A stretch of DNA of 64,000 nt, from NCBI RefSeq assembly GCF_007859855.1, contig NZ_SJPK01000004.1, forward strand, positions 62,001 to 126,000, written 5' to 3'. The notes beneath the pieces were generated by a model that was given only the letters and a program-made list of their open reading frames with translations, was not told the DNA's origin and ran no database searches. This stretch comes from Allorhodopirellula solitaria (GTDB lineage: Bacteria; Planctomycetota; Planctomycetia; Pirellulales; Pirellulaceae). Position numbers and translations under genes: made by a program. Numbering within the stretch: position 1 is the stretch's first letter; each line of letters begins with the position of its first letter. Shown here one piece after another: positions 1 to 64,000 of the stretch.

Positions 1-1478
1 GGTTTTCCTGTCAACAGCACACTACCGTCGTCGAGGTTGCGGTGTTGAGTTCCCGCTGAGGTCTCGACATGCTTTACCGACAGCGGGACCCAGCCGTCGC
101 TGTAATTGTCCAGCACTTCGGAGGTAGCGGTTTTCCAAGCAACCATTTCGTTTAAATCAATCGCTTCGGCGCCAAGTTGTTTCAAAATTTCGGCGTCACG
201 TTCCCGGCTCAGAGCATTGATCTCATCGCGCAGCGAGGGTGACGAGATCCGCATCTCGGGCGGGAAGGGGTAGTTGTTGTTGAATCCCTTGAGATCCTCG
301 TTGGGCGTGTAGGCATAGCTCGTGTAGACGCCCCATTGGCGGATGTCATCAAAGAATGCCCCCATGGAATAGAAGTCTTTGGCTGAGAATGGATCAAACT
401 TGTGGTCATGACATTCGCAGCAGGCCATCGTGGACCCGAGCCAAGCCGTTCCGATCATTCGCACCCGGTCGGCCTTGTATTTGGCGAGGTACTCGCCGGG
501 CTGGGCACCGCCCTCGCGCGTCACCATGTTTAGGCGGAGCAACCCCGTTGCGACGAGGTCTTCGGTCGTGGGGTTGGGTTTCAAATCGCCAGCGATTTGT
601 TGACGCGTGAATTCATCAAAAGGCTTGTTCTCGTTGAAGGCCTTGATGACGTAGTCGCGGTAGGCAAAGTCTCGCATGTTCTGATCGCCATGGAAGCCGA
701 CTGTATCGGCAAAGCGAACGATGTCGAGCCACGAGGATGCCATCCTTTCACCAAAGTGCGGCGACGCCAGCAACCGTTCGACTTGAGTTTCGTAAGCATC
801 TTCCGAGGTGTCGGCTCGAAAAGCCTCGACTTCCGTTGGCGTGGGAGGCAGTCCGGTCAAATCGAGACTGAGTCGACGTAGCAAAGTGGCTTTGTCTGCG
901 GTCGCTGAAGGCTCGATTCCCTGGCGTTCTAAGCGAGATTGGATGAACGCATCGATTTCGTTGAAGGCCTGGCCTGCGTGTGTTGTCGTGGAGGGGACTG
1001 GGGGTGCCGAAACGGCCGCGTAGGCCCAGTGTCGTTCGTACTCGGCGCCTTGCTCGATCCATTTTCCAATCAGGGATGTTTCGTATTCGCTAAGCTGGTG
1101 GCGAAACTCGTGTGGAGGCATCTGCTCGCCGTAACCGGTTCCCATGATCCGTTGATAGACCTCTGAATTCTCGAGGTCTCCGGGCACGATTCCATGCATT
1201 TCGTCGTCCGATGGCAACGGAGCGGTCGCCGACGCAAAAGAATCGATCCGAAATTCGCTCGGGTTATTCTCGACATCGGGACCGTGACAGACAAAGCATG
1301 TATTCGACATGATCGGTCGAATGTGAGCGTTGAATGTGACCTGCTCAGGAAGCTCTGCTGACTGGGCGTCCGAGGTGGGTTGCTCGGAACTCGGTTGCGG
1401 GGCCGGTTCATCGGCCATCAGAAGGTATGAGCCGGAGAGCATCCAGATCAGCATGGACAAGCAGTGAAGACGTTGCAT
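1..1478 (-). CDS. PSCyt1/DUF1549 cytochrome-like protein (3' end cut by window edge)
   Basis: The reading frame is open from an ATG at 1478 down to base 1, about 492 codons, so the C-terminal part (where DUF1553 would normally follow) lies outside the window. Residues 1-22 form a signal peptide. A c-type heme-like motif CFVCH is at residues 61-65, followed by a region typical of the planctomycete cytochrome domain PSCyt1. The DUF1549 domain follows, with features such as LSLDLTGLPPTP, WLDIVRFADT and a second CxxCHDHK-type motif (CCECHDHKFDP). Proteins of this family are exported, very common in planctomycetes and usually paired with a DUF1501 protein, as here. Function is not established; roles in polysaccharide breakdown have been suggested for the family. 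Confidence 0.85.
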   Translation of the reverse strand, partial: MQRLHCLSMLIWMLSGSYLLMADEPAPQPSSEQPTSDAQSAELPEQVTFNAHIRPIMSNTCFVCHGPDVENNPSEFRIDSFASATAPLPSDDEMHGIVPGDLENSEVYQRIMGTGYGEQMPPHEFRHQLSEYETSLIGKWIEQGAEYERHWAYAAVSAPPVPSTTTHAGQAFNEIDAFIQSRLERQGIEPSATADKATLLRRLSLDLTGLPPTPTEVEAFRADTSEDAYETQVERLLASPHFGERMASSWLDIVRFADTVGFHGDQNMRDFAYRDYVIKAFNENKPFDEFTRQQIAGDLKPNPTTEDLVATGLLRLNMVTREGGAQPGEYLAKYKADRVRMIGTAWLGSTMACCECHDHKFDPFSAKDFYSMGAFFDDIRQWGVYTSYAYTPNEDLKGFNNNYPFPPEMRISSPSLRDEINALSRERDAEILKQLGAEAIDLNEMVAWKTATSEVLDNYSDGWVPLSVKHVETSAGTQHRNLDDGSVLLTGK

Positions 1479-1612
1479 GGGAATAGAAAGAGAGGGATGG
1501 AGGCGGGAGTGGTGGGCAGGCGAGAGTAGTTGGCGAGATCAGCCGAGAACCCTGCCACATCAACAGGCCGTCACAGCAACGTCTTGCTGGACGTGCCGTC
1601 ATGCGGTGTGCG

Positions 1613-3070
1613 TTACGCGATAATTTCTTTGACGACTCGTGAGGGTTCGACGCCAGTGAGTTTGAGATCGAGCCCCTGAAAGCGTGCTGTCAGTCGCTCG
1701 TGGTCGACGCCAAATAGATGCAGCATCGTGGCGTGCAGATCGCGTACGGGAACTTCATTTTCGGCCACGCCGTAGCCGAGTTCATCGCTCGATCCATAAG
1801 TCATGCCGCCTTGGACTCCGCCACCTGCCATCCAAACGCTGAACGCATTGATGTGGTGGTCACGACCCGAGCCTTGCGCCATCGGCGTGCGTCCGAACTC
1901 GCCGCCCCAAAGAACGAGCGTGTCTTCGAGCAATCCTCGCTCTTTAAGATCTTGCAGCAGCGCTGCCGTTGGCCGGTCGGTGTCGTTGGCTGATTGCGTG
2001 AACCCCGACACGAGATTGCTGTGATGGTCCCAGCCCCGATGGTAGAGTTGGACGAAGCGAACGCCGCGCTCGAGAAGGCGCCGAGCCAGCAAGCAGTTCG
2101 ACGCATAGGTGCCATCGCCCGGACGCTTCACCCCGTAGTTTTCCAGAGTCTCTTTCGACTCCGTGCCCATATCGGCCAACTCCGGGACAGCTGCTTGCAT
2201 CTTGAACGCCATTTCATATTGAGCGATGCGCGTGTCGATCTCTGGATCGATGACGTCTCGAGCGAGCATCCCATTGAGTCGCTGGACTTCGTCGATCACC
2301 TGGCGTTGTGTTGATTGACAGACACCACTTGGATTACCAATGTAGTGCACCGGGGCTCCTGAGGATTGAAAGGCGACGCCTTGATACTTGCTCGGCAAAA
2401 CACCCGCACTCCACTGCCTCGCCGAGACGGGCTGTGCTCCGGGGCCCGACGAAGTCATGACAACGTAACCGGGCAGGTTCTCCGTTTCAGCCCCGAGGCC
2501 GTAGAGCCACCAGGATCCCATGCAGGGTCTGCCTTTAATGATGGAGCCCGTATTCATGAAGGCATGGGCCGTGTCGTGATTGATCTGCTCTGTCGTCATG
2601 CTGCGGATCAGACACAGGTCATCGGCATGGGCTCCGGTGTGTGGGAACAGTTCGGACATCTCGAGGCCCGATTCTCCCCACCGACGAAACTTCGTAAACG
2701 ACTTCCGCGCGATCAGCTTCGCCCCCTGCAACTGCGCGAGTTGCTGCCCGGCAGTGAACGATTCAGGGAAGGCCTTGCCATCGAGTCGATCGAGTTCAGG
2801 CTTGGGATCGAGCGATTCTACATGCGAGGGGCCACCGGCCATGCAGAGGTGGACAATCCGCTTTGCTTTGGGGGCGAAGTGAGGCAAGCCCGGCAGCGAC
2901 GGCCACGGGTGCTCGCCGGTGGATTCGCTCGCCGAGGGGGCCGGCATGGCCTGGGACGACCTTCCGAGTAACGACGCCAGTGCAAATGTACCAATGCCAG
3001 CGAAGGAATTGGAGAGGAAGGTGCGGCGGGCCCAATCCGTCCGGGCCCGGTCTATCTGAGCATTGTCCAT
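1613..3070 (-). CDS. DUF1501 domain-containing exported protein
   Basis: The 485-residue protein begins with a twin-arginine-like leader (ARRTFLSN followed by a hydrophobic stretch at about residues 22-36). The body has the DUF1501 signature: an early MAGGPSHVESLDPKP segment, LCLIRSM, a central HRGWDHH, and the late WGGEFGRTP and GRDHH segments that resemble the alkaline phosphatase/sulfatase fold. It is transcribed ahead of the DUF1549 gene, with about 130 bp between them, so the two probably form one unit. Substrate is unknown. The Tat-type leader suggests export of a folded, perhaps metal-containing protein. Family assignment is firm, function is not. Confidence 0.88.
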   Translation of the reverse strand: MDNAQIDRARTDWARRTFLSNSFAGIGTFALASLLGRSSQAMPAPSASESTGEHPWPSLPGLPHFAPKAKRIVHLCMAGGPSHVESLDPKPELDRLDGKAFPESFTAGQQLAQLQGAKLIARKSFTKFRRWGESGLEMSELFPHTGAHADDLCLIRSMTTEQINHDTAHAFMNTGSIIKGRPCMGSWWLYGLGAETENLPGYVVMTSSGPGAQPVSARQWSAGVLPSKYQGVAFQSSGAPVHYIGNPSGVCQSTQRQVIDEVQRLNGMLARDVIDPEIDTRIAQYEMAFKMQAAVPELADMGTESKETLENYGVKRPGDGTYASNCLLARRLLERGVRFVQLYHRGWDHHSNLVSGFTQSANDTDRPTAALLQDLKERGLLEDTLVLWGGEFGRTPMAQGSGRDHHINAFSVWMAGGGVQGGMTYGSSDELGYGVAENEVPVRDLHATMLHLFGVDHERLTARFQGLDLKLTGVEPSRVVKEIIA

Positions 3071-3230
3071 GTGAGAGTTGTCCAGCGTTGAAGTGCGCGT
3101 GGTCGTATTTCAGTTTTGCAGTAAGGAAAAGTAGGATGCCATCTCATTGTAACGGGTATAATCGCGGCATGAGTGATCTTTCTCGATCGCTTTCATTGTC
3201 AATCCATTGCCCCGTGTGACGTTTCGTCGA

Positions 3231-4343
3231 ATGCCCCCATCCTCGCAGCGATCGCAACGTCTCCGGCGTTCAGCGTTGGTTTATGAATCGCCCCCGCGAT
3301 CGCGCTGGCCGGCGATGACCGCATCGCTGGTGATCCATACAGGTGTGATCATCGGTCTACTGTGGCTGGCTAGCACACAGCTCAACAAGGGGACGCCGGC
3401 ATCGCCCACGGTGCGAAGTGTGGGTATGGCGATTGCCCACCGGATGCCCGATCACACTCGTTATGTCACCGAGCCTGCCCCGCAAAGCTCGCCTGCGGCA
3501 GCCACAGTTTCCACCAGCGAGGCCGCATCGGCATCGCAGCGAGAATCTGATAGCAGCGCCTCGGACCAGACGATCGGGGTTGAACCGCCGATTGATCTAT
3601 CGGCAGTTTTGGCCGAGATAAGTGGTGCAGGAAATTCACGTGGTCGGCAAGGCGAATCGGAGGCGGGGACAGGGGCCGTCAGTTCCGATTCGCTCGTTCA
3701 GGGCCGTATTCAATTGTCAGATGGACGCTCCCCTAATCAGCTGGGCCAGAACGAGTTGGTCCCCGGTATGGCACGCACCGGGCAAGGGGCTGGGCAGACG
3801 ACCACTCAGGTATTCGGGGTCTCCGGCAGTGGCAGCACGTTCGTGTATGTGTTTGACCGCAGTGAAAGCATGCGTGCGGCCGGTTCGGCACCTCTGCGGG
3901 CGGCGAAGACCGAGCTGATTCGCAGCCTCGAATCGCTCACCGAGCGTCAACAGTTTCAGATCATTTTTTATAACGACGCACCCGACTCGTTCGGAAGCGA
4001 CGGGGACGCCGCGGGGTTGGTCACAGGCGAACCGGCGACGATTGAACGGGCGTGCGACTACGTGCGCCGCACGGTTGCCGTGGGCGGTACCGAACATGAA
4101 CCTGCATTGCGGATGGCTCTGCGTCTCGCCCCCGATGTCATTTTCTTTCTGACCGATGCCAAGATCCAAACCATGTCACCAACCCAGTTGGATGACATTG
4201 CCCGCAAAGCTCAGAACGCGGGCACGACCATCCACGCGATACAGTTCGGTACCGGCGCAGCTCCACCGGACACGTTTCTCAAAAAACTCATTCGCCGTGG
4301 TGGCGGAGGCTACCGGTACGTGGACGTGACTGATCTGAAATAG
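3231..4343 (+). CDS. membrane-anchored VWA-domain protein
   Basis: The N-terminal 30 residues are Arg-rich and are followed by one membrane segment (SLVIHTGVIIGLLWLA). After a low-complexity Ser/Ala-rich linker, a von Willebrand factor A domain begins with FVYVFDRSESM, whose DxSxS is the metal-binding (MIDAS) motif, and continues to the C-terminus. The expected third MIDAS Asp is probably in FFLTDAKI. The start is uncertain: an in-frame TTG lies 24 bp upstream (3207), an internal ATG lies at the membrane segment (3318), and none has a clear ribosome-binding site. It stands alone between the divergent DUF1501 gene and the ROK kinase gene. The ligand is unknown. Confidence 0.8.
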   Translation: MPPSSQRSQRLRRSALVYESPPRSRWPAMTASLVIHTGVIIGLLWLASTQLNKGTPASPTVRSVGMAIAHRMPDHTRYVTEPAPQSSPAAATVSTSEAASASQRESDSSASDQTIGVEPPIDLSAVLAEISGAGNSRGRQGESEAGTGAVSSDSLVQGRIQLSDGRSPNQLGQNELVPGMARTGQGAGQTTTQVFGVSGSGSTFVYVFDRSESMRAAGSAPLRAAKTELIRSLESLTERQQFQIIFYNDAPDSFGSDGDAAGLVTGEPATIERACDYVRRTVAVGGTEHEPALRMALRLAPDVIFFLTDAKIQTMSPTQLDDIARKAQNAGTTIHAIQFGTGAAPPDTFLKKLIRRGGGGYRYVDVTDLK

Positions 4344-4444
4344 GTCGCCGGCGCGAACAGTTTGGATCGAGCTGGGACTTTTCCCCGGGGGGGATGCCAA
4401 TGGATTGGCGTGCGGGCGGCATTTTCCAAGGAGGAATTGAAAAC

Positions 4445-5575
4445 ATGTCCAAGACGGGAGGTTTTAGTTACAGTAGGTGCGTTCTGATTTCCTCCCCACA
4501 GCGTGCTTTTTGTTCGATGATCCAACATTCCGTGACACACCGTCACCCCCCCACGTCCAACGCTACAGCGCGATTGCATCTCGGTATCGATGTGGGTGGC
4601 ACGAATGTCAAGTTGGGATTGGTCGACGATGCGGGGCAGATCCTCGCTCAAACCTCCACGCCCACCCGGCCACTGGGTACTCCCGAGGCGGTATTCGCAT
4701 GTGCGATGCAGTTTGCCGGCGAGCAATTGCGGTTGCGGGGAGGCAGCGACGAACTGGCCGGCGTCGGCTTGGCGGTCCCGGGCGTGCTCGACACCACAGC
4801 AATGGCGTTGCGGGAAGTCGTGAACCTACCTGGATGGTTGGATCAGCCGTTGTTAGAGCTGCTCTCTGAGGCAGCGGGCGTGCCAGCAATGGTGGTCAAC
4901 GATGCCAATGCGGCTGCGCTGGCCGAGCATGCTCGGCGAGGTTTAGGCCCCCATTCGTTAGCGTTGGTGACTCTCGGTACGGGGATTGGTTGTGGCCTCG
5001 TTGTGGGGGGGTACCCGCACGGCGGTGACCATGGCTGCGCAGGCGAGCTGGGACATATCGCCGTTCGCTTTGACGATCAGGCCTTGCCATGCACCTGTGG
5101 CAGTCGCGGTCATCTGGAAGCGTATGCGGGTTCGGGAGGTGTGGTTGCGAGACTGCGTTCAGCTTTCGAGTCCACAGCGGACGCTGAAATACCTCAGGGA
5201 CTGGCAGCGGACAGCGTAACGCCGCGTGAGATCGCTGCGCACGCCGCCGATGGCGACGCGATTTGCCTGGGAGTGATTGACGAAACGGCTCACTTCGTGG
5301 GCGCGGCGATCGGTATGTTGGCGCAGGTCGTCGACCCAGCAGTCGTTTTGCTCGGCGGGGCGATGACCTTTGGCGGCCCGGACAGTGTGACGGGAATCCG
5401 GTTTATCGAACACATCCGCAAGACCGTGCGCGATACAACATTGGAACAGGTCGGCCAGAACCTCATTGTGGATTTCGCGTCTCTGGGCAACGATGCCGGA
5501 ATCCTTGGTGCGGCGCTCGTTGCTCGACAGGCCGCTGCCGATGCCTCCATCCATATCGCGACTCATTCAGACTGA
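4445..5575 (+). CDS. ROK-family sugar kinase (glucokinase-like)
   Basis: The ROK family phosphorylates glucose, N-acetylglucosamine, mannose or similar sugars with ATP, or acts as a repressor; no DNA-binding domain is present here, so a kinase is likely. The ATP-binding motif GIDVGGTN appears after about 30 leader residues, the catalytic Asp is in VVNDANAAALAE, and the zinc motif reads CTCGSRGHLEAY, with His in place of the usual third Cys. The start at 4445 was chosen because an AAGGAGG lies ten bases upstream; an ATG at 4517 would remove the leader and is also possible. One base separates the stop from the start of the NagB-like gene, so an amino-sugar role is a reasonable inference. Confidence 0.85.
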   Translation: MSKTGGFSYSRCVLISSPQRAFCSMIQHSVTHRHPPTSNATARLHLGIDVGGTNVKLGLVDDAGQILAQTSTPTRPLGTPEAVFACAMQFAGEQLRLRGGSDELAGVGLAVPGVLDTTAMALREVVNLPGWLDQPLLELLSEAAGVPAMVVNDANAAALAEHARRGLGPHSLALVTLGTGIGCGLVVGGYPHGGDHGCAGELGHIAVRFDDQALPCTCGSRGHLEAYAGSGGVVARLRSAFESTADAEIPQGLAADSVTPREIAAHAADGDAICLGVIDETAHFVGAAIGMLAQVVDPAVVLLGGAMTFGGPDSVTGIRFIEHIRKTVRDTTLEQVGQNLIVDFASLGNDAGILGAALVARQAAADASIHIATHSD

Positions 5576-5576
5576 C

Positions 5577-7502
5577 ATGATTTCCAACCCGAACGAACGA
5601 ATCTCGTGCCGAATTTATGACCGCGCGTCGGACGCCAGCATCGCGGCTGCGAAGGAAATTGCGACGCTGATTCGTCACTGCCGCGAGCAGAGCCGCCCCT
5701 GTGTCCTCGGGCTCGTCGCGGGCTCCTCACCGGTCAGTGTTTATCAAGAACTCGTGCGCATGCACCGGGAGGAATCCCTGTCCTTTGCCAATGTGTTCGC
5801 CTTCAATCTCGATGAATATTATCCTATGCAGCCGATGGAGCTGCAGAGTATCGCCAGGTTCATGCACGAGCACTTGCTCGACCATGTCGATATTCCCTCA
5901 TCCCAGATCCACTTGCTCGACGGTTCGCTGCCTCGTGATGAGGTTGCGGCTCATTGCCACGAGATCGAACGGGCAATCCAGAATCTCGGCGGCATCGATC
6001 TACAGCTGCTCGGGATCAACCGTGCCGGGCACATTGGTTTGAACGAGCCGGGCTCGGATCGTGGCTGCCGGACCCGGATGATCACACTCGACCAGATCAC
6101 CCGCACCGATGCCGCGAGTGATTTTTTTGGTTCCGAGAATGTGCCTCGGCACGCTCTGACGATGGGCGTCGGCACCATTCTTGAAGCCAAACGCATCCTT
6201 CTGCTCGCCTACGGCGAAGGCAAAGCTGGCATTGTCAAACGGACCGTTGAAGGGTTCGCCGGAGCGAGCGTTCCGTCCACCTTCCTGCAGAATCACCCGG
6301 CGGCGTTGTTGATTCTCGACGCTGCGGCAGCCTCTAACCTGACGCGGGTGCAAAGCCCGTGGTTGCTCGGCGAGGTCACGTGGGACGATAAAACCATCCA
6401 CCGAGCGGTGATCGATCTCTCCGAAGCGACGGGTAAAGCCATCCTGAAGCTGACCGATGCGGACTACAATGAACAAGGACTGCAAGACCTGCTCGCCGCT
6501 CACGGGAGCGCCTACGACATCAACTTGCGAGTTTTCCGGCACCTGCATTCCACCATTTCGGGATGGCCCGGCGGCAAACCGGCTCACGCGAAACAGGTGG
6601 GCGACCGTCCCGGCAATCGAGACGACATTTTCCCCAAACGGATCGTCCTGTTCTCACCCCACCCCGACGACGATGTGATTTCGATGGGCGGCACATTGAT
6701 CCGCTTGGTCGATCAAGGACATGAGGTGCACGTGGCCTACCAAACGTCGGGCAACATCGCGGTCTTTGATGAAGACGCGTTGCGGTACGCCGAATTTGTG
6801 GAGGATTTCTGTCGGCAGTTCGGTTTGTCGGCGAACGGGCTCGACGAACTCGCCGAGCATGTCGATGCGTTTTTGCGAAATAAGAAGGCGGGCCAAATCG
6901 ACAGTGAACAGGTCCAGGATATCAAGGGCCTGATCCGGCGGAGCGAAGCTCGCGAAGGTGCTCGGTGCTGCGGTGTCGCCGACGACCATCTGCATTTCCT
7001 CGATCTGCCGTTTTATCAGACCGGACGGGTCAAGAAATCACCGATCACCGAGGCTGACCTCGACATCACGATCGACCTATTGCGAAAGATTCAACCGCAT
7101 CAGATCTACGCCGCCGGAGATCTATCGGACCCGCACGGTACTCACCGCACGTGCCTGTCGGTCATCCTGCAGTCCTGCCTTCGTTGCCAAGACGATCCTT
7201 GGTACGAGTCGACAGCGGTTTGGTTTTACCGCGGTGCGTGGCAGGAATGGGCACCTCATCAGATCGAGATGGCCGTCCCGCTCAGTCCTGAGGAAGTGCA
7301 ACGAAAACGCATGGCTATTTTCAAGCATCAATCCCAAAAAGATCGGGCGCTGTTCCCCGGCAGCGACGCCCGCGAGTTTTGGCAACGCGCCGAAGCCCGC
7401 AACGCTGAAACCGCCCGACGCTATGATACCCTCGGCCTCGCGGAATATGCCGCGATCGAAGGCTTTGTGCGATGGGACGGTGAATCAGGGATCGAACTCT
7501 AG
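5577..7502 (+). CDS. NagB-like / PIG-L deacetylase fusion protein
   Basis: This 641-residue protein joins two domains. Residues about 1-260 are a glucosamine-6-phosphate deaminase-like (NagB) domain with GLVAGSSP, FNLDEYY (Asp79 matches the catalytic Asp72 of E. coli NagB) and GHIGLNEPG (His152 and Glu157). The position of E. coli Asp141 is Ala150. Residues about 350-640 are a PIG-L (LmbE-like) N-acetylglucosaminyl deacetylase domain with zinc motif HPDD at 362-365 and a second HGTH motif. The architecture is known in Bacteroidetes and planctomycetes and is often called deaminase-like. Reaction: probably deacetylation and perhaps deamination of a GlcNAc derivative. It starts one base after the ROK kinase stop, which points to one operon. 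Confidence 0.86.
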   Translation: MISNPNERISCRIYDRASDASIAAAKEIATLIRHCREQSRPCVLGLVAGSSPVSVYQELVRMHREESLSFANVFAFNLDEYYPMQPMELQSIARFMHEHLLDHVDIPSSQIHLLDGSLPRDEVAAHCHEIERAIQNLGGIDLQLLGINRAGHIGLNEPGSDRGCRTRMITLDQITRTDAASDFFGSENVPRHALTMGVGTILEAKRILLLAYGEGKAGIVKRTVEGFAGASVPSTFLQNHPAALLILDAAAASNLTRVQSPWLLGEVTWDDKTIHRAVIDLSEATGKAILKLTDADYNEQGLQDLLAAHGSAYDINLRVFRHLHSTISGWPGGKPAHAKQVGDRPGNRDDIFPKRIVLFSPHPDDDVISMGGTLIRLVDQGHEVHVAYQTSGNIAVFDEDALRYAEFVEDFCRQFGLSANGLDELAEHVDAFLRNKKAGQIDSEQVQDIKGLIRRSEAREGARCCGVADDHLHFLDLPFYQTGRVKKSPITEADLDITIDLLRKIQPHQIYAAGDLSDPHGTHRTCLSVILQSCLRCQDDPWYESTAVWFYRGAWQEWAPHQIEMAVPLSPEEVQRKRMAIFKHQSQKDRALFPGSDAREFWQRAEARNAETARRYDTLGLAEYAAIEGFVRWDGESGIEL

Positions 7503-7559
7503 AGTGCCGGGATTGCCCGCCAGCCCATTGGTGCCGTTAAAAGAGTGTTAGCTACCGAT

Positions 7560-8960
7560 ATGACGAACTCTCTCCCCCTTCCCGTTCGCGCCCGCTTATT
7601 CTGTTGTCTCGTTGCGGCGGTTTGGGCACCGTTGTTGGTCCATCCCATCCACGCCGATGAGAGCACGCAATCGTCTGCCAGTGACAGTCCCCTGACAGCT
7701 CCCGACGTGAATCTCGCGCAGGAGGTTCCGATCTGGGTAGCTGAGCTGGACGCGTCGACGGCGCAGGTACGCCGTGAGGCAGAACAGCGGCTGATCGCCG
7801 CCGGTCCGGAAGCGGGGGAGTACGTCCCTGTCAGTCGAGATTATCTCTCGCTCGACGCCCGCGAGCGGTTGGAGCGAATCGAACAGCAGTGGCAGCAGGC
7901 CAAGATTCACGTTGAAGCAGACACCACGAGCGTGGCACTGCAAGACGCCCGGACGCTCGGAGACGCCCTCGATGCCATCGAGATCGCCAGTGGTGTGGAG
8001 TTTGATCTCGAATCAGCGGGCCCTGAGATCGATCGCAGCCGAGTCATCCGTCCGCCTGCGGCCCCTCAGGGGTTCTGGCAAGCACTCGATCTCGTGCTCG
8101 ATCAATCGGAGCTGGACATCAACTTTTATGCGGGTGACCGTGGGCAGTTGGCTCTCGTGCGGCGCCAACCCGAACGGGTTTCTCGCGTCGATTCGGCCGC
8201 ATACGCGGGCATCTATCGTCTCGAGCCGACGATCGTCACGGCGCGGCGGGTTTTGGGGAATCCCGCCCAGAGTGGACTCAACCTGACGATGTCGATCTCG
8301 TGGCAGCCCAATCGCACACCGATCGGATTGAGCGTGCCGGTATCCGAACTGACCGGTAAGCTCGACAACGGCGACACATTGCGGCCTCAGACCACGGGAG
8401 AAAGCATTGATATCTCCACATCGGGTGAGATCGCCGAGAGCCAGTTCTATCTGCCGATGCAACTGCCGTCACGCCATTTCGGCCCGCGACCAGGCGCTGG
8501 GGTAGCCCCAGGAGTCGACGCCCAAGAAATCACTCAGATCTCTGGTCAGATCACGGCTCTGATACCGGGCCAGCGAAAGACCTTTGAGCTAGCACTTAAT
8601 GAAGTCGCCGCGTCACAGACTCACGATGCAATGACGGTCTCGATCGAAGAGACGCGTGATTCCTCGCCGCTGCGTGAAGTCCGGGTCGGCGTGGAGCTCT
8701 TCGGCGCCGGCCGGGCGCTCGAGAGTCATCGGCAATGGATCTTTGAGAATGAAGTCTTCGTGCGCATGCCCGACGGCAGTCGAAAGGAGCACCTCGGATA
8801 CGAAGTCTATCGGCAAACCGAGTCCGGAGTCGGGATCGGCTATCTCTTCGACCTCGGCGCAGGGCCTCCGCCGGCAGCCGCCAAGTTGATCTACGAATCG
8901 CCCACGTCCGTTCGCAGGGATGAAGTCCCCTTTACGATCCACGCCATTCCGCTTCCCTAG
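7560..8960 (+). CDS. exported protein of unknown function
   Basis: The protein has a clear signal peptide (positively charged start, hydrophobic core about residues 11-27, cleavage near HADES). No family was recognised. A short HEAT-like segment (QVRREAEQRLIAAGPEAGEYV) follows, then a mixed region with NFYAGDRGQLALV that recalls a secretin/STN-like small domain, then a beta-rich C-terminal half. The ATG at 7560 was preferred over a GTG at 7545 because it starts the signal peptide directly. It lies about 57 bp behind the NagB/PIG-L fusion and may share its transcript. Its stop overlaps the convergent kinase gene stop by four bases. Confidence 0.7.
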   Translation: MTNSLPLPVRARLFCCLVAAVWAPLLVHPIHADESTQSSASDSPLTAPDVNLAQEVPIWVAELDASTAQVRREAEQRLIAAGPEAGEYVPVSRDYLSLDARERLERIEQQWQQAKIHVEADTTSVALQDARTLGDALDAIEIASGVEFDLESAGPEIDRSRVIRPPAAPQGFWQALDLVLDQSELDINFYAGDRGQLALVRRQPERVSRVDSAAYAGIYRLEPTIVTARRVLGNPAQSGLNLTMSISWQPNRTPIGLSVPVSELTGKLDNGDTLRPQTTGESIDISTSGEIAESQFYLPMQLPSRHFGPRPGAGVAPGVDAQEITQISGQITALIPGQRKTFELALNEVAASQTHDAMTVSIEETRDSSPLREVRVGVELFGAGRALESHRQWIFENEVFVRMPDGSRKEHLGYEVYRQTESGVGIGYLFDLGAGPPPAAAKLIYESPTSVRRDEVPFTIHAIPLP

Positions 8961-10060
8961 CGTTGGGCTAGCAAGGCGGCGATACCGAGCACGAGGATGA
9001 GCAGCCCAGCGACCAGCGCGAGTTTCCAAGCTGGGACTGTGGGGTTGATGTCTCCCTGCTGACGAATGCGAATTTGTTCGGCGAGCTGCTCTCTGCCGAT
9101 ACCCGTGACGCTCTCAGCTGCGACATCGTGGGGTTCGGGGGCCAGTTCCTCGCGATCTTTTGCGGCGACTGCATGGGGGGAGCTCGCCACAGGGGGCTGG
9201 CTCAGTCCGTATTTCTCACCGATCGTCAGCATCACACCTTGGATCGCACGGGCGTTGAAGGGACGATCCTCCGGCCGTTTCTCCAGGCATCGGTTGATGA
9301 TCTCGTCCAGTTCCCGGGGCACATCAGGAACGAGCGAGGAGATCCGTCGCGGCGGTGTCCGCAGGTGCTGCTCGAACAACTGCGCGAAGTTCTCTCCGAG
9401 AAAAACCTTTTGGCCGCTGAGCATCTCAAACATGCAGCAACCGAGCGCATACAGATCGATCTTCCCCGAGATCACTTCATCGCCGGTGATTTGTTCCGGC
9501 GCCATGTAGGCGTGGGTGCCGACGGTGAGTCCCTGGTGCGTCAGGTCTGCTGAGTGCTGGTCACGTGCGATGCCAAAGTCTCCGAGTTTGACCTCGGCAT
9601 CGCGTGTCAGGAACAGGTTGCCCGGTTTGAGGTCACGGTGAATGACCCCGTGATTGTGGGCGCACTGCAGAGCAGAGCAAACCTGGCGGGCGACATCGAC
9701 GACTGCTGGCCAGGACAAACTGCCGGACTGGACGATAAGATCTTTAATCGTCCCGCCATCGACTCGCTGCATCACGTAGAAAAGCTGATTGTCCTCGCTG
9801 CCGCCTCCGAAGTACCCAATGATATTGGGATGTTCGAGCCGTTCGAGAATCAGCATTTCCCGGCGGAAGCGAGCCTGAATCAGCTCGTCGCTACTGACGT
9901 TCGGGTGCAGGATTTTGATCGCGAGATCTTGGCCTGCGAGTCCCGTGGCGGACGGGGACACCTCGGTGTCCGTTCGCACATGACCGTCAAAGATGGTGCC
10001 GACCGTACCGACCCCGAGCACGGAGCCTAGCTTAAAATCGGCAAGATAGAGGCGTGGCAT
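8957..10060 (-). CDS. membrane-anchored serine/threonine protein kinase
   Basis: A complete Hanks-type kinase: glycine-rich loop GVGTVGT at about 16-22, Lys49 in LAIKIL, Glu in the alpha-C region, catalytic loop HRDLKPGN at 141-148, DFG at 161-163 and APE at 187-189. A variable region follows the kinase domain, and one transmembrane helix (about residues 345-367) ends the protein, so the kinase faces the cytoplasm. There is no sensor region outside the membrane. The ATG at 10060 was chosen; a GTG four codons upstream is possible. It begins 18 bp behind the rplU stop on the same strand, so it is probably cotranscribed with ribosomal protein L21, which is unusual. Confidence 0.92.
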   Translation of the reverse strand: MPRLYLADFKLGSVLGVGTVGTIFDGHVRTDTEVSPSATGLAGQDLAIKILHPNVSSDELIQARFRREMLILERLEHPNIIGYFGGGSEDNQLFYVMQRVDGGTIKDLIVQSGSLSWPAVVDVARQVCSALQCAHNHGVIHRDLKPGNLFLTRDAEVKLGDFGIARDQHSADLTHQGLTVGTHAYMAPEQITGDEVISGKIDLYALGCCMFEMLSGQKVFLGENFAQLFEQHLRTPPRRISSLVPDVPRELDEIINRCLEKRPEDRPFNARAIQGVMLTIGEKYGLSQPPVASSPHAVAAKDREELAPEPHDVAAESVTGIGREQLAEQIRIRQQGDINPTVPAWKLALVAGLLILVLGIAALLAQR

Positions 10061-10078
10061 CGCGAAGCCCACGCATGG

Positions 10079-10393
10079 CTAGACGCCTGCGATCTCTTCG
10101 ATACGCACTCGGGTATTCGGCTGGCGGTGCCCGGTTCGTCTTTTGCTGTGCTTCCGACGACGGAATTTTTGCACGTAGATTTTCTTGTCCATGGACTTGC
10201 CGAGGACCGAAGCGGTGACGCTGACGCCTTCAAGAGTGGGCGTGCCTAGCTTCAGGCCTTCGTCGCCGCCGACGGCCAAAACAGTGCCGAATTGCAGGTT
10301 TTCGCCTTCGGGCGTTTCGCGGAAATCGACATCGATTTCCATTCCAGGCTCAACGCGGTATTGGCGTCCACCGTCAACAAAGATGGCATACAT
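10079..10393 (-). CDS. rplU: 50S ribosomal protein L21
   Basis: The 104-residue protein starts MYAIFVDGGRQYRV and carries the L21 core YVQKFRRRKHSKRRTGHRQ, which binds 23S rRNA. Length and motifs match bacterial L21 (about 103 residues). The start at 10393 was chosen because longer in-frame starts add residues unlike L21. In most bacteria rplU is followed by rpmA (L27); here the next gene is a Ser/Thr kinase and no rpmA is present in the window. Confidence 0.97.
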   Translation of the reverse strand: MYAIFVDGGRQYRVEPGMEIDVDFRETPEGENLQFGTVLAVGGDEGLKLGTPTLEGVSVTASVLGKSMDKKIYVQKFRRRKHSKRRTGHRQPNTRVRIEEIAGV

Positions 10394-10877
10394 ATTGAAA
10401 AAACAGGGTTTCTGGGGTGAGTGATGGAGCATGAGATGCTCGCACAAGCGGAGGGGAGATCATACCGAGATCGTGGTCTGAAGACTAGACCTGTCCGGCA
10501 TGAATCAGCGCATAAAAAACCGGGGCGTCTTGACGGGAAGACGCCCCGGTTTCGCTGTCGACCATGACTTAATGCGTTTGCGATAAAAAACAAAATTCTC
10601 GACGTCGATCCCGACGCCTACTCGGACGCCCCCTCCCTGGGCCGCCTCGATCTGTGGTTGCTGAAGTACCACCGCCGAACGTGTCCGGCAGCTAGCTTCC
10701 GTGCGCCTGGCCCGTGCGTCGATCCGTCGACGCGGCCCGGGTATTCAGCTCGTCAAAATTCCAGCTTGCGACTGGATTTCAACACCGCCGATCCGATGAG
10801 TGGATTGTTATTTTTTGATCGCGAACGTTCTCTCCCTAGCATCTGTCGGGGGGCTTTGCAGGAGCCCCGGTTTGGTC
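10394..10877. other. spacer between rplU and the amidotransferase-like gene
   Basis: This 484-base stretch has no supportable gene. It holds the terminator-like hairpin at 10518-10551 and presumably the rplU promoter between that hairpin and 10393. No clear -10/-35 pair was identified. Confidence 0.5.
10518..10551 (-). terminator. Rho-independent terminator, minus strand
   Basis: A perfect 14-bp stem (10518-10531 with 10538-10551) closes a 6-base loop. On the minus strand the stem, together with the bases that follow, ends in a run of six Ts. It lies about 330 bases behind the amidotransferase-like gene (stop 10878) and ahead of rplU, so it separates the two transcripts. An attenuator upstream of rplU is an alternative. 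Confidence 0.8.
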
Positions 10878-11651
10878 TTAAGCGACGAGGTGAAAATTGT
10901 CCGTATCGGCCGTCTCGCTGGACCGCTCGCTGGAGTCACGCACGGCGTCAACGAATTCTTCGAAAATGCGGATGTCGAGAGCCGAAGCGGCGTCGGATTC
11001 CGGGTGGAACTGGGTGCCGATCGCGAACCAGTCGATCATCTCGCTCTCGATGGCTTCGATCACGCCATCGGGGCAGCGGGCAGTCACGCGGAAGCCCGGG
11101 GCGACTTCATCGATTGCCATGTGATGGCGACTGGTCACGCGGATCTCGCCGTCACCATAAACGCGGCCGATCAGCGAATCGCCGACGACATCGAGCGTGT
11201 GGCGATGGTTCGTGTCTTGCAAGTCAAGGTGCGGCACTGCCGAGGGTAGGTCTTCCTTGAGATGCAAGAACAGATTGCCGCCCTGTTGTACGTTAAGCAA
11301 TTGATGGCCCACGCCGATCCCGAAAACCGGCATCCGACGTTCAGCAATCTCTGCCATCAACATGCGGTCACTCGCTTCCCGACCGGGATTGAGCGGGCGG
11401 ACGCTCGGGTGCAGCATGAAGCCGTCGTTGCGGGGGTCCAAATCGGCACCACCGATGAACATGAACCCGTCCACCGCATCGAGCACGCGGTGAGCGGACT
11501 CCTCGTCAACCTGCGGTGGGACGATTACCGGAACTCCACCTGCCTTGATGATGTTCTGATAGTAGCCTTCGCCGATATAGGCGAACGCAGGGGTCGTCCG
11601 AGCAGCGGCACGGAAGTCAGCATTGATCCCGATCAGGGGTTTGCGTGGCAT
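10878..11651 (-). CDS. peptidase C26 / class I glutamine amidotransferase-like protein without nucleophilic Cys
   Basis: The 257-residue protein is clearly related to gamma-glutamyl-gamma-aminobutyrate hydrolases (PuuD-like): KPLIGINADFR start, FIGGADLDP oxyanion region, LNVQQGGNLFLHL, and the C-terminal GTQFHPES with His216 and Glu218 of the triad. The nucleophile elbow, normally G-[IV]-C-R-G-x-Q, reads GIGVGHQ at 111-117, so residue 113 is Gly (GGC) where Cys (TGC) is expected. Classic thioester chemistry is therefore not expected. It could be a binding or regulatory protein, or use other chemistry. The gene stands alone and is followed by a terminator. Confidence 0.88.
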   Translation of the reverse strand: MPRKPLIGINADFRAAARTTPAFAYIGEGYYQNIIKAGGVPVIVPPQVDEESAHRVLDAVDGFMFIGGADLDPRNDGFMLHPSVRPLNPGREASDRMLMAEIAERRMPVFGIGVGHQLLNVQQGGNLFLHLKEDLPSAVPHLDLQDTNHRHTLDVVGDSLIGRVYGDGEIRVTSRHHMAIDEVAPGFRVTARCPDGVIEAIESEMIDWFAIGTQFHPESDAASALDIRIFEEFVDAVRDSSERSSETADTDNFHLVA

Positions 11652-12309
11652 CTGAAGGTCCTCTTCGATTCGGCAAATTTTGGGAAAAGCCCTTAGCGAA
11701 ACAACTCCGATCGAGCGTGCTCTCTCACCCCGTGTCTGCGCCGCAGCACGGCGTTTACTGGAAGAGAGACCTGATCGGAGTGAGATGAGCCGATTCGTGA
11801 GTCAAGTTTGATTTCGCTCTGGGAACGGCCGTCTTGGCCACAGCGTCCCGGTGCTGAATCTGCCACCTGAATCTAACCACAGAGTTACGTCAGCGATTTT
11901 CGCGAACCTCTCTCCCCCGATATGCATCCATGGGGAGCGAGCGGTGCTAAATCGTCGAACGTTGACGTAGCTCGTCGTGAGCCACGGTGGTTCGAGTCGA
12001 ATCATCCTTTCGCATACGGGAATAGGGTGGCGCGGCGGTGTGTCGCGTCCGACGTGCAGGGAAATTAGGAACCCCGGCATCCCGATGCCAGCGAATTCGA
12101 TATCTTGCGAAAATAGATCGAAAAAACGCTACAGGTAGTGCTAGCAAATGCATTTTTTGCTAGCAAAGCAACCTGATCTGGCTTGAAATGAGGGGCGAGG
12201 AGGTGTTTTTACCCCCCGGCCGTTCGGCCAAGACGAATTCAACTCCGGGCGTTAAACTGGCCAGCCACCCCGTTTGATTCCTCTCGTCTATCTTGTCCGA
12301 AATGGCCCT
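11652..12309. other. 658-base intergenic region
   Basis: No convincing gene was found between the divergent amidotransferase-like and GlmU-like genes. It must hold both promoters. The only clear structure is the hairpin at 12139-12165. A shorter inverted pair, CTCCGATC near 11706 and GATCGGAG near 11775, may also be meaningful. Confidence 0.5.
12139..12165. promoter_or_regulatory. 10-bp inverted repeat upstream of the GlmU-like gene
   Basis: TGCTAGCAAA (12139-12148) is exactly mirrored by TTTGCTAGCA (12156-12165) across seven bases. It lies about 145 bases ahead of the GlmU-like start. It could be an operator for a dimeric regulator or an RNA hairpin; there is no T run after the stem, so it does not look like a terminator. 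Confidence 0.4.
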
Positions 12310-13734
12310 ATGCTGATCTATTGTTTTGAAGACGAACGCGTCGAGAAACTCGCTCCTATCGTCCACGCGCGACCTGCCTACGCGATCACTTGTGCCGGCT
12401 ACCGATTGGTGGATTGGCTCGGCGAACTGCAGCGTGAACACCGTGATGCCAAAGGCGTGGGAGAGGTCCGTAGCTACTTGAATGCGATTCAGGACGCTGA
12501 TTTTGATTTAGAGCCCGTGCCGGCATCTCTGGCGGCGCTCGATGGCTCGGCCGCCGATCTCTGCGACATCCTGCTGGTCAATGCGCGTTTGGTGCCGTCA
12601 GTGGACAACCTGCAAAACCTCCGCAAGCTCATGCAGAGCGAGCGGTTTTCGGTAGTGATGTCGGGTGGCGGCAATGGCGAATCGGAGATGGAACCCGACG
12701 GCGACACCGAGGCGGGAGCCACCGGAGCGGTGTTGGCCGCGTGGCTGCCCGCGGCGGAGGTGGCTCAAGCCCTCGACCGGGGCGCGGCCGCCCGTGCGGA
12801 GGCTGCGGCGAAACCGACGAAAGGCTCGGCCTCCCGAACGAACGCATCAGCGGACGCGTTCGAAGAGCCCCTTGCCGTATTCCCGCTGCTGTGTCGTCAT
12901 GCAGCCACCACGGCAACGCGTTCGCCGCTGACGCTGCACGAGTTTCGCTGGCCCCATGACGTCGTCTCGGCGCACATGAAATGCATCAATGGATCGATCG
13001 AACATCGCATTGCCGCCGGTAACTACACCCAACTGCAAGACGGAGTCTTCGTCGGCGCGGGTGTCTCCATTGGGGAATACGAGTCGATTCATACCGGCGG
13101 CGGTGCGATCGTGCTCGACGACAATGTCCAGGTCGGCCCGTTTTGCTTTCTAGAAGGACCGCTCTATGCCGGCAAACACACGCGGGTGATCGAGCACTCC
13201 TCGATCAAGGACGGTGTCTCGCTAGGCCACACGACCAAGATCGGTGGCGAGGTCGAAGCGTCGGTGATCGAACCTTATACCAACAAACAGCACCACGGAT
13301 TTCTGGGGCATAGTTATCTCGGCAGCTGGATCAATCTCGGGGCGGGCACCTGCAATAGCGACCTGAAAAACACCTACGGGAAAATCAATATTCAGTACGG
13401 GGAGACGAAAATCGCCAGCGGGATGCAGTTCCTGGGGTGCATCATGGGCGACTATTCCAAAAGTGCCATCAATACCGGCATCTTCACCGGCAAAGTCATC
13501 GGAGTGTGCAGCATGATGTACGGATTTGTTACCGGAAATGTGCCGAGTTATGTCAATTACGCCCGCCTCTTTGGCCAAACCTCACTGCTTCCTCCCGAAG
13601 TCATGGTGAACACTCAAGGACGCATGTTCGCCCGCCGAAAGGTAAAGCAGCGGGATGCTGACATCGATTTGATCCACGCCATGTACCACCGCACCGAGAT
13701 CGAGCGGCAGATCTCCGATCAGCTGGGTTTCTAA
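12310..13734 (+). CDS. GlmU-like sugar nucleotidyltransferase / acyltransferase (alternative bacterial type)
   Basis: The 474-residue protein has a degenerate N-terminal nucleotidyltransferase-like domain (about residues 1-220, with LLVNARLVP) without the canonical GxGTR loop, and a C-terminal left-handed beta-helix of hexapeptide repeats (about 235-440), including IEHSSIKDGVSLGHTTKIGG, LGSWINLGAGTCNSDLKNTYG and GDYSKSAINTGIFTGKVIG. This is the alternative GlmU type known from Bacteroidetes and planctomycetes, expected to make UDP-GlcNAc from GlcN-1-P. An Ala/Gly-rich insertion sits at about 120-185. ATG 12310 was preferred over 12274 because family members start close to it. Confidence 0.82.
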   Translation: MLIYCFEDERVEKLAPIVHARPAYAITCAGYRLVDWLGELQREHRDAKGVGEVRSYLNAIQDADFDLEPVPASLAALDGSAADLCDILLVNARLVPSVDNLQNLRKLMQSERFSVVMSGGGNGESEMEPDGDTEAGATGAVLAAWLPAAEVAQALDRGAAARAEAAAKPTKGSASRTNASADAFEEPLAVFPLLCRHAATTATRSPLTLHEFRWPHDVVSAHMKCINGSIEHRIAAGNYTQLQDGVFVGAGVSIGEYESIHTGGGAIVLDDNVQVGPFCFLEGPLYAGKHTRVIEHSSIKDGVSLGHTTKIGGEVEASVIEPYTNKQHHGFLGHSYLGSWINLGAGTCNSDLKNTYGKINIQYGETKIASGMQFLGCIMGDYSKSAINTGIFTGKVIGVCSMMYGFVTGNVPSYVNYARLFGQTSLLPPEVMVNTQGRMFARRKVKQRDADIDLIHAMYHRTEIERQISDQLGF

Positions 13735-13972
13735 GGCCTTGGGGTTGTGGAACATCGATCGGTTTCATAGCATTTCGCGTTCGTCTGAGCCGGGACCCCG
13801 TGCGTCCCCGCCAAATCCCCTTTTTCTTTCGTATCCACTTTGATGGGGCGAAGGGCCAAAGCGGCCCTGGAATCTCGTGTGCGGTTGACTCCGCCCGCGT
13901 CCATTCTCGAACCCGATGTGAAAGAACCAACCTAGAGAGTGCTCCGCGTCAACGCGGGCAAATGAAAAGCTG

Positions 13973-14791
13973 ATGGCAAACGAAATTGTAAAAGAGATGA
14001 TCGAATCGGGCGTCCACTTCGGGCACCGCACCAGTCTCTGGAATCCGAAGATGGCACCGTACATCTTCGGCAAAAAAAACCAAATTCACATTCTTGATAT
14101 CCGCGAAACGCTTCGCGGACTTCTGCGGGCCAAGAAGTACCTTTCGCAGGTCGCCGCTGGCGGTAGCTTGATCCTGTTTGTCGGCACGAAACGACAAGCT
14201 GGCGAAGCCGTCGAAGAACAGGCACTGCGATGTGGGATGCCGTTCGTCAGCGAACGCTGGCTCGGTGGAACACTCACGAACTTCCGTACCATTCGCAGCC
14301 GCCTGGGACGTCTCGAGGAACTCGAAGAACTGCGTACCAGCGACAAGATCAACGACTACAGCAAGAAGATGCAATCGTCGCTCAACCGGGAATACCGCAA
14401 AATGTACCGCAACCTCAATGGTCTGCGGACGATGAACCGGTTGCCCGAAGTCATGTTCATCGTCGACCCCGGGAAAGAGCGTAACGCCGTTCGCGAAGCC
14501 AAACGACTCGGTATCACGACGGTCGCCCTGATCGACACCGACAGCGATCCGAGCAAGATCGATCTGCCGATTCCGGGCAACGACGATGGTATCCGCAGCG
14601 TCGAAATGATCATGCGAGAGCTCGCTGATGCGGTGATCGCTGGCAAGGGAACTGTGCAAACGCAAGCATCCGACGCCGGAGCCCCCGCCACGCCGAGCGA
14701 AGCTCCCGCGGCACCAAGCCAAGCTCCTGCTGCCACCGGAACGCCTGAGCCCGCTGCCGAAGCTGCTGCAAGCGAACCTGCTGGCGAGTGA
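13973..14791 (+). CDS. rpsB: 30S ribosomal protein S2
   Basis: The 272-residue protein has the S2 signatures [46 protein letters not shown] and [12 protein letters not shown]. The C-terminal 35 residues form an Ala/Pro-rich tail (repeats of the type [11 protein letters not shown]) that is longer than in E. coli. It lies ahead of tsf, the usual arrangement, but 456 bases separate the two. Confidence 0.97.
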
Positions 14792-15247
14792 GCCTGTCCT
14801 AACGGTTCCATCGCTCGCCGACCGCGCCCCAGTGACTGGTGGCGCGGCCCGGAAGCCACTGACCACGTCAGGTTTGGCTTTCGCAGCCCCGCGATCGAAC
14901 TGACTTAGCAGCCGCAGTGCTGGGCCGGATGTCCTCGGGCACCCGATCGCATCGCGCCCCCAGCTGCCATCGCGACTGTTGCGACTCGGCCCACTGACTA
15001 CTGCCCCGCGCTCAGCGGGGCGTGGCCGAGCAACCAAATCCAGCAGATCACGAACTGGCCGAGATGCAATGCGGTACAGGCAACTCTTCCCCGTTCAGCG
15101 GCGTATCGTCACAAATCGTGGCGATTTCGCGAACCGCGTCGCCCCAGCCAACTGGACTGACCCGGGTCGCCGAACCGTTTTCGCTGAGTCAAATCCCCGA
15201 CCACCCCACCATCAAAACATCTGACTCTTGTTATTTAGGAAGCAAAA
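14792..15247. other. 456-base spacer between rpsB and tsf
   Basis: No gene is supported here. An antisense open frame crosses rpsB into this spacer, but its composition is that of a GC-rich shadow. A long spacer at this place often holds a promoter or leader for tsf. The sequence just before tsf (TTTAGGAAGCAAAAATG) contains a good ribosome-binding site. Confidence 0.45.
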
Positions 15248-16225
15248 ATGAGCATTTCTGCCAAAGACGTTAGCGAGTTGAGAAAATCAACAGGCGCTGG
15301 CATGATGGATTGCAAAAAGGCACTGGAGGAATCCGGTGGCGACATGGAAGGTGCCCTCGACTACCTTCGCAAGAAGGGCCAAAAGGTCGCTGAAAAACGA
15401 GCCGACCGTGACGCCAACGAAGGCGTTGTCGTCGCGATCACTGAAGGCAAAAAAGGCTTGCTGCTCGCCCTGAGCTGCGAAACCGACTTCGTCGCCAAGA
15501 ACGAAAACTTCATCGCCCTGACCGAACGCATCGCCCGCCTGGCGATGGACCAAGGTGCCAAGAGCGTCGATGAAGTCAACGCTTTGGAAATCGAAGGCAC
15601 GACCGTCAAGGAACATCTCGTCACCGAAACCGGCCGCACCGGTGAGAAGATCGAAGTCTCCGACGTCCAAGTCGTCGAAGGCGATAACATCGCTTCGTAC
15701 ATCCACGCCGGCAGCAAGATCGGCGTCTTGGTACTGTACAAAGACGGTGGCAAGGACGAAGCGACTCAGTTCTTCCGCGGCGTCGCCATGCACATCGCGG
15801 CGATGAAACCGTCGATCCTGCACCCCGATGAATTCGACCCGGAATTCGTGGAGAAGGAAACCGAATCCCTGCGGGCACAGATCATCGCTGAGAACGAACT
15901 CAACGAAAAGGAAAATCTCGGCAAGCCGGTTAAGAACGTGCCTCAGTACGCCAGCCGCCGGCAGTTGACACCCGAGGTTCTCGCAGCGACCGAGGACGCG
16001 ATCAAGGCGGAACTGAAAGCCGAAGGCAAGCCCGAAAAAATTTGGGACAAGATCGTCCCCGGGAAGATCGAGCGATTCATTGCCGACAACACCGCCCTCG
16101 ATCAAGAACGCTGCCTGCTCAGCCAGTTCTACGCTCTCGATGATTCCAAAACCGTCGAAGCGGCCGTCAAGACGCTCAGCCCCGAGGCTGAGATCGTCGA
16201 GTTCAAACGCGTCGCAGTGAACTGA
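15248..16225 (+). CDS. tsf: elongation factor Ts
   Basis: EF-Ts exchanges GDP for GTP on EF-Tu. The 325-residue protein begins with the UBA-like N-terminal domain containing RKSTGAGMMDCKKALEE, then AEKRADRDANEG and the TDFVAKNENF motif that contacts EF-Tu, followed by the two-part dimerisation core and a late KIVPGKIERFI segment. Length is a little above E. coli EF-Ts (283). AGGAAG lies seven bases before the ATG. A strong terminator follows at 16276. Confidence 0.97.
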   Translation: MSISAKDVSELRKSTGAGMMDCKKALEESGGDMEGALDYLRKKGQKVAEKRADRDANEGVVVAITEGKKGLLLALSCETDFVAKNENFIALTERIARLAMDQGAKSVDEVNALEIEGTTVKEHLVTETGRTGEKIEVSDVQVVEGDNIASYIHAGSKIGVLVLYKDGGKDEATQFFRGVAMHIAAMKPSILHPDEFDPEFVEKETESLRAQIIAENELNEKENLGKPVKNVPQYASRRQLTPEVLAATEDAIKAELKAEGKPEKIWDKIVPGKIERFIADNTALDQERCLLSQFYALDDSKTVEAAVKTLSPEAEIVEFKRVAVN

Positions 16226-16275
16226 TTACTCTCACGTTCGAGCGGCGCAGCTACTCGAGATTGTGAATATCATGC

Positions 16276-16308
16276 AACGGCTCCAGTCTCCGCTGGAGCC
16301 GTTTTTTT
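16276..16308 (+). terminator. Rho-independent terminator behind tsf
   Basis: An 11-bp perfect stem (16276-16286 with 16293-16303), a six-base loop and a run of seven Ts (16302-16308) follow the tsf stop by 50 bases. It also shows that the rlmKL coding region should not begin at the GTG at 16263, since that would place the terminator inside the coding sequence. Confidence 0.93.
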
Positions 16309-16373
16309 ATGGTCGCACGGCACTCACCCCATGCGATCTTACTGAACCTCCTGCTTTGGACAGATGGATCCTC

Positions 16374-18695
16374 ATGCACTCTGAACAAGAATTTGATCTG
16401 ATCGCCGCCTGCGCCTTTGGGCTCGAGGCGATCGTCCGCCGTGAACTTTCCGCTCTCGGTATCGACGCGACGATCGGGGAGTCGGGGCGAGTCCACTTTC
16501 GCGGCAGTCTGGAAACCGTTGCCAAGACCAACCTGTGGTTGCGCTGCGCCGACCGTGTGCTGATCCGCGTTGCTGAGTTCCCCGCCGCGGACTTCGACGC
16601 CCTCTTCGAAACCACCAAAGCGATCGACTGGGGGCAATGGATTCCCGCCGACGGGGAGTTCGCCGTGACCGGCCGGAGTGTGAAGTCCACTTTGACAAGC
16701 GTGCCCGCGTGCCAACGGGCCGTTAAACGCGCGATCGTTGACGCCTTGCAACGCGATCATCAAACGCAGACGCTGCCCGAAACAGGGGCGTCCTACCCGG
16801 TCGATGTGGCGCTGCTCAAGGACACTGCAACAATCACGCTCGACACGACCGGCCGCAGCCTACATCGCCGCGGCTACCGCTCGGCCGTCACGGCGGCGCC
16901 CCTGAAAGAAACGCTCGCCGCCGCCATGGTGCTGCTGAGCTATTGGAAGCGTGACCGCCCGCTGATCGACCCGTTCTGCGGCAGCGGCACGATTCTGATC
17001 GAGGCCGCCATGATCGGCCGCAACATGGCTCCCGGGCAATCTCGTGAGTTTCGCTTTCAACAATGGCAGGGGGCACCGCGTGACTCCCTGCTGCAGCTTC
17101 GCAGCGAAGCCTTGCAGGGAGTCCTCGATCCGCTACCGCAGCGACTACTCGGCAGTGACACGGACTTCCGCGTGTTACGCTTTGCGCGAGAGAACGCCGA
17201 AGCGGCTGGCGTGACGGCCGATGTGCATTTTGAAACCGGTGATGTTCGGGAACTGCGAAACAGCCGTCGGTTCGGTTGCCTGATCACCAACCCGCCCTAC
17301 GGCATGCGTCTGGGCCGCGACTGGGAGATCGAGGAACTCTACGCATCGCTGCCCAACGTGCTGCGTCATCTACCGACCTGGTCCTTCTATTTCCTCACCG
17401 CGTATTCGGGCTTTGAAAAGATCCTCGGTCGCCGTGCCGATCGGCGGCGCAAACTTTACAACGCCCGGATCGAGTGCACCTACTACCAATTCCAAGGCCC
17501 CAAGCCCGTCGCCGATGCGCCGGCTGAGGTTGCCCCGAAAACGGCAGGCGACAAGACGACCGACGCCACTGCGACGACCGACGCCACTGCGACGCCGGAA
17601 GCTACTGCGATGCCGGAGGTGGCTGACACGCCGCGTCCAGCCCCCGCCCCACCAGCAACCAATCGCCCTTACGTCCATGCTGTCGGAGAGGCAGCCTTCG
17701 GTGCCTTGCCAGAGAAAGCGGAACACCAAGCGGAACTGTTTGCGACCCGGCTGCGCAAACGCGCCAAGCACTTTCGCAAGATGATGGCGAAGCGAAAGAT
17801 CACCTGCTTTCGACTCTACGAGCGTGACGTCCCGGAGATCCCGCTCGTCGTCGATCGCTATGAAAACTATCTGCACCTGAGCGAGTTTGAGCGTCCGCAT
17901 GATCGCGACGTCGCCCAACACGCCGCGTGGTTGGACCTGATGGCCGCCACGGCCGGCGAAGCACTCGACGTTCCCAAAGAGAACGTGTTTCTCAAACGAC
18001 GCTCCCGCCAACGGGGAAAGACGCAGCATGAAAAGGTTTCGCAAACCGATCAAAAAATCCCGGTTCAAGAAGGTGGATTGACGTTTCTCGTCAACCTCGC
18101 CGACTACATCGACACCGGATTGTTCTTGGACCACCGCATCACCCGGCAGATGGTGCGCGAGCAGGCGGCCGGGAAGCATTTCCTGAATCTGTTCGCTTAT
18201 ACCGGATCCTTTACCACCTACGCCGCCGCAGGTGGCGCGGCATCGACGACGAGCGTCGATCTCTCGCAAACCTATCTTGACTGGGCCCAAGAGAACTTGG
18301 AAGCCAATGGCCTGAGCGGCCCCCAACACCAGTATGCCGCCATGGATATCGGCGAGTTTGTTCGACGCCATCGGCCCGGCGAGGTCTACGATCTGGTCGT
18401 CTGTGATCCACCCACGTTCTCCAATAGCAAACGCACCGACGAAGATTGGAACGTGCAGACCGACGCAGTCCCGCTGCTCAACGACATCCTGAAACTCGTT
18501 CGCCCGGGAGGCGTGATCTTCTTCTCAACCAACTTCCGGCGGTTCAAATTCGACACCGAATCGCTAGGCGCATCTCAGGTTCACGAGATCTCGAAACAAA
18601 CCGTCCCCGACGAATTCCGCAACCGCCGAATCCATCGATGCTGGCGGATTGAAAAGGGCGTTCTCAACGCAGAGGCGCAGAGCACGCAGAGGTGA
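16374..18695 (+). CDS. rlmL: bifunctional 23S rRNA methyltransferase RlmKL (m2G2445 / m7G2069 type)
   Basis: The 773-residue protein contains the THUMP-bearing N-terminal part (FDLIAACAFGLEAIVRREL), the first methyltransferase domain with NPPY at 306-309 (m2G, RlmL part), a Thr/Ala/Pro-rich linker of about 60 residues with repeats of DATAT, and the C-terminal RlmK domain with LFAYTGSFTTYAAAGGA and DPPTF at about 678. Both catalytic motifs are intact. The start at 16374 was chosen because earlier starts run through the tsf terminator. The final residues (NAEAQSTQR) are encoded by the first bases of the 275-bp repeat, so the original C-terminus has been changed. Confidence 0.93.
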   Translation: MHSEQEFDLIAACAFGLEAIVRRELSALGIDATIGESGRVHFRGSLETVAKTNLWLRCADRVLIRVAEFPAADFDALFETTKAIDWGQWIPADGEFAVTGRSVKSTLTSVPACQRAVKRAIVDALQRDHQTQTLPETGASYPVDVALLKDTATITLDTTGRSLHRRGYRSAVTAAPLKETLAAAMVLLSYWKRDRPLIDPFCGSGTILIEAAMIGRNMAPGQSREFRFQQWQGAPRDSLLQLRSEALQGVLDPLPQRLLGSDTDFRVLRFARENAEAAGVTADVHFETGDVRELRNSRRFGCLITNPPYGMRLGRDWEIEELYASLPNVLRHLPTWSFYFLTAYSGFEKILGRRADRRRKLYNARIECTYYQFQGPKPVADAPAEVAPKTAGDKTTDATATTDATATPEATAMPEVADTPRPAPAPPATNRPYVHAVGEAAFGALPEKAEHQAELFATRLRKRAKHFRKMMAKRKITCFRLYERDVPEIPLVVDRYENYLHLSEFERPHDRDVAQHAAWLDLMAATAGEALDVPKENVFLKRRSRQRGKTQHEKVSQTDQKIPVQEGGLTFLVNLADYIDTGLFLDHRITRQMVREQAAGKHFLNLFAYTGSFTTYAAAGGAASTTSVDLSQTYLDWAQENLEANGLSGPQHQYAAMDIGEFVRRHRPGEVYDLVVCDPPTFSNSKRTDEDWNVQTDAVPLLNDILKLVRPGGVIFFSTNFRRFKFDTESLGASQVHEISKQTVPDEFRNRRIHRCWRIEKGVLNAEAQSTQR

Positions 18696-19313
18696 AAACA
18701 AGAACGTGCCAGCACTGGACTCTGCGTTCTCGGCGCCTCTGCGATTGAAAACCTTCCTCACCCCAGAATTGAGATGAAAAAGAGTCCACTCACCCAGTCA
18801 ATCATCGGTGCCGCAAGAACCCAGGAACCCACGGCCTGAGAAAATTCGTCAAGCTCCACGAAGCCGAAACGAGGACAGAAGGAATCGCAGCAAAATTTTG
18901 GCTGCTTCACTCTGTGTTGAATTCTTTCAGATTCGTTTCTTAACGCAGAGACGCAGAGCACGCAGAGGTGAAGGCAAGAACGCGACAGCACTGGACTCTG
19001 CGTTCTCGGCGCCTCTGCGTTGAAAACCTTCCTCACCCCAGAATTGAGATGAAAAAGAATCCACTCACCCAGTCAATCATCGGTGCCGCAAGAACCCAGG
19101 AACCCACGGCCTGAGAAAATTCGTCAAGCTCGACGAAGCCGAAACGAGAACAGAAGGAATCGCAGCAAAATTTTGGCTGCTTCACTCTGCGTTGAACTCT
19201 TTCAGATTCGGTTCTCAACGCAGAGGCGCAGAGCACGCTGAGGTGAAGACAAGAACGTGCCAGCACTGGACTCTGCGTTCTCGGCGCCTCTGCGATTGAA
19301 AACCTTTCTCACC
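18661..19313. repeat. 275-bp tandem repeat, two full copies and a partial third
   Basis: Copies start at 18661, 18937 and 19212, giving periods of 276 and 275 bases; the third copy stops matching at 19313. Each copy begins with a GC-rich stretch (CAACGCAGAGGCGCAGAG) mirrored about 70 bases later by CTCTGCGTT...GGCGCCTCTGCG, so the first 110 bases of each unit can fold back. Differences between the copies are few, suggesting recent amplification. The first copy overlaps the 3' end of rlmKL. Open frames on the minus strand recur in each copy but have no sign of being genes. Confidence 0.9.
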
Positions 19314-19332
19314 GGAGCATTCCGATGGAAAG

Positions 19333-19407
19333 GAGGTGATTTTGGAGACACGGAGGTGATCTTGGGACACTGATCCTGGGTGATCCTGGGAGTGATCCTG
19401 GGGACTC
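19333..19407. repeat. short direct repeats of the GTGATCCTGGG type
   Basis: Five imperfect units (GGTGATTTTGGAGACAC, GGTGATCTTGGGACAC, TGATCCTGGG, TGATCCTGGG, GTGATCCTGGGGAC) follow each other between the 275-bp repeat and the transposase remnant. The pattern resembles the arrays often found beside IS200-like single-strand transposases; this link is an inference from position. Confidence 0.6.
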
Positions 19408-19495
19408 AGCTCTTTTTCAGGTGTTGACTTGCCGCACTTTAGGGAAGTGATGATCTGATTGAGTTTTCCGTGCGTGAAGCCAAGTGAACTTAGTG

Positions 19496-19684
19496 ATGGC
19501 CCGGATGTGTCGAGCGGAAGTCTTTGATCCGAACGACGTTGCTGTGGCACATGTCTTCAGCCGGACGGTCCGACGCTGTTTTCTGATGGAAGACGATCTA
19601 ATCTCTGGCAAGAGCTTCGCCCATCGCAAGCGTTGGATTGAAGAGTATTGGCAACCATTTGCAGCCAAAATCGCTTCCATTTAA
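19496..19684 (+). pseudogene. N-terminal remnant of a Y1-type (IS200-like) transposase
   Basis: The 62 codons read MARMCRAEVFDPNDVAVAHV..., with TVRRCFL, DDLISGKSF and HRKRWIEEY. This is the N-terminus seen in long planctomycete IS200-like transposases of about 300 residues. A stop at 19682 comes before the HUH motif and the catalytic Tyr, so it cannot be active. No continuing fragment was recognised downstream. Confidence 0.7.
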
Positions 19685-20180
19685 TCCTTCGATCGCGTCG
19701 GGACGTGGTGTGAACTGGTCCGCGATTTTGGCAAGCTGTTTTGTGCGGTTGGGGGAAGCCCCGATTGTGTCGACGCGATGCGAAGTCACCGCACGCACCG
19801 CCGCGACCACCTGCGTCTCCCAGCAAGAGATCTAGTGGCTATCCGAAAAGGGGGCTGATCCTTTGGAGGCGAATCATTTGAATTGGCTTGGAACGGTCTC
19901 GACGGAGAGGGTCAGCCCCCTTTTCGGATAGGCTCTTAGATTCAGCGTACAGCATTTGGCTTCTTTCTTGGAGCACTTTGGTCGGTGCTCCGGGAGGCTG
20001 CCGAATGTGTTCCGGTTTAGATAGATCAGTTTGTGAAACAGTAAATACGCTGAGCAACGTCGCCTTCGATGACATTAACATCGCGACGATGGTTGTTCAC
20101 TTACCCGCAGGGGATTATTTTGTAGGCTTGCGACGCATTCGTCGTCCTCTTTCCAGCCCACCCTTGATGAGCCTCCTATC
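19685..20180. other. intergenic region with inverted repeat
   Basis: The first 150 bases may be decayed coding sequence with no recognisable family. The 20-bp inverted repeat lies at 19839-19931. The last 250 bases are AT-richer and probably include the promoter of the SGNH hydrolase gene. Confidence 0.45.
19839..19931. repeat. perfect 20-bp inverted repeat flanking 53 bases
   Basis: CTATCCGAAAAGGGGGCTGA (19839-19858) and its exact complement (19912-19931) flank 53 bases; imperfect pairing extends a few bases inward. The unit of 93 bases looks like a small MITE or REP-type hairpin. No target duplication was identified. Confidence 0.8.
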
Positions 20181-20930
20181 ATGTTGCGTTATTTTTTCAG
20201 CCCATTCTCGCTCGTCGCCATGCTGCTCATGTCGTCGCTCTGCATCGCTCAAGAGGCTGTCCTCGAAAAACCGGCTACGGCCAAAACCAATACCGCGATC
20301 GATCCCGTTCCCCGCGATGGGAATTGGATGAAGCGGCATGAGAGCTTCAACGAGCGTGTTGCCAAGGGGGATGTGGACCTACTGATGATCGGTGATTCGA
20401 TCACGCATGGCTGGGAAGGTGCTGGCCGCGAGGTGTGGCAGAAGTACTACGGCGATCGCAACGCGGTGAATTTGGGAATCGGTGGCGATCGAACGCAACA
20501 CGTTCTCTGGCGTCTGGAGAACGGCAACATCGAGGACATCTCGCCCAAGTTGGCAGTGCTCATGATCGGCACAAATAATTGCCGCAGCAACACATCGGAG
20601 GAGATTGCCGAGGGCGTCGATGCGATCGTTCAAAAGCTGCGAACCGAACTGCCCGAAATGAAGGTGCTCGTGCTGGCCATCTTCCCACGTGGTGAAGACG
20701 ACAGCCATGCTGGGCGGCAGGTGAACATGAAGGCGAACGAGTTGATTGAACAAGAAATCGAGGGCGAGGAAATGGTTTCCTTTCTCGATATTAACTCAGC
20801 GTTTCTGACCGATGACCGCGTTCTCTCACGCGAAGTCATGCCCGATCTGTTGCACCCTAAGCAGAAAGGCTACGCGATCTGGGCCGAGGCGATGGAGCCC
20901 ACGATTGCGAAACTGATGGACGAATCCTGA
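20181..20930 (+). CDS. exported SGNH/GDSL hydrolase (PAF-acetylhydrolase-like)
   Basis: The 249-residue protein has a signal peptide (LRYFFSPFSLVAMLLMSSLC). The SGNH blocks are all present: GDSITHGW (nucleophile Ser), GIGGDRTQHVLWRLENG (Gly), IGTNN (Asn), and DLLHPKQKGYAIW (Asp and His). The best match by eye is the platelet-activating factor acetylhydrolase IB-type group found in planctomycetes, which remove acyl or acetyl groups from sugars or lipids outside the cell. It ends 11 bases before the convergent ftsK gene. Confidence 0.9.
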   Translation: MLRYFFSPFSLVAMLLMSSLCIAQEAVLEKPATAKTNTAIDPVPRDGNWMKRHESFNERVAKGDVDLLMIGDSITHGWEGAGREVWQKYYGDRNAVNLGIGGDRTQHVLWRLENGNIEDISPKLAVLMIGTNNCRSNTSEEIAEGVDAIVQKLRTELPEMKVLVLAIFPRGEDDSHAGRQVNMKANELIEQEIEGEEMVSFLDINSAFLTDDRVLSREVMPDLLHPKQKGYAIWAEAMEPTIAKLMDES

Positions 20931-20941
20931 ACTGACGGATC

Positions 20942-23644
20942 TCACTCGTCGACGTCTTCGTAATCCTCGTCGTCGTCGTAGGTTTCATACTCCTGCGGCG
21001 ACTCTTCTGGCACGACGGCGGACACACGTTTGGACATCGCGTCGACGGCTGCATCGGGCTCGTCCTCATCGATTGGGAGCCCTTGCATCTGTTGCCACTG
21101 CGCCATCGTCAGCAACACCTCACGAGACTTCGCCCCGTTGTACTGGCCGACGATACCGTCTTCGGCCATGTAATCGACCAACCGAGCGGCGCGGCCATAG
21201 CCAATCCCGAGGCAGCGTTGGATCAAGGATAGCGAACCGCGTCCTTCACGGACTACGACCTCGATGGCGCTCTCATAGAGTTCGTCTTTCTTGCGGAGGT
21301 TTTCGACGTTCAAATCGCCTGCATCCCCTTCACCATCGGCATCGACTTTGAGGTTCATCAATTCACCGATGAACCGTTGCTCGCCGCCGCTGCTGCAGTG
21401 ATCGCAGACCCGGTCGATTTCAGCGTCGGAGAGGTACGTGCCCTGGCCACGAATCAACGTGCTCGTTCCCGGCCAGAGGAACAGCATGTCTCCGTTGCCG
21501 AGCAGCTTGTCGGCACCGTTTTCATCGAGAACGACGCGGCTATCGGTCTTGCTAGCGACTTGAAAACTCAGTCGGGCGGGCAGGTTGCTCTTGATCAACC
21601 CGGTGATCACGTCGACGGTTGGTTTCTGCGTGGCGAGGATCAAGTGGATCCCCACCGCACGGCTCTTTTGGGCTAGGCGAATGATGTGCTGTTCGACATC
21701 CTTGCCCGCCGTCATCATCAGGTCCGCCATCTCGTCAGCGATGATGACGATGAAAGGCAGTTTGTCGGGGACGTCCGTGCCGCCGTCTTCCTCGTCGACC
21801 TCGAGTCGCCGCAAGACCTCTTCTCGGCCGAGATCATTGTAACTATTGATGTGCCGCACCCCAGCTTTGGCGAGCAAGGAGTACCGCTCTTCCATCTTAT
21901 CAACTGCCCACCCGAGGATCGCTTCGGCCTTCTTCATGTCTGTGATCACGGGGTGCATCAAGTGCGGCAGGCGACCGTATCCGCTCAGTTCGACCATTTT
22001 AGGGTCGATCATCAACATCCGCACCTCGTCGGGTTTGCAGCACATCAGAATGCTGACGATGATCGCATTGAGACAGACCGATTTCCCGGTCCCCGTTCGC
22101 CCTGCAATCAACAGGTGGGGCATCTTGGCTAGGTCGACCGGCATCGGCGACCCGGAAACGTCTTGGCCGAGGAACACGGGGATGTTCATTTTGTGGACGC
22201 GAGAGTCCGACTGTTCGATCACGTCGCGGAGCCGCACGACTTGCCGAATCTCGTTGGGGACTTCGATGCCCACCGTGTTCTTGCCCGGGATGGGTGCGAC
22301 CACACGCACGCTCGGCACCCGCAAAGCAATAGCGAGATCGTCCGCGAGGGCACTGATTTTATTGAGCCGCAAGCCGGCTTCGAGCTCGATCTCGTATTGG
22401 GCGATGACCGGGCCGAGCTGGATGTCGGTAACGCGCACCTTGCAGCCAAAGTTGCAGATCGTTTCCTGGAGCAGGATCGCTTTGCGACGGGCTTCGGCTT
22501 CCTGCTCGTCGTAGTCGAACCCGTCACTGCTTTCGAGCAACTCCAGGCTGGGCAGGTAGTAATCCGACAGATCATCGCTGGTGTCCTGCACCGCGTCGTC
22601 GAGCTGCTCCCGCATGTTCTTCTTGCGCGGAACTTGGATATTGGGCTCCGGCGGTGGATCGTGAGCCTCATCGTTACGGAGCGCGTGGACCTCGTCGTCG
22701 TATTGGACCTCTCGGGTTTCGCTCCCCTCCTCGTCCTCGTATTCGTACTCCTCCTCGTCCGGTTCGGGCGGTTTCGCGGCAGCGACGGGGCTGGCTTTTG
22801 CGCCGCGTTTGGGCTTCGCCGCCACCTCCGGCTCCACCGCATCCTCACTGGGACGCCGCGGTTGGCGGATCTGGATTTTGGGTTCCGATTCAGATCCGTC
22901 GTCGACTGCTGCTGCCGTTTCGGACTGTTCGCCATCGAGCAAGATCGGTGAGTCGATGTCCGTGAAGGGCTGGCGCCGACGTTTCAGCGTCACGGGCATC
23001 GCGCCGGCAGCCCGTGAGATACCGCGGCGTGAAACCGTTGCCCCTCCGAGCACAACGCGGCGGCCGGCGTAGATCAGCATATAATCGGTCGTCAACAACA
23101 ATCCGATCGCCAAAGCCGTCAGCGTCAAGATCCACGAACCGACGGGATGGAAATGCTGCAATAGGAAAGCCGCCCCCATTGCGCCGAGGTAGCCCCCGTT
23201 GCCGACAACCGGCATTCCAGAAAGCTCGACGGTCGTCATCGCAGCCCCCGTGCAGACCGCCAACAGCGTGATGCATCCGCCGAGCGATCGCAGTACGGGC
23301 GCGTTCATTTGGCCGCGGATCAGTAGCGCCGTCGCGATCCCGCCGCCCGCTCCGATCAACAGAGCGACGCCGATGCCGACGATGTCGAGCAGAAACGAGG
23401 AGATCAATGCCCCGAGCGAGCCGCAGGCATTGTGAATGCCCTCGTTGACAGGATAGACCGAAATGTCAGGCGAATAGACTGCCGAGATCGGCCAAATCGA
23501 ATTGTTGACCGGATCGGCGGGATCATGGGTCAACACGGATACGAACGTCAACAGCGTCCCCGCCACAATCGCCAGCGCAGGGATATCCCGCCGCAGTGAA
23601 ACACTCCGGGTCGGCTCAGCGGTAGTGGCGTTGGCTTGGGACAT
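20942..23644 (-). CDS. ftsK: DNA translocase FtsK/SpoIIIE
   Basis: FtsK moves chromosomal DNA through the closing septum. The 900-residue protein has four transmembrane segments in the first 180 residues, an acidic, low-complexity linker (about 215-360), the alpha/beta translocase domain with Walker A GRTGTGKS at about residue 515 and Walker B IVIIADEMADL, and a C-terminal winged-helix gamma domain (YESAIEVVVREGRGSLSLIQRCLGIG is its core). A further acidic tail (EYETYDDDEDYEDVDE) ends the protein. Length and domains are normal for the family. Confidence 0.96.
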   Translation of the reverse strand: MSQANATTAEPTRSVSLRRDIPALAIVAGTLLTFVSVLTHDPADPVNNSIWPISAVYSPDISVYPVNEGIHNACGSLGALISSFLLDIVGIGVALLIGAGGGIATALLIRGQMNAPVLRSLGGCITLLAVCTGAAMTTVELSGMPVVGNGGYLGAMGAAFLLQHFHPVGSWILTLTALAIGLLLTTDYMLIYAGRRVVLGGATVSRRGISRAAGAMPVTLKRRRQPFTDIDSPILLDGEQSETAAAVDDGSESEPKIQIRQPRRPSEDAVEPEVAAKPKRGAKASPVAAAKPPEPDEEEYEYEDEEGSETREVQYDDEVHALRNDEAHDPPPEPNIQVPRKKNMREQLDDAVQDTSDDLSDYYLPSLELLESSDGFDYDEQEAEARRKAILLQETICNFGCKVRVTDIQLGPVIAQYEIELEAGLRLNKISALADDLAIALRVPSVRVVAPIPGKNTVGIEVPNEIRQVVRLRDVIEQSDSRVHKMNIPVFLGQDVSGSPMPVDLAKMPHLLIAGRTGTGKSVCLNAIIVSILMCCKPDEVRMLMIDPKMVELSGYGRLPHLMHPVITDMKKAEAILGWAVDKMEERYSLLAKAGVRHINSYNDLGREEVLRRLEVDEEDGGTDVPDKLPFIVIIADEMADLMMTAGKDVEQHIIRLAQKSRAVGIHLILATQKPTVDVITGLIKSNLPARLSFQVASKTDSRVVLDENGADKLLGNGDMLFLWPGTSTLIRGQGTYLSDAEIDRVCDHCSSGGEQRFIGELMNLKVDADGEGDAGDLNVENLRKKDELYESAIEVVVREGRGSLSLIQRCLGIGYGRAARLVDYMAEDGIVGQYNGAKSREVLLTMAQWQQMQGLPIDEDEPDAAVDAMSKRVSAVVPEESPQEYETYDDDEDYEDVDE

Positions 23645-23970
23645 GGGGATGGAGCTGCTAGCTACTAGCGATTAGCTGCTAGCTTTTAGGGGATGGGGTT
23701 GCTCGAGGCACGGGTAAGGTAAGTGCCGGAGGCACGACAGCGTTTACTCTGGAGGCGTCAATGGCTCAAAACGCTAGTAGCTAGTAGCCGGCTAGCTAGC
23801 TCCCCGCTTGGGGCATCGATTGATCCATTGGCTCTTCGCTAGCAGCTAATCGCTGGTAGCTAGTAGCCTCCTTATCGTCATCTTCGGCCCCCGCCCTACA
23901 ACAGACTTCGATTTCGCGTCATAATCGCTCGCCTTCCCGACCCATTCCTCGGCAATGGCACCCCCCAGCG
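23645..23970. repeat. CTAGC-rich inverted repeats between ftsK and guaB
   Basis: A 27-base stretch at 23657-23683 (GCTAGCTACTAGCGATTAGC...) has a near-perfect reverse complement at 23838-23864 with two mismatches. A shorter related stretch lies at about 23774-23803. The region sits between two divergent genes, so a role as operator or as a mobile short repeat is possible. A second nearby CTAGC-containing hairpin is at 12139. Confidence 0.65.
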
Positions 23971-25455
23971 ATGTTTCACGATAAAATTGGCGATCTCGGC
24001 ATTACCTTCGATGACGTTCTCCTATTGCCCGCCTACAGCGAGGTGGTGCCCAGCGAAGTGGACGTCAGCAGCCAATTGACACAGCGGATCCGTCTGCAAA
24101 TTCCGCTGATCTCATCCCCGATGGACACCGTTACCGAAGCGGAGATGGCCATTGCCCTCGCCAAAGAGGGGGGGCTCGGAATCGTCCACAAGAACCTCTC
24201 GGTGCGTCAGCAGACCGAGGAGGTGCTCAAAGTGAAGCGGTCGGCTAACGGGATCATCGTCGACCCCGTCACGCTCGGCCCCGATGAGCAGGTCGGTAAA
24301 GCTGCGGAGATGATGGATCGGGCCAATGTTTCGGGGATCCCCATTGTGACTGGCGACCGCACCCTCGCTGGAATCCTGACCCGGCGGGATCTACGCTTCC
24401 TCGAGGACCCCAATCTGCCTGTTTCGGAGGTCATGACCAAAAATAACTTGGTAACGGCTGTAGGGAATGTGAGTCTTGCGCAAGCTGAGAAGATTTTAAC
24501 GGAAAAAAGGGTGGAGAAGCTTCTCCTGATTGACGAAGAAAGGAAACTGACGGGGTTAATTACGATTCGCGACATCGACATGATGAAGCGGTTCCCGCGG
24601 GCCTGTAAGGACTCGCAGGGCCGCCTGCGTGTGGGGGCCGCGATCGGCGTCGGAGATTACGATCGAGCTGAAAAGCTGATCAATCAAGGCGTGGACCTGC
24701 TCGTGGTCGACTCGGCTCACGGGCACAGCAAGAACGTGATGGACACCGTCCGAGAAATTAAAACGAACAGAGCATGGGACATCGATGTCGTGGCCGGAAA
24801 CGTCGCGACGGCTCAAGGTGCGGCGGATTTGATCGCAGCGGGAGCCGACGCCGTCAAGGTGGGCATCGGGCCCGGATCGATTTGCACCACGCGGGTGATC
24901 AGCGGCATCGGAGTGCCGCAGGTGACTGCGATTTTGAGCGCGGTGCAAGTCGCACACGAAAAGAACATTCCTGTCATCGCTGACGGCGGCATTCGCTTCA
25001 GCGGCGACGTTACCAAAGCACTCGCCGCCGGGGCGAGCACGGTCATGATCGGCAGCCTATTTGCCGGTCTCGCCGAAAGCCCTGGCAAAATGATTCTCTA
25101 CCAAGGTCGTACCTTCAAGGCGTACCGCGGCATGGGATCGATGGGTGCGATGGTCAAAGGCAGCAGTGACCGGTATCGCCAAAAAGGCACCGAAGCGGGC
25201 AAACTCGTCCCCGAAGGTGTCGAAGGACGCGTGCCGTTCAAAGGGCCGTTGTCGGATTACGCTTACCAATTGGTCGGCGGACTCCGCGCCGGAATGGGAT
25301 ACATTGGTACACGGACGATCGACGAACTACGCCAGAACGCGAAATTCCTTCGCGTTTCAGCAGCCACGGTGAGGGAGAACCACCCACATGACATTGCGAT
25401 CACCCAAGAAGCACCGAACTATAGCCCGGACGTTGCTTCGGGCGATTCGATGTAA
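23971..25455 (+). CDS. guaB: inosine-5'-monophosphate dehydrogenase
   Basis: IMPDH oxidises IMP to XMP in guanine nucleotide synthesis. The 494-residue protein starts with [13 protein letters not shown], has two CBS domains inserted at about 95-215, the loop [11 protein letters not shown] with the catalytic Cys, and the flap with [10 protein letters not shown]. Length and order are normal. The next gene begins inside the last 68 bases of guaB in another frame. Confidence 0.97.
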
Positions 25456-27295
25456 ATCGCACGCGACGGACCAAACCGTCGATCCCGCGCCCCAGCGAGG
25501 TCCGTGGCCGCTCGCCGCGGCCGCAGCAGGCCTGCTCATCGGTGGTGCCACCTTCTCTCCGCTGGCCGCCCAATCCACCGGCTGGCACGGCAACCCCGAG
25601 CTCCGGCCCGTTCCCAAGGTCCGCTCCTCGTCGCTGGCCTCGGGCAACCACCAGGCGGCACAAGGCAACACGCCCACTCAGCGCCCCGGATGGAATCTGC
25701 GGTGGCGGACCAGCCCTCAGATGGCAGCGGAGAAAGCCCGCCAAATCAGCGACGCCGCCTTCGCACAGGAACCGGCGCAGCAACCCGTCGCCCATGCGGT
25801 GACGCCGCACCGGGATACGCCAGCGAACCGGGACACAGCGAACCGGGGCACGCCGGCAATCGTTGCGACCGCGACCACGTTGCCTCATCGCGCCACAGCA
25901 GCAACCGCGCAGCCCAATCAGCTGCGCCAGGAAGCGTCTTCCAACGTACAGCAGGTCGCGTGGGCGACGCCGCAGTCCGGTCAGTCCAATGGCGGCATGG
26001 CCTTGCCCGAGAATCTCTACCGCGGTCAATCCGCTGCCCCTTCCAACGCCGATCCAACCAATGCTGCCCCGCTGAGTGCTGCCCCGCCTCAACCTACCGG
26101 GCCCGCGCTGCAGGCTCCTAATCGAGCAATCGCAGAGGAACTCCCGGTCCCCGAGTCGGCCCCCAAGTCGGCGCCGGGGCCCGCCCAGTCGCCCTCACAG
26201 GCTCCGCCGAACGCGGCTCCCGGCAGCGTTCCTAATGACAACTTGGAAGAACTCTTCGGGTTTGACCCCGCAACGAATCCGCGCTCGGCAGGTCCGAACT
26301 CCAATCCACCGCAACCCAGTGCAGACGGCTCGTCGATCCGCGATATGCTGCAGGGCGACGCGGCCGAACCATCCACCCTCGGTCCCGCCTCTGGGCAACC
26401 GCGGAACCTGCAGGAGCTGCCACCGGGAATTCCGAGCGAAGAGCTCGAGGACTCCCCGTCGGATTTGGAGACGTTCGCGCCCAACCCCTTCGACAATCGC
26501 GAGGCGGGTAACGCTAGCGATTCCGCTCGAGACAGCCGTGACCGTGAGCGTTTGGAAGGCGGCACGCCAGAGATCTTTGGGGCCGAGGATGAAGGGCCGA
26601 CCAATAGCGGCACCGGCTTATCGTGCGACGATTTCCGAGAACGAATTCGCGCCGCCACGATCGACCAAGTCTCGTTGGATCCGAGCCCACCGTTTCGTCC
26701 CGACGTGATCAACATGCAGGAATTTGACAAGCTCAAAGACAAATTCAATTCCAACCAGCAGGTTCGGACGTGGCGAAGCATCGACGGCCGACCGCTGGGC
26801 TCGGGCCGTCTCAATGACCTCGCCTATGAAAAAGCAGTCATCGAAACCGAGTTTGGCACGAAGGAAGATCTGCCTTTGAATCAACTCAGCGAAGCGGATC
26901 TGGCTTACATCTCCCAGAACTGGGGACTGCCAACAGAATGCTTGATCGAACAAGTCGCCTACACACCGCGACAATGGACACCGACCACGATGACGTACAC
27001 GGCATCGAATCTATGTCACAAACCACTGTACTTCGAAGAGGTCAACCTCGAACGATACGGGCACACCGCCGGTCCGCTGGCTCAACCCGTCATCTCGTCG
27101 GCACACTTCTTCTTGAACATCGCCGTCCTGCCTTACAAGATGGGTGTTCACTCGCCCCATGAATGCCAATACGCTCTGGGCTATTACCGCCCCGGCAACT
27201 GTGCTCCATGGATCATCCCACCCGTCCCGTTGAGCGTCAAAGGTGCCTGGTACCAAGCCGCTGCAGTCACCGGTACCGCACTGCTCGTTCCTTGA
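25388..27295 (+). CDS. Pro/Ala-rich exported protein of unknown function
   Basis: The 635-residue protein has an N-terminal membrane or signal segment ([25 protein letters not shown] at about 39-63), a long Pro/Ala/Ser/Gln-rich region (65-400), and a compact C-terminal region of about 200 residues that is not low complexity, ending with [13 protein letters not shown]...[14 protein letters not shown]. Such tails are seen in other planctomycete proteins, but I know no function. The only ATG lies within guaB (68-base overlap); a TTG at about 25433 would shorten the overlap. A similar overlap is uncommon and suggests translational coupling. Confidence 0.72.
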
Positions 27296-27307
27296 GGCTA
27301 TCGTAGG

Positions 27308-27420
27308 GGACGAGGCGACGAACTGTTGATTACCCACAAGTTGTCACACGCCGAAGGCGTTTTAGGCAATAGCCGGCGGTCGAGCGTAGCGACCACCGCC
27401 GGATACGTCTTGTGGGTAAC
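27308..27420. repeat. intergenic hairpin repeat, TTACCCACAAG family
   Basis: TTACCCACAAG (27330-27340) is mirrored by CTTGTGGGTAA (27409-27419), with an inner CCGGCGGT/ACCGCCGG stem. The left flank, GGACGAGGCGACGA, matches, in reverse, sequences beside the same motif at about 34836-34905 and 43893-43923. Confidence 0.65.
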
Positions 27421-27530
27421 TGCCAAGCTGACAGGGGCGTTGCCTCGACAGCGCTTGCCATTGCACGGCCAGTTTGCTTGCTCGGTCCGGCCCTCGCAGT
27501 CCCGGTGGGACATCCGTTATGATGTCCAGC

Positions 27531-29774
27531 ATGGCCAGGAATAAATCGCAGAACAAGCAAAAGAAAAAAAAGCAAAGCAAGACGCCAAAGCCGCGGCGGA
27601 AGCGCCCGACCCGGGCAGCTGCGGTCACGGTGGACCAGAAGCTGTCGCGTGTGCGTCCCAATGCCTATCCCGATGAGACAGCCGAGGATCGAGCGGTCTT
27701 CGACGCTCACGCACTGGCCAAGCTGCCGCCGGAGACTGCCGATCAGGTAAAACTCGTCCGCGAGGCGTTGGAATTGGTCGCGATGGGGCAGGACGTTGAT
27801 GCGGAGCAAAAACTCTCCGGAATTCCTCGACGCAGTCCGCTGAGCGATTGGCGGCTCTTTGTTCGAGGCCTGACGCAGTGGTATCGCGGTGAAACCGACG
27901 CGGCCGCAGCGACCTTTGCACGACTCGATCCCGATCGACGTCCTGGACGGATCGCTGAAACGCTACGCCACGCCGATACCCTGCCAGCGGATTCGCCACC
28001 CTCGGAGGCTCCACCGACCGCGGAATCGGAATGCGATCCCGTCCTTGTGTCAGGAGCCAAGCTTGTCCATCGCATCCGCTGCGAGCGCGCTGATCTCGAG
28101 GCTGCGAAAAAGGAATTGACAAGACCTGAACAATTGCCTGATGCGGAGGACATCGATATCCCCGAGGGCTTCCCGGGACCGCGGCAACTGCAGTGGCTGT
28201 TGGAGTTTAGCCAATCCAGCCTACGGCATGAGCCCGAGTTGGTTTTCACGCTCTTTAACAACCTGGTCCGGTTCGTTGCCAGCACCCCCCTGGCATCGCT
28301 GCTCGATTCGGTCACAGAGCGAGTCAATGGCCCGTCCTACGATCCGTCGCACGACTTGCTGCGATCCCTCTATTATCGCAAGTTCGAGGATGCTGAAGCT
28401 GAGATTGAGTCGTTTCGTAAAAAGTACATTGCTTCCCTGAAGAACAACCGTAGCGTGCCACCACCGGTTGCCCGGGCGCTCGAAGCTGAGCTGTTTCTAA
28501 TGGCCGCACGCGACGAGCAGGAATTCGACAGCCCGATGCAGATGTTCCCATTTGGGATGCAAGAGGCAGCGGACGGTCAACTGATCAATCAGTATTTCAC
28601 AGCCGCCACGAAAGCCTACCCCGCTCACGCCGAGGCCCACTCCGAGTATGTTGGCTGGCTGCGGTCGCAAGCCGACGTTCGCAATCAGACCAAAGCAAAA
28701 CAAAAAGCAATCGCGACTGATCTGGCCGTTGCCATGCAGCACTGGGCTGCCGGTTGCCCGGATGCGATCGAACCCCGCTTGTGGCTGGTCGATTACTTTC
28801 TCGAAAACGAGGAGCTCGAACGAGCCGAACCGCACGTTCGTTTTCTCGCCGACTCACGCAACGTGGACCTGCGTGTCCAGGCGACGCAGTGGAAATGGCA
28901 TCTTCTCGAAGCGATGCGATTGTGCCGCCGCAAGGCTTGGATGCATGGGGCGGAAGAGCAACTCGATGCGGCGGAGAAGATCTGGCCGCTTTGGCTCTCC
29001 CGAGACTGGCTGCCCTACCTCCATGCCGCTCTGGCGATCCGTCGCGGCGACACCGATCGTTACGAAACGCTGCGTCAACAGATCCGGGACTCATGGAAGA
29101 CCGACTGCGTCGACGACTATCGTTTGGCCGATGCCGTCATGATGCTCGGTGCGGCTCAGCGAATGCGGGTTCCCGCCGCTGAATTGAAACCGCTGCGGCA
29201 ACCTGTCGAAGAGGCCTTGAAAGGTCGCGAAAACCTGTCCAATACCGCGTTACTGCGCGCCGGTCACTTCTTCGTCGAGCTTTTTCGCGCAGGGCTGGTT
29301 TATCCCGCCTACCGCATGCACGGCAGCAAGTTTGCGGACGAGTTGGTAGCAAGATTGAGGGGCGGCCAATTGCGCAAAGGAGCGGACACAGAGGGCCCTG
29401 ATTTCTGGCCCGCGATCTTCTGGCTCGCCCAGTCACGGGTATTTTACGAGAATTCTAAGGTTCGGTTGCCCCAAGTTCTCATGCAGCTTGATGCACCGGA
29501 GAAAATCGCCGCCATCATCGTGCACACGGATGTTGAGCGGTCTTCGCGTTGGCTGAGTGACGCCAGTGGCGAACTTCTCGACGAACTCGAGGCTGCCATC
29601 CCCGAAGAGACCGATACCTACCTCAAGTACTGGTACAAACAGGTGCTGACCAAAGCCAAAGAGAAACAAGCGGCCTCTGAGTCGTCTCTGTTCGGCGGCG
29701 GTATTTTGGATCGAATAGCCGCCATGATGTCTGATCATGAATTGGACAACGAAGACGAAGACGAAGACTATTAA
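27531..29774 (+). CDS. large helical-repeat-like cytoplasmic protein of unknown function
   Basis: The 747-residue protein has a Lys/Arg-rich start (QNKQKKKKQSKTPKPRRKRP), a mainly alpha-helical body with alternating helices that recall TPR-like repeats (for example WRLFVRGLTQWYRGETDAAA and RPGRIAETLRHAD), and a very acidic end (DNEDEDEDY). No family was recognised. ATG 27531 starts after a purine stretch; earlier starts lie in a repeat-bearing spacer. The J-like, GrpE-like and Hsp70 genes follow after 90 bases, so this may be a client, adaptor or co-chaperone. That role is an inference from position only. Confidence 0.7.
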   Translation: MARNKSQNKQKKKKQSKTPKPRRKRPTRAAAVTVDQKLSRVRPNAYPDETAEDRAVFDAHALAKLPPETADQVKLVREALELVAMGQDVDAEQKLSGIPRRSPLSDWRLFVRGLTQWYRGETDAAAATFARLDPDRRPGRIAETLRHADTLPADSPPSEAPPTAESECDPVLVSGAKLVHRIRCERADLEAAKKELTRPEQLPDAEDIDIPEGFPGPRQLQWLLEFSQSSLRHEPELVFTLFNNLVRFVASTPLASLLDSVTERVNGPSYDPSHDLLRSLYYRKFEDAEAEIESFRKKYIASLKNNRSVPPPVARALEAELFLMAARDEQEFDSPMQMFPFGMQEAADGQLINQYFTAATKAYPAHAEAHSEYVGWLRSQADVRNQTKAKQKAIATDLAVAMQHWAAGCPDAIEPRLWLVDYFLENEELERAEPHVRFLADSRNVDLRVQATQWKWHLLEAMRLCRRKAWMHGAEEQLDAAEKIWPLWLSRDWLPYLHAALAIRRGDTDRYETLRQQIRDSWKTDCVDDYRLADAVMMLGAAQRMRVPAAELKPLRQPVEEALKGRENLSNTALLRAGHFFVELFRAGLVYPAYRMHGSKFADELVARLRGGQLRKGADTEGPDFWPAIFWLAQSRVFYENSKVRLPQVLMQLDAPEKIAAIIVHTDVERSSRWLSDASGELLDELEAAIPEETDTYLKYWYKQVLTKAKEKQAASESSLFGGGILDRIAAMMSDHELDNEDEDEDY

Positions 29775-29864
29775 CCGTCGCTGCATTGAAAGATGAGAGT
29801 GCTGCCCGCAACAGCTCGGGCGGGCGACAACGGACACGAACACGAAACCCCACCAACTCAAATC

Positions 29865-30266
29865 ATGACTGCTGAGCCCACCTCCAGCGAAGCCGCTGGC
29901 AACGCCTTGACCCACCCCTTTGAGATACTCGGTGTAGGTACCGATGCCGACGAGGCAACCGTTCGTGCTCGTTACCTCGAACTCGTCCGCCAGTATCCGC
30001 CGGATCGAGATCCAGACATGTTTTCTAAAATCCGAGCTGCCTACGAGGCTGCCACGAATCCCATCATCATGGCTCGCCGGATCCTCGAGGTCGTGCAAGC
30101 CGGCCCCAGACCATGGGCTGAGTTGCTCGACGAGCAATCCCAGCGACCACCGAGGCTGCCCCATGAGTTGCTCTTGAGCCTAGGGAATCGATCCCAACCG
30201 GACAAGCCAAAACCCACTGATGAATCAGCCTCCGACTCATCCGCCAACATGACATCCGATTCATGA
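29865..30266 (+). CDS. DnaJ-like protein with altered HPD motif
   Basis: The 133-residue protein has a single J-like domain at about 17-68: HPFEILGVGTDADEATVRARYLELVRQ followed by YPPDRDPDMFSKIRAAYEAA. The loop that is HPD in all classic J proteins reads PPD at 45-47, so the His that is needed to stimulate Hsp70 is missing. There is no Gly/Phe or zinc region; the C-terminal tail is charged. The start at 29865 was chosen as the first ATG before the domain. Its stop overlaps the GrpE-like start (ATGA), showing coupling. Confidence 0.78.
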   Translation: MTAEPTSSEAAGNALTHPFEILGVGTDADEATVRARYLELVRQYPPDRDPDMFSKIRAAYEAATNPIIMARRILEVVQAGPRPWAELLDEQSQRPPRLPHELLLSLGNRSQPDKPKPTDESASDSSANMTSDS

Positions 30267-31024
30267 ATGCTCCCCCAGGCAACGCGTCCGGCGATTCCAC
30301 GACCGAGGACATCCCACCGACCTTCGGCTTGCTCGATGTCGTCGAAGCGTTCACAGCGATGCGGCACGAGTATCGCAATCAAACCAAGGAAACCCGGGCC
30401 GTTGCCGAGCGACTCGGTAGCACCTCAGAGAAGCTGGACGCGGTGGGCGAACGGATCGAGGCCGTCGTCGCTGCCACCCAAAACAAGGCTTCCACCAGTC
30501 GATCGGGCGACGATCCATCCACGACCGATGAAAACCTCGGCTCGGTATTCGCCCTCCGCTTGGCCGAGATCGACCACGCCGTCAGCCGCTCGATCGACGC
30601 GGCGCGGCGTTCGCTCTGCACCAATCCGGATACCGCTCCGGCCCGTGCCCCGGTATCGGCCACGGACTATCTCGGGTCACTCGGCCCCATCACGCGATTC
30701 TTTTGCCGCCGATTTGCACACCAACTCGACCAGCAGCGGCAACACGAAGCCCAGCCCAAGCTCGGAACAGAACAAGCGACGATCGAGAACGTTGTTGCGG
30801 GGCTCGCGATGACGACCGACCACGTGCGACGGGAACTCAAGAAACACGGTGTCGAACGAATCGATGTGTTGGGCCAGCCCTTCGATGGCGAGGCCATGCA
30901 CGCCGTCGAAGTCGTCGACTCCGATGCCATTCCGCCGGGCCACGTTGCCGAACAGCTCTCCCCCGCGTACCGCTTCGGAGAGCGAATCATTCGGTACGCC
31001 GACGTGCGGATCGCTCGGGGGTAG
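30263..31024 (+). CDS. GrpE-like nucleotide exchange factor
   Basis: The 253-residue protein has an N-terminal helical part with VAERLGSTSEKLDAVGERIEAV as a coiled coil and a C-terminal beta domain closely resembling GrpE (GVERIDVLGQPFDGEAMHAVEVVDSDAIPPGHVAEQLSPAYRFGERIIRYADV). An Ala/Arg-rich insertion separates the two halves, so it is longer than usual GrpE (about 200). Position between the J-like and Hsp70 genes supports the call. It overlaps the upstream gene by four bases. Confidence 0.82.
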   Translation: MNAPPGNASGDSTTEDIPPTFGLLDVVEAFTAMRHEYRNQTKETRAVAERLGSTSEKLDAVGERIEAVVAATQNKASTSRSGDDPSTTDENLGSVFALRLAEIDHAVSRSIDAARRSLCTNPDTAPARAPVSATDYLGSLGPITRFFCRRFAHQLDQQRQHEAQPKLGTEQATIENVVAGLAMTTDHVRRELKKHGVERIDVLGQPFDGEAMHAVEVVDSDAIPPGHVAEQLSPAYRFGERIIRYADVRIARG

Positions 31025-31078
31025 TTCGTAGCTACGAGCCACTAGCTTTTTTCCATCAACTCAAACCACACTCAGTTT

Positions 31079-32899
31079 ATGACTTCATCCACCATCGTTG
31101 GCATTGATCTTGGCACGACCAATAGTGTCGTGGCTGCCGTTGTCGACGGACACGCCACCGTTTTGACCGAAAGTGGCGAATCTGTTCTTCCGTCGGTGGT
31201 CGGTGTGGATCCGACGGGCAAGCTGATCACGGGCGTGGTTGCGCGGAACCAGCAGGTAGCGTTTCCCGAGCGGACGGTGGCGTCAGTCAAGCGTCACATG
31301 GGCTCGATGAAGTCGCTCGAAATGGGCGAGCAGAATTACACGCCACCTGAGATCAGTGCGATGATTCTCCGTCGATTGCAGTCGCGGGCCTCGGCAGCCC
31401 TCGGTCACGAAGTCACGCGAGCGGTCATCACCGTGCCTGCGTTTTTTGACGAAAACCAACGCCAGGCGACGCGGGAAGCGGGCCAGCTCGCGGGGTGGAC
31501 TGTGGAACGAATCATTAATGAACCCACCGCCGCCACGCTCGTTTATCACGCCGGCAGCGACGACCGAATGCACCTGGTCGTCTACGACTTTGGCGGCGGT
31601 ACCTTCGACGTCTCCGTCGTGAGGATGGAATCCGGGATTATCGAGGTTCTCAGTAGCAAGGGCGATACGAAGCTCGGCGGCGACGACCTGGATTCCGTCA
31701 TCATGCGGCGCGTCGCCGATTCCTTCTACGATGAACACGAGATCGACCTGCGATCAATCGCCTCGGCACGCTGGCGGTTGCTGCAGGCCTGCGAAGCTGC
31801 CAAATGTCAGCTCTCGGTGGAAGAACACGCCACGATTGCCGAGGAGTTTATTGCTGAGAAGGACGGACAGCCACTCAACCTGGAGTTCACGATCACTCGT
31901 TCCGACTACGAGCAATGGATTCACGACTTTGTCGATCGCACCATCCAATGTGTCGACGAAGCGATCGTTGACGCGGGATTGACCGTCAAGCAGATCGACG
32001 AACTGGTGCTCGTCGGAGGGACGACGCGGACGCCTCTGATCGAGCAGCGTCTTCGCTCCGAGTTCAACCTCGAACCCAGCCGCGCGGTCGATCCGGACCT
32101 CGCCGTCGCCCTCGGTGCGGCCACCCAGGCAGCGATGATTGCAGGGGAAACGGTCGGTCCGATTCTGGTCGACGTCACCTCCCATACCCTCGGCGTCGAA
32201 GCACTCGATGGTGATGGCTTGTTCCAGACTCGCACCAGCTTCTCACCCATTATCCACCGTGGGTCGCCGCTCCCAGCCAGCTACGAGGAGGCCTACTCCG
32301 CCATCCATGAATCCCAGGAATCGGCCCGCATTCATGTGCTCCAGGGAGAGCACAGTGAGATCGACAGCAACACCTCCATCGGCGAGTTCGACTTGCCCCT
32401 TGTCGATCCCAGCGGCGACCGTGCCAAGGTGCTCGTCCGCTTTCAACTCTCCCTCGACGGTACTCTCAAAGTGACCGCCCGTCAGTTTGGCAATGACCAA
32501 CCCAGCGAGTTGGTCATCAACAACGCCCTCGCGCAGTTCCAAGAAGAAGAACGTGGAAAGGCATCCGATCGCCTCGCTGAGATGTTCCTGCAGAGCGATG
32601 AGATTCAATCGAGTCCAGAGGGGCATCTTCACGATCCCTCGGGTTCCACCGTCATTGATGCCGTCGGGACTGCGGCACCGGCCGCTGAGGCAGAGGTGCC
32701 AGAGGATGATGGACTCGCCTCGCACCGGGCAACGCTCCGCCGCGCACAAGCTGCGCTAGGCAAAGTCCAAGGCGAAGACGCAAGCGAGATTGCTGAGCTC
32801 GCCGAGCGACTCGAAGCCGCTATCGATGCCCAGGATGCTGACACCGCTAGTGAGACCAGTAATGAACTCGATGACGTGCTGTTCTACGTTGGGCAGTAA
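31079..32899 (+). CDS. Hsp70 (DnaK-like) chaperone, divergent type
   Basis: The 606-residue protein starts its ATPase domain with GIDLGTTNSVV, and has the phosphate and adenosine motifs VVYDFGGGTFDVSVV and VLVGGTTRTPLI. The interdomain linker, DVLLLDVTPLSLG in DnaK, reads ILVDVTSHTLG, so the conserved leucines are changed. The substrate domain is present; the C-terminal lid is short and ends without the EEVD-like or DnaK acidic tail. It therefore appears to be a specialised Hsp70 rather than the main DnaK. It follows the GrpE-like gene by 55 bases and is followed after four bases by a zinc-ribbon gene. Confidence 0.9.
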   Translation: MTSSTIVGIDLGTTNSVVAAVVDGHATVLTESGESVLPSVVGVDPTGKLITGVVARNQQVAFPERTVASVKRHMGSMKSLEMGEQNYTPPEISAMILRRLQSRASAALGHEVTRAVITVPAFFDENQRQATREAGQLAGWTVERIINEPTAATLVYHAGSDDRMHLVVYDFGGGTFDVSVVRMESGIIEVLSSKGDTKLGGDDLDSVIMRRVADSFYDEHEIDLRSIASARWRLLQACEAAKCQLSVEEHATIAEEFIAEKDGQPLNLEFTITRSDYEQWIHDFVDRTIQCVDEAIVDAGLTVKQIDELVLVGGTTRTPLIEQRLRSEFNLEPSRAVDPDLAVALGAATQAAMIAGETVGPILVDVTSHTLGVEALDGDGLFQTRTSFSPIIHRGSPLPASYEEAYSAIHESQESARIHVLQGEHSEIDSNTSIGEFDLPLVDPSGDRAKVLVRFQLSLDGTLKVTARQFGNDQPSELVINNALAQFQEEERGKASDRLAEMFLQSDEIQSSPEGHLHDPSGSTVIDAVGTAAPAAEAEVPEDDGLASHRATLRRAQAALGKVQGEDASEIAELAERLEAAIDAQDADTASETSNELDDVLFYVGQ

Positions 32900-32903
32900 G
32901 AGT

Positions 32904-33146
32904 ATGCCGGGCGCCGAATTCAAATCGTCATCGCTCGCTCGTGCCGCTACCGCAGGCGATAGCTTCCGCTGTCCAGCCTGTCGGGCACGGCAGCCGGTGC
33001 AGGATACCTGCCGTCGCTGCCGAGCCGACCTTGCGCTGCTAGCTAAAATCCACCACCGCATTGACTATCTAATGCGCAACCCCAGCCCTGCTGGCCGATC
33101 CGAGTTAGCCATGCTCCTTGCGTCCCATCAAGAGAGCGGAGGCTGA
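32904..33146 (+). CDS. small zinc-ribbon protein
   Basis: The 80-residue protein contains two CxxC pairs (CPACRARQPVQDTCRRC), which should bind one zinc ion, and a helical C-terminus. It begins four bases after the Hsp70 stop, so it is probably translated from the same mRNA. The function is unknown; the zinc-binding motif recalls the zinc region of classic DnaJ that is missing from the upstream J-like protein, an inference only. Confidence 0.72.
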   Translation: MPGAEFKSSSLARAATAGDSFRCPACRARQPVQDTCRRCRADLALLAKIHHRIDYLMRNPSPAGRSELAMLLASHQESGG

Positions 33147-33380
33147 GGTCGATTGCCGCCAGCGGCACGGTGAAATTGCTCGAGAATCCTGAGACCGATC
33201 GCACTCGGTATCCATGCCCCCATCCGTAGCCCATCCCAGGCGTTCCACTGAGAATCTGTCGCCTTCGCAGTCAATACGGATGGCTGACATTGGTGTACAC
33301 TCATTGCCATGACAACCGTGGAAGTCTGTTTCTGGCTCCACGATGAAATGAGTCCGCGCACCCTATCTTGAGACCTCGTG

Positions 33381-34469
33381 ATGGAAATGAATTCGACATC
33401 GCCATTTCACCTGAGCACAGTCTGCTGTGGTTTGGTTTTCGTCTTGGCAGTCCTCTCTCAATCCGTCATGGCATGCACGCGGGCCGTGTATCTCGGCCCC
33501 GAGCAAACCGTCATCACGGTGCGGAGCATGGACTGGGCGTCGGATATCGGATCAAATCTGTGGTTCTTTCCACGAGACATGCAGCGTGACGGGGCCTGTG
33601 GTCCTGATTCGATAAAGTGGACGTCAAAGTATGGCAGCGTCGTTTCGACTGCTTTTGACGCCGCCACGGCTGACGGCATGAATGAAAAAGGGCTCGTGAC
33701 CAGCCTGCTCTACCTCGCCGAATCGCAGTACCCGCAACCTTCAGAGAACGAGACGCGAAAGCCAATATGTATTTCAGTCTGGGCACAATATGTTCTTGAC
33801 CAATATGCGACCGTTGCCGAAGCCGTCGAGGCGATACGCAAAGAGCCCTTCTACGTCGTGCCTGTGATGTCGCCCGATGGTCACGCGGGAACAGTCCATC
33901 TGGCCATTTCGGATCCAACTGGTGATTCAGCTATCTTTGAATACGTCGACGGAAAGTTAGTGATTCATCACGGACGCGAATTTCAGGTGATGACGAATTC
34001 GCCGGTCTACGACCAGCAGCTCGCTTTGAACGCGTACTGGGAACAGATCGGCGGAACCGTCATGCTGCCAGGCACCAATCGGGCTGCCGATCGTTTCGCA
34101 CGGGCGTCCTTTTACATCAAAGCGATTCCGCAGACCGCGAACATGGAAAAAGCGATCGCCAGCTGTTTCGGTGTGATCCGAAACGCCTCCGTGCCGCTCG
34201 GTATCACGACTCCGGGTCAGCCCAATATCTCGTCAACGCGTTGGCGAACGGTCTCGGACCATAAAAACCTGCGCTACTTCTTCGAATCCACACTCAGTCC
34301 CAGCGTGTTTTGGATCAACGTGGGCGAACTGGATTTTGATTCCGAGGCGACCGTCAAGAAGCTCACTGTTAGCGATGGCACGATCTACTCCGGCAACGCC
34401 GCAAAGAATTTCGTAGCGACCCCCGCCTTCGAGTTTCTGCCCGCAGAAGCAACAGGGCCGACGGACTGA
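33381..34469 (+). CDS. exported choloylglycine hydrolase / penicillin acylase V-like (Ntn) protein
   Basis: Cleavage of the signal peptide (residues 1-31, ending VMA) would expose Cys32 in the sequence ACTRAVYLG, the expected catalytic N-terminal nucleophile of this Ntn-hydrolase family. Further family features are the RSMDWASDIGSNLW segment, the DGMNEKGLV segment and the late LRYFFEST segment. The family cleaves amides such as bile-salt conjugates, penicillin V or acyl-homoserine lactones. A GTG lies directly before the chosen ATG. The gene stands alone with repeats behind it. The natural substrate in this organism cannot be read from sequence; acyl-homoserine lactones would be one possibility. 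Confidence 0.87.
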   Translation: MEMNSTSPFHLSTVCCGLVFVLAVLSQSVMACTRAVYLGPEQTVITVRSMDWASDIGSNLWFFPRDMQRDGACGPDSIKWTSKYGSVVSTAFDAATADGMNEKGLVTSLLYLAESQYPQPSENETRKPICISVWAQYVLDQYATVAEAVEAIRKEPFYVVPVMSPDGHAGTVHLAISDPTGDSAIFEYVDGKLVIHHGREFQVMTNSPVYDQQLALNAYWEQIGGTVMLPGTNRAADRFARASFYIKAIPQTANMEKAIASCFGVIRNASVPLGITTPGQPNISSTRWRTVSDHKNLRYFFESTLSPSVFWINVGELDFDSEATVKKLTVSDGTIYSGNAAKNFVATPAFEFLPAEATGPTD

Positions 34470-35341
34470 CGCCCAATCATTGGCCTCGCAACTGGCGATC
34501 GAAGCAAGCCGGTCGAATGACCCTGCGGCGGCGAGCCCTGACCAAACGAAGTTGCCAACCGCCACCGACCTGTAGTGAACGATGCGACGAGCTGTCGGTT
34601 ACCCACAAAACCGGATCCCCTGTCAGCTTGTCTGTCAGGAATCTCCGTTTTGTGATTAGATCAAGATGGAGCATTCACCCCGCTCCCATGCGGGCTTGCC
34701 CCGCATGACAGCAAAGTTGATCGACTTGGTTTCCTGTCAGACAAGCTGACAGGGGAACGCGTGTCGATACCGCGGTTTTCTAATTTCAAAACGTCGCTTC
34801 GGCGTGTGACAAGCACACGGGGAAGCAAACTTGTGGGTAAAGGACAGGAGGCGACGAGTCCAATCGATCACGCAAAGCGAAAGAGCTCGTCGCCTCGTCC
34901 AATACGACATTGATGACTCCCACGTTCCTAACACGGATCGACGCGAATGAAATCCACTTCCTGATCCGTGTCGATTCGTGAGATCCGTGGCGAAGGACGT
35001 CAACGATGGGGCGAAGATAGGCGGTTTGCCGCGCAGACGCTTTCAATCGGTCGAGCGATCAATCTTGACCCAGTTTGCCAAAGCGATAGAATGAGGCGAC
35101 TTTGGCAATCCAGCTAGCTCGGGCCGCTTGCGGCCTCTGCACGCTGGACGGGGGATGCGCCCGTTGTCGCGTTTTGTGCCCATGACAAGAAAATGGGGGC
35201 ATTTGCTCGACTGCATGGCATAAGTGCTAGTGCATCGTTCCCGAGGTTTTGCTAAATGAAGTGACTCAGCGAAGGTGGGAGACCTAAAGCCTTCGCTATA
35301 CATTAGGTAATGGTACTACCCCAGGGAGGATGGTTCCGGCC
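34470..35341. other. 872-base intergenic region with hairpin repeats
   Basis: No gene was found. It holds a CATGCGGG/CCCGCATG hairpin at about 34687-34707, the shared 116-base repeat (34725-34840), a TTACCCACAA motif near 34600 and several inverted segments such as CGGATC...GATCCG near 34934-34986. The last 60 bases should include the promoter and the ribosome-binding site for the response regulator. Confidence 0.6.
34725..34840. repeat. shared 115-bp intergenic repeat, copy A
   Basis: It begins CTTGGTTTCCTGTCAGACAA and ends CAAACTTGTGGGTAA. A second copy (43787-43901) has the same order with few differences. An internal GTGTGACAAGCACAC hairpin and the CTTGTGGGTAA end link it to the repeat at 27308. 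Confidence 0.85.
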
Positions 35342-35929
35342 ATGACCAAGAAAACCGTATTTACGACTGGCGAAGCTGCAAAAATTTGCAAAGTAAGCCA
35401 GCAAACGATTATCCGCTGCTTCGACAACGGTTCGCTCAAGGGCTTTCGAGTCCCCGGTAGCAAGTTTCGCCGCATCCCTCGTGAACAACTGTATATGTTC
35501 ATGAAGGATAACGGGATCCCTACCGATGCACTCGAGAGCGGTAAAAAGAAGCTCTTGATCGTCGACGACGACCAAGACTTGGTTGATTTGATGCAGGACG
35601 GTTTCCAACGCGATGGACGCTTTGAAATCCGTACAGCAAACAACGGCTTTGACGCCGGGATGGGCGTGAAGGAGTTTCGCCCCGATCTCGTCGTGCTCGA
35701 TGTGATGCTGCCAGACATTAACGGCAAAGAGGTCTGTCAGCGGGTGCGCAGCGATCCATCGATGGATACAGTGAAGATTCTGTGTATCTCGGGGATGGTT
35801 GAGCACAGCAAAGTCGACGGCTTGAAAGCCGCCGGTGCCAACGATTTTATGCAGAAGCCGTTTTCGATCGATGATCTCGTTGCCCGGTCGTGCGAATTGC
35901 TTGACATGGATCGTGGCGTGGTCGGCTAA
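35342..35929 (+). CDS. response regulator with N-terminal excisionase-like HTH and REC domain
   Basis: Residues 1-55 form a MerR/excisionase-type helix-turn-helix (FTTGEAAKICKVSQQTIIRC, then FRVPGSKFRRIP), and residues about 70-190 a receiver domain with acidic Asp75 and Asp76, phosphoacceptor Asp120 in VVLDVMLPD and Lys172 in FMQKPF. The order, HTH before REC, is the reverse of most response regulators. ATG 35342 was preferred to 35330 because GGGAGG lies at a usable distance only from the later one. Its stop overlaps the kinase start (TAATG), so they form a coupled two-component pair. Confidence 0.88.
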   Translation: MTKKTVFTTGEAAKICKVSQQTIIRCFDNGSLKGFRVPGSKFRRIPREQLYMFMKDNGIPTDALESGKKKLLIVDDDQDLVDLMQDGFQRDGRFEIRTANNGFDAGMGVKEFRPDLVVLDVMLPDINGKEVCQRVRSDPSMDTVKILCISGMVEHSKVDGLKAAGANDFMQKPFSIDDLVARSCELLDMDRGVVG

Positions 35930-37197
35930 TGCCTGCCGCGACGCGATACGCTGGTTGGTTGCCGCCGATTGTTGATCGCGGCCGCGCCGGTTGGCTGCCC
36001 TTTCAATCGACCTCGGTGGCCGCAATCAGTGGCGTGCTGGCGAGGGAGCGATCGTCCTCGACGCGAATCCGCGACTCGCTCCGCCGTGCGCTGCTGGGCG
36101 ATCCTGCGCTGCTGTTGCACAGCATTGCCGTGATGAGCTCATCGAAATCCACCTTGGATGAGTACACTCCACTGAGCTGTTTGATCGATTGGTGGTGCCA
36201 GTATGGTCGGTCGGCATGGCGTGAAACCGATTGGTTGGCGGCACCGTCAGGATCGGACGCGGCGGCACTGTTGGCGAGATACACGAAACTCGATGATTAT
36301 TTTCACCTGCTACCTCGACGCAGATGGCTAGAGGAGGCCGACGTTTGGTTTTCCGCCGCCGGGATCGGCAATCCGATTGGCCAATCATGGGAACTGGATT
36401 GGCCGGAACAGGATGCGGCGTTGTCGGCAACCGAACCGTTCGCGGACGCTCACCTGACGATCGCCGCGTCGCTACGAGATCAGGGCGATCGCGATCTCAC
36501 GAGCGAAGCTTTTGATGAAGCGGTCCAAGCGAGCAAACGCGAACTGGCACACACCTTGGCCTATGGGCTGAGCCATGAGATCAACAACCCATTGGCGAAT
36601 ATCTCGACTCGGGCCCAAGCTCTGCAGTCACGCGTGCCGACAGAGCTCACCGGCTCGGTGCAGCGGATTGTTGACCAAACCTCGCGCGCTCATGCGATGA
36701 TCGCTGACCTCATGTTCTACGCCAACCCTCCTGGAATCGTACCGAGCGAGTTCGATCTGCAGGCGAGGATTCAATTGGCCGTCGATTCGCTTACCGAAAC
36801 AGCCGAGCGGTTGGGGATTGAGATCGGCATGAGCGACGCTTTCCTCGAGCAGCCCTTGAAGGTGAGCGCGGATGCGGAAATGGTGGGCGAAGCGGTCGCC
36901 GCATTGATTCGCAATTCGATCGAAGCGATCGGAACGGACGGGCACATTCGAATCGACGTCACGACAGAGCAGTCTACTGTGCTGATTTCGATCGCCGACA
37001 GTGGCCCCGGCATTTCTGCCGAGGCTGCGAAAATGGCTGCGTCGCCCTACTACTCCGGCCGTGAAGCGGGGCGTGGCCTTGGGCTTGGATTGTGCCGGGT
37101 CGACCGGATCGCGGCACTGCATGGTGGCTCGCTAAAACTAGCACCTGCCCTGGCAGGCTGCGTCGCCACGATCGAACTCCCGATCGCGTGCGTCTGA
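35929..37197 (+). CDS. soluble histidine kinase
   Basis: The 422-residue protein has no membrane segment. Its first 170 residues match no family I recognise. The HisKA box contains His216 in SHEINNPLANIS; the N box is AALIRNSIEAIG, the G1 box IADSGPGIS and the G2 box GRGLGLGLCRVDRIAALHGG. It should phosphorylate Asp120 of the upstream regulator, which it overlaps by one base. A cytoplasmic signal, or input through the N-terminal region, is likely. Confidence 0.9.
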   Translation: MPAATRYAGWLPPIVDRGRAGWLPFQSTSVAAISGVLARERSSSTRIRDSLRRALLGDPALLLHSIAVMSSSKSTLDEYTPLSCLIDWWCQYGRSAWRETDWLAAPSGSDAAALLARYTKLDDYFHLLPRRRWLEEADVWFSAAGIGNPIGQSWELDWPEQDAALSATEPFADAHLTIAASLRDQGDRDLTSEAFDEAVQASKRELAHTLAYGLSHEINNPLANISTRAQALQSRVPTELTGSVQRIVDQTSRAHAMIADLMFYANPPGIVPSEFDLQARIQLAVDSLTETAERLGIEIGMSDAFLEQPLKVSADAEMVGEAVAALIRNSIEAIGTDGHIRIDVTTEQSTVLISIADSGPGISAEAAKMAASPYYSGREAGRGLGLGLCRVDRIAALHGGSLKLAPALAGCVATIELPIACV

Positions 37198-37226
37198 GTG
37201 TCCCTGTTCCGTCGCCCTGTCCTGAT

Positions 37227-38135
37227 TCAGTGTGCCCCGTCGTTGGGATCGATCAGGCTACGAAACAGCTCGCCATCCACGCTCGACGTGAGGAACTCCG
37301 TCGACCCGTCCAGTCGAGAAAACAGGGCGCCACCCGGATGGGCCGATCCCCAGTTGTTTTGATAGCGTGCCCCGGGGCCATCGCGTTCGATCAACAAACC
37401 GCTGCGAACGGTCCCGTTGCTGCCGCCACTGAAGATCGGTTCGTCGTAGTACCAACTTGTTTCTGTTTGAATGATCGGGTCAAACGCCTTCTCGCCTGTC
37501 CCCAAGGTATTGCTGAGTCCGTCTGCGATCGCGCTGAGACGTTGAGCGTCTGGGAGGTTCAGCATGACTCGGCGGTTGCCCGCGTAGTCCGTCTTGGCCC
37601 ATGCTCGATCGCCCGCAGAGTACTTGCCGTAGGAATCATCCCGTGGAACCATCGGATTTGCTCGCGTACGGCTGGGGCAACGAAAGAGCGGCCCGGCGGA
37701 TTCGACCTGGATGGACTGATACGCTTCGGTTTGTTCCAGCGATGGCAAAATTGCGTAAGCCCAACTGCCCGTTTGTTGCGGCGGCGCGGCTCCGGGTAGG
37801 CCGACTCCCCACCAAAATTGTCGATCAGCCGCCAACGTATAAGTTCCGATTCGGACTTGATCGCCAGACGCCGACCTCACCGTGGACGTGCCATCGTTGC
37901 CGCCATTGCTGGGTAGGTAGTTATGCTTGCCAGCGTGCATTTGAATGCCCAACGCCAATTGTCGTTGTTGATTCATGCATTGGGTGCGTCGAGCTGACTC
38001 ACGTGCATTCTGGACGGCACCGGTGAGCAACGACGCCAGCAGCGCCATGATGGCAAATACGATCAGCAGTTCAATCAAGGTCATGCCGCAGCGAAGCGGC
38101 CTGATACTTCCCGATTTCGAATGAGATTGGTTCAT
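37227..38135 (-). CDS. DUF1559 type II pseudopilin-like protein
   Basis: The 302-residue protein begins with a prepilin-like leader: CGMTLIELLIVFAIMALLASLLTGAVQ, with Gly before Met-Thr-Leu and Glu at position +5, as needed for prepilin peptidase processing. NARESARRTQCMNQQRQLALG and the later DUF1559 region follow, which is typical of the large planctomycete family of such proteins. Function is unknown. It ends a run of minus-strand genes, following the glycosyltransferase gene by 7 bases. Confidence 0.9.
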   Translation of the reverse strand: MNQSHSKSGSIRPLRCGMTLIELLIVFAIMALLASLLTGAVQNARESARRTQCMNQQRQLALGIQMHAGKHNYLPSNGGNDGTSTVRSASGDQVRIGTYTLAADRQFWWGVGLPGAAPPQQTGSWAYAILPSLEQTEAYQSIQVESAGPLFRCPSRTRANPMVPRDDSYGKYSAGDRAWAKTDYAGNRRVMLNLPDAQRLSAIADGLSNTLGTGEKAFDPIIQTETSWYYDEPIFSGGSNGTVRSGLLIERDGPGARYQNNWGSAHPGGALFSRLDGSTEFLTSSVDGELFRSLIDPNDGAH

Positions 38136-38142
38136 GGGAGTC

Positions 38143-39966
38143 CTATCGGATGGGTGGCACTGCTGCGTTGTCGACTCGGAAAAGAAGGTGGCTTGCGCCG
38201 ATCGGTTCGGTGGGCTCGGTTGGAAGTGAGTGCAGAAGGCTGGGATTGCGCGAGAGGTCTGACTTGCTGACGATCAACCACTTTTGGTTGGGATCATTGT
38301 ACCGGCCCAGCGTTGCAAATTCTGGATAGGCCTCTCGGATCCCCATGCCGAGCCCTGTACTGGAGATCAATTTGAGTGGACGATGTTGCGGATGGGTCGC
38401 GATCCAATGCGCGACCAAATCATTGTCTTGGCCCCAGTCGGTGGCATCGTTGAAAAGATGAAAATGGCCATTTTCAGTACCACCTGAAACGGTATTGAAA
38501 GCGCCTAGCCAATGGGGTGCGATGCCAATGGATGCGATCAACGTGGCCAGGAGTCCCACGAGGATGCCAGCGTTGACGATCTGGCCTGGCTTTGACTCGT
38601 GATGACGTGCCAGCGGCGCGACGATCAACAGGAAGAGGAAAGGATACAATGGAAAAATGTATCGGTGTTGCTGTGCAAATCCACTCTTGTAGGCGGTGAT
38701 CTCAATCATCGCGGCGGCGATACAGCCGATAAGTACTTGATCCAAGGAAATGGACCAACGATGGTCACGATCGAAGATGCGACCGATCAGGTAGAGCAGG
38801 CTGGCGGCTATCGCAAAGAGCGTTCCCGTTGGCAATTTTACTAACATGGAATACAGATAGAACCACCACCATCCGTGTGTCGTGTTCATCCCTGCGGCGT
38901 AGCTGATGATCCCTTCACGAAAGTCACTCTGTTGACGGTCCATGCCGTTGAGATACTGTTCGGGAACCGGGCAGGGGATCCCCCCGAACCAAGCGTTCTC
39001 GAATCGGGACGCGATTTCATCATTCGTTTGGCCAAACAGGGCATCTTCGGAGAATTTCAATTCTCCAAGCGGCTTTCCCACACCATCGAAGCCATAGGGC
39101 AATGCGATCGTCAGCAAGGTGATCGCCAACGCCAGTGACGCTTGGCCGACGATGCGAGGCTGCCTGGTGCTGCAATATTTCCAAATCACGAACGCGAGAT
39201 AGATCGGACACAATAGCAGCGCTGTGAATTTACAAGACAGTGCCAGCCCAAGTGTTGCACCGCCCAAAGCTGCATCTTGCCAGTGGAGCGATCGGATCCA
39301 ACGGCAAAAGCAGAGGCTGCTAACCAGTATCGCTGCCGTCACCGCAATGTCATTGGTGATCAGCGATCCATGCGCCAAGACTTGTGGCTGGAATGCCCAG
39401 AAGCCGGCCGCAACCAGTCCGATCGCCGACCCGTACGAACTCAGCTTGCGCGCACTCGGATTGTGCGGTGTTACCCCGTACAACGTTTGGCTCCAACGAA
39501 AAATCGCCACCGTTGCGGCGACGGCGAACAGGCTGACAAGCAGTCGTCCCCAAAATAGCTGCTGTTGAAACTGCTTGGGAGAACTGGCATAGAGCTCACG
39601 GCCATACGGAAACTCACTCCGCACTGAAACCCGGCTCAAAGCGCCCGACCTCAGGGTGTCGGTGATGTCAAAAGAGGGCGAGAAGTGTGTCAGTTCGTCC
39701 CAGTTCAAATAGGCAGGGAGAGTTCCAAGAGCACGAACCAGGGGAGGGTTGACGTTGAACGAGTGCAAGTCTCCGTGATGCCAGTATTGGACTCCCGCGT
39801 AAAAATGTCCGTATTCGTCACTGACGGGCGAAGACCGATAGGCATGCCATCCCAGCAAGGCAAACTGGATCGCTATCATGATCATCAAGATGACCAAGTG
39901 GTTACGGTTGGCGAACTCGATCGTGGTGAACCAAGACGTCCTCCCGAGCAGAGCCCTATTCCACAA
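38143..39966 (-). CDS. GT-C type membrane glycosyltransferase (PMT/ArnT-like)
   Basis: The 607-residue protein has about ten hydrophobic membrane segments. The first extracytoplasmic loop contains SDEYGHFYAG, the acidic motif of the GT-C fold, which uses lipid-linked sugar donors. LWGRLLVSLFAVAATVAIF and LAHGSLITNDIAVTAA are also typical of the dolichyl-phosphate-mannose-protein mannosyltransferase superfamily. The best start is TTG at 39966, which overlaps the upstream small-protein stop by eleven bases; no ATG is near. An acceptor among the neighbouring exported proteins or the pseudopilin-like protein would be plausible. Confidence 0.78.
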   Translation of the reverse strand: MWNRALLGRTSWFTTIEFANRNHLVILMIMIAIQFALLGWHAYRSSPVSDEYGHFYAGVQYWHHGDLHSFNVNPPLVRALGTLPAYLNWDELTHFSPSFDITDTLRSGALSRVSVRSEFPYGRELYASSPKQFQQQLFWGRLLVSLFAVAATVAIFRWSQTLYGVTPHNPSARKLSSYGSAIGLVAAGFWAFQPQVLAHGSLITNDIAVTAAILVSSLCFCRWIRSLHWQDAALGGATLGLALSCKFTALLLCPIYLAFVIWKYCSTRQPRIVGQASLALAITLLTIALPYGFDGVGKPLGELKFSEDALFGQTNDEIASRFENAWFGGIPCPVPEQYLNGMDRQQSDFREGIISYAAGMNTTHGWWWFYLYSMLVKLPTGTLFAIAASLLYLIGRIFDRDHRWSISLDQVLIGCIAAAMIEITAYKSGFAQQHRYIFPLYPFLFLLIVAPLARHHESKPGQIVNAGILVGLLATLIASIGIAPHWLGAFNTVSGGTENGHFHLFNDATDWGQDNDLVAHWIATHPQHRPLKLISSTGLGMGIREAYPEFATLGRYNDPNQKWLIVSKSDLSRNPSLLHSLPTEPTEPIGASHLLFRVDNAAVPPIR

Positions 39967-40255
39967 AATCCGCCCCTACCTTCAAGGATGCGGTAACCGT
40001 TTCTGCTCCCAACGCAATACGCCACGCTGCCTGCAATTTCTCCGCACATCGCTGGGCAGTTTCCAAGCCGCAGAAGCCGTCCTCCTCAGACGCGTTGTTG
40101 CGGGATGGCTCTTCGTTCACACTTGAGTTGTGGTTTTGATCTCGCTCGCGTTGCCGGTTATCGTTCTGTGCGTTGTCGTTCGAGGCCCACGCCGTCGTGC
40201 AGGCCAGCCACAGTCCGAGAAGCAAGGTGAAGACGGCTTTTCCGAAAACGGTCAT
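39956..40255 (-). CDS. small exported protein (99 residues)
   Basis: It starts with a signal peptide (KAVFTLLLGLWLACTTAWA), followed by an Asn/Gln/Glu/Arg-rich polar stretch (NDNAQNDNRQRERDQNHNSS) and a short tail with two Cys (FCGLETAQRC). The ATG at 40255 overlaps the TAA stop of the upstream protein by one base, so translation is coupled to it. No family was recognised. Confidence 0.68.
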   Translation of the reverse strand: MTVFGKAVFTLLLGLWLACTTAWASNDNAQNDNRQRERDQNHNSSVNEEPSRNNASEEDGFCGLETAQRCAEKLQAAWRIALGAETVTASLKVGADFVE

Positions 40256-41379
40256 TAGACTGGCTCCGATCGTGGCCAAAAGCGGTACACCACCATTGCA
40301 ATAATGAGACCTATCAAGCCAAGGTTGAGATAGAAGAACCAAGACGACTTCGGCTGCGGCGCATCGGCACGAGCATTGGCCAAAGCGCGTTGCTGAATCG
40401 ATGCCAGTTGCGCATCCGAGTAAGGAACATGAAATCGTTTCCTGTCCTTTTCACGCATCCACTCCGTGCCAGCAGGCCAGGGTGGGATCCATTCAAAATC
40501 GTGGACGTCGATCTCGCGGATGTCGAGCAGTTCGATTGAGCAGATGTATCCGAATGTTCCATCCGGTGTGACGGCTCGATACGTTGCCTTCTTGGGGTAT
40601 CGAAAGCCGTCGAAGATCATCAGTTCTGAGATATCAATTTGCAATGGACCATCGGGATAACGTAAACGCCGCTCCAGAAGCATGCATTCCGGTTGTGAGG
40701 TATAAACGGCGTAGAACGGATCATCGGGGTCGGTTGTCGACATGCGGATCGCATTCGGATCCGCTTTGTGTGCGATCCATTCGGTTTGAAGCTTGTCGCC
40801 CATTGCGACAAACTCAATGCCATCCATTTGATTGACCCCATTAATTATGGAAACATCGTCAACAAGCAGACTGACCAGTGGGTCTTGATGAAAAGCCGGC
40901 AGGACGTGCCCTACTGAGACGGTGCCAGATGAATTCACGGTCCTTCTGCCTTCGAAGTCATATAGCAGCTTGCGCAGAAAATCATGACTAACACGTCCGT
41001 CGGTTCCCTCGAAATAGGTCAGTAACAGATCGTCATCAATGTGAGGTTCTCCCGGGTTCTCCTGGTAGTGCATCAACCGAGCTGGAATGTAAGAGCGATG
41101 CGGACTCGGTTTACCAATGGCGAGTGTGCGCACTCCATTGGCGGCGATGTCCAAGTGTCCTGAGAAAAAGGTTGCGCCATCGACTCCAGTACGGCTTTCG
41201 GTTTCGATCTTGTACCGAAACTCTTTGCCGTAAAAATAAGTGCGTGGCACCATCTGGGCGCGCCGAAGCTCGTCGGCGCTCAACAACTGGTTTTCGCCGC
41301 TGCTGGGTGACTGAGCCAGCAAGCCGGTGGGGTGGAGGCACCACAACCCGAGCAGCATCAGGGTGATACTGAATCGCAT
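40255..41379 (-). CDS. exported, C-terminally anchored protein, paralog A
   Basis: The 374-residue protein has a signal peptide (RFSITLMLLGLWCLHPTGLLAQ), a soluble body, and a C-terminal membrane helix (FFYLNLGLIGLIIAMVVYRFWPRSE). It is about 75 % identical by eye to the product of 42138-43262. A shared central region reads ALTPDGTFGYICSIEMLDIREIDVH with minor changes; FRYPKKATY and the following IPPWPAGTEWM are further constant parts. The beta-rich body recalls LolA/outer-membrane-carrier-like proteins only loosely. No enzyme motif was seen. ATG 41379 was preferred over 41436 because it begins the signal peptide. It is coupled to the small exported protein behind it. Confidence 0.76.
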   Translation of the reverse strand: MRFSITLMLLGLWCLHPTGLLAQSPSSGENQLLSADELRRAQMVPRTYFYGKEFRYKIETESRTGVDGATFFSGHLDIAANGVRTLAIGKPSPHRSYIPARLMHYQENPGEPHIDDDLLLTYFEGTDGRVSHDFLRKLLYDFEGRRTVNSSGTVSVGHVLPAFHQDPLVSLLVDDVSIINGVNQMDGIEFVAMGDKLQTEWIAHKADPNAIRMSTTDPDDPFYAVYTSQPECMLLERRLRYPDGPLQIDISELMIFDGFRYPKKATYRAVTPDGTFGYICSIELLDIREIDVHDFEWIPPWPAGTEWMREKDRKRFHVPYSDAQLASIQQRALANARADAPQPKSSWFFYLNLGLIGLIIAMVVYRFWPRSEPV

Positions 41380-41503
41380 ATCGCCCAAGTCGATCACTGG
41401 GCGATCCGCTCTGAAAACTGCGCTAAAGACCATCATATAATTAACGTGATAGAGTCGTTGTGGTGAGACTCGCTTTCTGGGGTAGAATCAATCCACCGAG
41501 TTT

Positions 41504-41929
41504 TTAGCTGCAATCAGAGCGAGCTCCGCACCCACCTGCATGATCGAGTTGCCAGCTTGCCCCTGTTGGACTAGCCAAATCGCCCTTGCATTCATAAACG
41601 CTTCCCGGGCAGATGTCAGGCATGTGCCACTGACAGTGTTGCTCGACAGCCGGGTAGCAGTTCTCATTCCATAGTGTGTTGAGAATACACTTCGCCTTTA
41701 CATTGCCAACTTTGGTGCAAGGGTCCCCTTGTGCTAGGGCTTGGTTTTGGACTGGACATGCGTCCTCGGTGTCGTTGAAACACCTTTTATCGTTCCACCC
41801 TCCGATCTTTTCTAAAAACTCGAGTTGGATGCCTGAATTCCTGGAGGTGGAAACGGCACTCTCCAACAGAGAAGGGGTGAAGAGTGCTGCCGTCACGATG
41901 GCCGTGAACAAAAAACGTACTTTCGGCAT
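41504..41929 (-). CDS. small Cys-rich exported protein
   Basis: The 141-residue protein has a signal peptide (VRFLFTAIVTAALFTPSLLESA) and nine or more Cys residues in the remaining 110 (for example CFNDTEDACP, KAKCIL, ENCYPAVEQHCQWH, CPGSVYEC). All Cys lie outside the signal peptide, so disulfide bonds or metal binding are likely. No family was recognised. It lies between the two paralogous tail-anchored protein genes, about 120 bases ahead of paralog A and 210 behind paralog B. Confidence 0.72.
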   Translation of the reverse strand: MPKVRFLFTAIVTAALFTPSLLESAVSTSRNSGIQLEFLEKIGGWNDKRCFNDTEDACPVQNQALAQGDPCTKVGNVKAKCILNTLWNENCYPAVEQHCQWHMPDICPGSVYECKGDLASPTGASWQLDHAGGCGARSDCS

Positions 41930-42137
41930 CTTGCTTTCCTTTACAGTGGTGCTTAGGGAAAACGTCTGCTTGTTGCAATCCTAACAGGGCGAGGGCGAGG
42001 GGGGGCAAGTCTTTTTTGCAAATTTTGTGCGAAAAATTCTCATTGTCATTCAATCGATGTTGCATTTGACTCGCTCCCGGGCGATGGGGCTGTCGTGAGA
42101 ATTCAAAGGTGGCGGGGCAATTGTTGAAATCAACCGC

Positions 42138-43262
42138 CTAATTGGATCGTGGCCAAAAGCGGTACACCGCCATTGCAATAATGAGACTTATCAAGCCAAG
42201 GTTGAGATAGAAGAACCAAGACGGCTTCGGCTGCGGTGCATCCGCGCGAGCATTGGCCAATGCGTGTTGCTGAATCGATGCCAGTTGCGCATCGGAGTAA
42301 GGAACATGAGTTCGTTTCCTGTCTCTCTCTCGCATCCACTCCGTGCCAGCAGGCCAGGGTGGGATCCATTCAAAATTGTGGACGTCGATCTCGCGAATGT
42401 CGAGCATTTCGATCGAGCAGATGTATCCGAATGTTCCATCCGGTGTGAGGGCTTGATAGGTTGCCTTCTTGGGGTACCGAAGGCCGTCGAAGATCATCAG
42501 TTCTGAGATATCAATTTGCAACGGACCATCGGGTGGCCGTGGTTGCTCAAGGAGCAGGTATTCAGGTCCTGAGGTGTATACCGCATAGAATGGATCATCG
42601 GGGTCGGTTGTCGACATGCGAATCGCCTTAGGATCTGCTTCGTGTTCGAACCATTCGGTTTGAAGCTTGTCGCCCATTGCGACAAATTCGATGTCATCAG
42701 GTGGTTCGCAGCCAATGATTGCGCAGAGATCGTCAACAAGTAGGAAGACAAGTGGGTCGAGTGGAAAAGCAGACAAGCCATAGCCAACCGACTCATTGCC
42801 AAATGAAGTCACTCTCTTCCTGCCTTCGAAGTTGTAGAGTAGTTTGCGGTCGAAACTATGACTGATACGTCCATTGGTTCCCTCGAAATAGGTGAGCAAC
42901 GGATCATCATCAATGTGAGGTTCCCCTGGATTTTCCTGGTAATGCATCAGCCGAACGGGAATGTAAGAGCGATGCGGACTCGGTTTACCAATGGCGAGCG
43001 TGCGCACACCGTTGGCACCCGTATCCAAGTGCCCCGAGTAAAAGGTTGCGCCACCGTCTCCAGTACGGCTTTCGGTTTCGATCTTGTATCGAAACTCTTT
43101 GCCGTAAAAGTATGTGCGCGGCACCATCTGGGTTCGACGAAGATCGTCTGCACTCAACAACTCGTTTTCGGCGTTACTGTGCGACTGAGCCAGCGAGCCG
43201 GTGGGGTGGAGGCACCACGACACGAGCAGCATGAGGCTGATGCTGGATCGCACAACGCGCAT
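42138..43262 (-). CDS. exported, C-terminally anchored protein, paralog B
   Basis: This 374-residue protein has the same signal peptide, body and C-terminal helix (FFYLNLGLISLIIAMAVYRFWPRSN) as the paralog at 40255. DNA is also very similar along the whole length, so the duplication is recent. Differences concentrate around LLYNFEGRKRVTSFGNESVG and LCAIIGCEPPDDIEFV. Unlike paralog A it is not followed by the small coupled exported protein. A start ten codons upstream is possible; 43262 begins the signal peptide. A MITE-like element lies 170 bases ahead of it. Confidence 0.76.
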   Translation of the reverse strand: MRVVRSSISLMLLVSWCLHPTGSLAQSHSNAENELLSADDLRRTQMVPRTYFYGKEFRYKIETESRTGDGGATFYSGHLDTGANGVRTLAIGKPSPHRSYIPVRLMHYQENPGEPHIDDDPLLTYFEGTNGRISHSFDRKLLYNFEGRKRVTSFGNESVGYGLSAFPLDPLVFLLVDDLCAIIGCEPPDDIEFVAMGDKLQTEWFEHEADPKAIRMSTTDPDDPFYAVYTSGPEYLLLEQPRPPDGPLQIDISELMIFDGLRYPKKATYQALTPDGTFGYICSIEMLDIREIDVHNFEWIPPWPAGTEWMRERDRKRTHVPYSDAQLASIQQHALANARADAPQPKPSWFFYLNLGLISLIIAMAVYRFWPRSN

Positions 43263-43436
43263 CGTGGATCTGCTCAGGAACGACGGTGGCATCCCAGTTT
43301 ACTCGCTTTGATTCAATACAGGTCAGACGAGAAGCACACTAGGCGTAAGAGCGGTCGTGAGCCTCTCCCGGCATCGTCAGAGTAACGGCTCACTCAGCAC
43401 GACGCAAATATCTGGATGCCTGCTAGTAAATTCCAG

Positions 43437-43751
43437 CTCATCCGACGGAAGCGTGCGTGGAGCACAGGGGGAAGGTTTTTCTAGGCATGGCTCTCGTATC
43501 CAATAATCTTACAAAAATGCATCCCTGACGAACAAACGCTCGCCAGGGACCGGCAACACCATTGGCGTACCGCTTTTGCAGGGAAACGCTGGCGACCGAG
43601 ATATCCCTTGCCAAGCCAGCACCTCTACAGAGCTCGGCTCCGTTTCTCCCGGCAGTGCCAGTCTAACATTGATAATCACATCCCACAAATAAATCCTTCG
43701 ATACTGGAGCCATGCCTTGAAAACCTCGGGCGCACGCTTCCGTCGGATGAG
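43437..43751. mobile_element. MITE-like element, copy 1, 21-bp terminal inverted repeats
   Basis: The ends, CTCATCCGACGGAAGCGTGCG (43437-43457, shown here for its first bases CTCATCCGACGGAAG) and its exact complement at 43731-43751, form a 21-bp perfect terminal inverted repeat around a 315-bp unit with no transposase. A second copy at 55357-55649 matches almost throughout; copy 1 has about 20 extra bases near 43568-43588. No clear target-site duplication was seen. Confidence 0.85.
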
Positions 43752-43786
43752 CCTATTTTCTACAACGCCTTCGGCGTAGGGCAAGG

Positions 43787-43901
43787 CTTGGTTTCCTGTC
43801 AGACAAGCTGACAGGTGAACGCGTGTCGATGGCGAGGTTTTCTAATTTCAAAACGTCGCTTCCCGTGTGACAAGCACACGGGGGAGCAAACTTTTGGGTA
43901 A
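43787..43901. repeat. shared 115-bp intergenic repeat, copy B
   Basis: It matches 34725-34840, beginning CTTGGTTTCCTGTCAGACAA and ending CAAACTTTTGGGTAA. The right flank, CTCGTCGCCTCGTCC, also occurs beside copy A and in reverse at 27309. It starts 36 bases behind the MITE-like element. Confidence 0.85.
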
Positions 43902-44000
43902 TCAAGGACTCGTCGCCTCGTCCACTACCGAACGGCTTTCGCGAAATTCGACATTTATTATTCTCGCATTCCATCGCGACTTCGCCCGACCTCCGATTCG

Positions 44001-45143
44001 TCAGGGGGTTCCCAGCGGTTCGAACTCGAGCTCGCCATCGACATCGCTCGCCGCTCCGCTTGCTGGCAACGCCTCCGTCGGACTGAGAAAGTCGCCCAGG
44101 GTCCCTTGGTCCTGTGAGGACGGCGCAAGTGAATCAGAATTCGACGGCGTCTCCGGCGAGTCTCTTTCTAGCATCGCGTCAGGACTTGCCGGCGAGTCAG
44201 AGAGCTTCAACCATCCGGTACTGCCCGGCGAGATCATTGTGTCGGCGACCGGTGCCATGCCGATCGCTGGCATCATCTCCGGATGCGGGCAGGCCCGGTT
44301 GCAAGCTTGGCAACGCGAGCAGCCCTGCCGGGCGCGCCAAAACATCAGCTCGTCGACGCAGGAACGTGAGGCGACGAAGATGCGGTCACCGGGACGCAAC
44401 TGATAGTTCGATGCCGTGTTGCCCATCTGCACGATCTCTCGATAGCAAACCGGCAGTGTCACGCGGCAGTCACACGGTTCGGAGGGCCGCGACAACAAGA
44501 TCTGGCAAGGGTTGGCACTGCTCGTCAGGCCGCCGGAGGCGACAATCGCGTCGAGAACGGTTTCGTAGCCCGACAGAGGGTACGCCCCAGGCGCGTTGAC
44601 CTCGCCGAGCACGTAAAAGCGATGAACCGGTTCGAGCAAACGCACGTTGATCGCGATCGAGTCGCAGGCGTCGGACTGATGGGGATCGCTTCGACCGGAG
44701 ATCTGCTCAGGATCGCGACCGGCGCGTCGGCAACTCTCCGCTTGCGATTGGGCCTGAAAGTCAATCTGGTTTTCGATCAGCGCCTCGGCTTGCTCGAGCT
44801 GATGCCCGGCGACGACGACGCGGCCGTAAGGCCCCAGGTCGATCGTGCCGTCGGCCAGCACGGTTTGATCGGCGGGCAATCGCAGGTCCCGATCCAGGCT
44901 GACCGGTTCAATCAACACGGCATCGCCCGGTTGCAGACGGTGTGGCGGCAACACGGTTTTGGCGTTCTCACGGGCGATGCCGTTAGGAATCCGTGATTGC
45001 TCGAGAACCGCTTGGGCCTCCTTGGTCAGAGGGTTGCCGGTTGTACAGGAGAGCCCCAGGGCACTGCATCCGCCCATACAAGTCGTCAGGACCAAACAGA
45101 GTCCGAGCCACCCGGTCGTCGACCATATTTCATTTTTCGCCAT
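44001..45143 (-). CDS. polysaccharide export protein (Wza-like, SLBB domain)
   Basis: The 380-residue protein begins with a lipoprotein-like leader (GLCLVLTTCMGGC). The Poly_export domain (LQPGDAVLIEPVSLDRDLRLP...ADGTIDLGPYGRV) and an SLBB domain (RFYVLGEVNAPGAYPLSGYETVLDAIVASGGL) follow, typical of outer-membrane capsule exporters. A Cys-rich segment (CSRCQACNRACPHPEM) and an acidic tail are extra. ATG 45143 was chosen because AAGGA lies nearby upstream and the leader starts there; 45170 is possible. No other capsule genes are present in the window. Confidence 0.85.
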   Translation of the reverse strand: MAKNEIWSTTGWLGLCLVLTTCMGGCSALGLSCTTGNPLTKEAQAVLEQSRIPNGIARENAKTVLPPHRLQPGDAVLIEPVSLDRDLRLPADQTVLADGTIDLGPYGRVVVAGHQLEQAEALIENQIDFQAQSQAESCRRAGRDPEQISGRSDPHQSDACDSIAINVRLLEPVHRFYVLGEVNAPGAYPLSGYETVLDAIVASGGLTSSANPCQILLSRPSEPCDCRVTLPVCYREIVQMGNTASNYQLRPGDRIFVASRSCVDELMFWRARQGCSRCQACNRACPHPEMMPAIGMAPVADTMISPGSTGWLKLSDSPASPDAMLERDSPETPSNSDSLAPSSQDQGTLGDFLSPTEALPASGAASDVDGELEFEPLGTP

Positions 45144-45562
45144 CAAATCATCCTTGTCGGTGGAATCCATTCCACAATCATCATCGGATCGATCCGGGGC
45201 AGCTGCCCTGAGAACGCTGGCACGCCATCGCAACCGGTAATATCGGCCGGACCCCACCCTGCAAACGGCAGCGAGTCCTTGGCCACAGGAAACAGGGGGC
45301 TGAACCCGCTCACAGCAATCCACCTGGCTGCTGACCAGTGTCGCCAAGGGCGTTGGCGAGGCAGGGGAGCAATTGGCCCCGCAAACCGCCGCTGGGGTGG
45401 TGATTGCGGTGCCACCCGCCCCCCGCCCCGCGCCCCTTGCGAATCTGGTGACGAACGCGATAATTGCGCAGAGAATTCGCGGCTATTTGTTCCATCGGGG
45501 CACTCGCGCGGCGGATCGTTTCAACCCACCGTCTCCCCCACTTGCTAGAGGAACTTTCCACC
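45144..45562. other. divergent promoter region, polysaccharide export gene / fba
   Basis: The 419 bases must include both promoters. No gene or clear hairpin was identified. AGAGGAAC before 45563 is the probable ribosome-binding site for fba. Confidence 0.4.
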
Positions 45563-46585
45563 ATGGCACTCGTCCCCCTTCGCGTCGTGCTCGACCATGC
45601 CGCAGAAAACAACTACGGCGTCGCCGCATTCAACGTCAACAACATGGAGCAGATCCAGTCGATCATGGAAGCTGCTGAAGAGACCGATTCCCCGGTCATC
45701 ATCCAAGCTTCCCGTGGCGCCCGCGCGTACACTCAGGACAACTATCTGCGTCACCTGATGGTCGCCGCCACGGAACTGTATCCACACATTCCAATCGTCA
45801 TGCACCAGGATCACGGCAACAGCCCAGAGACCTGCCTCTCGGCGATCGACAACGGCTTCACCAGCGTGATGATGGACGGCTCACTCGAAGCCGATGGTAA
45901 GACACCTGCCGATTACGACTACAACGTCAGCGTCACCGCAGAAGTCGTCCGCGCTGCCCACGCTCGCGGCGTCAGCGTCGAAGGTGAACTCGGTTGCCTG
46001 GGATCGCTCGAAAGCGGCGAAGGCGAACAAGAAGACGGCCACGGTGCGGTCGGTGAATTGACCCACGATCAATTGCTGACCGATCCCGAGGAAGCCAAAC
46101 AGTTCGTCGAAGAAACCGGCGTTGACGCTCTCGCCGTTGCCATCGGCACCAGCCACGGTGCGTACAAATTCACCAAGAAACCCACCGGTGAAGTGCTCGC
46201 CATGAGCCGGATCGAAGAGATCCACGCCAAACTGCCCAACACGCACCTCGTCATGCACGGCAGCAGCAGCGTGCCGCAAGAGTTGCAGGACATCATCAAT
46301 CAGTATGGTGGCAAAATGAAGCAAACCTACGGCGTGCCTGTCGAAGAGATTCAACGCGGTATCAAGAGCGGTGTGCGTAAGATCAACGTCGACACCGATT
46401 GCCGCATGGCGATCACCGGTGCCATCCGCAAGGTTCTCTCCGAAGAGCCAGGTGCATTCGACCCACGCGCCTATCTCAAACCCGCCCGCGCCGCGATGAA
46501 GGACGTCTGCGTCGCTCGCATGACCGCCTTCGGCCAAGCCGGCAACGCTGAGAAGCTCCGCAAGTCCCTCGGCGCCACCGCCTGA
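45563..46585 (+). CDS. fba: class II fructose-bisphosphate aldolase (Calvin-cycle subtype)
   Basis: The 340-residue zinc enzyme splits fructose-1,6-bisphosphate. Visible features are the start [22 protein letters not shown], the zinc His in [39 protein letters not shown], the glycine loop [10 protein letters not shown] and the phosphate-binding [10 protein letters not shown]. The wording matches the Calvin-type class IIB subfamily. The ATG at 45563 has AGAGGAA upstream. An 11-bp hairpin lies 42 bases behind the stop. Confidence 0.95.
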
Positions 46586-46626
46586 TCGATCGCGTCGCCT
46601 GAGCGAGGGGCGATTCCCCATCCGCA

Positions 46627-46653
46627 TACCCCGCCCGTCCACCGGGCGGGGTA
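46627..46653. terminator. hairpin behind fba (no T run)
   Basis: TACCCCGCCCG (46627-46637) pairs perfectly with CGGGCGGGGTA (46643-46653) over a five-base loop. It lies 42 bases behind the fba stop and ahead of the convergent SBP gene. It lacks a T run, so it may end transcription only with Rho or protect the 3' end. Confidence 0.55.
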
Positions 46654-46762
46654 AGTGAACATGACGTAGCATAGGCTTCTAGCCTGTGTTCAGAATTCAC
46701 CACAGCCTGAAAGCCAACACCACGCGCTTTCTACGCACAGAGCTTGCCTGCTTATCTGCCTG

Positions 46763-47872
46763 TCAGCGGGATATAACCACCGCAGCCGACCACTCATCCC
46801 ACGAGTCAGCGACTTTCTCAAAGTCAACGCGCATCCAGCGCACCGCTCGATCAGGCAAAACCGCAGATGGAAACTTGCTTTCTTTGCTGATCGGAATTTG
46901 ACTGGTCGGCCCCATCGCCAATCGATCCTCCATCGTTGGAGTCAGTAGAAAATCGACGAATTGGCTCGCGGCGACCGGGTCGGGCGCGTTCTTCACAATC
47001 GCAAGCGTGTTGGGAATGCGAAGCGTCCCCGGTTGACTGGACTTCTGGTCGGGGAACACGACGGCGATCGGATAGTCCAGCTCCTGCTCGATCAACGCGT
47101 CGCTCGAATCGGTCAGCCCCCAAGCCACACGGCCCACCGAAACAGCCCGGGCGACATCCTTGTTGCTGGGTAAAATCAATGCATTGCCGGCGATCGCACT
47201 GAGCTGGTCGAGGGTGGCTTCGCGGCCGAGCTGTTCACGCAGCACCGCCCAATGCGTTGCCGTCGATCCGTACTGAGGCTGCGACATCGCACATCGATCT
47301 TTCCACGTCGGATCCGCGAGATCTTGAACGCTACTGGGGTACTGGACCGAATCGGGAATCAGATCCGTGTTGACGATCAGCACGCGTGCGGTGGCAGCAA
47401 AACCGCACCACGTCCCATCGGAGGCGACCAGATCGGCGGGCCAGTCCGCGGGAACCTGCCAATCATGGGGCTGCAGCAAGCCAAGCTTCTGCAACCGCAC
47501 AGTCTGCAAGATCCCATTGTCCCAGAACACATCGCACTGGGGTGCGGCTTGCTCGGCCCGAATCAGCTGAAACAAACCGTCCGTGGGTACACCCACGCTG
47601 GGACTGTCGACATCGGAGCTACCAACAGCGCCACCCGATGCACTCGATTCGGAAGCGTAGTCAAAATCAGCAACGACGCTGGTTTCGTAGTCCACCGAGC
47701 GTTCAAAGGCGTCCACGATCGGATAGGCGTACTCTTCGTCGAGCCGGCAATAGACCGCGACTTCGCCCTCGCTAGTCGGTGTACAGCCACTGATCATACC
47801 GAGGCCAAGCAAACACGCACCGAGCAGACCAGCGATGGATAGCAATGGGCGGCAGATCCGGTGGCGATGCAT
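46763..47872 (-). CDS. lipoprotein periplasmic iron/metal-type substrate-binding protein
   Basis: The 369-residue protein has a lipoprotein signal peptide with a lipobox-like ISGC. The rest resembles the Fbp/AfuA-type extracellular binding proteins: VAVYCRLDEEYAYPIVDAFE, CDVFWDNGILQTVRLQKLGLL, WCGFAATARVLIVNTD, WALTDSSDA-like GLTDSSDAL and AVVFPD. The ligand is likely ferric iron or a thiamine-like compound. No permease or ATPase gene is adjacent. It begins two bases behind the enoyl-CoA hydratase stop, an odd but probably cotranscribed pair. Confidence 0.82.
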   Translation of the reverse strand: MHRHRICRPLLSIAGLLGACLLGLGMISGCTPTSEGEVAVYCRLDEEYAYPIVDAFERSVDYETSVVADFDYASESSASGGAVGSSDVDSPSVGVPTDGLFQLIRAEQAAPQCDVFWDNGILQTVRLQKLGLLQPHDWQVPADWPADLVASDGTWCGFAATARVLIVNTDLIPDSVQYPSSVQDLADPTWKDRCAMSQPQYGSTATHWAVLREQLGREATLDQLSAIAGNALILPSNKDVARAVSVGRVAWGLTDSSDALIEQELDYPIAVVFPDQKSSQPGTLRIPNTLAIVKNAPDPVAASQFVDFLLTPTMEDRLAMGPTSQIPISKESKFPSAVLPDRAVRWMRVDFEKVADSWDEWSAAVVISR

Positions 47873-47874
47873 GT

Positions 47875-48657
47875 TCAGTTCTTCGGGTTCTTCGTGAGAA
47901 AGGTCTCGATACCTTCACCCGCCGATTCAGTCGTGCAGGCTGTGGCGCAATCCGCAGCCGCCGCAGCGAGCTGGGTGAGCATCGTTTCACCGATACTCTC
48001 ATTGATCAAACGCTTGGTCGCCTGAGTTGCTTGCGGGTATCCATTGGCTGCCTCGTTGGCCCAAAAAGCAGCGACTTCATTGATCTGGCCCGGGCGGACA
48101 GGCGGCTGGCACAACAGTCCCGCCCGATCTGCCTCGGGCGCTGAAAGCGGGCTGCCGGTCAAGCTCATCCGGGCGGCGAGCGATGTGCCGACACGAAACG
48201 AAAGCAGCGCCGCGGTCATCCCACCGACGAGCCCACGCCGCACCGCACCAGCAGAAAAACTAGCGTGCTCCGATGCCACGATCAGGTCACAGGCGAGCGT
48301 CAACGCGAACCCGGCGCCGATGGCGGATCCATCGACCGCAGCGATAATCGGCTTGGGGAACCGCAGTAGCGCCTCGTAGACCTCTGCGAGTTGTCGCCAG
48401 TACTCAAACCACTGCTGCAACTGTTCTTGCTCGTCCAGAGAGCGAATCTGCTGCAAGACAGATAGATCGACGCCGCTGCAAAAACTAGCCCCCTCAGAAC
48501 AGAGCACGACGGCGCGCAGCTGCGTGTCCTGGTGGACTTCGCTAAGGCCTTCGCGGATGTCCTGCAGTAACCGTGGATTCAACGCCGCGTGTTTGTCCGG
48601 TCGGCCAAGGACCAGCCACGCGACCGTTCCGTCCGTTTTGAGTTCGAGATGTTGCAT
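47875..48657 (-). CDS. enoyl-CoA hydratase/isomerase family protein
   Basis: The 260-residue crotonase-fold protein has LVLGRPDKHAALNPRLLQDI, AVVLCSEGASFCSGVDLS (oxyanion hole), PIIAAVDGSAIGAGFALTLACDLIVASEHASF (second oxyanion hole) and the C-terminal helix. Which acyl-CoA it uses cannot be told; the acidic residues of true hydratases are not obvious. It lies two bases ahead of the substrate-binding protein gene and 18 behind the phosphatase gene. Confidence 0.9.
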   Translation of the reverse strand: MQHLELKTDGTVAWLVLGRPDKHAALNPRLLQDIREGLSEVHQDTQLRAVVLCSEGASFCSGVDLSVLQQIRSLDEQEQLQQWFEYWRQLAEVYEALLRFPKPIIAAVDGSAIGAGFALTLACDLIVASEHASFSAGAVRRGLVGGMTAALLSFRVGTSLAARMSLTGSPLSAPEADRAGLLCQPPVRPGQINEVAAFWANEAANGYPQATQATKRLINESIGETMLTQLAAAAADCATACTTESAGEGIETFLTKNPKN

Positions 48658-48675
48658 GAGCTCTATTAGAACCGA

Positions 48676-50487
48676 TCACTCGCCTTGATTGGCATCGGCA
48701 ATCGCCTGCAAATCCTCGAGAACGAGATAATGGCCGTGATCGCTCGTGACAAAGACGACTGTGTCATCCCAGGCATCATGCTCTTCGGCCCACTGCGTGA
48801 TTTGGCTGAAAGCGTCTGCGCCGCTGAGCACGGCGCCGATACTGTTGTCGAGATTATTGGCATGGTTTGCCCAATCCACGTCCCCAGCCTCGACGAGTAG
48901 CCAGAACGGTGGGATTTCCTGACCGGCCTGATTTTCGTCTCCTTCCGGTTGCGGCACCGGTGTCGAGAGAACATCGAGTGCGGTCGCGGTCATCTCAGCG
49001 AGCGTGGGGTTCTCCGAAATGTCTTCGTCGGTGTAACGCTCGGTACCCTTGACGTCAAAGGTAGGATTGAACTTGCCATCGGCGGTTTGAAAGGGCAGGT
49101 GTCCCCCCCGGGTGCCAAAAAACCCCAACAGTCGGTCGCCACTCGCCTTGGCTCGCTCGGCGGCCTCGGTGAGCACGCGACTGCCGTCTTTCCCGGCTGT
49201 TCGCTGAGCCACCACGTATTTGCGTCGATTCGGGTCCGTCTCGCCAGGCTGGAGTTCGACGGCGCGGAGATCCGATTCGTGCAGGTATTTGTTGCCCTCC
49301 AAGAAGTCCTCGCCTTGATTGCCATCTTTGCCAACGCCCTCGCCCCAGCCGCCACCCATCAACACGTCGACACCCGGCAAGGGTTCACGGCGGTGGGCGA
49401 TCGAGGGCCGGCCGACGAGATCCCGCGAAATGTCCTGGTAGTCGCCGCGATGAACATTGTTCGCGTAAGCCGCCGCTGGCGTGGCATGGCTGACAGGAAC
49501 GTTCGTCACGACGCCAACCCGGTAGCCTTCGCTTTGCAATTGCCTCCCGATCGGAACGCTCTGCGACCCATCGACACGTACGTTCACCGACGCGTTGTAG
49601 GTTTTGATCCCCGACATCAGACTGGTTGCCGACGACGCCGAATCGGTGACACCGTGGGGCTGCCTGCGATCCCGGCCCATCAGATAGCCGCTCCGCGGGC
49701 GTTCCTGCCAGGGCATCGGGCCGGCGAAGATCGGATCGAAACCACCAGCGACCGGGTTCTCGCCACCGCGGATCGTTTGGGCATTCACGTCGACCTTGCC
49801 CCCCGTGAGCCGTGGGGTGGTGCCGATGAGCGCAAAGTCCGTCTCGATACCGCGATAATCCTGAAAGGACAAACCGCGTCCCCGACCACTGTCGTAGCGG
49901 TCGGCTCGATTGTGGTATGTCGCCGCCGCCCGGGTGGTTTGCCAGTCCGTGCCGTCAAAGACCATCAAAATGATGTGACGCTTGCCCTGATCAGCAGCAA
50001 TTCGCTGCATCTCATAAACGTCGATCTGGTCATGATAGGTTGCGTTCGGATTGAGTGTCCCCGCCGGGATAGCGCCGAAGGCCTGTTCCATTCTCGCCGG
50101 ATCTGAATAAAAACTGCCTCGCTGGCGCAGCGGCGACAACGTCATCCCGAACGTGTAGAGCGGTACCAGGCGATTGCTATGGTTGGTCCACGTGCTGAAC
50201 TTCTTCGGTTGATTTCCCCAGTGCCCCCAGGTGGCCTGCTGCTCTTTGATCGCATTGGACTGCAGCAACTGCATTGGATCGTGATGGGGCGGCGACGACT
50301 CGGTGGCAGCGGGCTCGATCGCGCTTTGGATCACGTCGAGGACGCGGTCCGCAGTACTGGGTTGATCCGCTGCCGCCGGCGGCAGTCGCAGCGGTGCGAC
50401 GCACAATGCGACCAGCACGAGAGCGGCCGGAAGAGGGGACGAAATGTCGAAACGAAGGCGGGATGTGAGGTGGGAGAGCATAAACAT
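48676..50487 (-). CDS. exported alkaline phosphatase (PhoA family)
   Basis: The protein of about 603 residues starts with a signal peptide (LRFDISSPLPAALVLVALCV...AAADQ). Metal and active-site motifs are visible: VFDGTDWQTTRAAATYH near residue 160, TDSASSATSLMSGIKTYN containing the nucleophile Ser (VTDSAxSAT type), EAGDVDWANHANN and TSDHGHY. It releases phosphate from organic esters outside the cytoplasm. The start at 50487 was chosen over 50565 because it begins the signal peptide; 50481 is two codons later. No Pho box was recognised. Confidence 0.9.
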   Translation of the reverse strand: MFMLSHLTSRLRFDISSPLPAALVLVALCVAPLRLPPAAADQPSTADRVLDVIQSAIEPAATESSPPHHDPMQLLQSNAIKEQQATWGHWGNQPKKFSTWTNHSNRLVPLYTFGMTLSPLRQRGSFYSDPARMEQAFGAIPAGTLNPNATYHDQIDVYEMQRIAADQGKRHIILMVFDGTDWQTTRAAATYHNRADRYDSGRGRGLSFQDYRGIETDFALIGTTPRLTGGKVDVNAQTIRGGENPVAGGFDPIFAGPMPWQERPRSGYLMGRDRRQPHGVTDSASSATSLMSGIKTYNASVNVRVDGSQSVPIGRQLQSEGYRVGVVTNVPVSHATPAAAYANNVHRGDYQDISRDLVGRPSIAHRREPLPGVDVLMGGGWGEGVGKDGNQGEDFLEGNKYLHESDLRAVELQPGETDPNRRKYVVAQRTAGKDGSRVLTEAAERAKASGDRLLGFFGTRGGHLPFQTADGKFNPTFDVKGTERYTDEDISENPTLAEMTATALDVLSTPVPQPEGDENQAGQEIPPFWLLVEAGDVDWANHANNLDNSIGAVLSGADAFSQITQWAEEHDAWDDTVVFVTSDHGHYLVLEDLQAIADANQGE

Positions 50488-50788
50488 CGGAGCAGGGGGG
50501 GAGTGGGGCGGGATCCAGCAATCGCCATTGTCTTCGCCTGCACGTGGGCATGGAAGGGCGAGCAAGTGAGAAATTGGTTAAAATCTAATGAGCAAAGTGG
50601 GTCGAAAACAGTGAGTCTAACGCCTGCGTGAGCTGGATTCATCACCCTAGCCACCCACCCCCCGAATTAGCCGTTTCCGCGGTGTTTTCAATAGCCACTC
50701 ACGAATTTTGCTTGACGGGCGTCACGCCCCGCTTTAGTTTCAAGGACTCTTCTCATTCACGGATTCATGGCAAAGGAGGTCTGTCGCT
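50488..50788. other. divergent promoter region, phosphatase / helical protein
   Basis: This 301-base stretch has no gene. AAAGGAGG before 50789 is a strong ribosome-binding site. Promoters for both neighbours should lie here, but no clear -10/-35 pair or Pho box was found. Confidence 0.4.
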
Positions 50789-51400
50789 ATGGCTACCGTC
50801 TTCACTGGTTCCTCGCCGTCTCGATCGGCGACGGGCCACGCTCCGCAAATGAACTCCACTGGCGACCCAACCATTCACTGGTTCGTCAACGCGGCGTTTT
50901 TGCAAGAAATCAAAGACAGCAATCCGCACTTGTGGCATGAAGTCCATCGGCTTCGCACGCTTTGCGACCCTGAGTCGATTGACTTTGACAAGCCTCAGAT
51001 GTCGCTTCGTGAGTTCATCGGGTGCCTGGACGGACTACGCGACTTGCTCGCGTTGCAGTTTGCGTTAGAAGAAACCTATGGCTTGATCTCTGCGGACACC
51101 GCAACCGCCCACCGCGCAGCGGCCCTGCAGTCGATTGCCGAGCAGAACGAGGCCGAACAGGAACGGCAGGAGATGGTCCGGAGCGTCACCGGCCAACACC
51201 GCTGCCTCTATTTGGAACTGGTCGACTTGGTCGAACTTGCCGAAGAGCTACAATATCGTGGGTGCGATGCCGATGGATTGCGGTCGCTCGTCGAATCGAT
51301 AGAGCGGTTCTCAGGCGACCTGACGGCTCATGAACGCTTGGAAGCGGAGTTGATCCGGCTGCATGATTCCCATGCCCGCACGGGCTGCACACACGACTGA
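50789..51400 (+). CDS. helical protein, possibly hemerythrin-like
   Basis: The 203-residue protein is nearly all helix: HWFVNAAFLQEIKD, WHEVHRLRTLCD, DGLRDLLALQFALEETYGL, QHRCLYLELVDLVELAEEL and LTAHERLEAELIRLHDSH. The spacing of His and Glu recalls HHE hemerythrin domains that hold a diiron centre and sense oxygen, but the ligand set is not complete by eye. A strong AAAGGAGG precedes the ATG. A single-domain REC protein follows 35 bases behind, so a signalling role is plausible. Moderate confidence in the gene, low in the family. Confidence 0.72.
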   Translation: MATVFTGSSPSRSATGHAPQMNSTGDPTIHWFVNAAFLQEIKDSNPHLWHEVHRLRTLCDPESIDFDKPQMSLREFIGCLDGLRDLLALQFALEETYGLISADTATAHRAAALQSIAEQNEAEQERQEMVRSVTGQHRCLYLELVDLVELAEELQYRGCDADGLRSLVESIERFSGDLTAHERLEAELIRLHDSHARTGCTHD

Positions 51401-51435
51401 TTGAACAATCGCGCAAACCAGAAAAAGGTTTTAAC

Positions 51436-51927
51436 ATGTTGGGTGACTCACGCACCAAACCAATGGAAATCCTATTGGTCGAAGATGGGCTCGTTGACGC
51501 TCGCATCACCATTCATGCGCTGCGACGCAGCGGCGTGCATCACCGTGTGACTTTGGTGCGAACGGTCCATGAAGCGATTCTGTTCATGAAACGCACAGGA
51601 ATCTTCGCCCGCGCTCCGCGATTGGATTTACTCCTGCTCGACATGATCCTTCCCGATGGCTCGGGCATCGATGTGCTCGAGGAGATGCTGGAAATCCACC
51701 CTGATTCGGCGCGGATCGCAACCGTGGTGCTGACGGCCTTGGAAGACGATACCTATCGCCAACGCTGCGACGATCTCGGCGTCTGCGGCTACATCCAAAA
51801 ACCGGTTAGCGAAGATGAATTTCTACGAGTTGTCCGCGATCACAAGAAATTAATGATCCATCTCCAACAGGTCGCCGTAGCCGCAGCGGGCCAGGAAACC
51901 CCGTCGCCGAATGTCTCCACGTCCTAG
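51436..51927 (+). CDS. single-domain response regulator (Rcp1-like)
   Basis: The 163-residue protein is a receiver domain only: EILLVEDGLVDARI, phosphoacceptor Asp in LLLLDMILPDGSG, Thr in VVLTALED and Lys in YIQKPVSEDEF. The slightly long form with FMKRTG resembles Rcp1-type regulators that dock to a specific kinase and have no output domain. No kinase gene is next to it; the upstream helical protein is the likely partner by position. Confidence 0.9.
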   Translation: MLGDSRTKPMEILLVEDGLVDARITIHALRRSGVHHRVTLVRTVHEAILFMKRTGIFARAPRLDLLLLDMILPDGSGIDVLEEMLEIHPDSARIATVVLTALEDDTYRQRCDDLGVCGYIQKPVSEDEFLRVVRDHKKLMIHLQQVAVAAAGQETPSPNVSTS

Positions 51928-52006
51928 GGCGGGTAGAATCAGGCGAACGAAACCCACACTCGGGATGTAGTACTCGAAAAGCTTGCCCCTTTCCGGAGAT
52001 TTTTCC

Positions 52007-52684
52007 ATGCGCCCGCGCTCCCTGACCCGTTCGAACTCACTTCGGTGGACCGCAGCGGGCAGCCTCGGCTTGATTGCCGCCACGCTGCTGACCACCGCCA
52101 CCATCCGCCCCCTGACCGCTGACGACCGCGAGACAGCGGCAACGAGCGACACGGCCGCCGACCAGAGCAGCGCCGAAAAGAGCACCGCCGATAGCGATGC
52201 TGCTGTCCCAGAGACTGCGGAAGGGGCGAAAACGGTCGATTCTGCCGAGTCCGAGCAAGCTGTTCGTTACGGGCGATACAACTCTCTGAACCAATTCGAG
52301 AGCTGGGTGCTCCTCAATAAAGGCACCCAACCGGCTGGCCCAGGTGGCTACACCCACACCAAGAAAGAAGGCACCTACATCTGCCGACGCTGTAACGCCA
52401 AGCTCTACAATAGCGATGACAAGTTCGAGAGCCATTGTGGCTGGCCCAGCTTCGACGATGAGATCGAAGGGGCGGTTGTGCGACAACGTGATGCCGATGG
52501 CGTGCGGATCGAAATTCTCTGCAAGAACTGCGGCGGTCATCTCGGCCATGTGTTCCTGGGCGAACAGTTGACCGATAAAAACACGCGTCACTGCGTCAAC
52601 TCGGTCTCGATGAAGCTGATTCCCAAGGGCAAGAAAATCCCGCCCAAGATCAAACCGGCTGCTCTTCGCGGCAAGGAAAAATAA
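52007..52684 (+). CDS. msrB: exported or membrane-anchored methionine-(R)-sulfoxide reductase
   Basis: The 225-residue protein has an N-terminal hydrophobic segment (LRWTAAGSLGLIAATLLTTATI), an Ala/Asp/Ser-rich linker and a C-terminal MsrB domain: GTYICRRCNAKLY, SHCGWPSFDD, CKNCGGHLGHVF, and the catalytic Cys196 in RHCVNSVSM. Both CxxC zinc pairs are present. It repairs oxidised Met outside the cytoplasm, or on the outer side of the inner membrane. The ATG at 52007 begins the leader. Confidence 0.92.
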   Translation: MRPRSLTRSNSLRWTAAGSLGLIAATLLTTATIRPLTADDRETAATSDTAADQSSAEKSTADSDAAVPETAEGAKTVDSAESEQAVRYGRYNSLNQFESWVLLNKGTQPAGPGGYTHTKKEGTYICRRCNAKLYNSDDKFESHCGWPSFDDEIEGAVVRQRDADGVRIEILCKNCGGHLGHVFLGEQLTDKNTRHCVNSVSMKLIPKGKKIPPKIKPAALRGKEK

Positions 52685-52703
52685 TAGCCCCACCACGCGG
52701 TCC

Positions 52704-53246
52704 TCAGTACTGAAACTCCGTCACGCCGCGGGCTCCGGAAGGAAGTTTCCCCATCACGGTGATCTCGTCGATCGTGTAGTTGCCCGGCACCCAACGCTGG
52801 CCCGTCCGGTTGACGAAGTCAGCCTGGGGAAGCACGAGCTTCTCACCAGCGGCCAACGGCTGATTGACATACATGAAGTACCGCCCATTGAGATCGGCAT
52901 AGAGCTTTGAGATCGCAAAATCGGCTTCGTTCGTGATCACGATCACGTCTTCGAGCTCGGGCTGCTGTGGATCCCGCGTCTGCAAGGCACGCTGCTGGGC
53001 CTGCCACGGGCGGTGATCGATGCTCACACTGACCGGTAGTTCCTTTTCGATCGCTCGGCCAAAGAGTACAGCGTAAGTGCTGAGAATCGTCAGCGGAATC
53101 AAACACACCAGCGCCAAAGCGATGAAGAAACCGCGCGACGATAGTCGCGGGCCCGGTGCAATCGATCGCGGCGGATCAAAGGCATCCTCGTCAGAGACGT
53201 CAGCCGCGACAGCGTTCTCGGAAGGGGAGGGGGAGGTTTCACTCAT
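52704..53246 (-). CDS. single-pass membrane protein of unknown function
   Basis: The 180-residue protein has a 45-residue acidic N-terminus, one membrane helix (FFIALALVCLIPLTILSTYAVLFG) and a C-terminal domain of about 105 residues with VIVITNEADFAISKLYADLNGRYFMYV and the late NYTIDEITVMGKLPSG. No family was recognised. The start at 53246 is the ATG nearest before the acidic part; 53270 is also in frame. It ends 20 bases from the msrB stop (convergent). Confidence 0.7.
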   Translation of the reverse strand: MSETSPSPSENAVAADVSDEDAFDPPRSIAPGPRLSSRGFFIALALVCLIPLTILSTYAVLFGRAIEKELPVSVSIDHRPWQAQQRALQTRDPQQPELEDVIVITNEADFAISKLYADLNGRYFMYVNQPLAAGEKLVLPQADFVNRTGQRWVPGNYTIDEITVMGKLPSGARGVTEFQY

Positions 53247-53638
53247 GCCCGCATGATACTCCCACGCCATCGTCCTTGAGTACCCAGGGTGCTGCCCGCT
53301 GACTCACCGACTCGCTGCACCGGTAACCGCTTCGCAAGCGTCCTTGCTGATTGGGCGCAAGACAGGCTGCCACCGATGCAAGCGGGCCCATGTCGGACAG
53401 ACTTCGCGACGAGCGGCCGGCTCGCTCGCAACCCTCCACGCCTCCGCTTCCGCCACCGACTTGCAAGCGGTTAGGCGATTCCCGCTCCCAGTTTTCCCTT
53501 CGCTCCCCCGCCTATCGCTTTGCCTCGGTTCCTCGCTCCCGCGAGGGCGGCCCACTCGCTCTCGGTAGTTTCGTGCCGCCCCCGCTGCGCTCGTCACGAC
53601 GCCCAGTCGCTTTCGATCGCCTGCCCTGGCCCCGGCGT

Positions 53639-53866
53639 GTGCGAACGTCGTTCGCACCCACCGGGCGACATCGTGTCGCCGGTCTTCAATCAAGCAGCCG
53701 CATCCGTGCGGCTGCATTGGGTTCATGCTCGTAACCAGCGCCCGGCGGCCTCCCGCCGAAACAGCCGCGACGCACTTCGTGTGCGTCGCCCGTCCGCTTC
53801 GCTACCGGAAGCGTCCAACGCCTGGGCGGCTTCGTGCCGCAGGTGTGACGGACTTCCTGTCCGTCA
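53639..53866. repeat. cluster of about seven short perfect hairpins
   Basis: Stems follow each other: GTGCGAAC/GTTCGCAC (53639-53657), GGCGACA/TGTCGCC (53664-53680), GCAGCCGCA/TGCGGCTGC (53694-53715), GCGACGCAC/GTGCGTCGC around TTCGT (53767-53789), CGCTTC/GAAGCG (about 53796-53813), GCGGC/GCCGC around TTCGT (53826-53840) and TGACGGAC/GTCCGTCA around TTCCT (53846-53866). Several loops are TTCGT-like, though the stem sequences differ. Confidence 0.75.
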
Positions 53867-53894
53867 TTTAGGTTGTTAGGTGCATCGGCTGGTT

Positions 53895-53950
53895 TATTGG
53901 TACCGGACACCTTTTCTTCGTCTATTGGTACCGGACACCTTTTCTTCGTC
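53895..53950. repeat. REP-type repeat, two tandem 28-bp units
   Basis: Two exact units beginning TATTGGTACCGGACACCTTT (53895-53922 and 53923-53950). The core GGTACCGGACACCTT recurs beside the RAYT gene. The element at 57012 has the opposite orientation, so the DUF1573-like to 55963 segment lies between inverted REPs. Confidence 0.88.
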
Positions 53951-54204
53951 CAGACTAGAAAGCAAGTCGAGAGCGTCGGCGGACGCTGTGAGAACCGAAA
54001 GAAGAGAAGTCGAGGGAGGGACATCGGGTGAGTGCAATAGTGAGGCAACAGAGAGGTTGAGGCCACTGGCCCGCCCCAAAAATGTTTCGATATTTTACGC
54101 TTATGATCCTGACAAGCAAAACGGTGCTCCTATGCTCGTTGCGAGCCGTTAAAGGTCTCTTCTTTTCAATTAGCTTTCGCTCTAGGCACATTCAGGTGGG
54201 AAAA

Positions 54205-55305
54205 ATGGCCAGATCCGGTTGCTGCAATGCTATTTTGCTCGTTTTGACGAGCATTGTCCTCTCGTTGACACCCCTACCCGGGGCATCTCCTCAGGGAATA
54301 GACAAGCCGGTCATTCTGCGGGTCAAACTTCCATCCAAAGAGCAATTTCTAGAACCGGTCGGGGCTTATCCGGTGGTTGCTCATTTGGGAAAGCTGCCAT
54401 CTGCATCAAATGTCAAGGCAATTATCCGAATCGAAAATCCAGAATCGTTTGACTTGCCTATCAGAGAAATTACCGCCACTTGCGGATGCACCAAAGCAAA
54501 GCTTCAAGGCGACACTCTGGTTTCAGCTAAAGAAACCGACCTGGTCGTGGATATCACCACGCCGCCCAACAGTCGTCAAAGCGAATTTGTCGGTGGCCTG
54601 TCACTCAACATTGACGCCGAGAAAACAGACTTTCCAGGATTGCAACGAGTTCAGGTCTCGATCCGCTATGAGATCGGAGGTCTACTCAATTTTCGTGATT
54701 TGATGATTCCTGTGGATGTCGGTGCGCAGCCCTTCACAGACATCGAAGTCCCCTTTATCTACACATTCGCTACTCCAGCAAAAGAGTTAAAAATACAAGC
54801 CGATGGGGTTTTAGCTGGAGTCAAGGGGTCAATTCTACCCGGTGATCGAACACAAAACTTGCCACATCGGGTCAAGCTCAGTATCGATTCCACATTCGCG
54901 AGCGCCCAGGGTGAAGTTGGGCGGTTGACACTCACGGAGCCTGAATCCGGAAGAACAAGTTCCGTTGATTTAGTGCTATACAGCAAGACGGCTGTCAAAC
55001 TGAGTCCCCGCACGCTTCGCTTCATTACAGCCGAGACGGACGAAGACTCACTCACCGCTGGTGGAATTCTCCGCTTAAACGTAGAGAAAGAAGTCGCACC
55101 CGATTCGATACGGGCGGAGGCCACGTTAAATGATCGTCCGCTCCAGGTAAACCTGAAGCGGATGGGAGGTAATATCTACCGGTTCCACGTCTCCGGCAAT
55201 GGGGCGATGTTTCAGGATTTGCCCGATGATAGTCAGGTCGCATGGAGAATCATGTATGCCGATCGGCAGGTGTTTAGTAAATGCGATTTCGTCACCACTA
55301 ATTAA
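54205..55305 (+). CDS. exported DUF1573-like protein
   Basis: The 366-residue protein has a signal peptide (CCNAILLVLTSIVLSLTP) and an N-terminal DUF1573-type immunoglobulin-like domain with the signature TATCGCTKAKL and later beta-strand regions. The motif TCGCT is characteristic of this family, found in Bacteroidetes and planctomycetes. The start at 54205 begins the signal peptide; earlier frames would include repeat DNA. The AT content is higher than in the flanking housekeeping genes. Function is unknown. Confidence 0.76.
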   Translation: MARSGCCNAILLVLTSIVLSLTPLPGASPQGIDKPVILRVKLPSKEQFLEPVGAYPVVAHLGKLPSASNVKAIIRIENPESFDLPIREITATCGCTKAKLQGDTLVSAKETDLVVDITTPPNSRQSEFVGGLSLNIDAEKTDFPGLQRVQVSIRYEIGGLLNFRDLMIPVDVGAQPFTDIEVPFIYTFATPAKELKIQADGVLAGVKGSILPGDRTQNLPHRVKLSIDSTFASAQGEVGRLTLTEPESGRTSSVDLVLYSKTAVKLSPRTLRFITAETDEDSLTAGGILRLNVEKEVAPDSIRAEATLNDRPLQVNLKRMGGNIYRFHVSGNGAMFQDLPDDSQVAWRIMYADRQVFSKCDFVTTN

Positions 55306-55650
55306 CTGTTTTTGATTTCTAAGAGAAAAGGCATGCACCATGTCGTTTGAAAGGGTTCATCCGACGGAAGCGTGCGCAGAGCACAGCGGAAGGTTTTTTG
55401 AGGCATGGCTCTAGCATCCAATGATCGTTCAAAAATGCGTCCCTGACGAACAAACGCTCGCCAGGGACCGACAACACCATTGGCATACCGTCGACCGAGA
55501 TATCCCTTGCCAAGCCAGCACCTCTGCAGAGCACGGCTCCGTTTCTCCCGGCACTGCCAGCCGAACATTGATAATCACATCCCACAAATAAACCCTTGGA
55601 TACTGGAGCCATGCCTTGAAAACCTCGGGCGCTCGCTTCCGTCGGATGAG
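55306..55650. other. spacer occupied by MITE-like copy 2
   Basis: Only 51 bases separate the DUF1573-like stop from the MITE-like element. The start of an original small gene, ATGTCGTTTGAAAGGG at about 55340, may lie just before it. Confidence 0.45.
55357..55649. mobile_element. MITE-like element, copy 2
   Basis: TCATCCGACGGAAGCG (55357-55372) and its complement (55634-55649) are the 16-bp ends of this 293-bp copy. It matches 43437-43751 with few changes, but lacks about 20 bases inside. It has entered or displaced the front of the following small exported-protein gene. Confidence 0.85.
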
Positions 55651-55947
55651 CCTTCTTTTGCGGCAAGCTTGGACTCAATCCATTCATTCCTAGCCACTAA
55701 AATCCCTGAAGAACCCTTGGTTATTTGGGACGCCGGCAAACCGGGATTTATGGACTGGGCAAATGGCTCCATTGATTGTTATCGAACCAGAGAATGCTTA
55801 ATGGGTGCTGACTGTGGAATGGACGCAGACGGCATCTACGTGTGCAGCCCGGACAGTTCTGCGACCTGGGTGGGCAGTAACGACTTGTTGTACACCGGCG
55901 TGCTCGGAACCACTTGTGCCTACGTCGGCAATGATTCTCAAGAATAG
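55651..55947 (+). pseudogene. small Cys-rich protein gene, 5' part replaced by the MITE-like element
   Basis: The frame is open from inside the element into 99 codons that contain VIWDAGKPGFMDW, CYRTRECLMGADCGMDADGIYVCSPD and LGTTCAYVG. Five or more Cys occur in the last 65 codons. The element covers the place where a signal peptide and start would be expected; upstream in-frame starts lie within it. It is therefore a truncated gene, unless the element supplies a start (TTG at 55480). Family unknown. Confidence 0.58.
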
Positions 55948-55962
55948 AATAGGGATCTACAC

Positions 55963-56919
55963 ATGAATTGCATCAAAATCGCTCTAACGAGCTCGCAGGT
56001 TGTGGCTGCTTTCGCCCTTGCTTGGTTTTCTTTCCCGGCGCGCGCCGACGACGTACGTGATGCTTCAGCCGATGTCAGGTCAATTCCTGAGGCGTTTGTG
56101 GCTAATTGGGAGTCCGTGCAGTCTTATGATGTTTTGGTGACCAAGGAATCGTTGAGTATTGGGCGAGGACGGTCATCTGAAGCAACACATTCTTATCGCT
56201 TGATCTTGGATGCGGTCGCTGAAAAATTTTTCATGGTCCATCAAGGGACTCGATCCGAAAGTATCTCGTTGGATGATCCGCCATCTGAGTCGCGGGTCTT
56301 CGAGGCCTATGCCCGAGACCCACTGACCAAAGAAACTTGGCTTTGGCAATTTCCCGATCGACCGCAAAAGTACACGACCGAGGGCTTTCGCGAATCACTT
56401 GCGAAAGTGCGTTTGCCCGATGTCCAGTTAGTGGGCTCGCTATCTAATTTGTATTCCTTTCAAAAAAACGAAGTGGCGCATACACTGAAGCGAAATTTTG
56501 GTCCCCATAAAAAGATCTACGAGCAGAACCGCCAGAGTAGGCAAACAGACATTGTCATTGACGTCGAGTTACCTTTCCCGCATGTCGAAAGGATCACCCG
56601 CCGCGTCTATCGCTTTGACACACAGGATTTTGTGCCACTGCGAATTACCACAGGAGTAGTGATCAACGGAGAATACAAAATTCACGTAGTCGAGGACATC
56701 GAGTGGAAACAAATCGACGGGGTTTTTCTGCCCGTTAGTCTCCTTGGGCAAAGCTCGCAAAGCGTGGGTGAAGGTAGCCACCAGGAGGTGATTCCTGTCC
56801 ATTATGACGTCCAGTTTGATTGGCGGTCGGTCAATAAACGCTCTGCCATCGATGGTTCATTGAATCCGAGCGTACTTCTGGACATGGATCGTCTTTTGTC
56901 GATGTTAATGCGTCCGTAG
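55963..56919 (+). CDS. exported protein of unknown function
   Basis: The 318-residue protein has a signal peptide (LTSSQVVAAFALAWFSFPARA). The body begins SVQSYDVLVTKES and has an overall beta-rich pattern (TRRVYRFDTQDFVPLRI, EDIEWKQIDGVFLPVSLLG) like the LolA/LolB-type fold and other planctomycete exported proteins. No enzyme motif was seen. It follows the truncated Cys-rich gene after 15 bases. AT content is higher than that of the housekeeping genes. Confidence 0.74.
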   Translation: MNCIKIALTSSQVVAAFALAWFSFPARADDVRDASADVRSIPEAFVANWESVQSYDVLVTKESLSIGRGRSSEATHSYRLILDAVAEKFFMVHQGTRSESISLDDPPSESRVFEAYARDPLTKETWLWQFPDRPQKYTTEGFRESLAKVRLPDVQLVGSLSNLYSFQKNEVAHTLKRNFGPHKKIYEQNRQSRQTDIVIDVELPFPHVERITRRVYRFDTQDFVPLRITTGVVINGEYKIHVVEDIEWKQIDGVFLPVSLLGQSSQSVGEGSHQEVIPVHYDVQFDWRSVNKRSAIDGSLNPSVLLDMDRLLSMLMRP

Positions 56920-57011
56920 CTCGATTTTAGACAGTGGAAGAAAAGCACTGTCATGGTCAAACTAGAAATTGGCGGTGCGCGCAGATCGGCAGCGGCACCA
57001 CCGGCAGGGGG

Positions 57012-57035
57012 AAGAAAAGGTGTCCGGTACCTTTT
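57012..57035. repeat. REP-type repeat, single unit
   Basis: AAAAGGTGTCCGGTACCTTT lies here, the reverse orientation of the units at 53895 and 58137. Confidence 0.8.
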
Positions 57036-57044
57036 CTGGGGTTC

Positions 57045-57295
57045 ACACCTTAAAACTCAGTCGCTCCCCGGACTCGCTTCCGGGGCTTTTTCCTGCCGTG
57101 GCTCCGCCGCTCTGAGAAACCGTCATTGCGCAATCCAGTTTCCCCGCCCGCGCGACCGACCGAACCGAGTAGCCAGCGCCCGTGGCCGGTAGGAACCGGC
57201 CCTACTTGCTCGGAGTTGAGTGGCGGTCATCCAGGATATCGGTTCCCCGAGATAACGCGAAACTCAGAGACGCTTGGCGACTATGTCATCTCTCG
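57045..57295. repeat. 250-bp direct repeat, left copy
   Basis: From ACACCTTAAAACTC to CTATGTCATCTCTCG it matches 58190-58438 with few differences. The two copies flank the RAYT gene in the same orientation. Confidence 0.9.
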
Positions 57296-57310
57296 GGACA
57301 AAGAAAAGGT

Positions 57311-57370
57311 GGACAAAGAAAAGGTGTCCGGTACCTTTTTGGACAAAGAAAAGGTGTCCGGTACCTTTTT
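57311..57370. repeat. REP-type repeat, two exact 30-bp tandem units
   Basis: Each unit begins GGACAAAGAAAAGGTGTCCG and ends GGTACCTTTTT. A partial unit lies just before. The array ends 15 bases from the RAYT stop. Confidence 0.88.
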
Positions 57371-57384
57371 GGGGTCATCCCGAG

Positions 57385-58068
57385 CTATTTTGCGACCGAT
57401 ATCTTCTTTGGTCGTCCACGGGGTCGCATCGTTGACTCCAGGTCGAAGGTTCTGGCAATGTGCTCCACCCATGTCTCGTTTCCAAAGGGAACTCCTCGCT
57501 TGACGCTCCAGTCCAGCTGTTCTCGCTCCATTGTACTGAACTCCGTTGCGACATGCTGAACCCAGTTCGCTGTTCGACGGATCGGCCAACCCGATATCCG
57601 TTTCGAACAAGACTTGCTCTTCGTCTGCCAGTGGTGCAAACTTCCAAATCTCCAGTCTTCGGGTCGTTTGCACAGCTTGGCAGCGAAAGCGTTTCGTTCC
57701 ACATAACGCGCCACGGTTAGGAAGTGCTCGTCTGTTTGAACGGGGAATGATTTAAACCTGCCTTGATACAGGTGCCCCAGTCCGGTCGTCTTGTAGTGCG
57801 CGTGATATCGCTGGGTGTGCGTCAACCCGATGTAATGACCAAACCGACCCATCTCTCCATCCTTTCCAGGGCGAACCAGCAAGTGATAGTGGTTTGGCAT
57901 CACGCAGTACGCGAAGAGGTCAATCTCAAATCGTTCGATGCCTTCGTCGATAATCTTTTCAAATGCTTCGTAGTCAGCCTCCTTCTCAAAGATGGTTGCC
58001 CGAAGGTTCGCTCGGTTAAGCATGTGATAACAATGCCCGGAGGCGTCAGCTCGTTTGGGACGACCCAT
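57385..58068 (-). CDS. REP-associated tyrosine transposase (RAYT)
   Basis: The 227-residue protein has the Y1/HUH transposase pattern of the RAYT group: MGRPKRADASGHCYHMLNR start, HUH in VMPNHYHLLV, and the conserved YVERNAF segment containing the catalytic-type Tyr, followed by a C-terminal tail. RAYTs act on REP sequences in single-stranded DNA and are usually single-copy and immobile themselves. Here GGTACCGGACACCTT-type REPs flank the gene on both sides in opposite orientation, which fits a RAYT with its own REPs. All motifs are intact, so the protein may be active. Confidence 0.88.
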   Translation of the reverse strand: MGRPKRADASGHCYHMLNRANLRATIFEKEADYEAFEKIIDEGIERFEIDLFAYCVMPNHYHLLVRPGKDGEMGRFGHYIGLTHTQRYHAHYKTTGLGHLYQGRFKSFPVQTDEHFLTVARYVERNAFAAKLCKRPEDWRFGSLHHWQTKSKSCSKRISGWPIRRTANWVQHVATEFSTMEREQLDWSVKRGVPFGNETWVEHIARTFDLESTMRPRGRPKKISVAK

Positions 58069-58136
58069 GGAAAGCACCCTGGCGGGAAACGGATTTGGTT
58101 CATCAACTCAAGATTAAGGGGAACCGAAGGGCGAGT

Positions 58137-58205
58137 CAATTGAAACGGTACCGGACACCTTAAAACTCTCCCAATTGAAACGGTACCGGACACCTTAAAA
58201 CTCTC
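58137..58205. repeat. REP-type repeat, two 34-bp tandem units
   Basis: Two units beginning CAATTGAAACGGTACCGGAC (58137-58170 and 58172-58205) carry the GGTACCGGACACCTT core and run into the right direct repeat. Confidence 0.88.
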
Positions 58206-58438
58206 GCTTCCCGGACTCGCTTCCGGGGCTTCTTCCTGCCGTGGCTCCGCCGCTCTGAGAAACCGTCATTACGCAATCCAGTTTCCCCGCCCGCGCGACC
58301 GACCGAACCGAGTAACCAGCGCCCGTGGCCGGTAGGAACCGGCCCTACTTGCTCGGAGTTGAGTGGCGGTCATCCAGGATATCGGTTCCCCGAGATAACG
58401 CGAAACTCAGAGACGCTTGGCGACTATGTCATCTCTCG
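58190..58438. repeat. 250-bp direct repeat, right copy
   Basis: It matches 57045-57295. Its last 15 bases encode the final residues (REMT and stop) of the ApbE gene on the minus strand, so the duplication includes the apbE 3' end. Confidence 0.9.
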
Positions 58439-59449
58439 CGTTGAGCCTCCGCTGGCTCCCAAGGGCGGGTCGACCCAATCCCAATGGCCGACCGTCTCCA
58501 CATCCACCGCGTCTTGCCGCTCGCCCGGTACGACCAGCAGCACCGGCATCGAACCGTTGGCTTCGGCATAGGCGGTGGCCTGTTCGCGTCCGTTAACGAA
58601 CAGCCCCGTCGCGAGCGCGTCGGCGTCGATCGCACGGGGGGTGATCACACTGAGCGAGAGCATATCACCGGCGGGCTCGCCGCTGCGAGGATCGATCACA
58701 TGCCCATAGCGTTTGCCGCGATGATGAAAGAATTGCTTGCCACTGCCGCTCGTCGCCAACGCGGCATCGCAAAGCCAGAATCCGGCGATCCGGCGGTTCG
58801 GTTTGGTGGGGTGAGCGATGCCAACCTTCCAACCCCGCGGCGATTGGTCCGGTTCGGACTCCTTTGCCTCCACGGTCTCGAACTGATCACCGCAGGCCAG
58901 AACGCTGCTCTGCCCGGCATGAATGAGGAAGTCGTTGATACCAGCGGACTTCAACCGGCTGGCCACGTGATCGATCGCGTCCCCTTTGCCGATCGCACCG
59001 AGATTGATCCGCATGCCAGGTTGCCGCAGTTCCACCGTCCGCTCGTCGGCGTCGAGTCCTATTTGATCCATGCCGACCAAGGATCGGGCGTTGGTGATCT
59101 CTTCGGCAGTCGGCTTGCGACCCTGCCGGGTTGTGAATCCCCAGGCATCGATCAAGGGACCGGCTGTGATATCAAAGGCCCCGCCGGTCGCCTCACTCAA
59201 TCGAGCGGCATGCTGCAGGACCGCAAAGGTCTCGGCTGAAACGCGGACGGGACCGTCGCCCGCGGCTTGATTGATCGCCGACACTTCACTGGTAGCATCG
59301 TAAACCGTCAGCCGCTGCTCGATCGCATCGACCGACTCCAGCGCATCGAGAACCACATCGGCAACGCTGCGATGTCCGATCTTTTGGTGGGCATCGCGGA
59401 CGAGGACGACAAAGTCACACGCCATCGCCCGGTGTGAAAATTCAAGCAA
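58424..59449 (-). CDS. apbE: FAD:protein FMN transferase
   Basis: ApbE attaches FMN to Thr or Ser of target flavoproteins, such as Rnf or Nqr subunits. The 341-residue protein contains MACDFVVLVRD, TGGAFDITAGPLIDAWGF, INLGAIGKGDAIDHV, HAGQSSVLACG, ALATSGSGKQFF, HVIDPRSGEPAGD and DALATGLF. The start is TTG at 59449: GGAGG lies eight bases before it, and a stop precedes that, with no in-frame ATG between. No signal peptide is seen, which is unusual as many ApbE proteins are lipoproteins. The C-terminus lies inside the 250-bp repeat. Confidence 0.92.
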   Translation of the reverse strand: MLEFSHRAMACDFVVLVRDAHQKIGHRSVADVVLDALESVDAIEQRLTVYDATSEVSAINQAAGDGPVRVSAETFAVLQHAARLSEATGGAFDITAGPLIDAWGFTTRQGRKPTAEEITNARSLVGMDQIGLDADERTVELRQPGMRINLGAIGKGDAIDHVASRLKSAGINDFLIHAGQSSVLACGDQFETVEAKESEPDQSPRGWKVGIAHPTKPNRRIAGFWLCDAALATSGSGKQFFHHRGKRYGHVIDPRSGEPAGDMLSLSVITPRAIDADALATGLFVNGREQATAYAEANGSMPVLLVVPGERQDAVDVETVGHWDWVDPPLGASGGSTREMT

Positions 59450-59552
59450 TTCAAAATCCTCCGCTGGCCCGCCAGACTAGACGCTCCGCCGGATAGGAAC
59501 AATCAGCATCGAAGTAGAAAACGAGGGAGACCATCTCGGAGGCCCATGGCAC

Positions 59553-59586
59553 AAAAAAACCGTGCTCGAGAAAGACTCGAGCACGG
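59553..59586 (-). terminator. Rho-independent terminator, minus strand
   Basis: CCGTGCTCGAG (59560-59570) pairs with CTCGAGCACGG (59576-59586); on the minus strand seven Ts follow. It lies 33 bases behind the TIGR03000 gene stop and separates it from apbE. Confidence 0.92.
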
Positions 59587-59618
59587 CCTGGGTCACTGTC
59601 GCGTTTTGGAAAAAGATC

Positions 59619-61067
59619 CTAACGCATCGCGAGTGTGCCAGCGGCGACGTCGAACTCGAGTTCGACGGTGCTGCCTGCGGCGACATTGATCGTTCGCTCT
59701 TGGCGAATGCTGTGTCCGTTGACGATCGCACTGACCGAAACGGTGTAGTCGGTCCAGCTTTCGCCCTGGGCGAGCTGGGTGGTACGGAAAGTCCGCACGC
59801 GGCCGGAGCCCTTGGTTTCATTACCAGCGAGGGTCACGACGGCATCGGCAGGAACGTGCAACTGCACGACCGTTTCGGTGGCGCCAGCGTTCTCGCTCGC
59901 ATTGAGGTCGATATCGGCCGCTTCCGGATCGATCGTTTCGGACGCCGGTGCGACTTCTTCGGCGCCAGCAGCGGCGTCTTGCTTGAATACCAATCGTTCG
60001 GCATCGCCAGGACGCAACTTGATCGACTTCGTTTCGCTTTGCTCTTGGCCGTTGACATCGTAGGTCACAACGACTTCGTAACCGTAGACGTATCCGGCCT
60101 TGAGACCCCGCGACATGAACTGGCGAACCGATCCGTCGCTGGTCGTCTCGCGGCCATTGACGGTGACGCGAGCGCTGCTGACGGGAACCGAAACGGTTAA
60201 CAACGCGGTGTCGTCGTCGAGGGTGGGCTTGCGAGCTTCATAGCTTGTGGTGCTATCGATGACGGAGTCACCGAGTGCATCCGCATCGCCTTCGGATTCC
60301 GAACCGGATCCTTCTCCCGTGCTGCGACCGGAGTTTGATCCACCGTCTGCTGGGTAGCCACCGGCAGGTCCCTCGCTGTCCGACGGCACGAAGTTGTCCG
60401 AGGGATACGGTTCCGCCGAGTAACTTTCGATGGGATAGCCCTCGACCGAGTAACCCTCAACGGGGTAGTTGGACTGGATCATGGGCGATTGATAAGTCGC
60501 CGGTGAGGCATAGCCACCGCTGCTGCCATAGGACGAGACCGAGACTCCCGAGGAGTAGTAGCCACCGCTGCTGCCGCCACTGCTCGCTCCGACACGGGAG
60601 TAGCCTGCGGTGTAACCACCGCTGGAGTATCCGCCTGTCGAATATCCACCGTTGGAATAACCGCTAGCGTAATATCCTCTTCGCGCATCGCGTCGGGCAG
60701 CGTGCCGCGCCCGCTTGGCTTGCATGTGGGCACGCAAACGGCTGAATAGACCGCCACCGTAGTAGCCGCCTGAAGACCCTGTCGGCGCGTAGCTTGCCGC
60801 ATACGTGCCACCGGAGGAGCCGCCACTGCTGCCGCCCGAGGAAGCGCCGTAGCTGCCACCGGTCGATCCGCTGTGCTTCGCAGCAAACCGAGCGTGCATG
60901 CGAGAAAACAAACCGCCGCCGCTGCCGTAGCCGCCGCCGCTACCGTAGGAGGCGCCACCTGAGCTGCCGCCGTAACTGCCATAGCTCCCGTAGGAACCTC
61001 CCGCCTCCGCAGTAGCACTGAGGGTCAGTGCCAAGGCGAAACAAACCAATAGGTGAAAACACCTCAT
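59619..61067 (-). CDS. exported Ser/Gly/Tyr-rich protein with two TIGR03000-like domains
   Basis: The 482-residue protein has a signal peptide (RCFHLLVCFALALTLSATAEA). Residues about 22-235 are a low-complexity Gly/Ser/Tyr region with repeats such as GGYSTGGYSSGGYTAGYS. Two TIGR03000-like planctomycete domains follow, at about 295-375 (LLTVSVPVSSARVTVNGRET...) and 410-480 (VVQLHVPADAVVTLAGNET...). The low-complexity region may be secreted, surface-attached or cell-wall-related. A terminator follows. Confidence 0.86.
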   Translation of the reverse strand: MRCFHLLVCFALALTLSATAEAGGSYGSYGSYGGSSGGASYGSGGGYGSGGGLFSRMHARFAAKHSGSTGGSYGASSGGSSGGSSGGTYAASYAPTGSSGGYYGGGLFSRLRAHMQAKRARHAARRDARRGYYASGYSNGGYSTGGYSSGGYTAGYSRVGASSGGSSGGYYSSGVSVSSYGSSGGYASPATYQSPMIQSNYPVEGYSVEGYPIESYSAEPYPSDNFVPSDSEGPAGGYPADGGSNSGRSTGEGSGSESEGDADALGDSVIDSTTSYEARKPTLDDDTALLTVSVPVSSARVTVNGRETTSDGSVRQFMSRGLKAGYVYGYEVVVTYDVNGQEQSETKSIKLRPGDAERLVFKQDAAAGAEEVAPASETIDPEAADIDLNASENAGATETVVQLHVPADAVVTLAGNETKGSGRVRTFRTTQLAQGESWTDYTVSVSAIVNGHSIRQERTINVAAGSTVELEFDVAAGTLAMR

Positions 61068-61288
61068 GTCCTTCCTCCATCCTCGATGTATTGATTGTGA
61101 AAATCATTTCGCCGCAGACCAACATCGTTCAGAAGAACTCGAGATCCAGTATCAGCGTTATTCCGTTGATGGCGACTCTCGCGATGATTCGCGAAATTCA
61201 TCCTTGGCGGCGCAGGGCGATAATGACGACTGTGTCAATTAGATAGGATAGCTAGGACAGGCGGGCATTCAAGCAGCCTGGGTAAATT
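61068..61288. other. spacer with probable promoter for the TIGR03000 gene
   Basis: No gene is supported. Only the promoter of the minus-strand gene at 61067 is expected here. Confidence 0.4.
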
Positions 61289-62689
61289 TTAACGGCCGAT
61301 TTTCTCGACGCGAACGTCGTCAAAGTCCGCTCGACCGGTGGCTCCGAAGAGTCCGATGCGTACGATCGCCTCCTTCGCAGTGGGCGGAACACGCAAGATA
61401 CGACTTTCGGCACGCCAGTCCCGCGTGCCCCGGAACGGGCCGATGGTGATCATGCCGAGATCTCGGCGGCTACTGTCGTAGAAGCTGATTGCGAGCATGG
61501 GCCAGGCGTCCGAGTCGGGACCTTTGACAACATCTCGCGTACGAATTCGGGCGGAGAGCCGAATGGTGGACACATGACTGCCGTCGATCGCGATTCCCTG
61601 CAGCAGGTGCGAACCGAGACCGGGGGTCTCGTTTTCGAACCTGGCCATGGCGTTGCCATCCTCGACAACTCGTTGGACCTGGCGGCCGTAATACCATCCC
61701 GTGACGAATTCGGCGTCGTCTTCTTCGGCGTCTCCTTCCGCGTCGTCGTCGAGCGGGTCCGCCTCGTTGCCCGAACCGGGGGTTGTGGGGACAGCAGGAG
61801 AAACCGGGGCAGATTCGAAATCGCCGTTTACCAGCGTGGGTTGGCGGGGGTCGGGCAGCGCGTTGCGGTTGTCTTCGGCCGTGCCCGTCATGGGCACGAA
61901 GAGGGTCGGGCGCAGCGGTTGACGGACCAGTTTCCCGTCCTGCTTGATCATCTTGTAGAGCGTTTGTTGGTATCGCTCGCCAACGGGGATGATCATCGAG
62001 CCACCTTCTCGCAGCTGCTCAACCAACGGGACAGGAACCGATTCCGGGCTGCAGGTGACAATAATTTTGTCGAAGGGCGCCTGCTCGGGCCAACCTAAAA
62101 AACCATCTCCGATCCGGGTATAGACATTGTCATAGCCGAGCCGGTCGAGCACCTTGCGAGCGGTGACACCAAGCGATTGGACGATCTCGATGGAGTACAC
62201 CTCGTCGACCAAGGGGCTCAGCACGGCGGCTTGATAACCGCTGCCGGTACCGATCTCGAGCACCCGATCGTCGACTTGCGGATCGAGCGTTTCGGTCATC
62301 GACGCGACGATGAACGGGCTGCTAATCGTCTGCGCCGAACCGATCGGCAACGCCATGTCGAAATAGGCCTTGTTGCGAACCGCAGCGGGAACAAACTCGT
62401 GCCGCGGCGTCTGTTGGATCGCATCGAGGACGCGAGAATTGGACACACCAGCGGTGCGAATCCGCGACTCCACCAGCCGCCGACGAGCCTCGGCGTAGGG
62501 ATCATTTGGATCGCTCAACGGCGACTGGGCGGGCGTGGTTTGAGCTAGAATAATTCGCGAAGGTTCGGGCACGATGGTCGGCAACGGGTGGGACGAAGGG
62601 CGAGGGTGGACGTGCTGCGCCGCGGCGGTTGCAGCCGGGATCGCAGCGAGAACCATCAGACTGATTCCAAGGCGTATCATCATCTTCAT
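61289..62689 (-). CDS. pcm: exported protein-L-isoaspartate methyltransferase with C-terminal extension
   Basis: PCMT methylates isoaspartate in aged proteins. The 466-residue protein has a signal peptide (MIRLGISLMVLAAIPAATAAA), then a PCMT domain at about 70-265 with LDAIQQTPRHEFVP, ALPIGSAQTISSPFIVA, EIGTGSGYQAAVL and DKIIVTCSPESVP, and a C-terminal extension of about 180 residues with a carbohydrate-binding-like jelly-roll pattern (WYYGRQVQRVVEDGNAMARFEN). Export is unusual, since the methyl donor SAM is cytoplasmic. Its ATG overlaps the Ppx stop by three bases (ATGA). Confidence 0.88.
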   Translation of the reverse strand: MKMMIRLGISLMVLAAIPAATAAAQHVHPRPSSHPLPTIVPEPSRIILAQTTPAQSPLSDPNDPYAEARRRLVESRIRTAGVSNSRVLDAIQQTPRHEFVPAAVRNKAYFDMALPIGSAQTISSPFIVASMTETLDPQVDDRVLEIGTGSGYQAAVLSPLVDEVYSIEIVQSLGVTARKVLDRLGYDNVYTRIGDGFLGWPEQAPFDKIIVTCSPESVPVPLVEQLREGGSMIIPVGERYQQTLYKMIKQDGKLVRQPLRPTLFVPMTGTAEDNRNALPDPRQPTLVNGDFESAPVSPAVPTTPGSGNEADPLDDDAEGDAEEDDAEFVTGWYYGRQVQRVVEDGNAMARFENETPGLGSHLLQGIAIDGSHVSTIRLSARIRTRDVVKGPDSDAWPMLAISFYDSSRRDLGMITIGPFRGTRDWRAESRILRVPPTAKEAIVRIGLFGATGRADFDDVRVEKIGR

Positions 62690-64000
62690 TCTCCAGCTCG
62701 GAGCAGCACGGGGACGCCGAAAATATCGCGAAAGAGCGAACTGTTATTACGCATGGCGAGCTGCTCGAGTGACACGTCATCGACCTCGGGAGCTACGATC
62801 ACCAATTGCTTGTCCTCGACAAGACAGCGAATTTCGTGAATTCGTCCACTGCGGGTGTCGTTGAGGGCGATGGCCAAACGCAGCAGGGCAGCCATTTTAG
62901 TGACGGCGACGCGGTCCTTGCGATCCAACGCGTCGTAGCCTTCATGGGACGCTTGCGGTGACGCCCGCCGGTGATAGCGAGCCACCAGTGCGACCAGATG
63001 CAGTTCATGCTGACTCAGCCCGAACAGTTCGCTGCTGCGGATCAAGTAGTATGCATGTTTGTGATTGCTATGCAGATTCACGTACAGTCCGATCTCATGC
63101 AAAAGCGCCGCGACGTACAGCAGGACTTCGTGTCTCGCATCGAGCCGGTGCTCGCCGAAAAGTTGCTCGAAGAGACTGCGGGCAAGCTCAGCGACGGTAC
63201 GTGCATGTGTCGCGTCGACAGCGTAGCGTCCGCCAAGGGAGACGGCGGAGCGAATGATTTGCTGGCGAAATTCACTCGTCCAATTGCCGCCTTGCTCGAT
63301 GTCGGCGAGCAGCCCATCGCGCAGGTTGACGCCACTGACAAAGAGGTGGGACAACCCAAAGTGCTTGGCGAACAAAGTGTAGGCGAGCAGCGAAACCTTG
63401 AGTGTCTCAGCTTCGACGAAGGTCGCACCAAAGCGTTTGACAATCGTGTCCTCACTCATCGACAGAATCTGGCCGGAGAGTTTTTCTAACTTCGCGGTTG
63501 CGAGTTTCGCTAAAGACTCCTCATCCCAATCTTCGATCAACCGGTGAGCGGCAAAGCGAATGTCGCCGCCCATGACAACGAGCTGCAAGGGCGAATCCGC
63601 CTTGAGTTCATCGGCGATGCGGTGCACGAACCGACGAACGTGAGTTTCGAGCAGGTGCCGAAGCTTGCCGCCGCGCAGCCCCGAGGCGTCGAGTTCTTGG
63701 ATGAGCCGCAGGGACCCCAAACGAAACGAGTCCGAATGCAAAACATTGCCGCTGCGAATAAGCAGCAACTCGGTACTGCCGCTGCCGATCTCAACAACGA
63801 CCGACTTCGTCCGAGCGGTTTCCTTGCGAGCCATCAACATCGGCGTGATGCCCATGTAAGTGATCCGGTTCACCTCCGCCTCGTCGATCGGCTCGACATC
63901 GAGCCCGGTGGCAACGTAGACACGGTCGACAAACGCGATGCGGTTGGTCGCTTCTCGCACCGCGCTGGTGGCGACGACGCGAATATCCTTGGTATCGGTG
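62686..64000 (-). CDS. ppx: exopolyphosphatase / guanosine pentaphosphatase (5' end cut by window edge)
   Basis: The frame runs open to the window edge, with the family sequence DTKDIRVVATSAVREATNR continuing past 63960, so the start lies outside. Ppx/GppA features are the ASKHA-type ATPase-like segment SVVVEIGSGSTELLLIRSGNV, GGDIRFAAHRLI and the C-terminal HD-like helical domain (HTLAYT-type region replaced here by LHEIGLYVNLHSNHKHAYYLI). It degrades polyphosphate or pppGpp. The stop overlaps the pcm start. Confidence 0.9.
   Translation of the reverse strand, partial: TDTKDIRVVATSAVREATNRIAFVDRVYVATGLDVEPIDEAEVNRITYMGITPMLMARKETARTKSVVVEIGSGSTELLLIRSGNVLHSDSFRLGSLRLIQELDASGLRGGKLRHLLETHVRRFVHRIADELKADSPLQLVVMGGDIRFAAHRLIEDWDEESLAKLATAKLEKLSGQILSMSEDTIVKRFGATFVEAETLKVSLLAYTLFAKHFGLSHLFVSGVNLRDGLLADIEQGGNWTSEFRQQIIRSAVSLGGRYAVDATHARTVAELARSLFEQLFGEHRLDARHEVLLYVAALLHEIGLYVNLHSNHKHAYYLIRSSELFGLSQHELHLVALVARYHRRASPQASHEGYDALDRKDRVAVTKMAALLRLAIALNDTRSGRIHEIRCLVEDKQLVIVAPEVDDVSLEQLAMRNNSSLFRDIFGVPVLLRAGE

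Follow-up and report, generated by a model that had tools for sequence, protein, structure and literature searches.

The nearest known system to the locus described here is the HscC–DjlB/DjlC system of E. coli, whose specialised genes also lie close together. DjlB and DjlC, J proteins with an HPE motif, are tail-anchored and carry a large fused domain, no GrpE gene adjoins E. coli hscC, and the HscC family is said to be without the GrpE signature (PMC8215388). In our locus, by contrast, the J protein is short and soluble and has lost the histidine, the TPR and zinc-ribbon proteins are encoded by separate genes and a GrpE gene is part of the cluster. With the DnaK–DnaJ–GrpE system it has in common the three core functions of Hsp70, J protein and nucleotide exchange factor, an adjacent GrpE gene and a full-length GrpE-contact loop (47 of 60 module Hsp70s), but it is without HPD and without a DnaJ C-terminal or CxxCxGxG zinc domain, its linker is altered and its Hsp70 belongs to a different clade. 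Type IV J proteins such as Pam16 likewise have a recognisable J-domain in which HPD is replaced non-conservatively. However, the motif given for Pam16 in the cited section is DKE/DKS (PMC13254874), whereas the module J protein keeps P34 and D/E35, and there is no HPD-bearing J partner in the cassette. A literature search found no description of this five-gene module.

HPD counts as the motif without which Hsp70s are not triggered. According to the sections cited, none of the systems tested retained stimulation once its histidine was replaced by glutamine (PMC8215388, PMC13254874), and HPE is described there as the only replacement that seems to be tolerated (PMC13254874). Where that 2026 review takes up the question, it calls it enigmatic whether deviations other than HPE are evolutionary accidents or selected (PMC13254874). 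Our comparisons suggest, with a probability of about 0.6, that the five genes encode a dedicated Hsp70 machine that is probably kept separate from DnaK and in which the J-domain is coupled to its Hsp70 without the histidine.

Gene content of the module

The window, by which we mean the whole 64,000-nucleotide stretch of Allorhodopirellula solitaria contig NZ_SJPK01000004.1 that was analysed, had been described from its letters alone as carrying five compact genes in one direction (hereafter the sequence-only reading). This arrangement was confirmed, with all five ORFs on the + strand at 27531-33146:

27531..29774, + strand: predicted TPR-solenoid protein, 747 aa, with a basic N-terminus (ORF with ATG start); putative scaffold or client adaptor
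29865..30266, + strand: short J-domain protein, 133 aa, with PPD at residues 45-47 and no transmembrane stretch (Pfam DnaJ, hydropathy)
30263..31024, + strand: GrpE homologue, 253 aa (Pfam GrpE); proposed cognate nucleotide exchange factor
31079..32899, + strand: divergent Hsp70, 606 aa, with linker GPILVD and a C-terminus soon after the lid (Pfam HSP70, tree)
32904..33146, + strand: small zinc-ribbon protein, 80 aa, CPxC...CRRC (ORF, motif)

The intergenic distances in 5' to 3' order are 90, -4, 54 and 4 bases, the negative value being the 4-base overlap of the J and GrpE ORFs. Pfam matches were obtained for the J protein (DnaJ, 30.6 bits against a cut-off of 27.8), the GrpE (68.8 bits) and the Hsp70 (HSP70, 425.7 bits). 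The module Hsp70 is one of three strong Hsp70 matches in the genome (at least 348 bits), next to three weak partial ones, and of its two GrpE genes one belongs to the module. Scans for transcription signals returned 2 promoter-like sites against 1.5 expected, and 13 terminator-like sites against 5.8 expected, some of these within genes.

The large helical protein is predicted to be a TPR solenoid. This was indicated by an all-helical AlphaFold model (pLDDT 84), by best Foldseek matches that are TPR superhelices, at low TM-score, and by matches to Pfam TPR_19 in 17 of 36 family members, the window protein itself being unmatched. Its predicted fold would be consistent with a role as scaffold or client adaptor. 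The zinc-ribbon protein holds a single CxxC motif pair, and some of its relatives carry TPR-like helices behind the ribbon. As the zinc domain of DnaJ is built of CxxCxGxG repeats, the proposal of the sequence-only reading that this protein is the DnaJ zinc domain on a gene of its own fails on the motif, and on the TPR helices of those relatives. A weak match of the ribbon to the HscB tetracysteine domain (16.5 bits, cut-off 26.2) was seen in 1 of 29 members.

Histidine loss and J–Hsp70 coupling

The PPD at J residues 45-47 aligns without gaps with H33-P34-D35 of DnaJ, and so does replace HPD, as had been noted from the sequence. HPD was found in none of the 84 module-type J proteins, H33 being lost in all 84; orthologs bearing HPD, which the sequence-only reading had named as a mark of chance or decay, are therefore absent from this set. 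One of the two peptide patterns used in the contig scan demanded proline at the histidine position, which biases any motif count based on that scan alone; an independent sample is provided by 13 loci that were reached from the TPR gene instead, and the histidine was absent at all 13. The next two positions are retained: all 65 J proteins have P34, and residue 35 is D or E in 64 of them. Every proline codon is in use at position 33 (CCA 9, CCC 15, CCG 31, CCT 7), indicating that the residue is kept rather than the DNA. Loss of the histidine is not confined to the module, as the six J proteins of HscC type from related genomes all have KPE.

The residues of the Hsp70 that receive the J-domain are also kept across the module family: R167 in 59 of 60, N170 in 58, Q378 in 56 and P419 in all 60. 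The interdomain linker, reported earlier as changed, reads GPILVD in the window Hsp70 against DVLLLD, and this report holds for its start but not for its core, in which L391 (60/60) and D393 (58/60) are retained. V389 is present in none of the 60 module Hsp70s, being replaced by P, S, A or R, while the 18 comparison DnaKs have V in 13 and L or M in 5; T417 is changed to P or A and the charged contact is altered. In contrast, a 576-aa Hsp70 of the same genome, which lies beside a J-like protein without an HPD-like motif, has R167D, Q378Y and D393N. With the J-receiving residues kept and the linker start and charged contact changed, an altered mode of J–Hsp70 coupling is plausible.

We propose that the products of the five genes would work together in the cytosol as a single dedicated Hsp70 machine, passed on as a cassette. 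The TPR solenoid and the zinc-ribbon/TPR protein would jointly select or hold the client. The short J protein would bind its cognate Hsp70 where J-domains normally dock, with P34 and D/E35 meeting P419 and R167/Q378 as judged from the DnaK–DnaJ complex (PMC8215388). Since the J protein has lost the histidine that would touch the linker and its Hsp70 has altered V389 and T417, the two proteins have probably co-adapted, and ATP hydrolysis would be triggered with no histidine involved. Separation of the module from DnaK/DnaJ is probably due to changes at J27 and Hsp70 206, although these represent a shift relative to DnaK/DnaJ and not a clean pairwise covariation within the family. Nucleotide would then be exchanged by the cognate GrpE. 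The specialised Hsp70 machine of the sequence-only reading is well supported by the conserved gene order and by the lack of HPD in 84 J proteins. We regard as evenly balanced the fuller proposal that a natural J-domain triggers hydrolysis without the HPD histidine, through P34 and D/E35 together with a proline or small residue at the linker start and T417P, and that this represents an orthogonal code, fixed in several bacterial phyla and served by an exchange factor of its own and a separate TPR adaptor.

A pseudo-J protein of type IV, which would dock the Hsp70 to the TPR scaffold without stimulating its ATPase and leave hydrolysis to the client, to the ordinary DnaJ of the cell or to a high basal rate, is a less likely though serious alternative. 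It would account for the loss of H33 in every J protein and, likewise, of V389 in every module Hsp70, and it agrees with the cited section of PMC13254874, in which HPN and QPD no longer stimulate at all and J-domain proteins with an altered HPD are presumed nonfunctional. However, a pure tether would have no need of P34, D/E35 and Hsp70 R167, which are kept almost invariably here, whereas the contrasting pair in the same genome has lost both sides. The presence of a cognate GrpE also points to a complete nucleotide cycle.

Histidine-independent coupling would carry wider consequences. The cognate Hsp70 beside the histidine-less J protein keeps its J-receiving residues with a changed linker, and the cassette gives a natural test of the J-to-Hsp70 switch. 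Should the coupling work, the minimum held to be needed for J-to-Hsp70 signalling would have to be revised, and an orthogonal chaperone pair would become available.

Of 53 module Hsp70s, 44 have FY[LVIF] within their final 14 residues. By analogy with EEVD, the FYL C-terminus is a candidate TPR-docking tail, or it may only end the lid.

Relation to HscC and DnaK

Phylogenetic inference placed the module Hsp70s in one clade (60 tips, support 99), separate from DnaK (18 in the tree) and HscA and near HscC. Module and HscC proteins fell within one larger clade (support 95), but a smaller tree linked them weakly (support labels 55-61). That the module is a variant of HscC–DjlB/DjlC, with the same poorly known job in metal or membrane-protein stress, is in our estimation improbable. 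The two groups do have several characters in common: a deletion of NBD positions 76-101 in 60/60 module Hsp70s and 8/8 HscC, which is also found in many DnaKs outside the proteobacteria (PMC8215388), an insertion in L1,2 (55 of the 60 module proteins have one of 8 residues, the test range being 4-8), and J-domains with a short loop, L26 and E at 35. The length of the GrpE-contact loop (284-297) separates them poorly, as it is 13 residues in 6 of 8 HscC and, among the 60 module Hsp70s, 14 residues in 47, 10 in 9, 13 in 3 and 15 in 1.

Set against these likenesses, and in addition to the separate module clade, lid helix B is not shortened in 59 of 60 module Hsp70s; in a loose alignment, the span of DnaK 510-560 comprised 40 residues in 8/8 HscC and 49-135 in the module, with only one of 60 falling below the 51 of DnaK. 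A GrpE gene is present in the cassette at 60 of 64 loci, the remaining 4 being cut by contig ends. The module J protein has neither a transmembrane anchor nor a fused C-terminal domain, and the maximal 19-residue hydropathy of the window protein was 0.66, compared to 1.99-2.39 in DjlC/DjlB. Homology between the TPR protein and the C-terminal domain of DjlC was rejected (hhalign probability 5.8). Furthermore, three genomes of the genus (G002, G005 and G010) have a module-type J protein plus a longer HscC-type one.

Myxococcus DnaK2 (MXAN_6671), with GrpE, was considered as a module member and set aside because, in the cited part of its description, it is 62 % identical to E. coli DnaK and its linker is nearly identical to that of MxDnaK1 (PMC11019930).

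Conservation and selection across genomes

All five genes were found in identical order in 54 of 74 loci, and contig ends cut 12 of the remaining 20; the loss of synteny that the sequence-only reading had named beside HPD-bearing orthologs is thus not what the relatives display. Members came from Planctomycetota, among them Planctomycetes bacterium Pan216 (complete genome, L061) and Stieleria sedimenti (L057), and from genomes labelled Desulfobulbaceae, Magnetococcales and Dehalococcoidia. Incompleteness for which no contig end accounts was seen in L090 and L094 (TPR-J-GrpE without an adjoining Hsp70), in L093 (J and GrpE alone found) and in L095 and L100 (zinc ribbon not found), while L080, no clear case of a contig-end cut, had no Hsp70 within its remaining 345 bases. 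The gene order was permuted in L149 and ran GrpE-J-Hsp70 in L188. The Hsp70 was split over two ORFs in L070 and L150 and contained a stop in L149.

Before counting, L062, L072, L089 and L097 were removed as duplicates of the same contigs, and L096, L102 and L105-L109 as non-module. L106-L109 encode HPD-bearing J proteins of 333-365 aa, beside which module genes were not found; L102 has RPD and L105 has SPE.

The dN/dS of the module Hsp70 was 0.08-0.20 (7 pairs) and that of the J protein 0.09-0.31 in 6 of 7 pairs, the exception (L043/L091, 0.66) showing little divergence. The evolutionary half of the question raised by the 2026 review is answered by this module family, in which the histidine is gone from 84/84 J proteins, in several phyla and under purifying selection.

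The distribution of the module is patchy, with 4 of 13 genomes of the genus carrying it, and within the genus the module Hsp70s are 42-54 % identical while the DnaKs are 92-93 % identical. Both observations would suit a role in conflict or defence similar to that of the GAP1-N2 GTPase systems, for which the cited section describes neighbourhoods of Hsp70 and GrpE with DnaJ- or TPR-bearing, including fused, proteins (PMC7159879). We nevertheless find this reading very improbable: the scanned neighbours in the window (CBAH, EF-Ts, GDSL lipase, FtsK, IMPDH, a two-component pair and others) include no GTPase or effector, the module loci have no widely recurrent extra gene, as flank clustering of 65 loci found no family outside the five adjoining the module in more than 5, and PADLOC returned a single weak match, of the GrpE to ZorA1 (10.9 bits). 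Two outside families reached 5 of 65 loci, one of them a histidine kinase that adjoins the module in the window.

Chance or decay, to which the missing HPD and the broken Hsp70 frames of a few relatives (L070, L149, L150) might point, is ruled out on sequence grounds by the conserved order, the synonymous variation at the proline codon and dN/dS values that stayed below 1 in all computed pairs; the cluster is neither.

Composition and conservation of the cassette

The module comprises five genes in one direction, with intergenic gaps, in order, of 90, -4, 54 and 4 bases:

27531-29774, + strand, TPR-like protein gene (no Pfam match above cut-off)
29865-30266, + strand, J protein gene (Pfam DnaJ above cut-off)
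30263-31024, + strand, GrpE gene (Pfam GrpE above cut-off)
31079-32899, + strand, Hsp70 gene (Pfam HSP70 above cut-off)
32904-33146, + strand, zinc ribbon gene (no Pfam match above cut-off)

No transmembrane stretch was found in any of the five proteins (maximum 19-residue hydropathy 1.36). We infer that the genes are expressed as an operon and that their products form a complex. A GC-rich, palindrome-like stretch (27372-27402; inverted arms TTACCCACAAG / CTTGTGGGTAA) precedes the first gene by ~130 bases and occurs as a single copy within the window. Further along, at 35330-37197, the window encodes a response regulator with an HTH_17 domain ahead of the receiver, overlapped by one base by a histidine kinase gene.

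Gene order was compared across 74 loci, namely the window (1) and those from a protein search of related genomes (9), a pattern scan (42), a TPR-protein profile (13) and a J profile applied to the phylum of a Desulfobulbaceae seed genome (9). The search of 60 related genomes gave any match in 18. Leaving the own genome aside, all nine matches that were both strong and short lay in the same cassette, one of them truncated 5' at a contig end. Two peptide patterns, run against 84,980 species genomes, yielded 53 loci, or 42 after 4 duplicates and 7 non-module loci were dropped. The TPR-like protein profile gave long matches (>100 bits) in 14 of 392 genomes of the phylum, own genome included, and the next-best match (51.5 bits) covered a generic TPR stretch only. 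Each of the 13 TPR-seeded loci harboured all five genes; the order was the same in 12 and permuted in L149 (Hsp70-zinc-TPR-J-GrpE). The Hsp70 of L149 has a stop, and that of L150 and likewise L070 is split over two ORFs. In the seed genome's phylum, a short module-type J was found in 9 of 297 genomes (at least 58.9 bits; seed included). Of nine loci retrieved from these genomes, five were complete and in order, three were contig-cut and one (L188) read GrpE-J-Hsp70.

The sequence-only reading had regarded the five genes as a compact chaperone module, and this is borne out by their conservation: all five occurred in the same order at 54 of the 74 loci (45/64 from the pattern, TPR-seeded and Desulfobulbaceae-phylum sets, 8/9 from related genomes, and the window). 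Twelve of the 20 others were cut by contig ends, as judged from coordinates. The remaining eight were L149, L188, two loci in which no zinc ribbon was found (L095 and L100), and four with J-GrpE lacking a neighbouring Hsp70. The TPR gene was present in three of these four: L090 and L094 carried TPR-J-GrpE without an adjoining Hsp70, L093 showed J and GrpE alone, and in L080 the 345 bases remaining after GrpE held no Hsp70. The Hsp70 of these four may lie elsewhere in the genome. Gene families outside the five each adjoined the module at 5 of 65 loci at most (BLAST E 1e-8), and thus the cassette has sharp ends.

Within the genus, the module was present in 4 of 13 genomes (J match of ~100 bits or more; next-best J 46.7 bits). 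The own DnaK is 92-93 % identical to those of the three module-bearing genus mates, whereas their module Hsp70s are only 42-54 % identical to that of the window and are placed apart in the tree. Exchange or differential loss of the cassette must therefore have occurred. A J profile matched 24 of 392 phylum genomes, including all 14 found by the TPR profile. Beyond Planctomycetota, record titles named Desulfobulbaceae, Magnetococcales, Dehalococcoidia and one Bacteroidales MAG, although single MAG contigs can be mis-binned; the Bacteroidales locus clusters with the planctomycete locus L100.

A J protein without the HPD histidine

The window J sequence QYPPDRDP aligns ungapped to DnaJ KYHPDRN, with PPD at residues 45-47. 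The absence of HPD noted from the sequence was correct and extends well beyond the window, as HPD occurred in none of 84 J proteins. PPD is one of several forms of the motif: 74 J proteins gave PPE 33, PPD 28, SPD 5, SPE 4, and TPE, PPS, RPE and GPD 1 each, and ten further J proteins from the J profile of the 392 genomes gave PPE, PPD, SPE, PPD, PPD, PPE, PPD, PPE, TPE and PPE. Among these ten loci, L229 has a different arrangement (506-residue ORF), L225 has its J gene 1.9 kb from Hsp70, and the remaining eight keep the module order as far as contigs extend; no zinc ribbon was found in L222 and L228. One of the two scan patterns required P at the histidine position, which biases the pattern-scan set for this count; the 13 TPR-seeded loci are free of that bias and gave PPD 5, PPE 3, SPD 3, RPE 1 and GPD 1.

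All four proline codons are used in the motif. Close pairs gave dN/dS values of 0.08-0.20 for Hsp70 (seven pairs, not all independent), 0.09-0.31 for J in six of seven (0.66 in the seventh, a low-divergence pair), 0.16-0.41 for TPR and 0.15-0.44 for the zinc ribbon. The codon variety and these values rule out decay of the motif and indicate that the residue at the histidine position is maintained. According to PMC13254874, HPE is the only apparently tolerated replacement of HPD, other deviations are an open question, and a designed J analogue without HPD stimulates Hsc70.

The J-Hsp70 interface and relationship to HscC

PMC8215388 describes H33 of J bonding the backbone of L391, P34 contacting P419, D35 bonding R167 and Q378, and R22, K26, R27, K48 and K51 lying opposite E206, D211, E217 and D477. 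The module J proteins retain P34 (65/65), D or E at 35 (64/65) and R22 (64/65), carry L at K26 (64/65), as in DjlB/C, and have E, Q or D at R27 (55/65). Their Hsp70s retain R167 (59/60), N170 (58/60), Q378 (56/60), L391 (60/60), D393 (58/60), P419 (60/60) and E217 (59/60). Lost are V389 in 60/60 (P 23, S 16, A 12, R 6, T, H and Q 1 each), T417 in 60/60 (P 45, A 10, S 3, K 2) and E206 in 59/60, chiefly to Q (20) or R (19); of the 18 DnaKs in the same alignment, 13 have V at 389 and five have L or M, and 17 keep T417. All 60 module Hsp70s have N in place of R56, which contributes one side of a cleft salt bridge in DnaK, and E267 is kept. The D211 region is shortened, but this does not distinguish the module, as 13/18 DnaKs share it. 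Judged from these residues, the J-domain would still dock at the usual place, on a re-cut Hsp70 surface, and the module is probably insulated from DnaK.

In a tree of 93 sequences, the 60 module Hsp70s formed one clade (support 99) within a larger clade (support 95) that included HscC and two odd Hsp70s (L096 and L105), apart from DnaK and HscA. In a smaller tree, support was 100 for the module clade and weak for its link to HscC. Like HscC, which is described in PMC8215388, the module Hsp70 has the NBD deletion and L1,2 insertion; however, the module shares neither the helix B deletion, nor the absence of a GrpE gene, nor the tail-anchored fused J of that system. J proteins of HscC type (L046, L047, L048, L051, L052 and L054; 552-576 aa) were found near HscC-type Hsp70s in genus, family and order mates. 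KPE replaces HPD in 6/6 of these, and the E. coli HscC-system J proteins have HPE. Relaxation at this position is thus shared more widely among these specialised Hsp70 systems.

Most likely, the five genes encode a dedicated Hsp70 machine of HscC-like type, which has an exchange factor to itself and a split J/TPR adaptor, and in which J couples without the histidine. In literature searches that covered chiefly open papers, no description of the cassette was recognised. In GTPase conflict systems, as outlined in PMC7159879, Hsp70-GrpE occurs with proteins fused to DnaJ or TPR, a comparable set of parts in a different context. DnaK paralogues are covered in PMC11019930.

Predicted folds and other chaperones of the genome

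The TPR-like protein is predicted to be an all-helical solenoid (pLDDT 84.0, pTM 0.73). Its best Foldseek matches in the PDB were complexes with TPR superhelices (TTC7B, Ctr9 and Ski2-3-8; best E 4.1e-5), whose TM-scores of 0.1-0.3 point to a type of fold but not to any closer relationship. Pfam TPR_19 was matched in 17 of 36 family members, the window protein not among them. The protein may serve as an adaptor. Seven TPR proteins (L036, L037, L058, L059, L061, L140 and L141), not that of the window, carry an extra C-terminal cysteine cluster of CxCxxC or CxxC type. The J model (pLDDT 81.2) matched J-domains, none below E 0.001, with the DnaK-bound J-domain 5nro_B third (E 0.016, target TM 0.66). 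The zinc ribbon has the motif CPxC..CRRC; in some relatives, TPR-like helices come after it. At the C-terminus of the module Hsp70s is a conserved FY(L/V) motif, acidic and hydrophobic in character, whereas the tail of DnaK is longer; FY[LVIF] lies within the last 14 residues of 44/53 module Hsp70s and could possibly be a docking site for the TPR protein.

In the own genome, which spans 6.8 Mb in 62 contigs, there are three strong Hsp70 matches (at least 348 bits), three weak partial ones and two GrpE genes, so that the cell also holds an ordinary DnaK, with linker VLLLD, and a second GrpE. An HPD-bearing J protein of ~330 residues is encoded elsewhere (L008). At another locus (L045; genome G000, contig C2, 8944-12872), a J-like protein of 737 residues, which scores 13.1 bits against PF00226 (under the cut-off) and has no HPD-like motif, overlaps a 576-residue Hsp70 bearing R167D, Q378Y, D393N and E217R. 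In this pair the J contact is gone on both sides and the two proteins look uncoupled, whereas the window module retains the receiving side and, of HPD, has lost the histidine.
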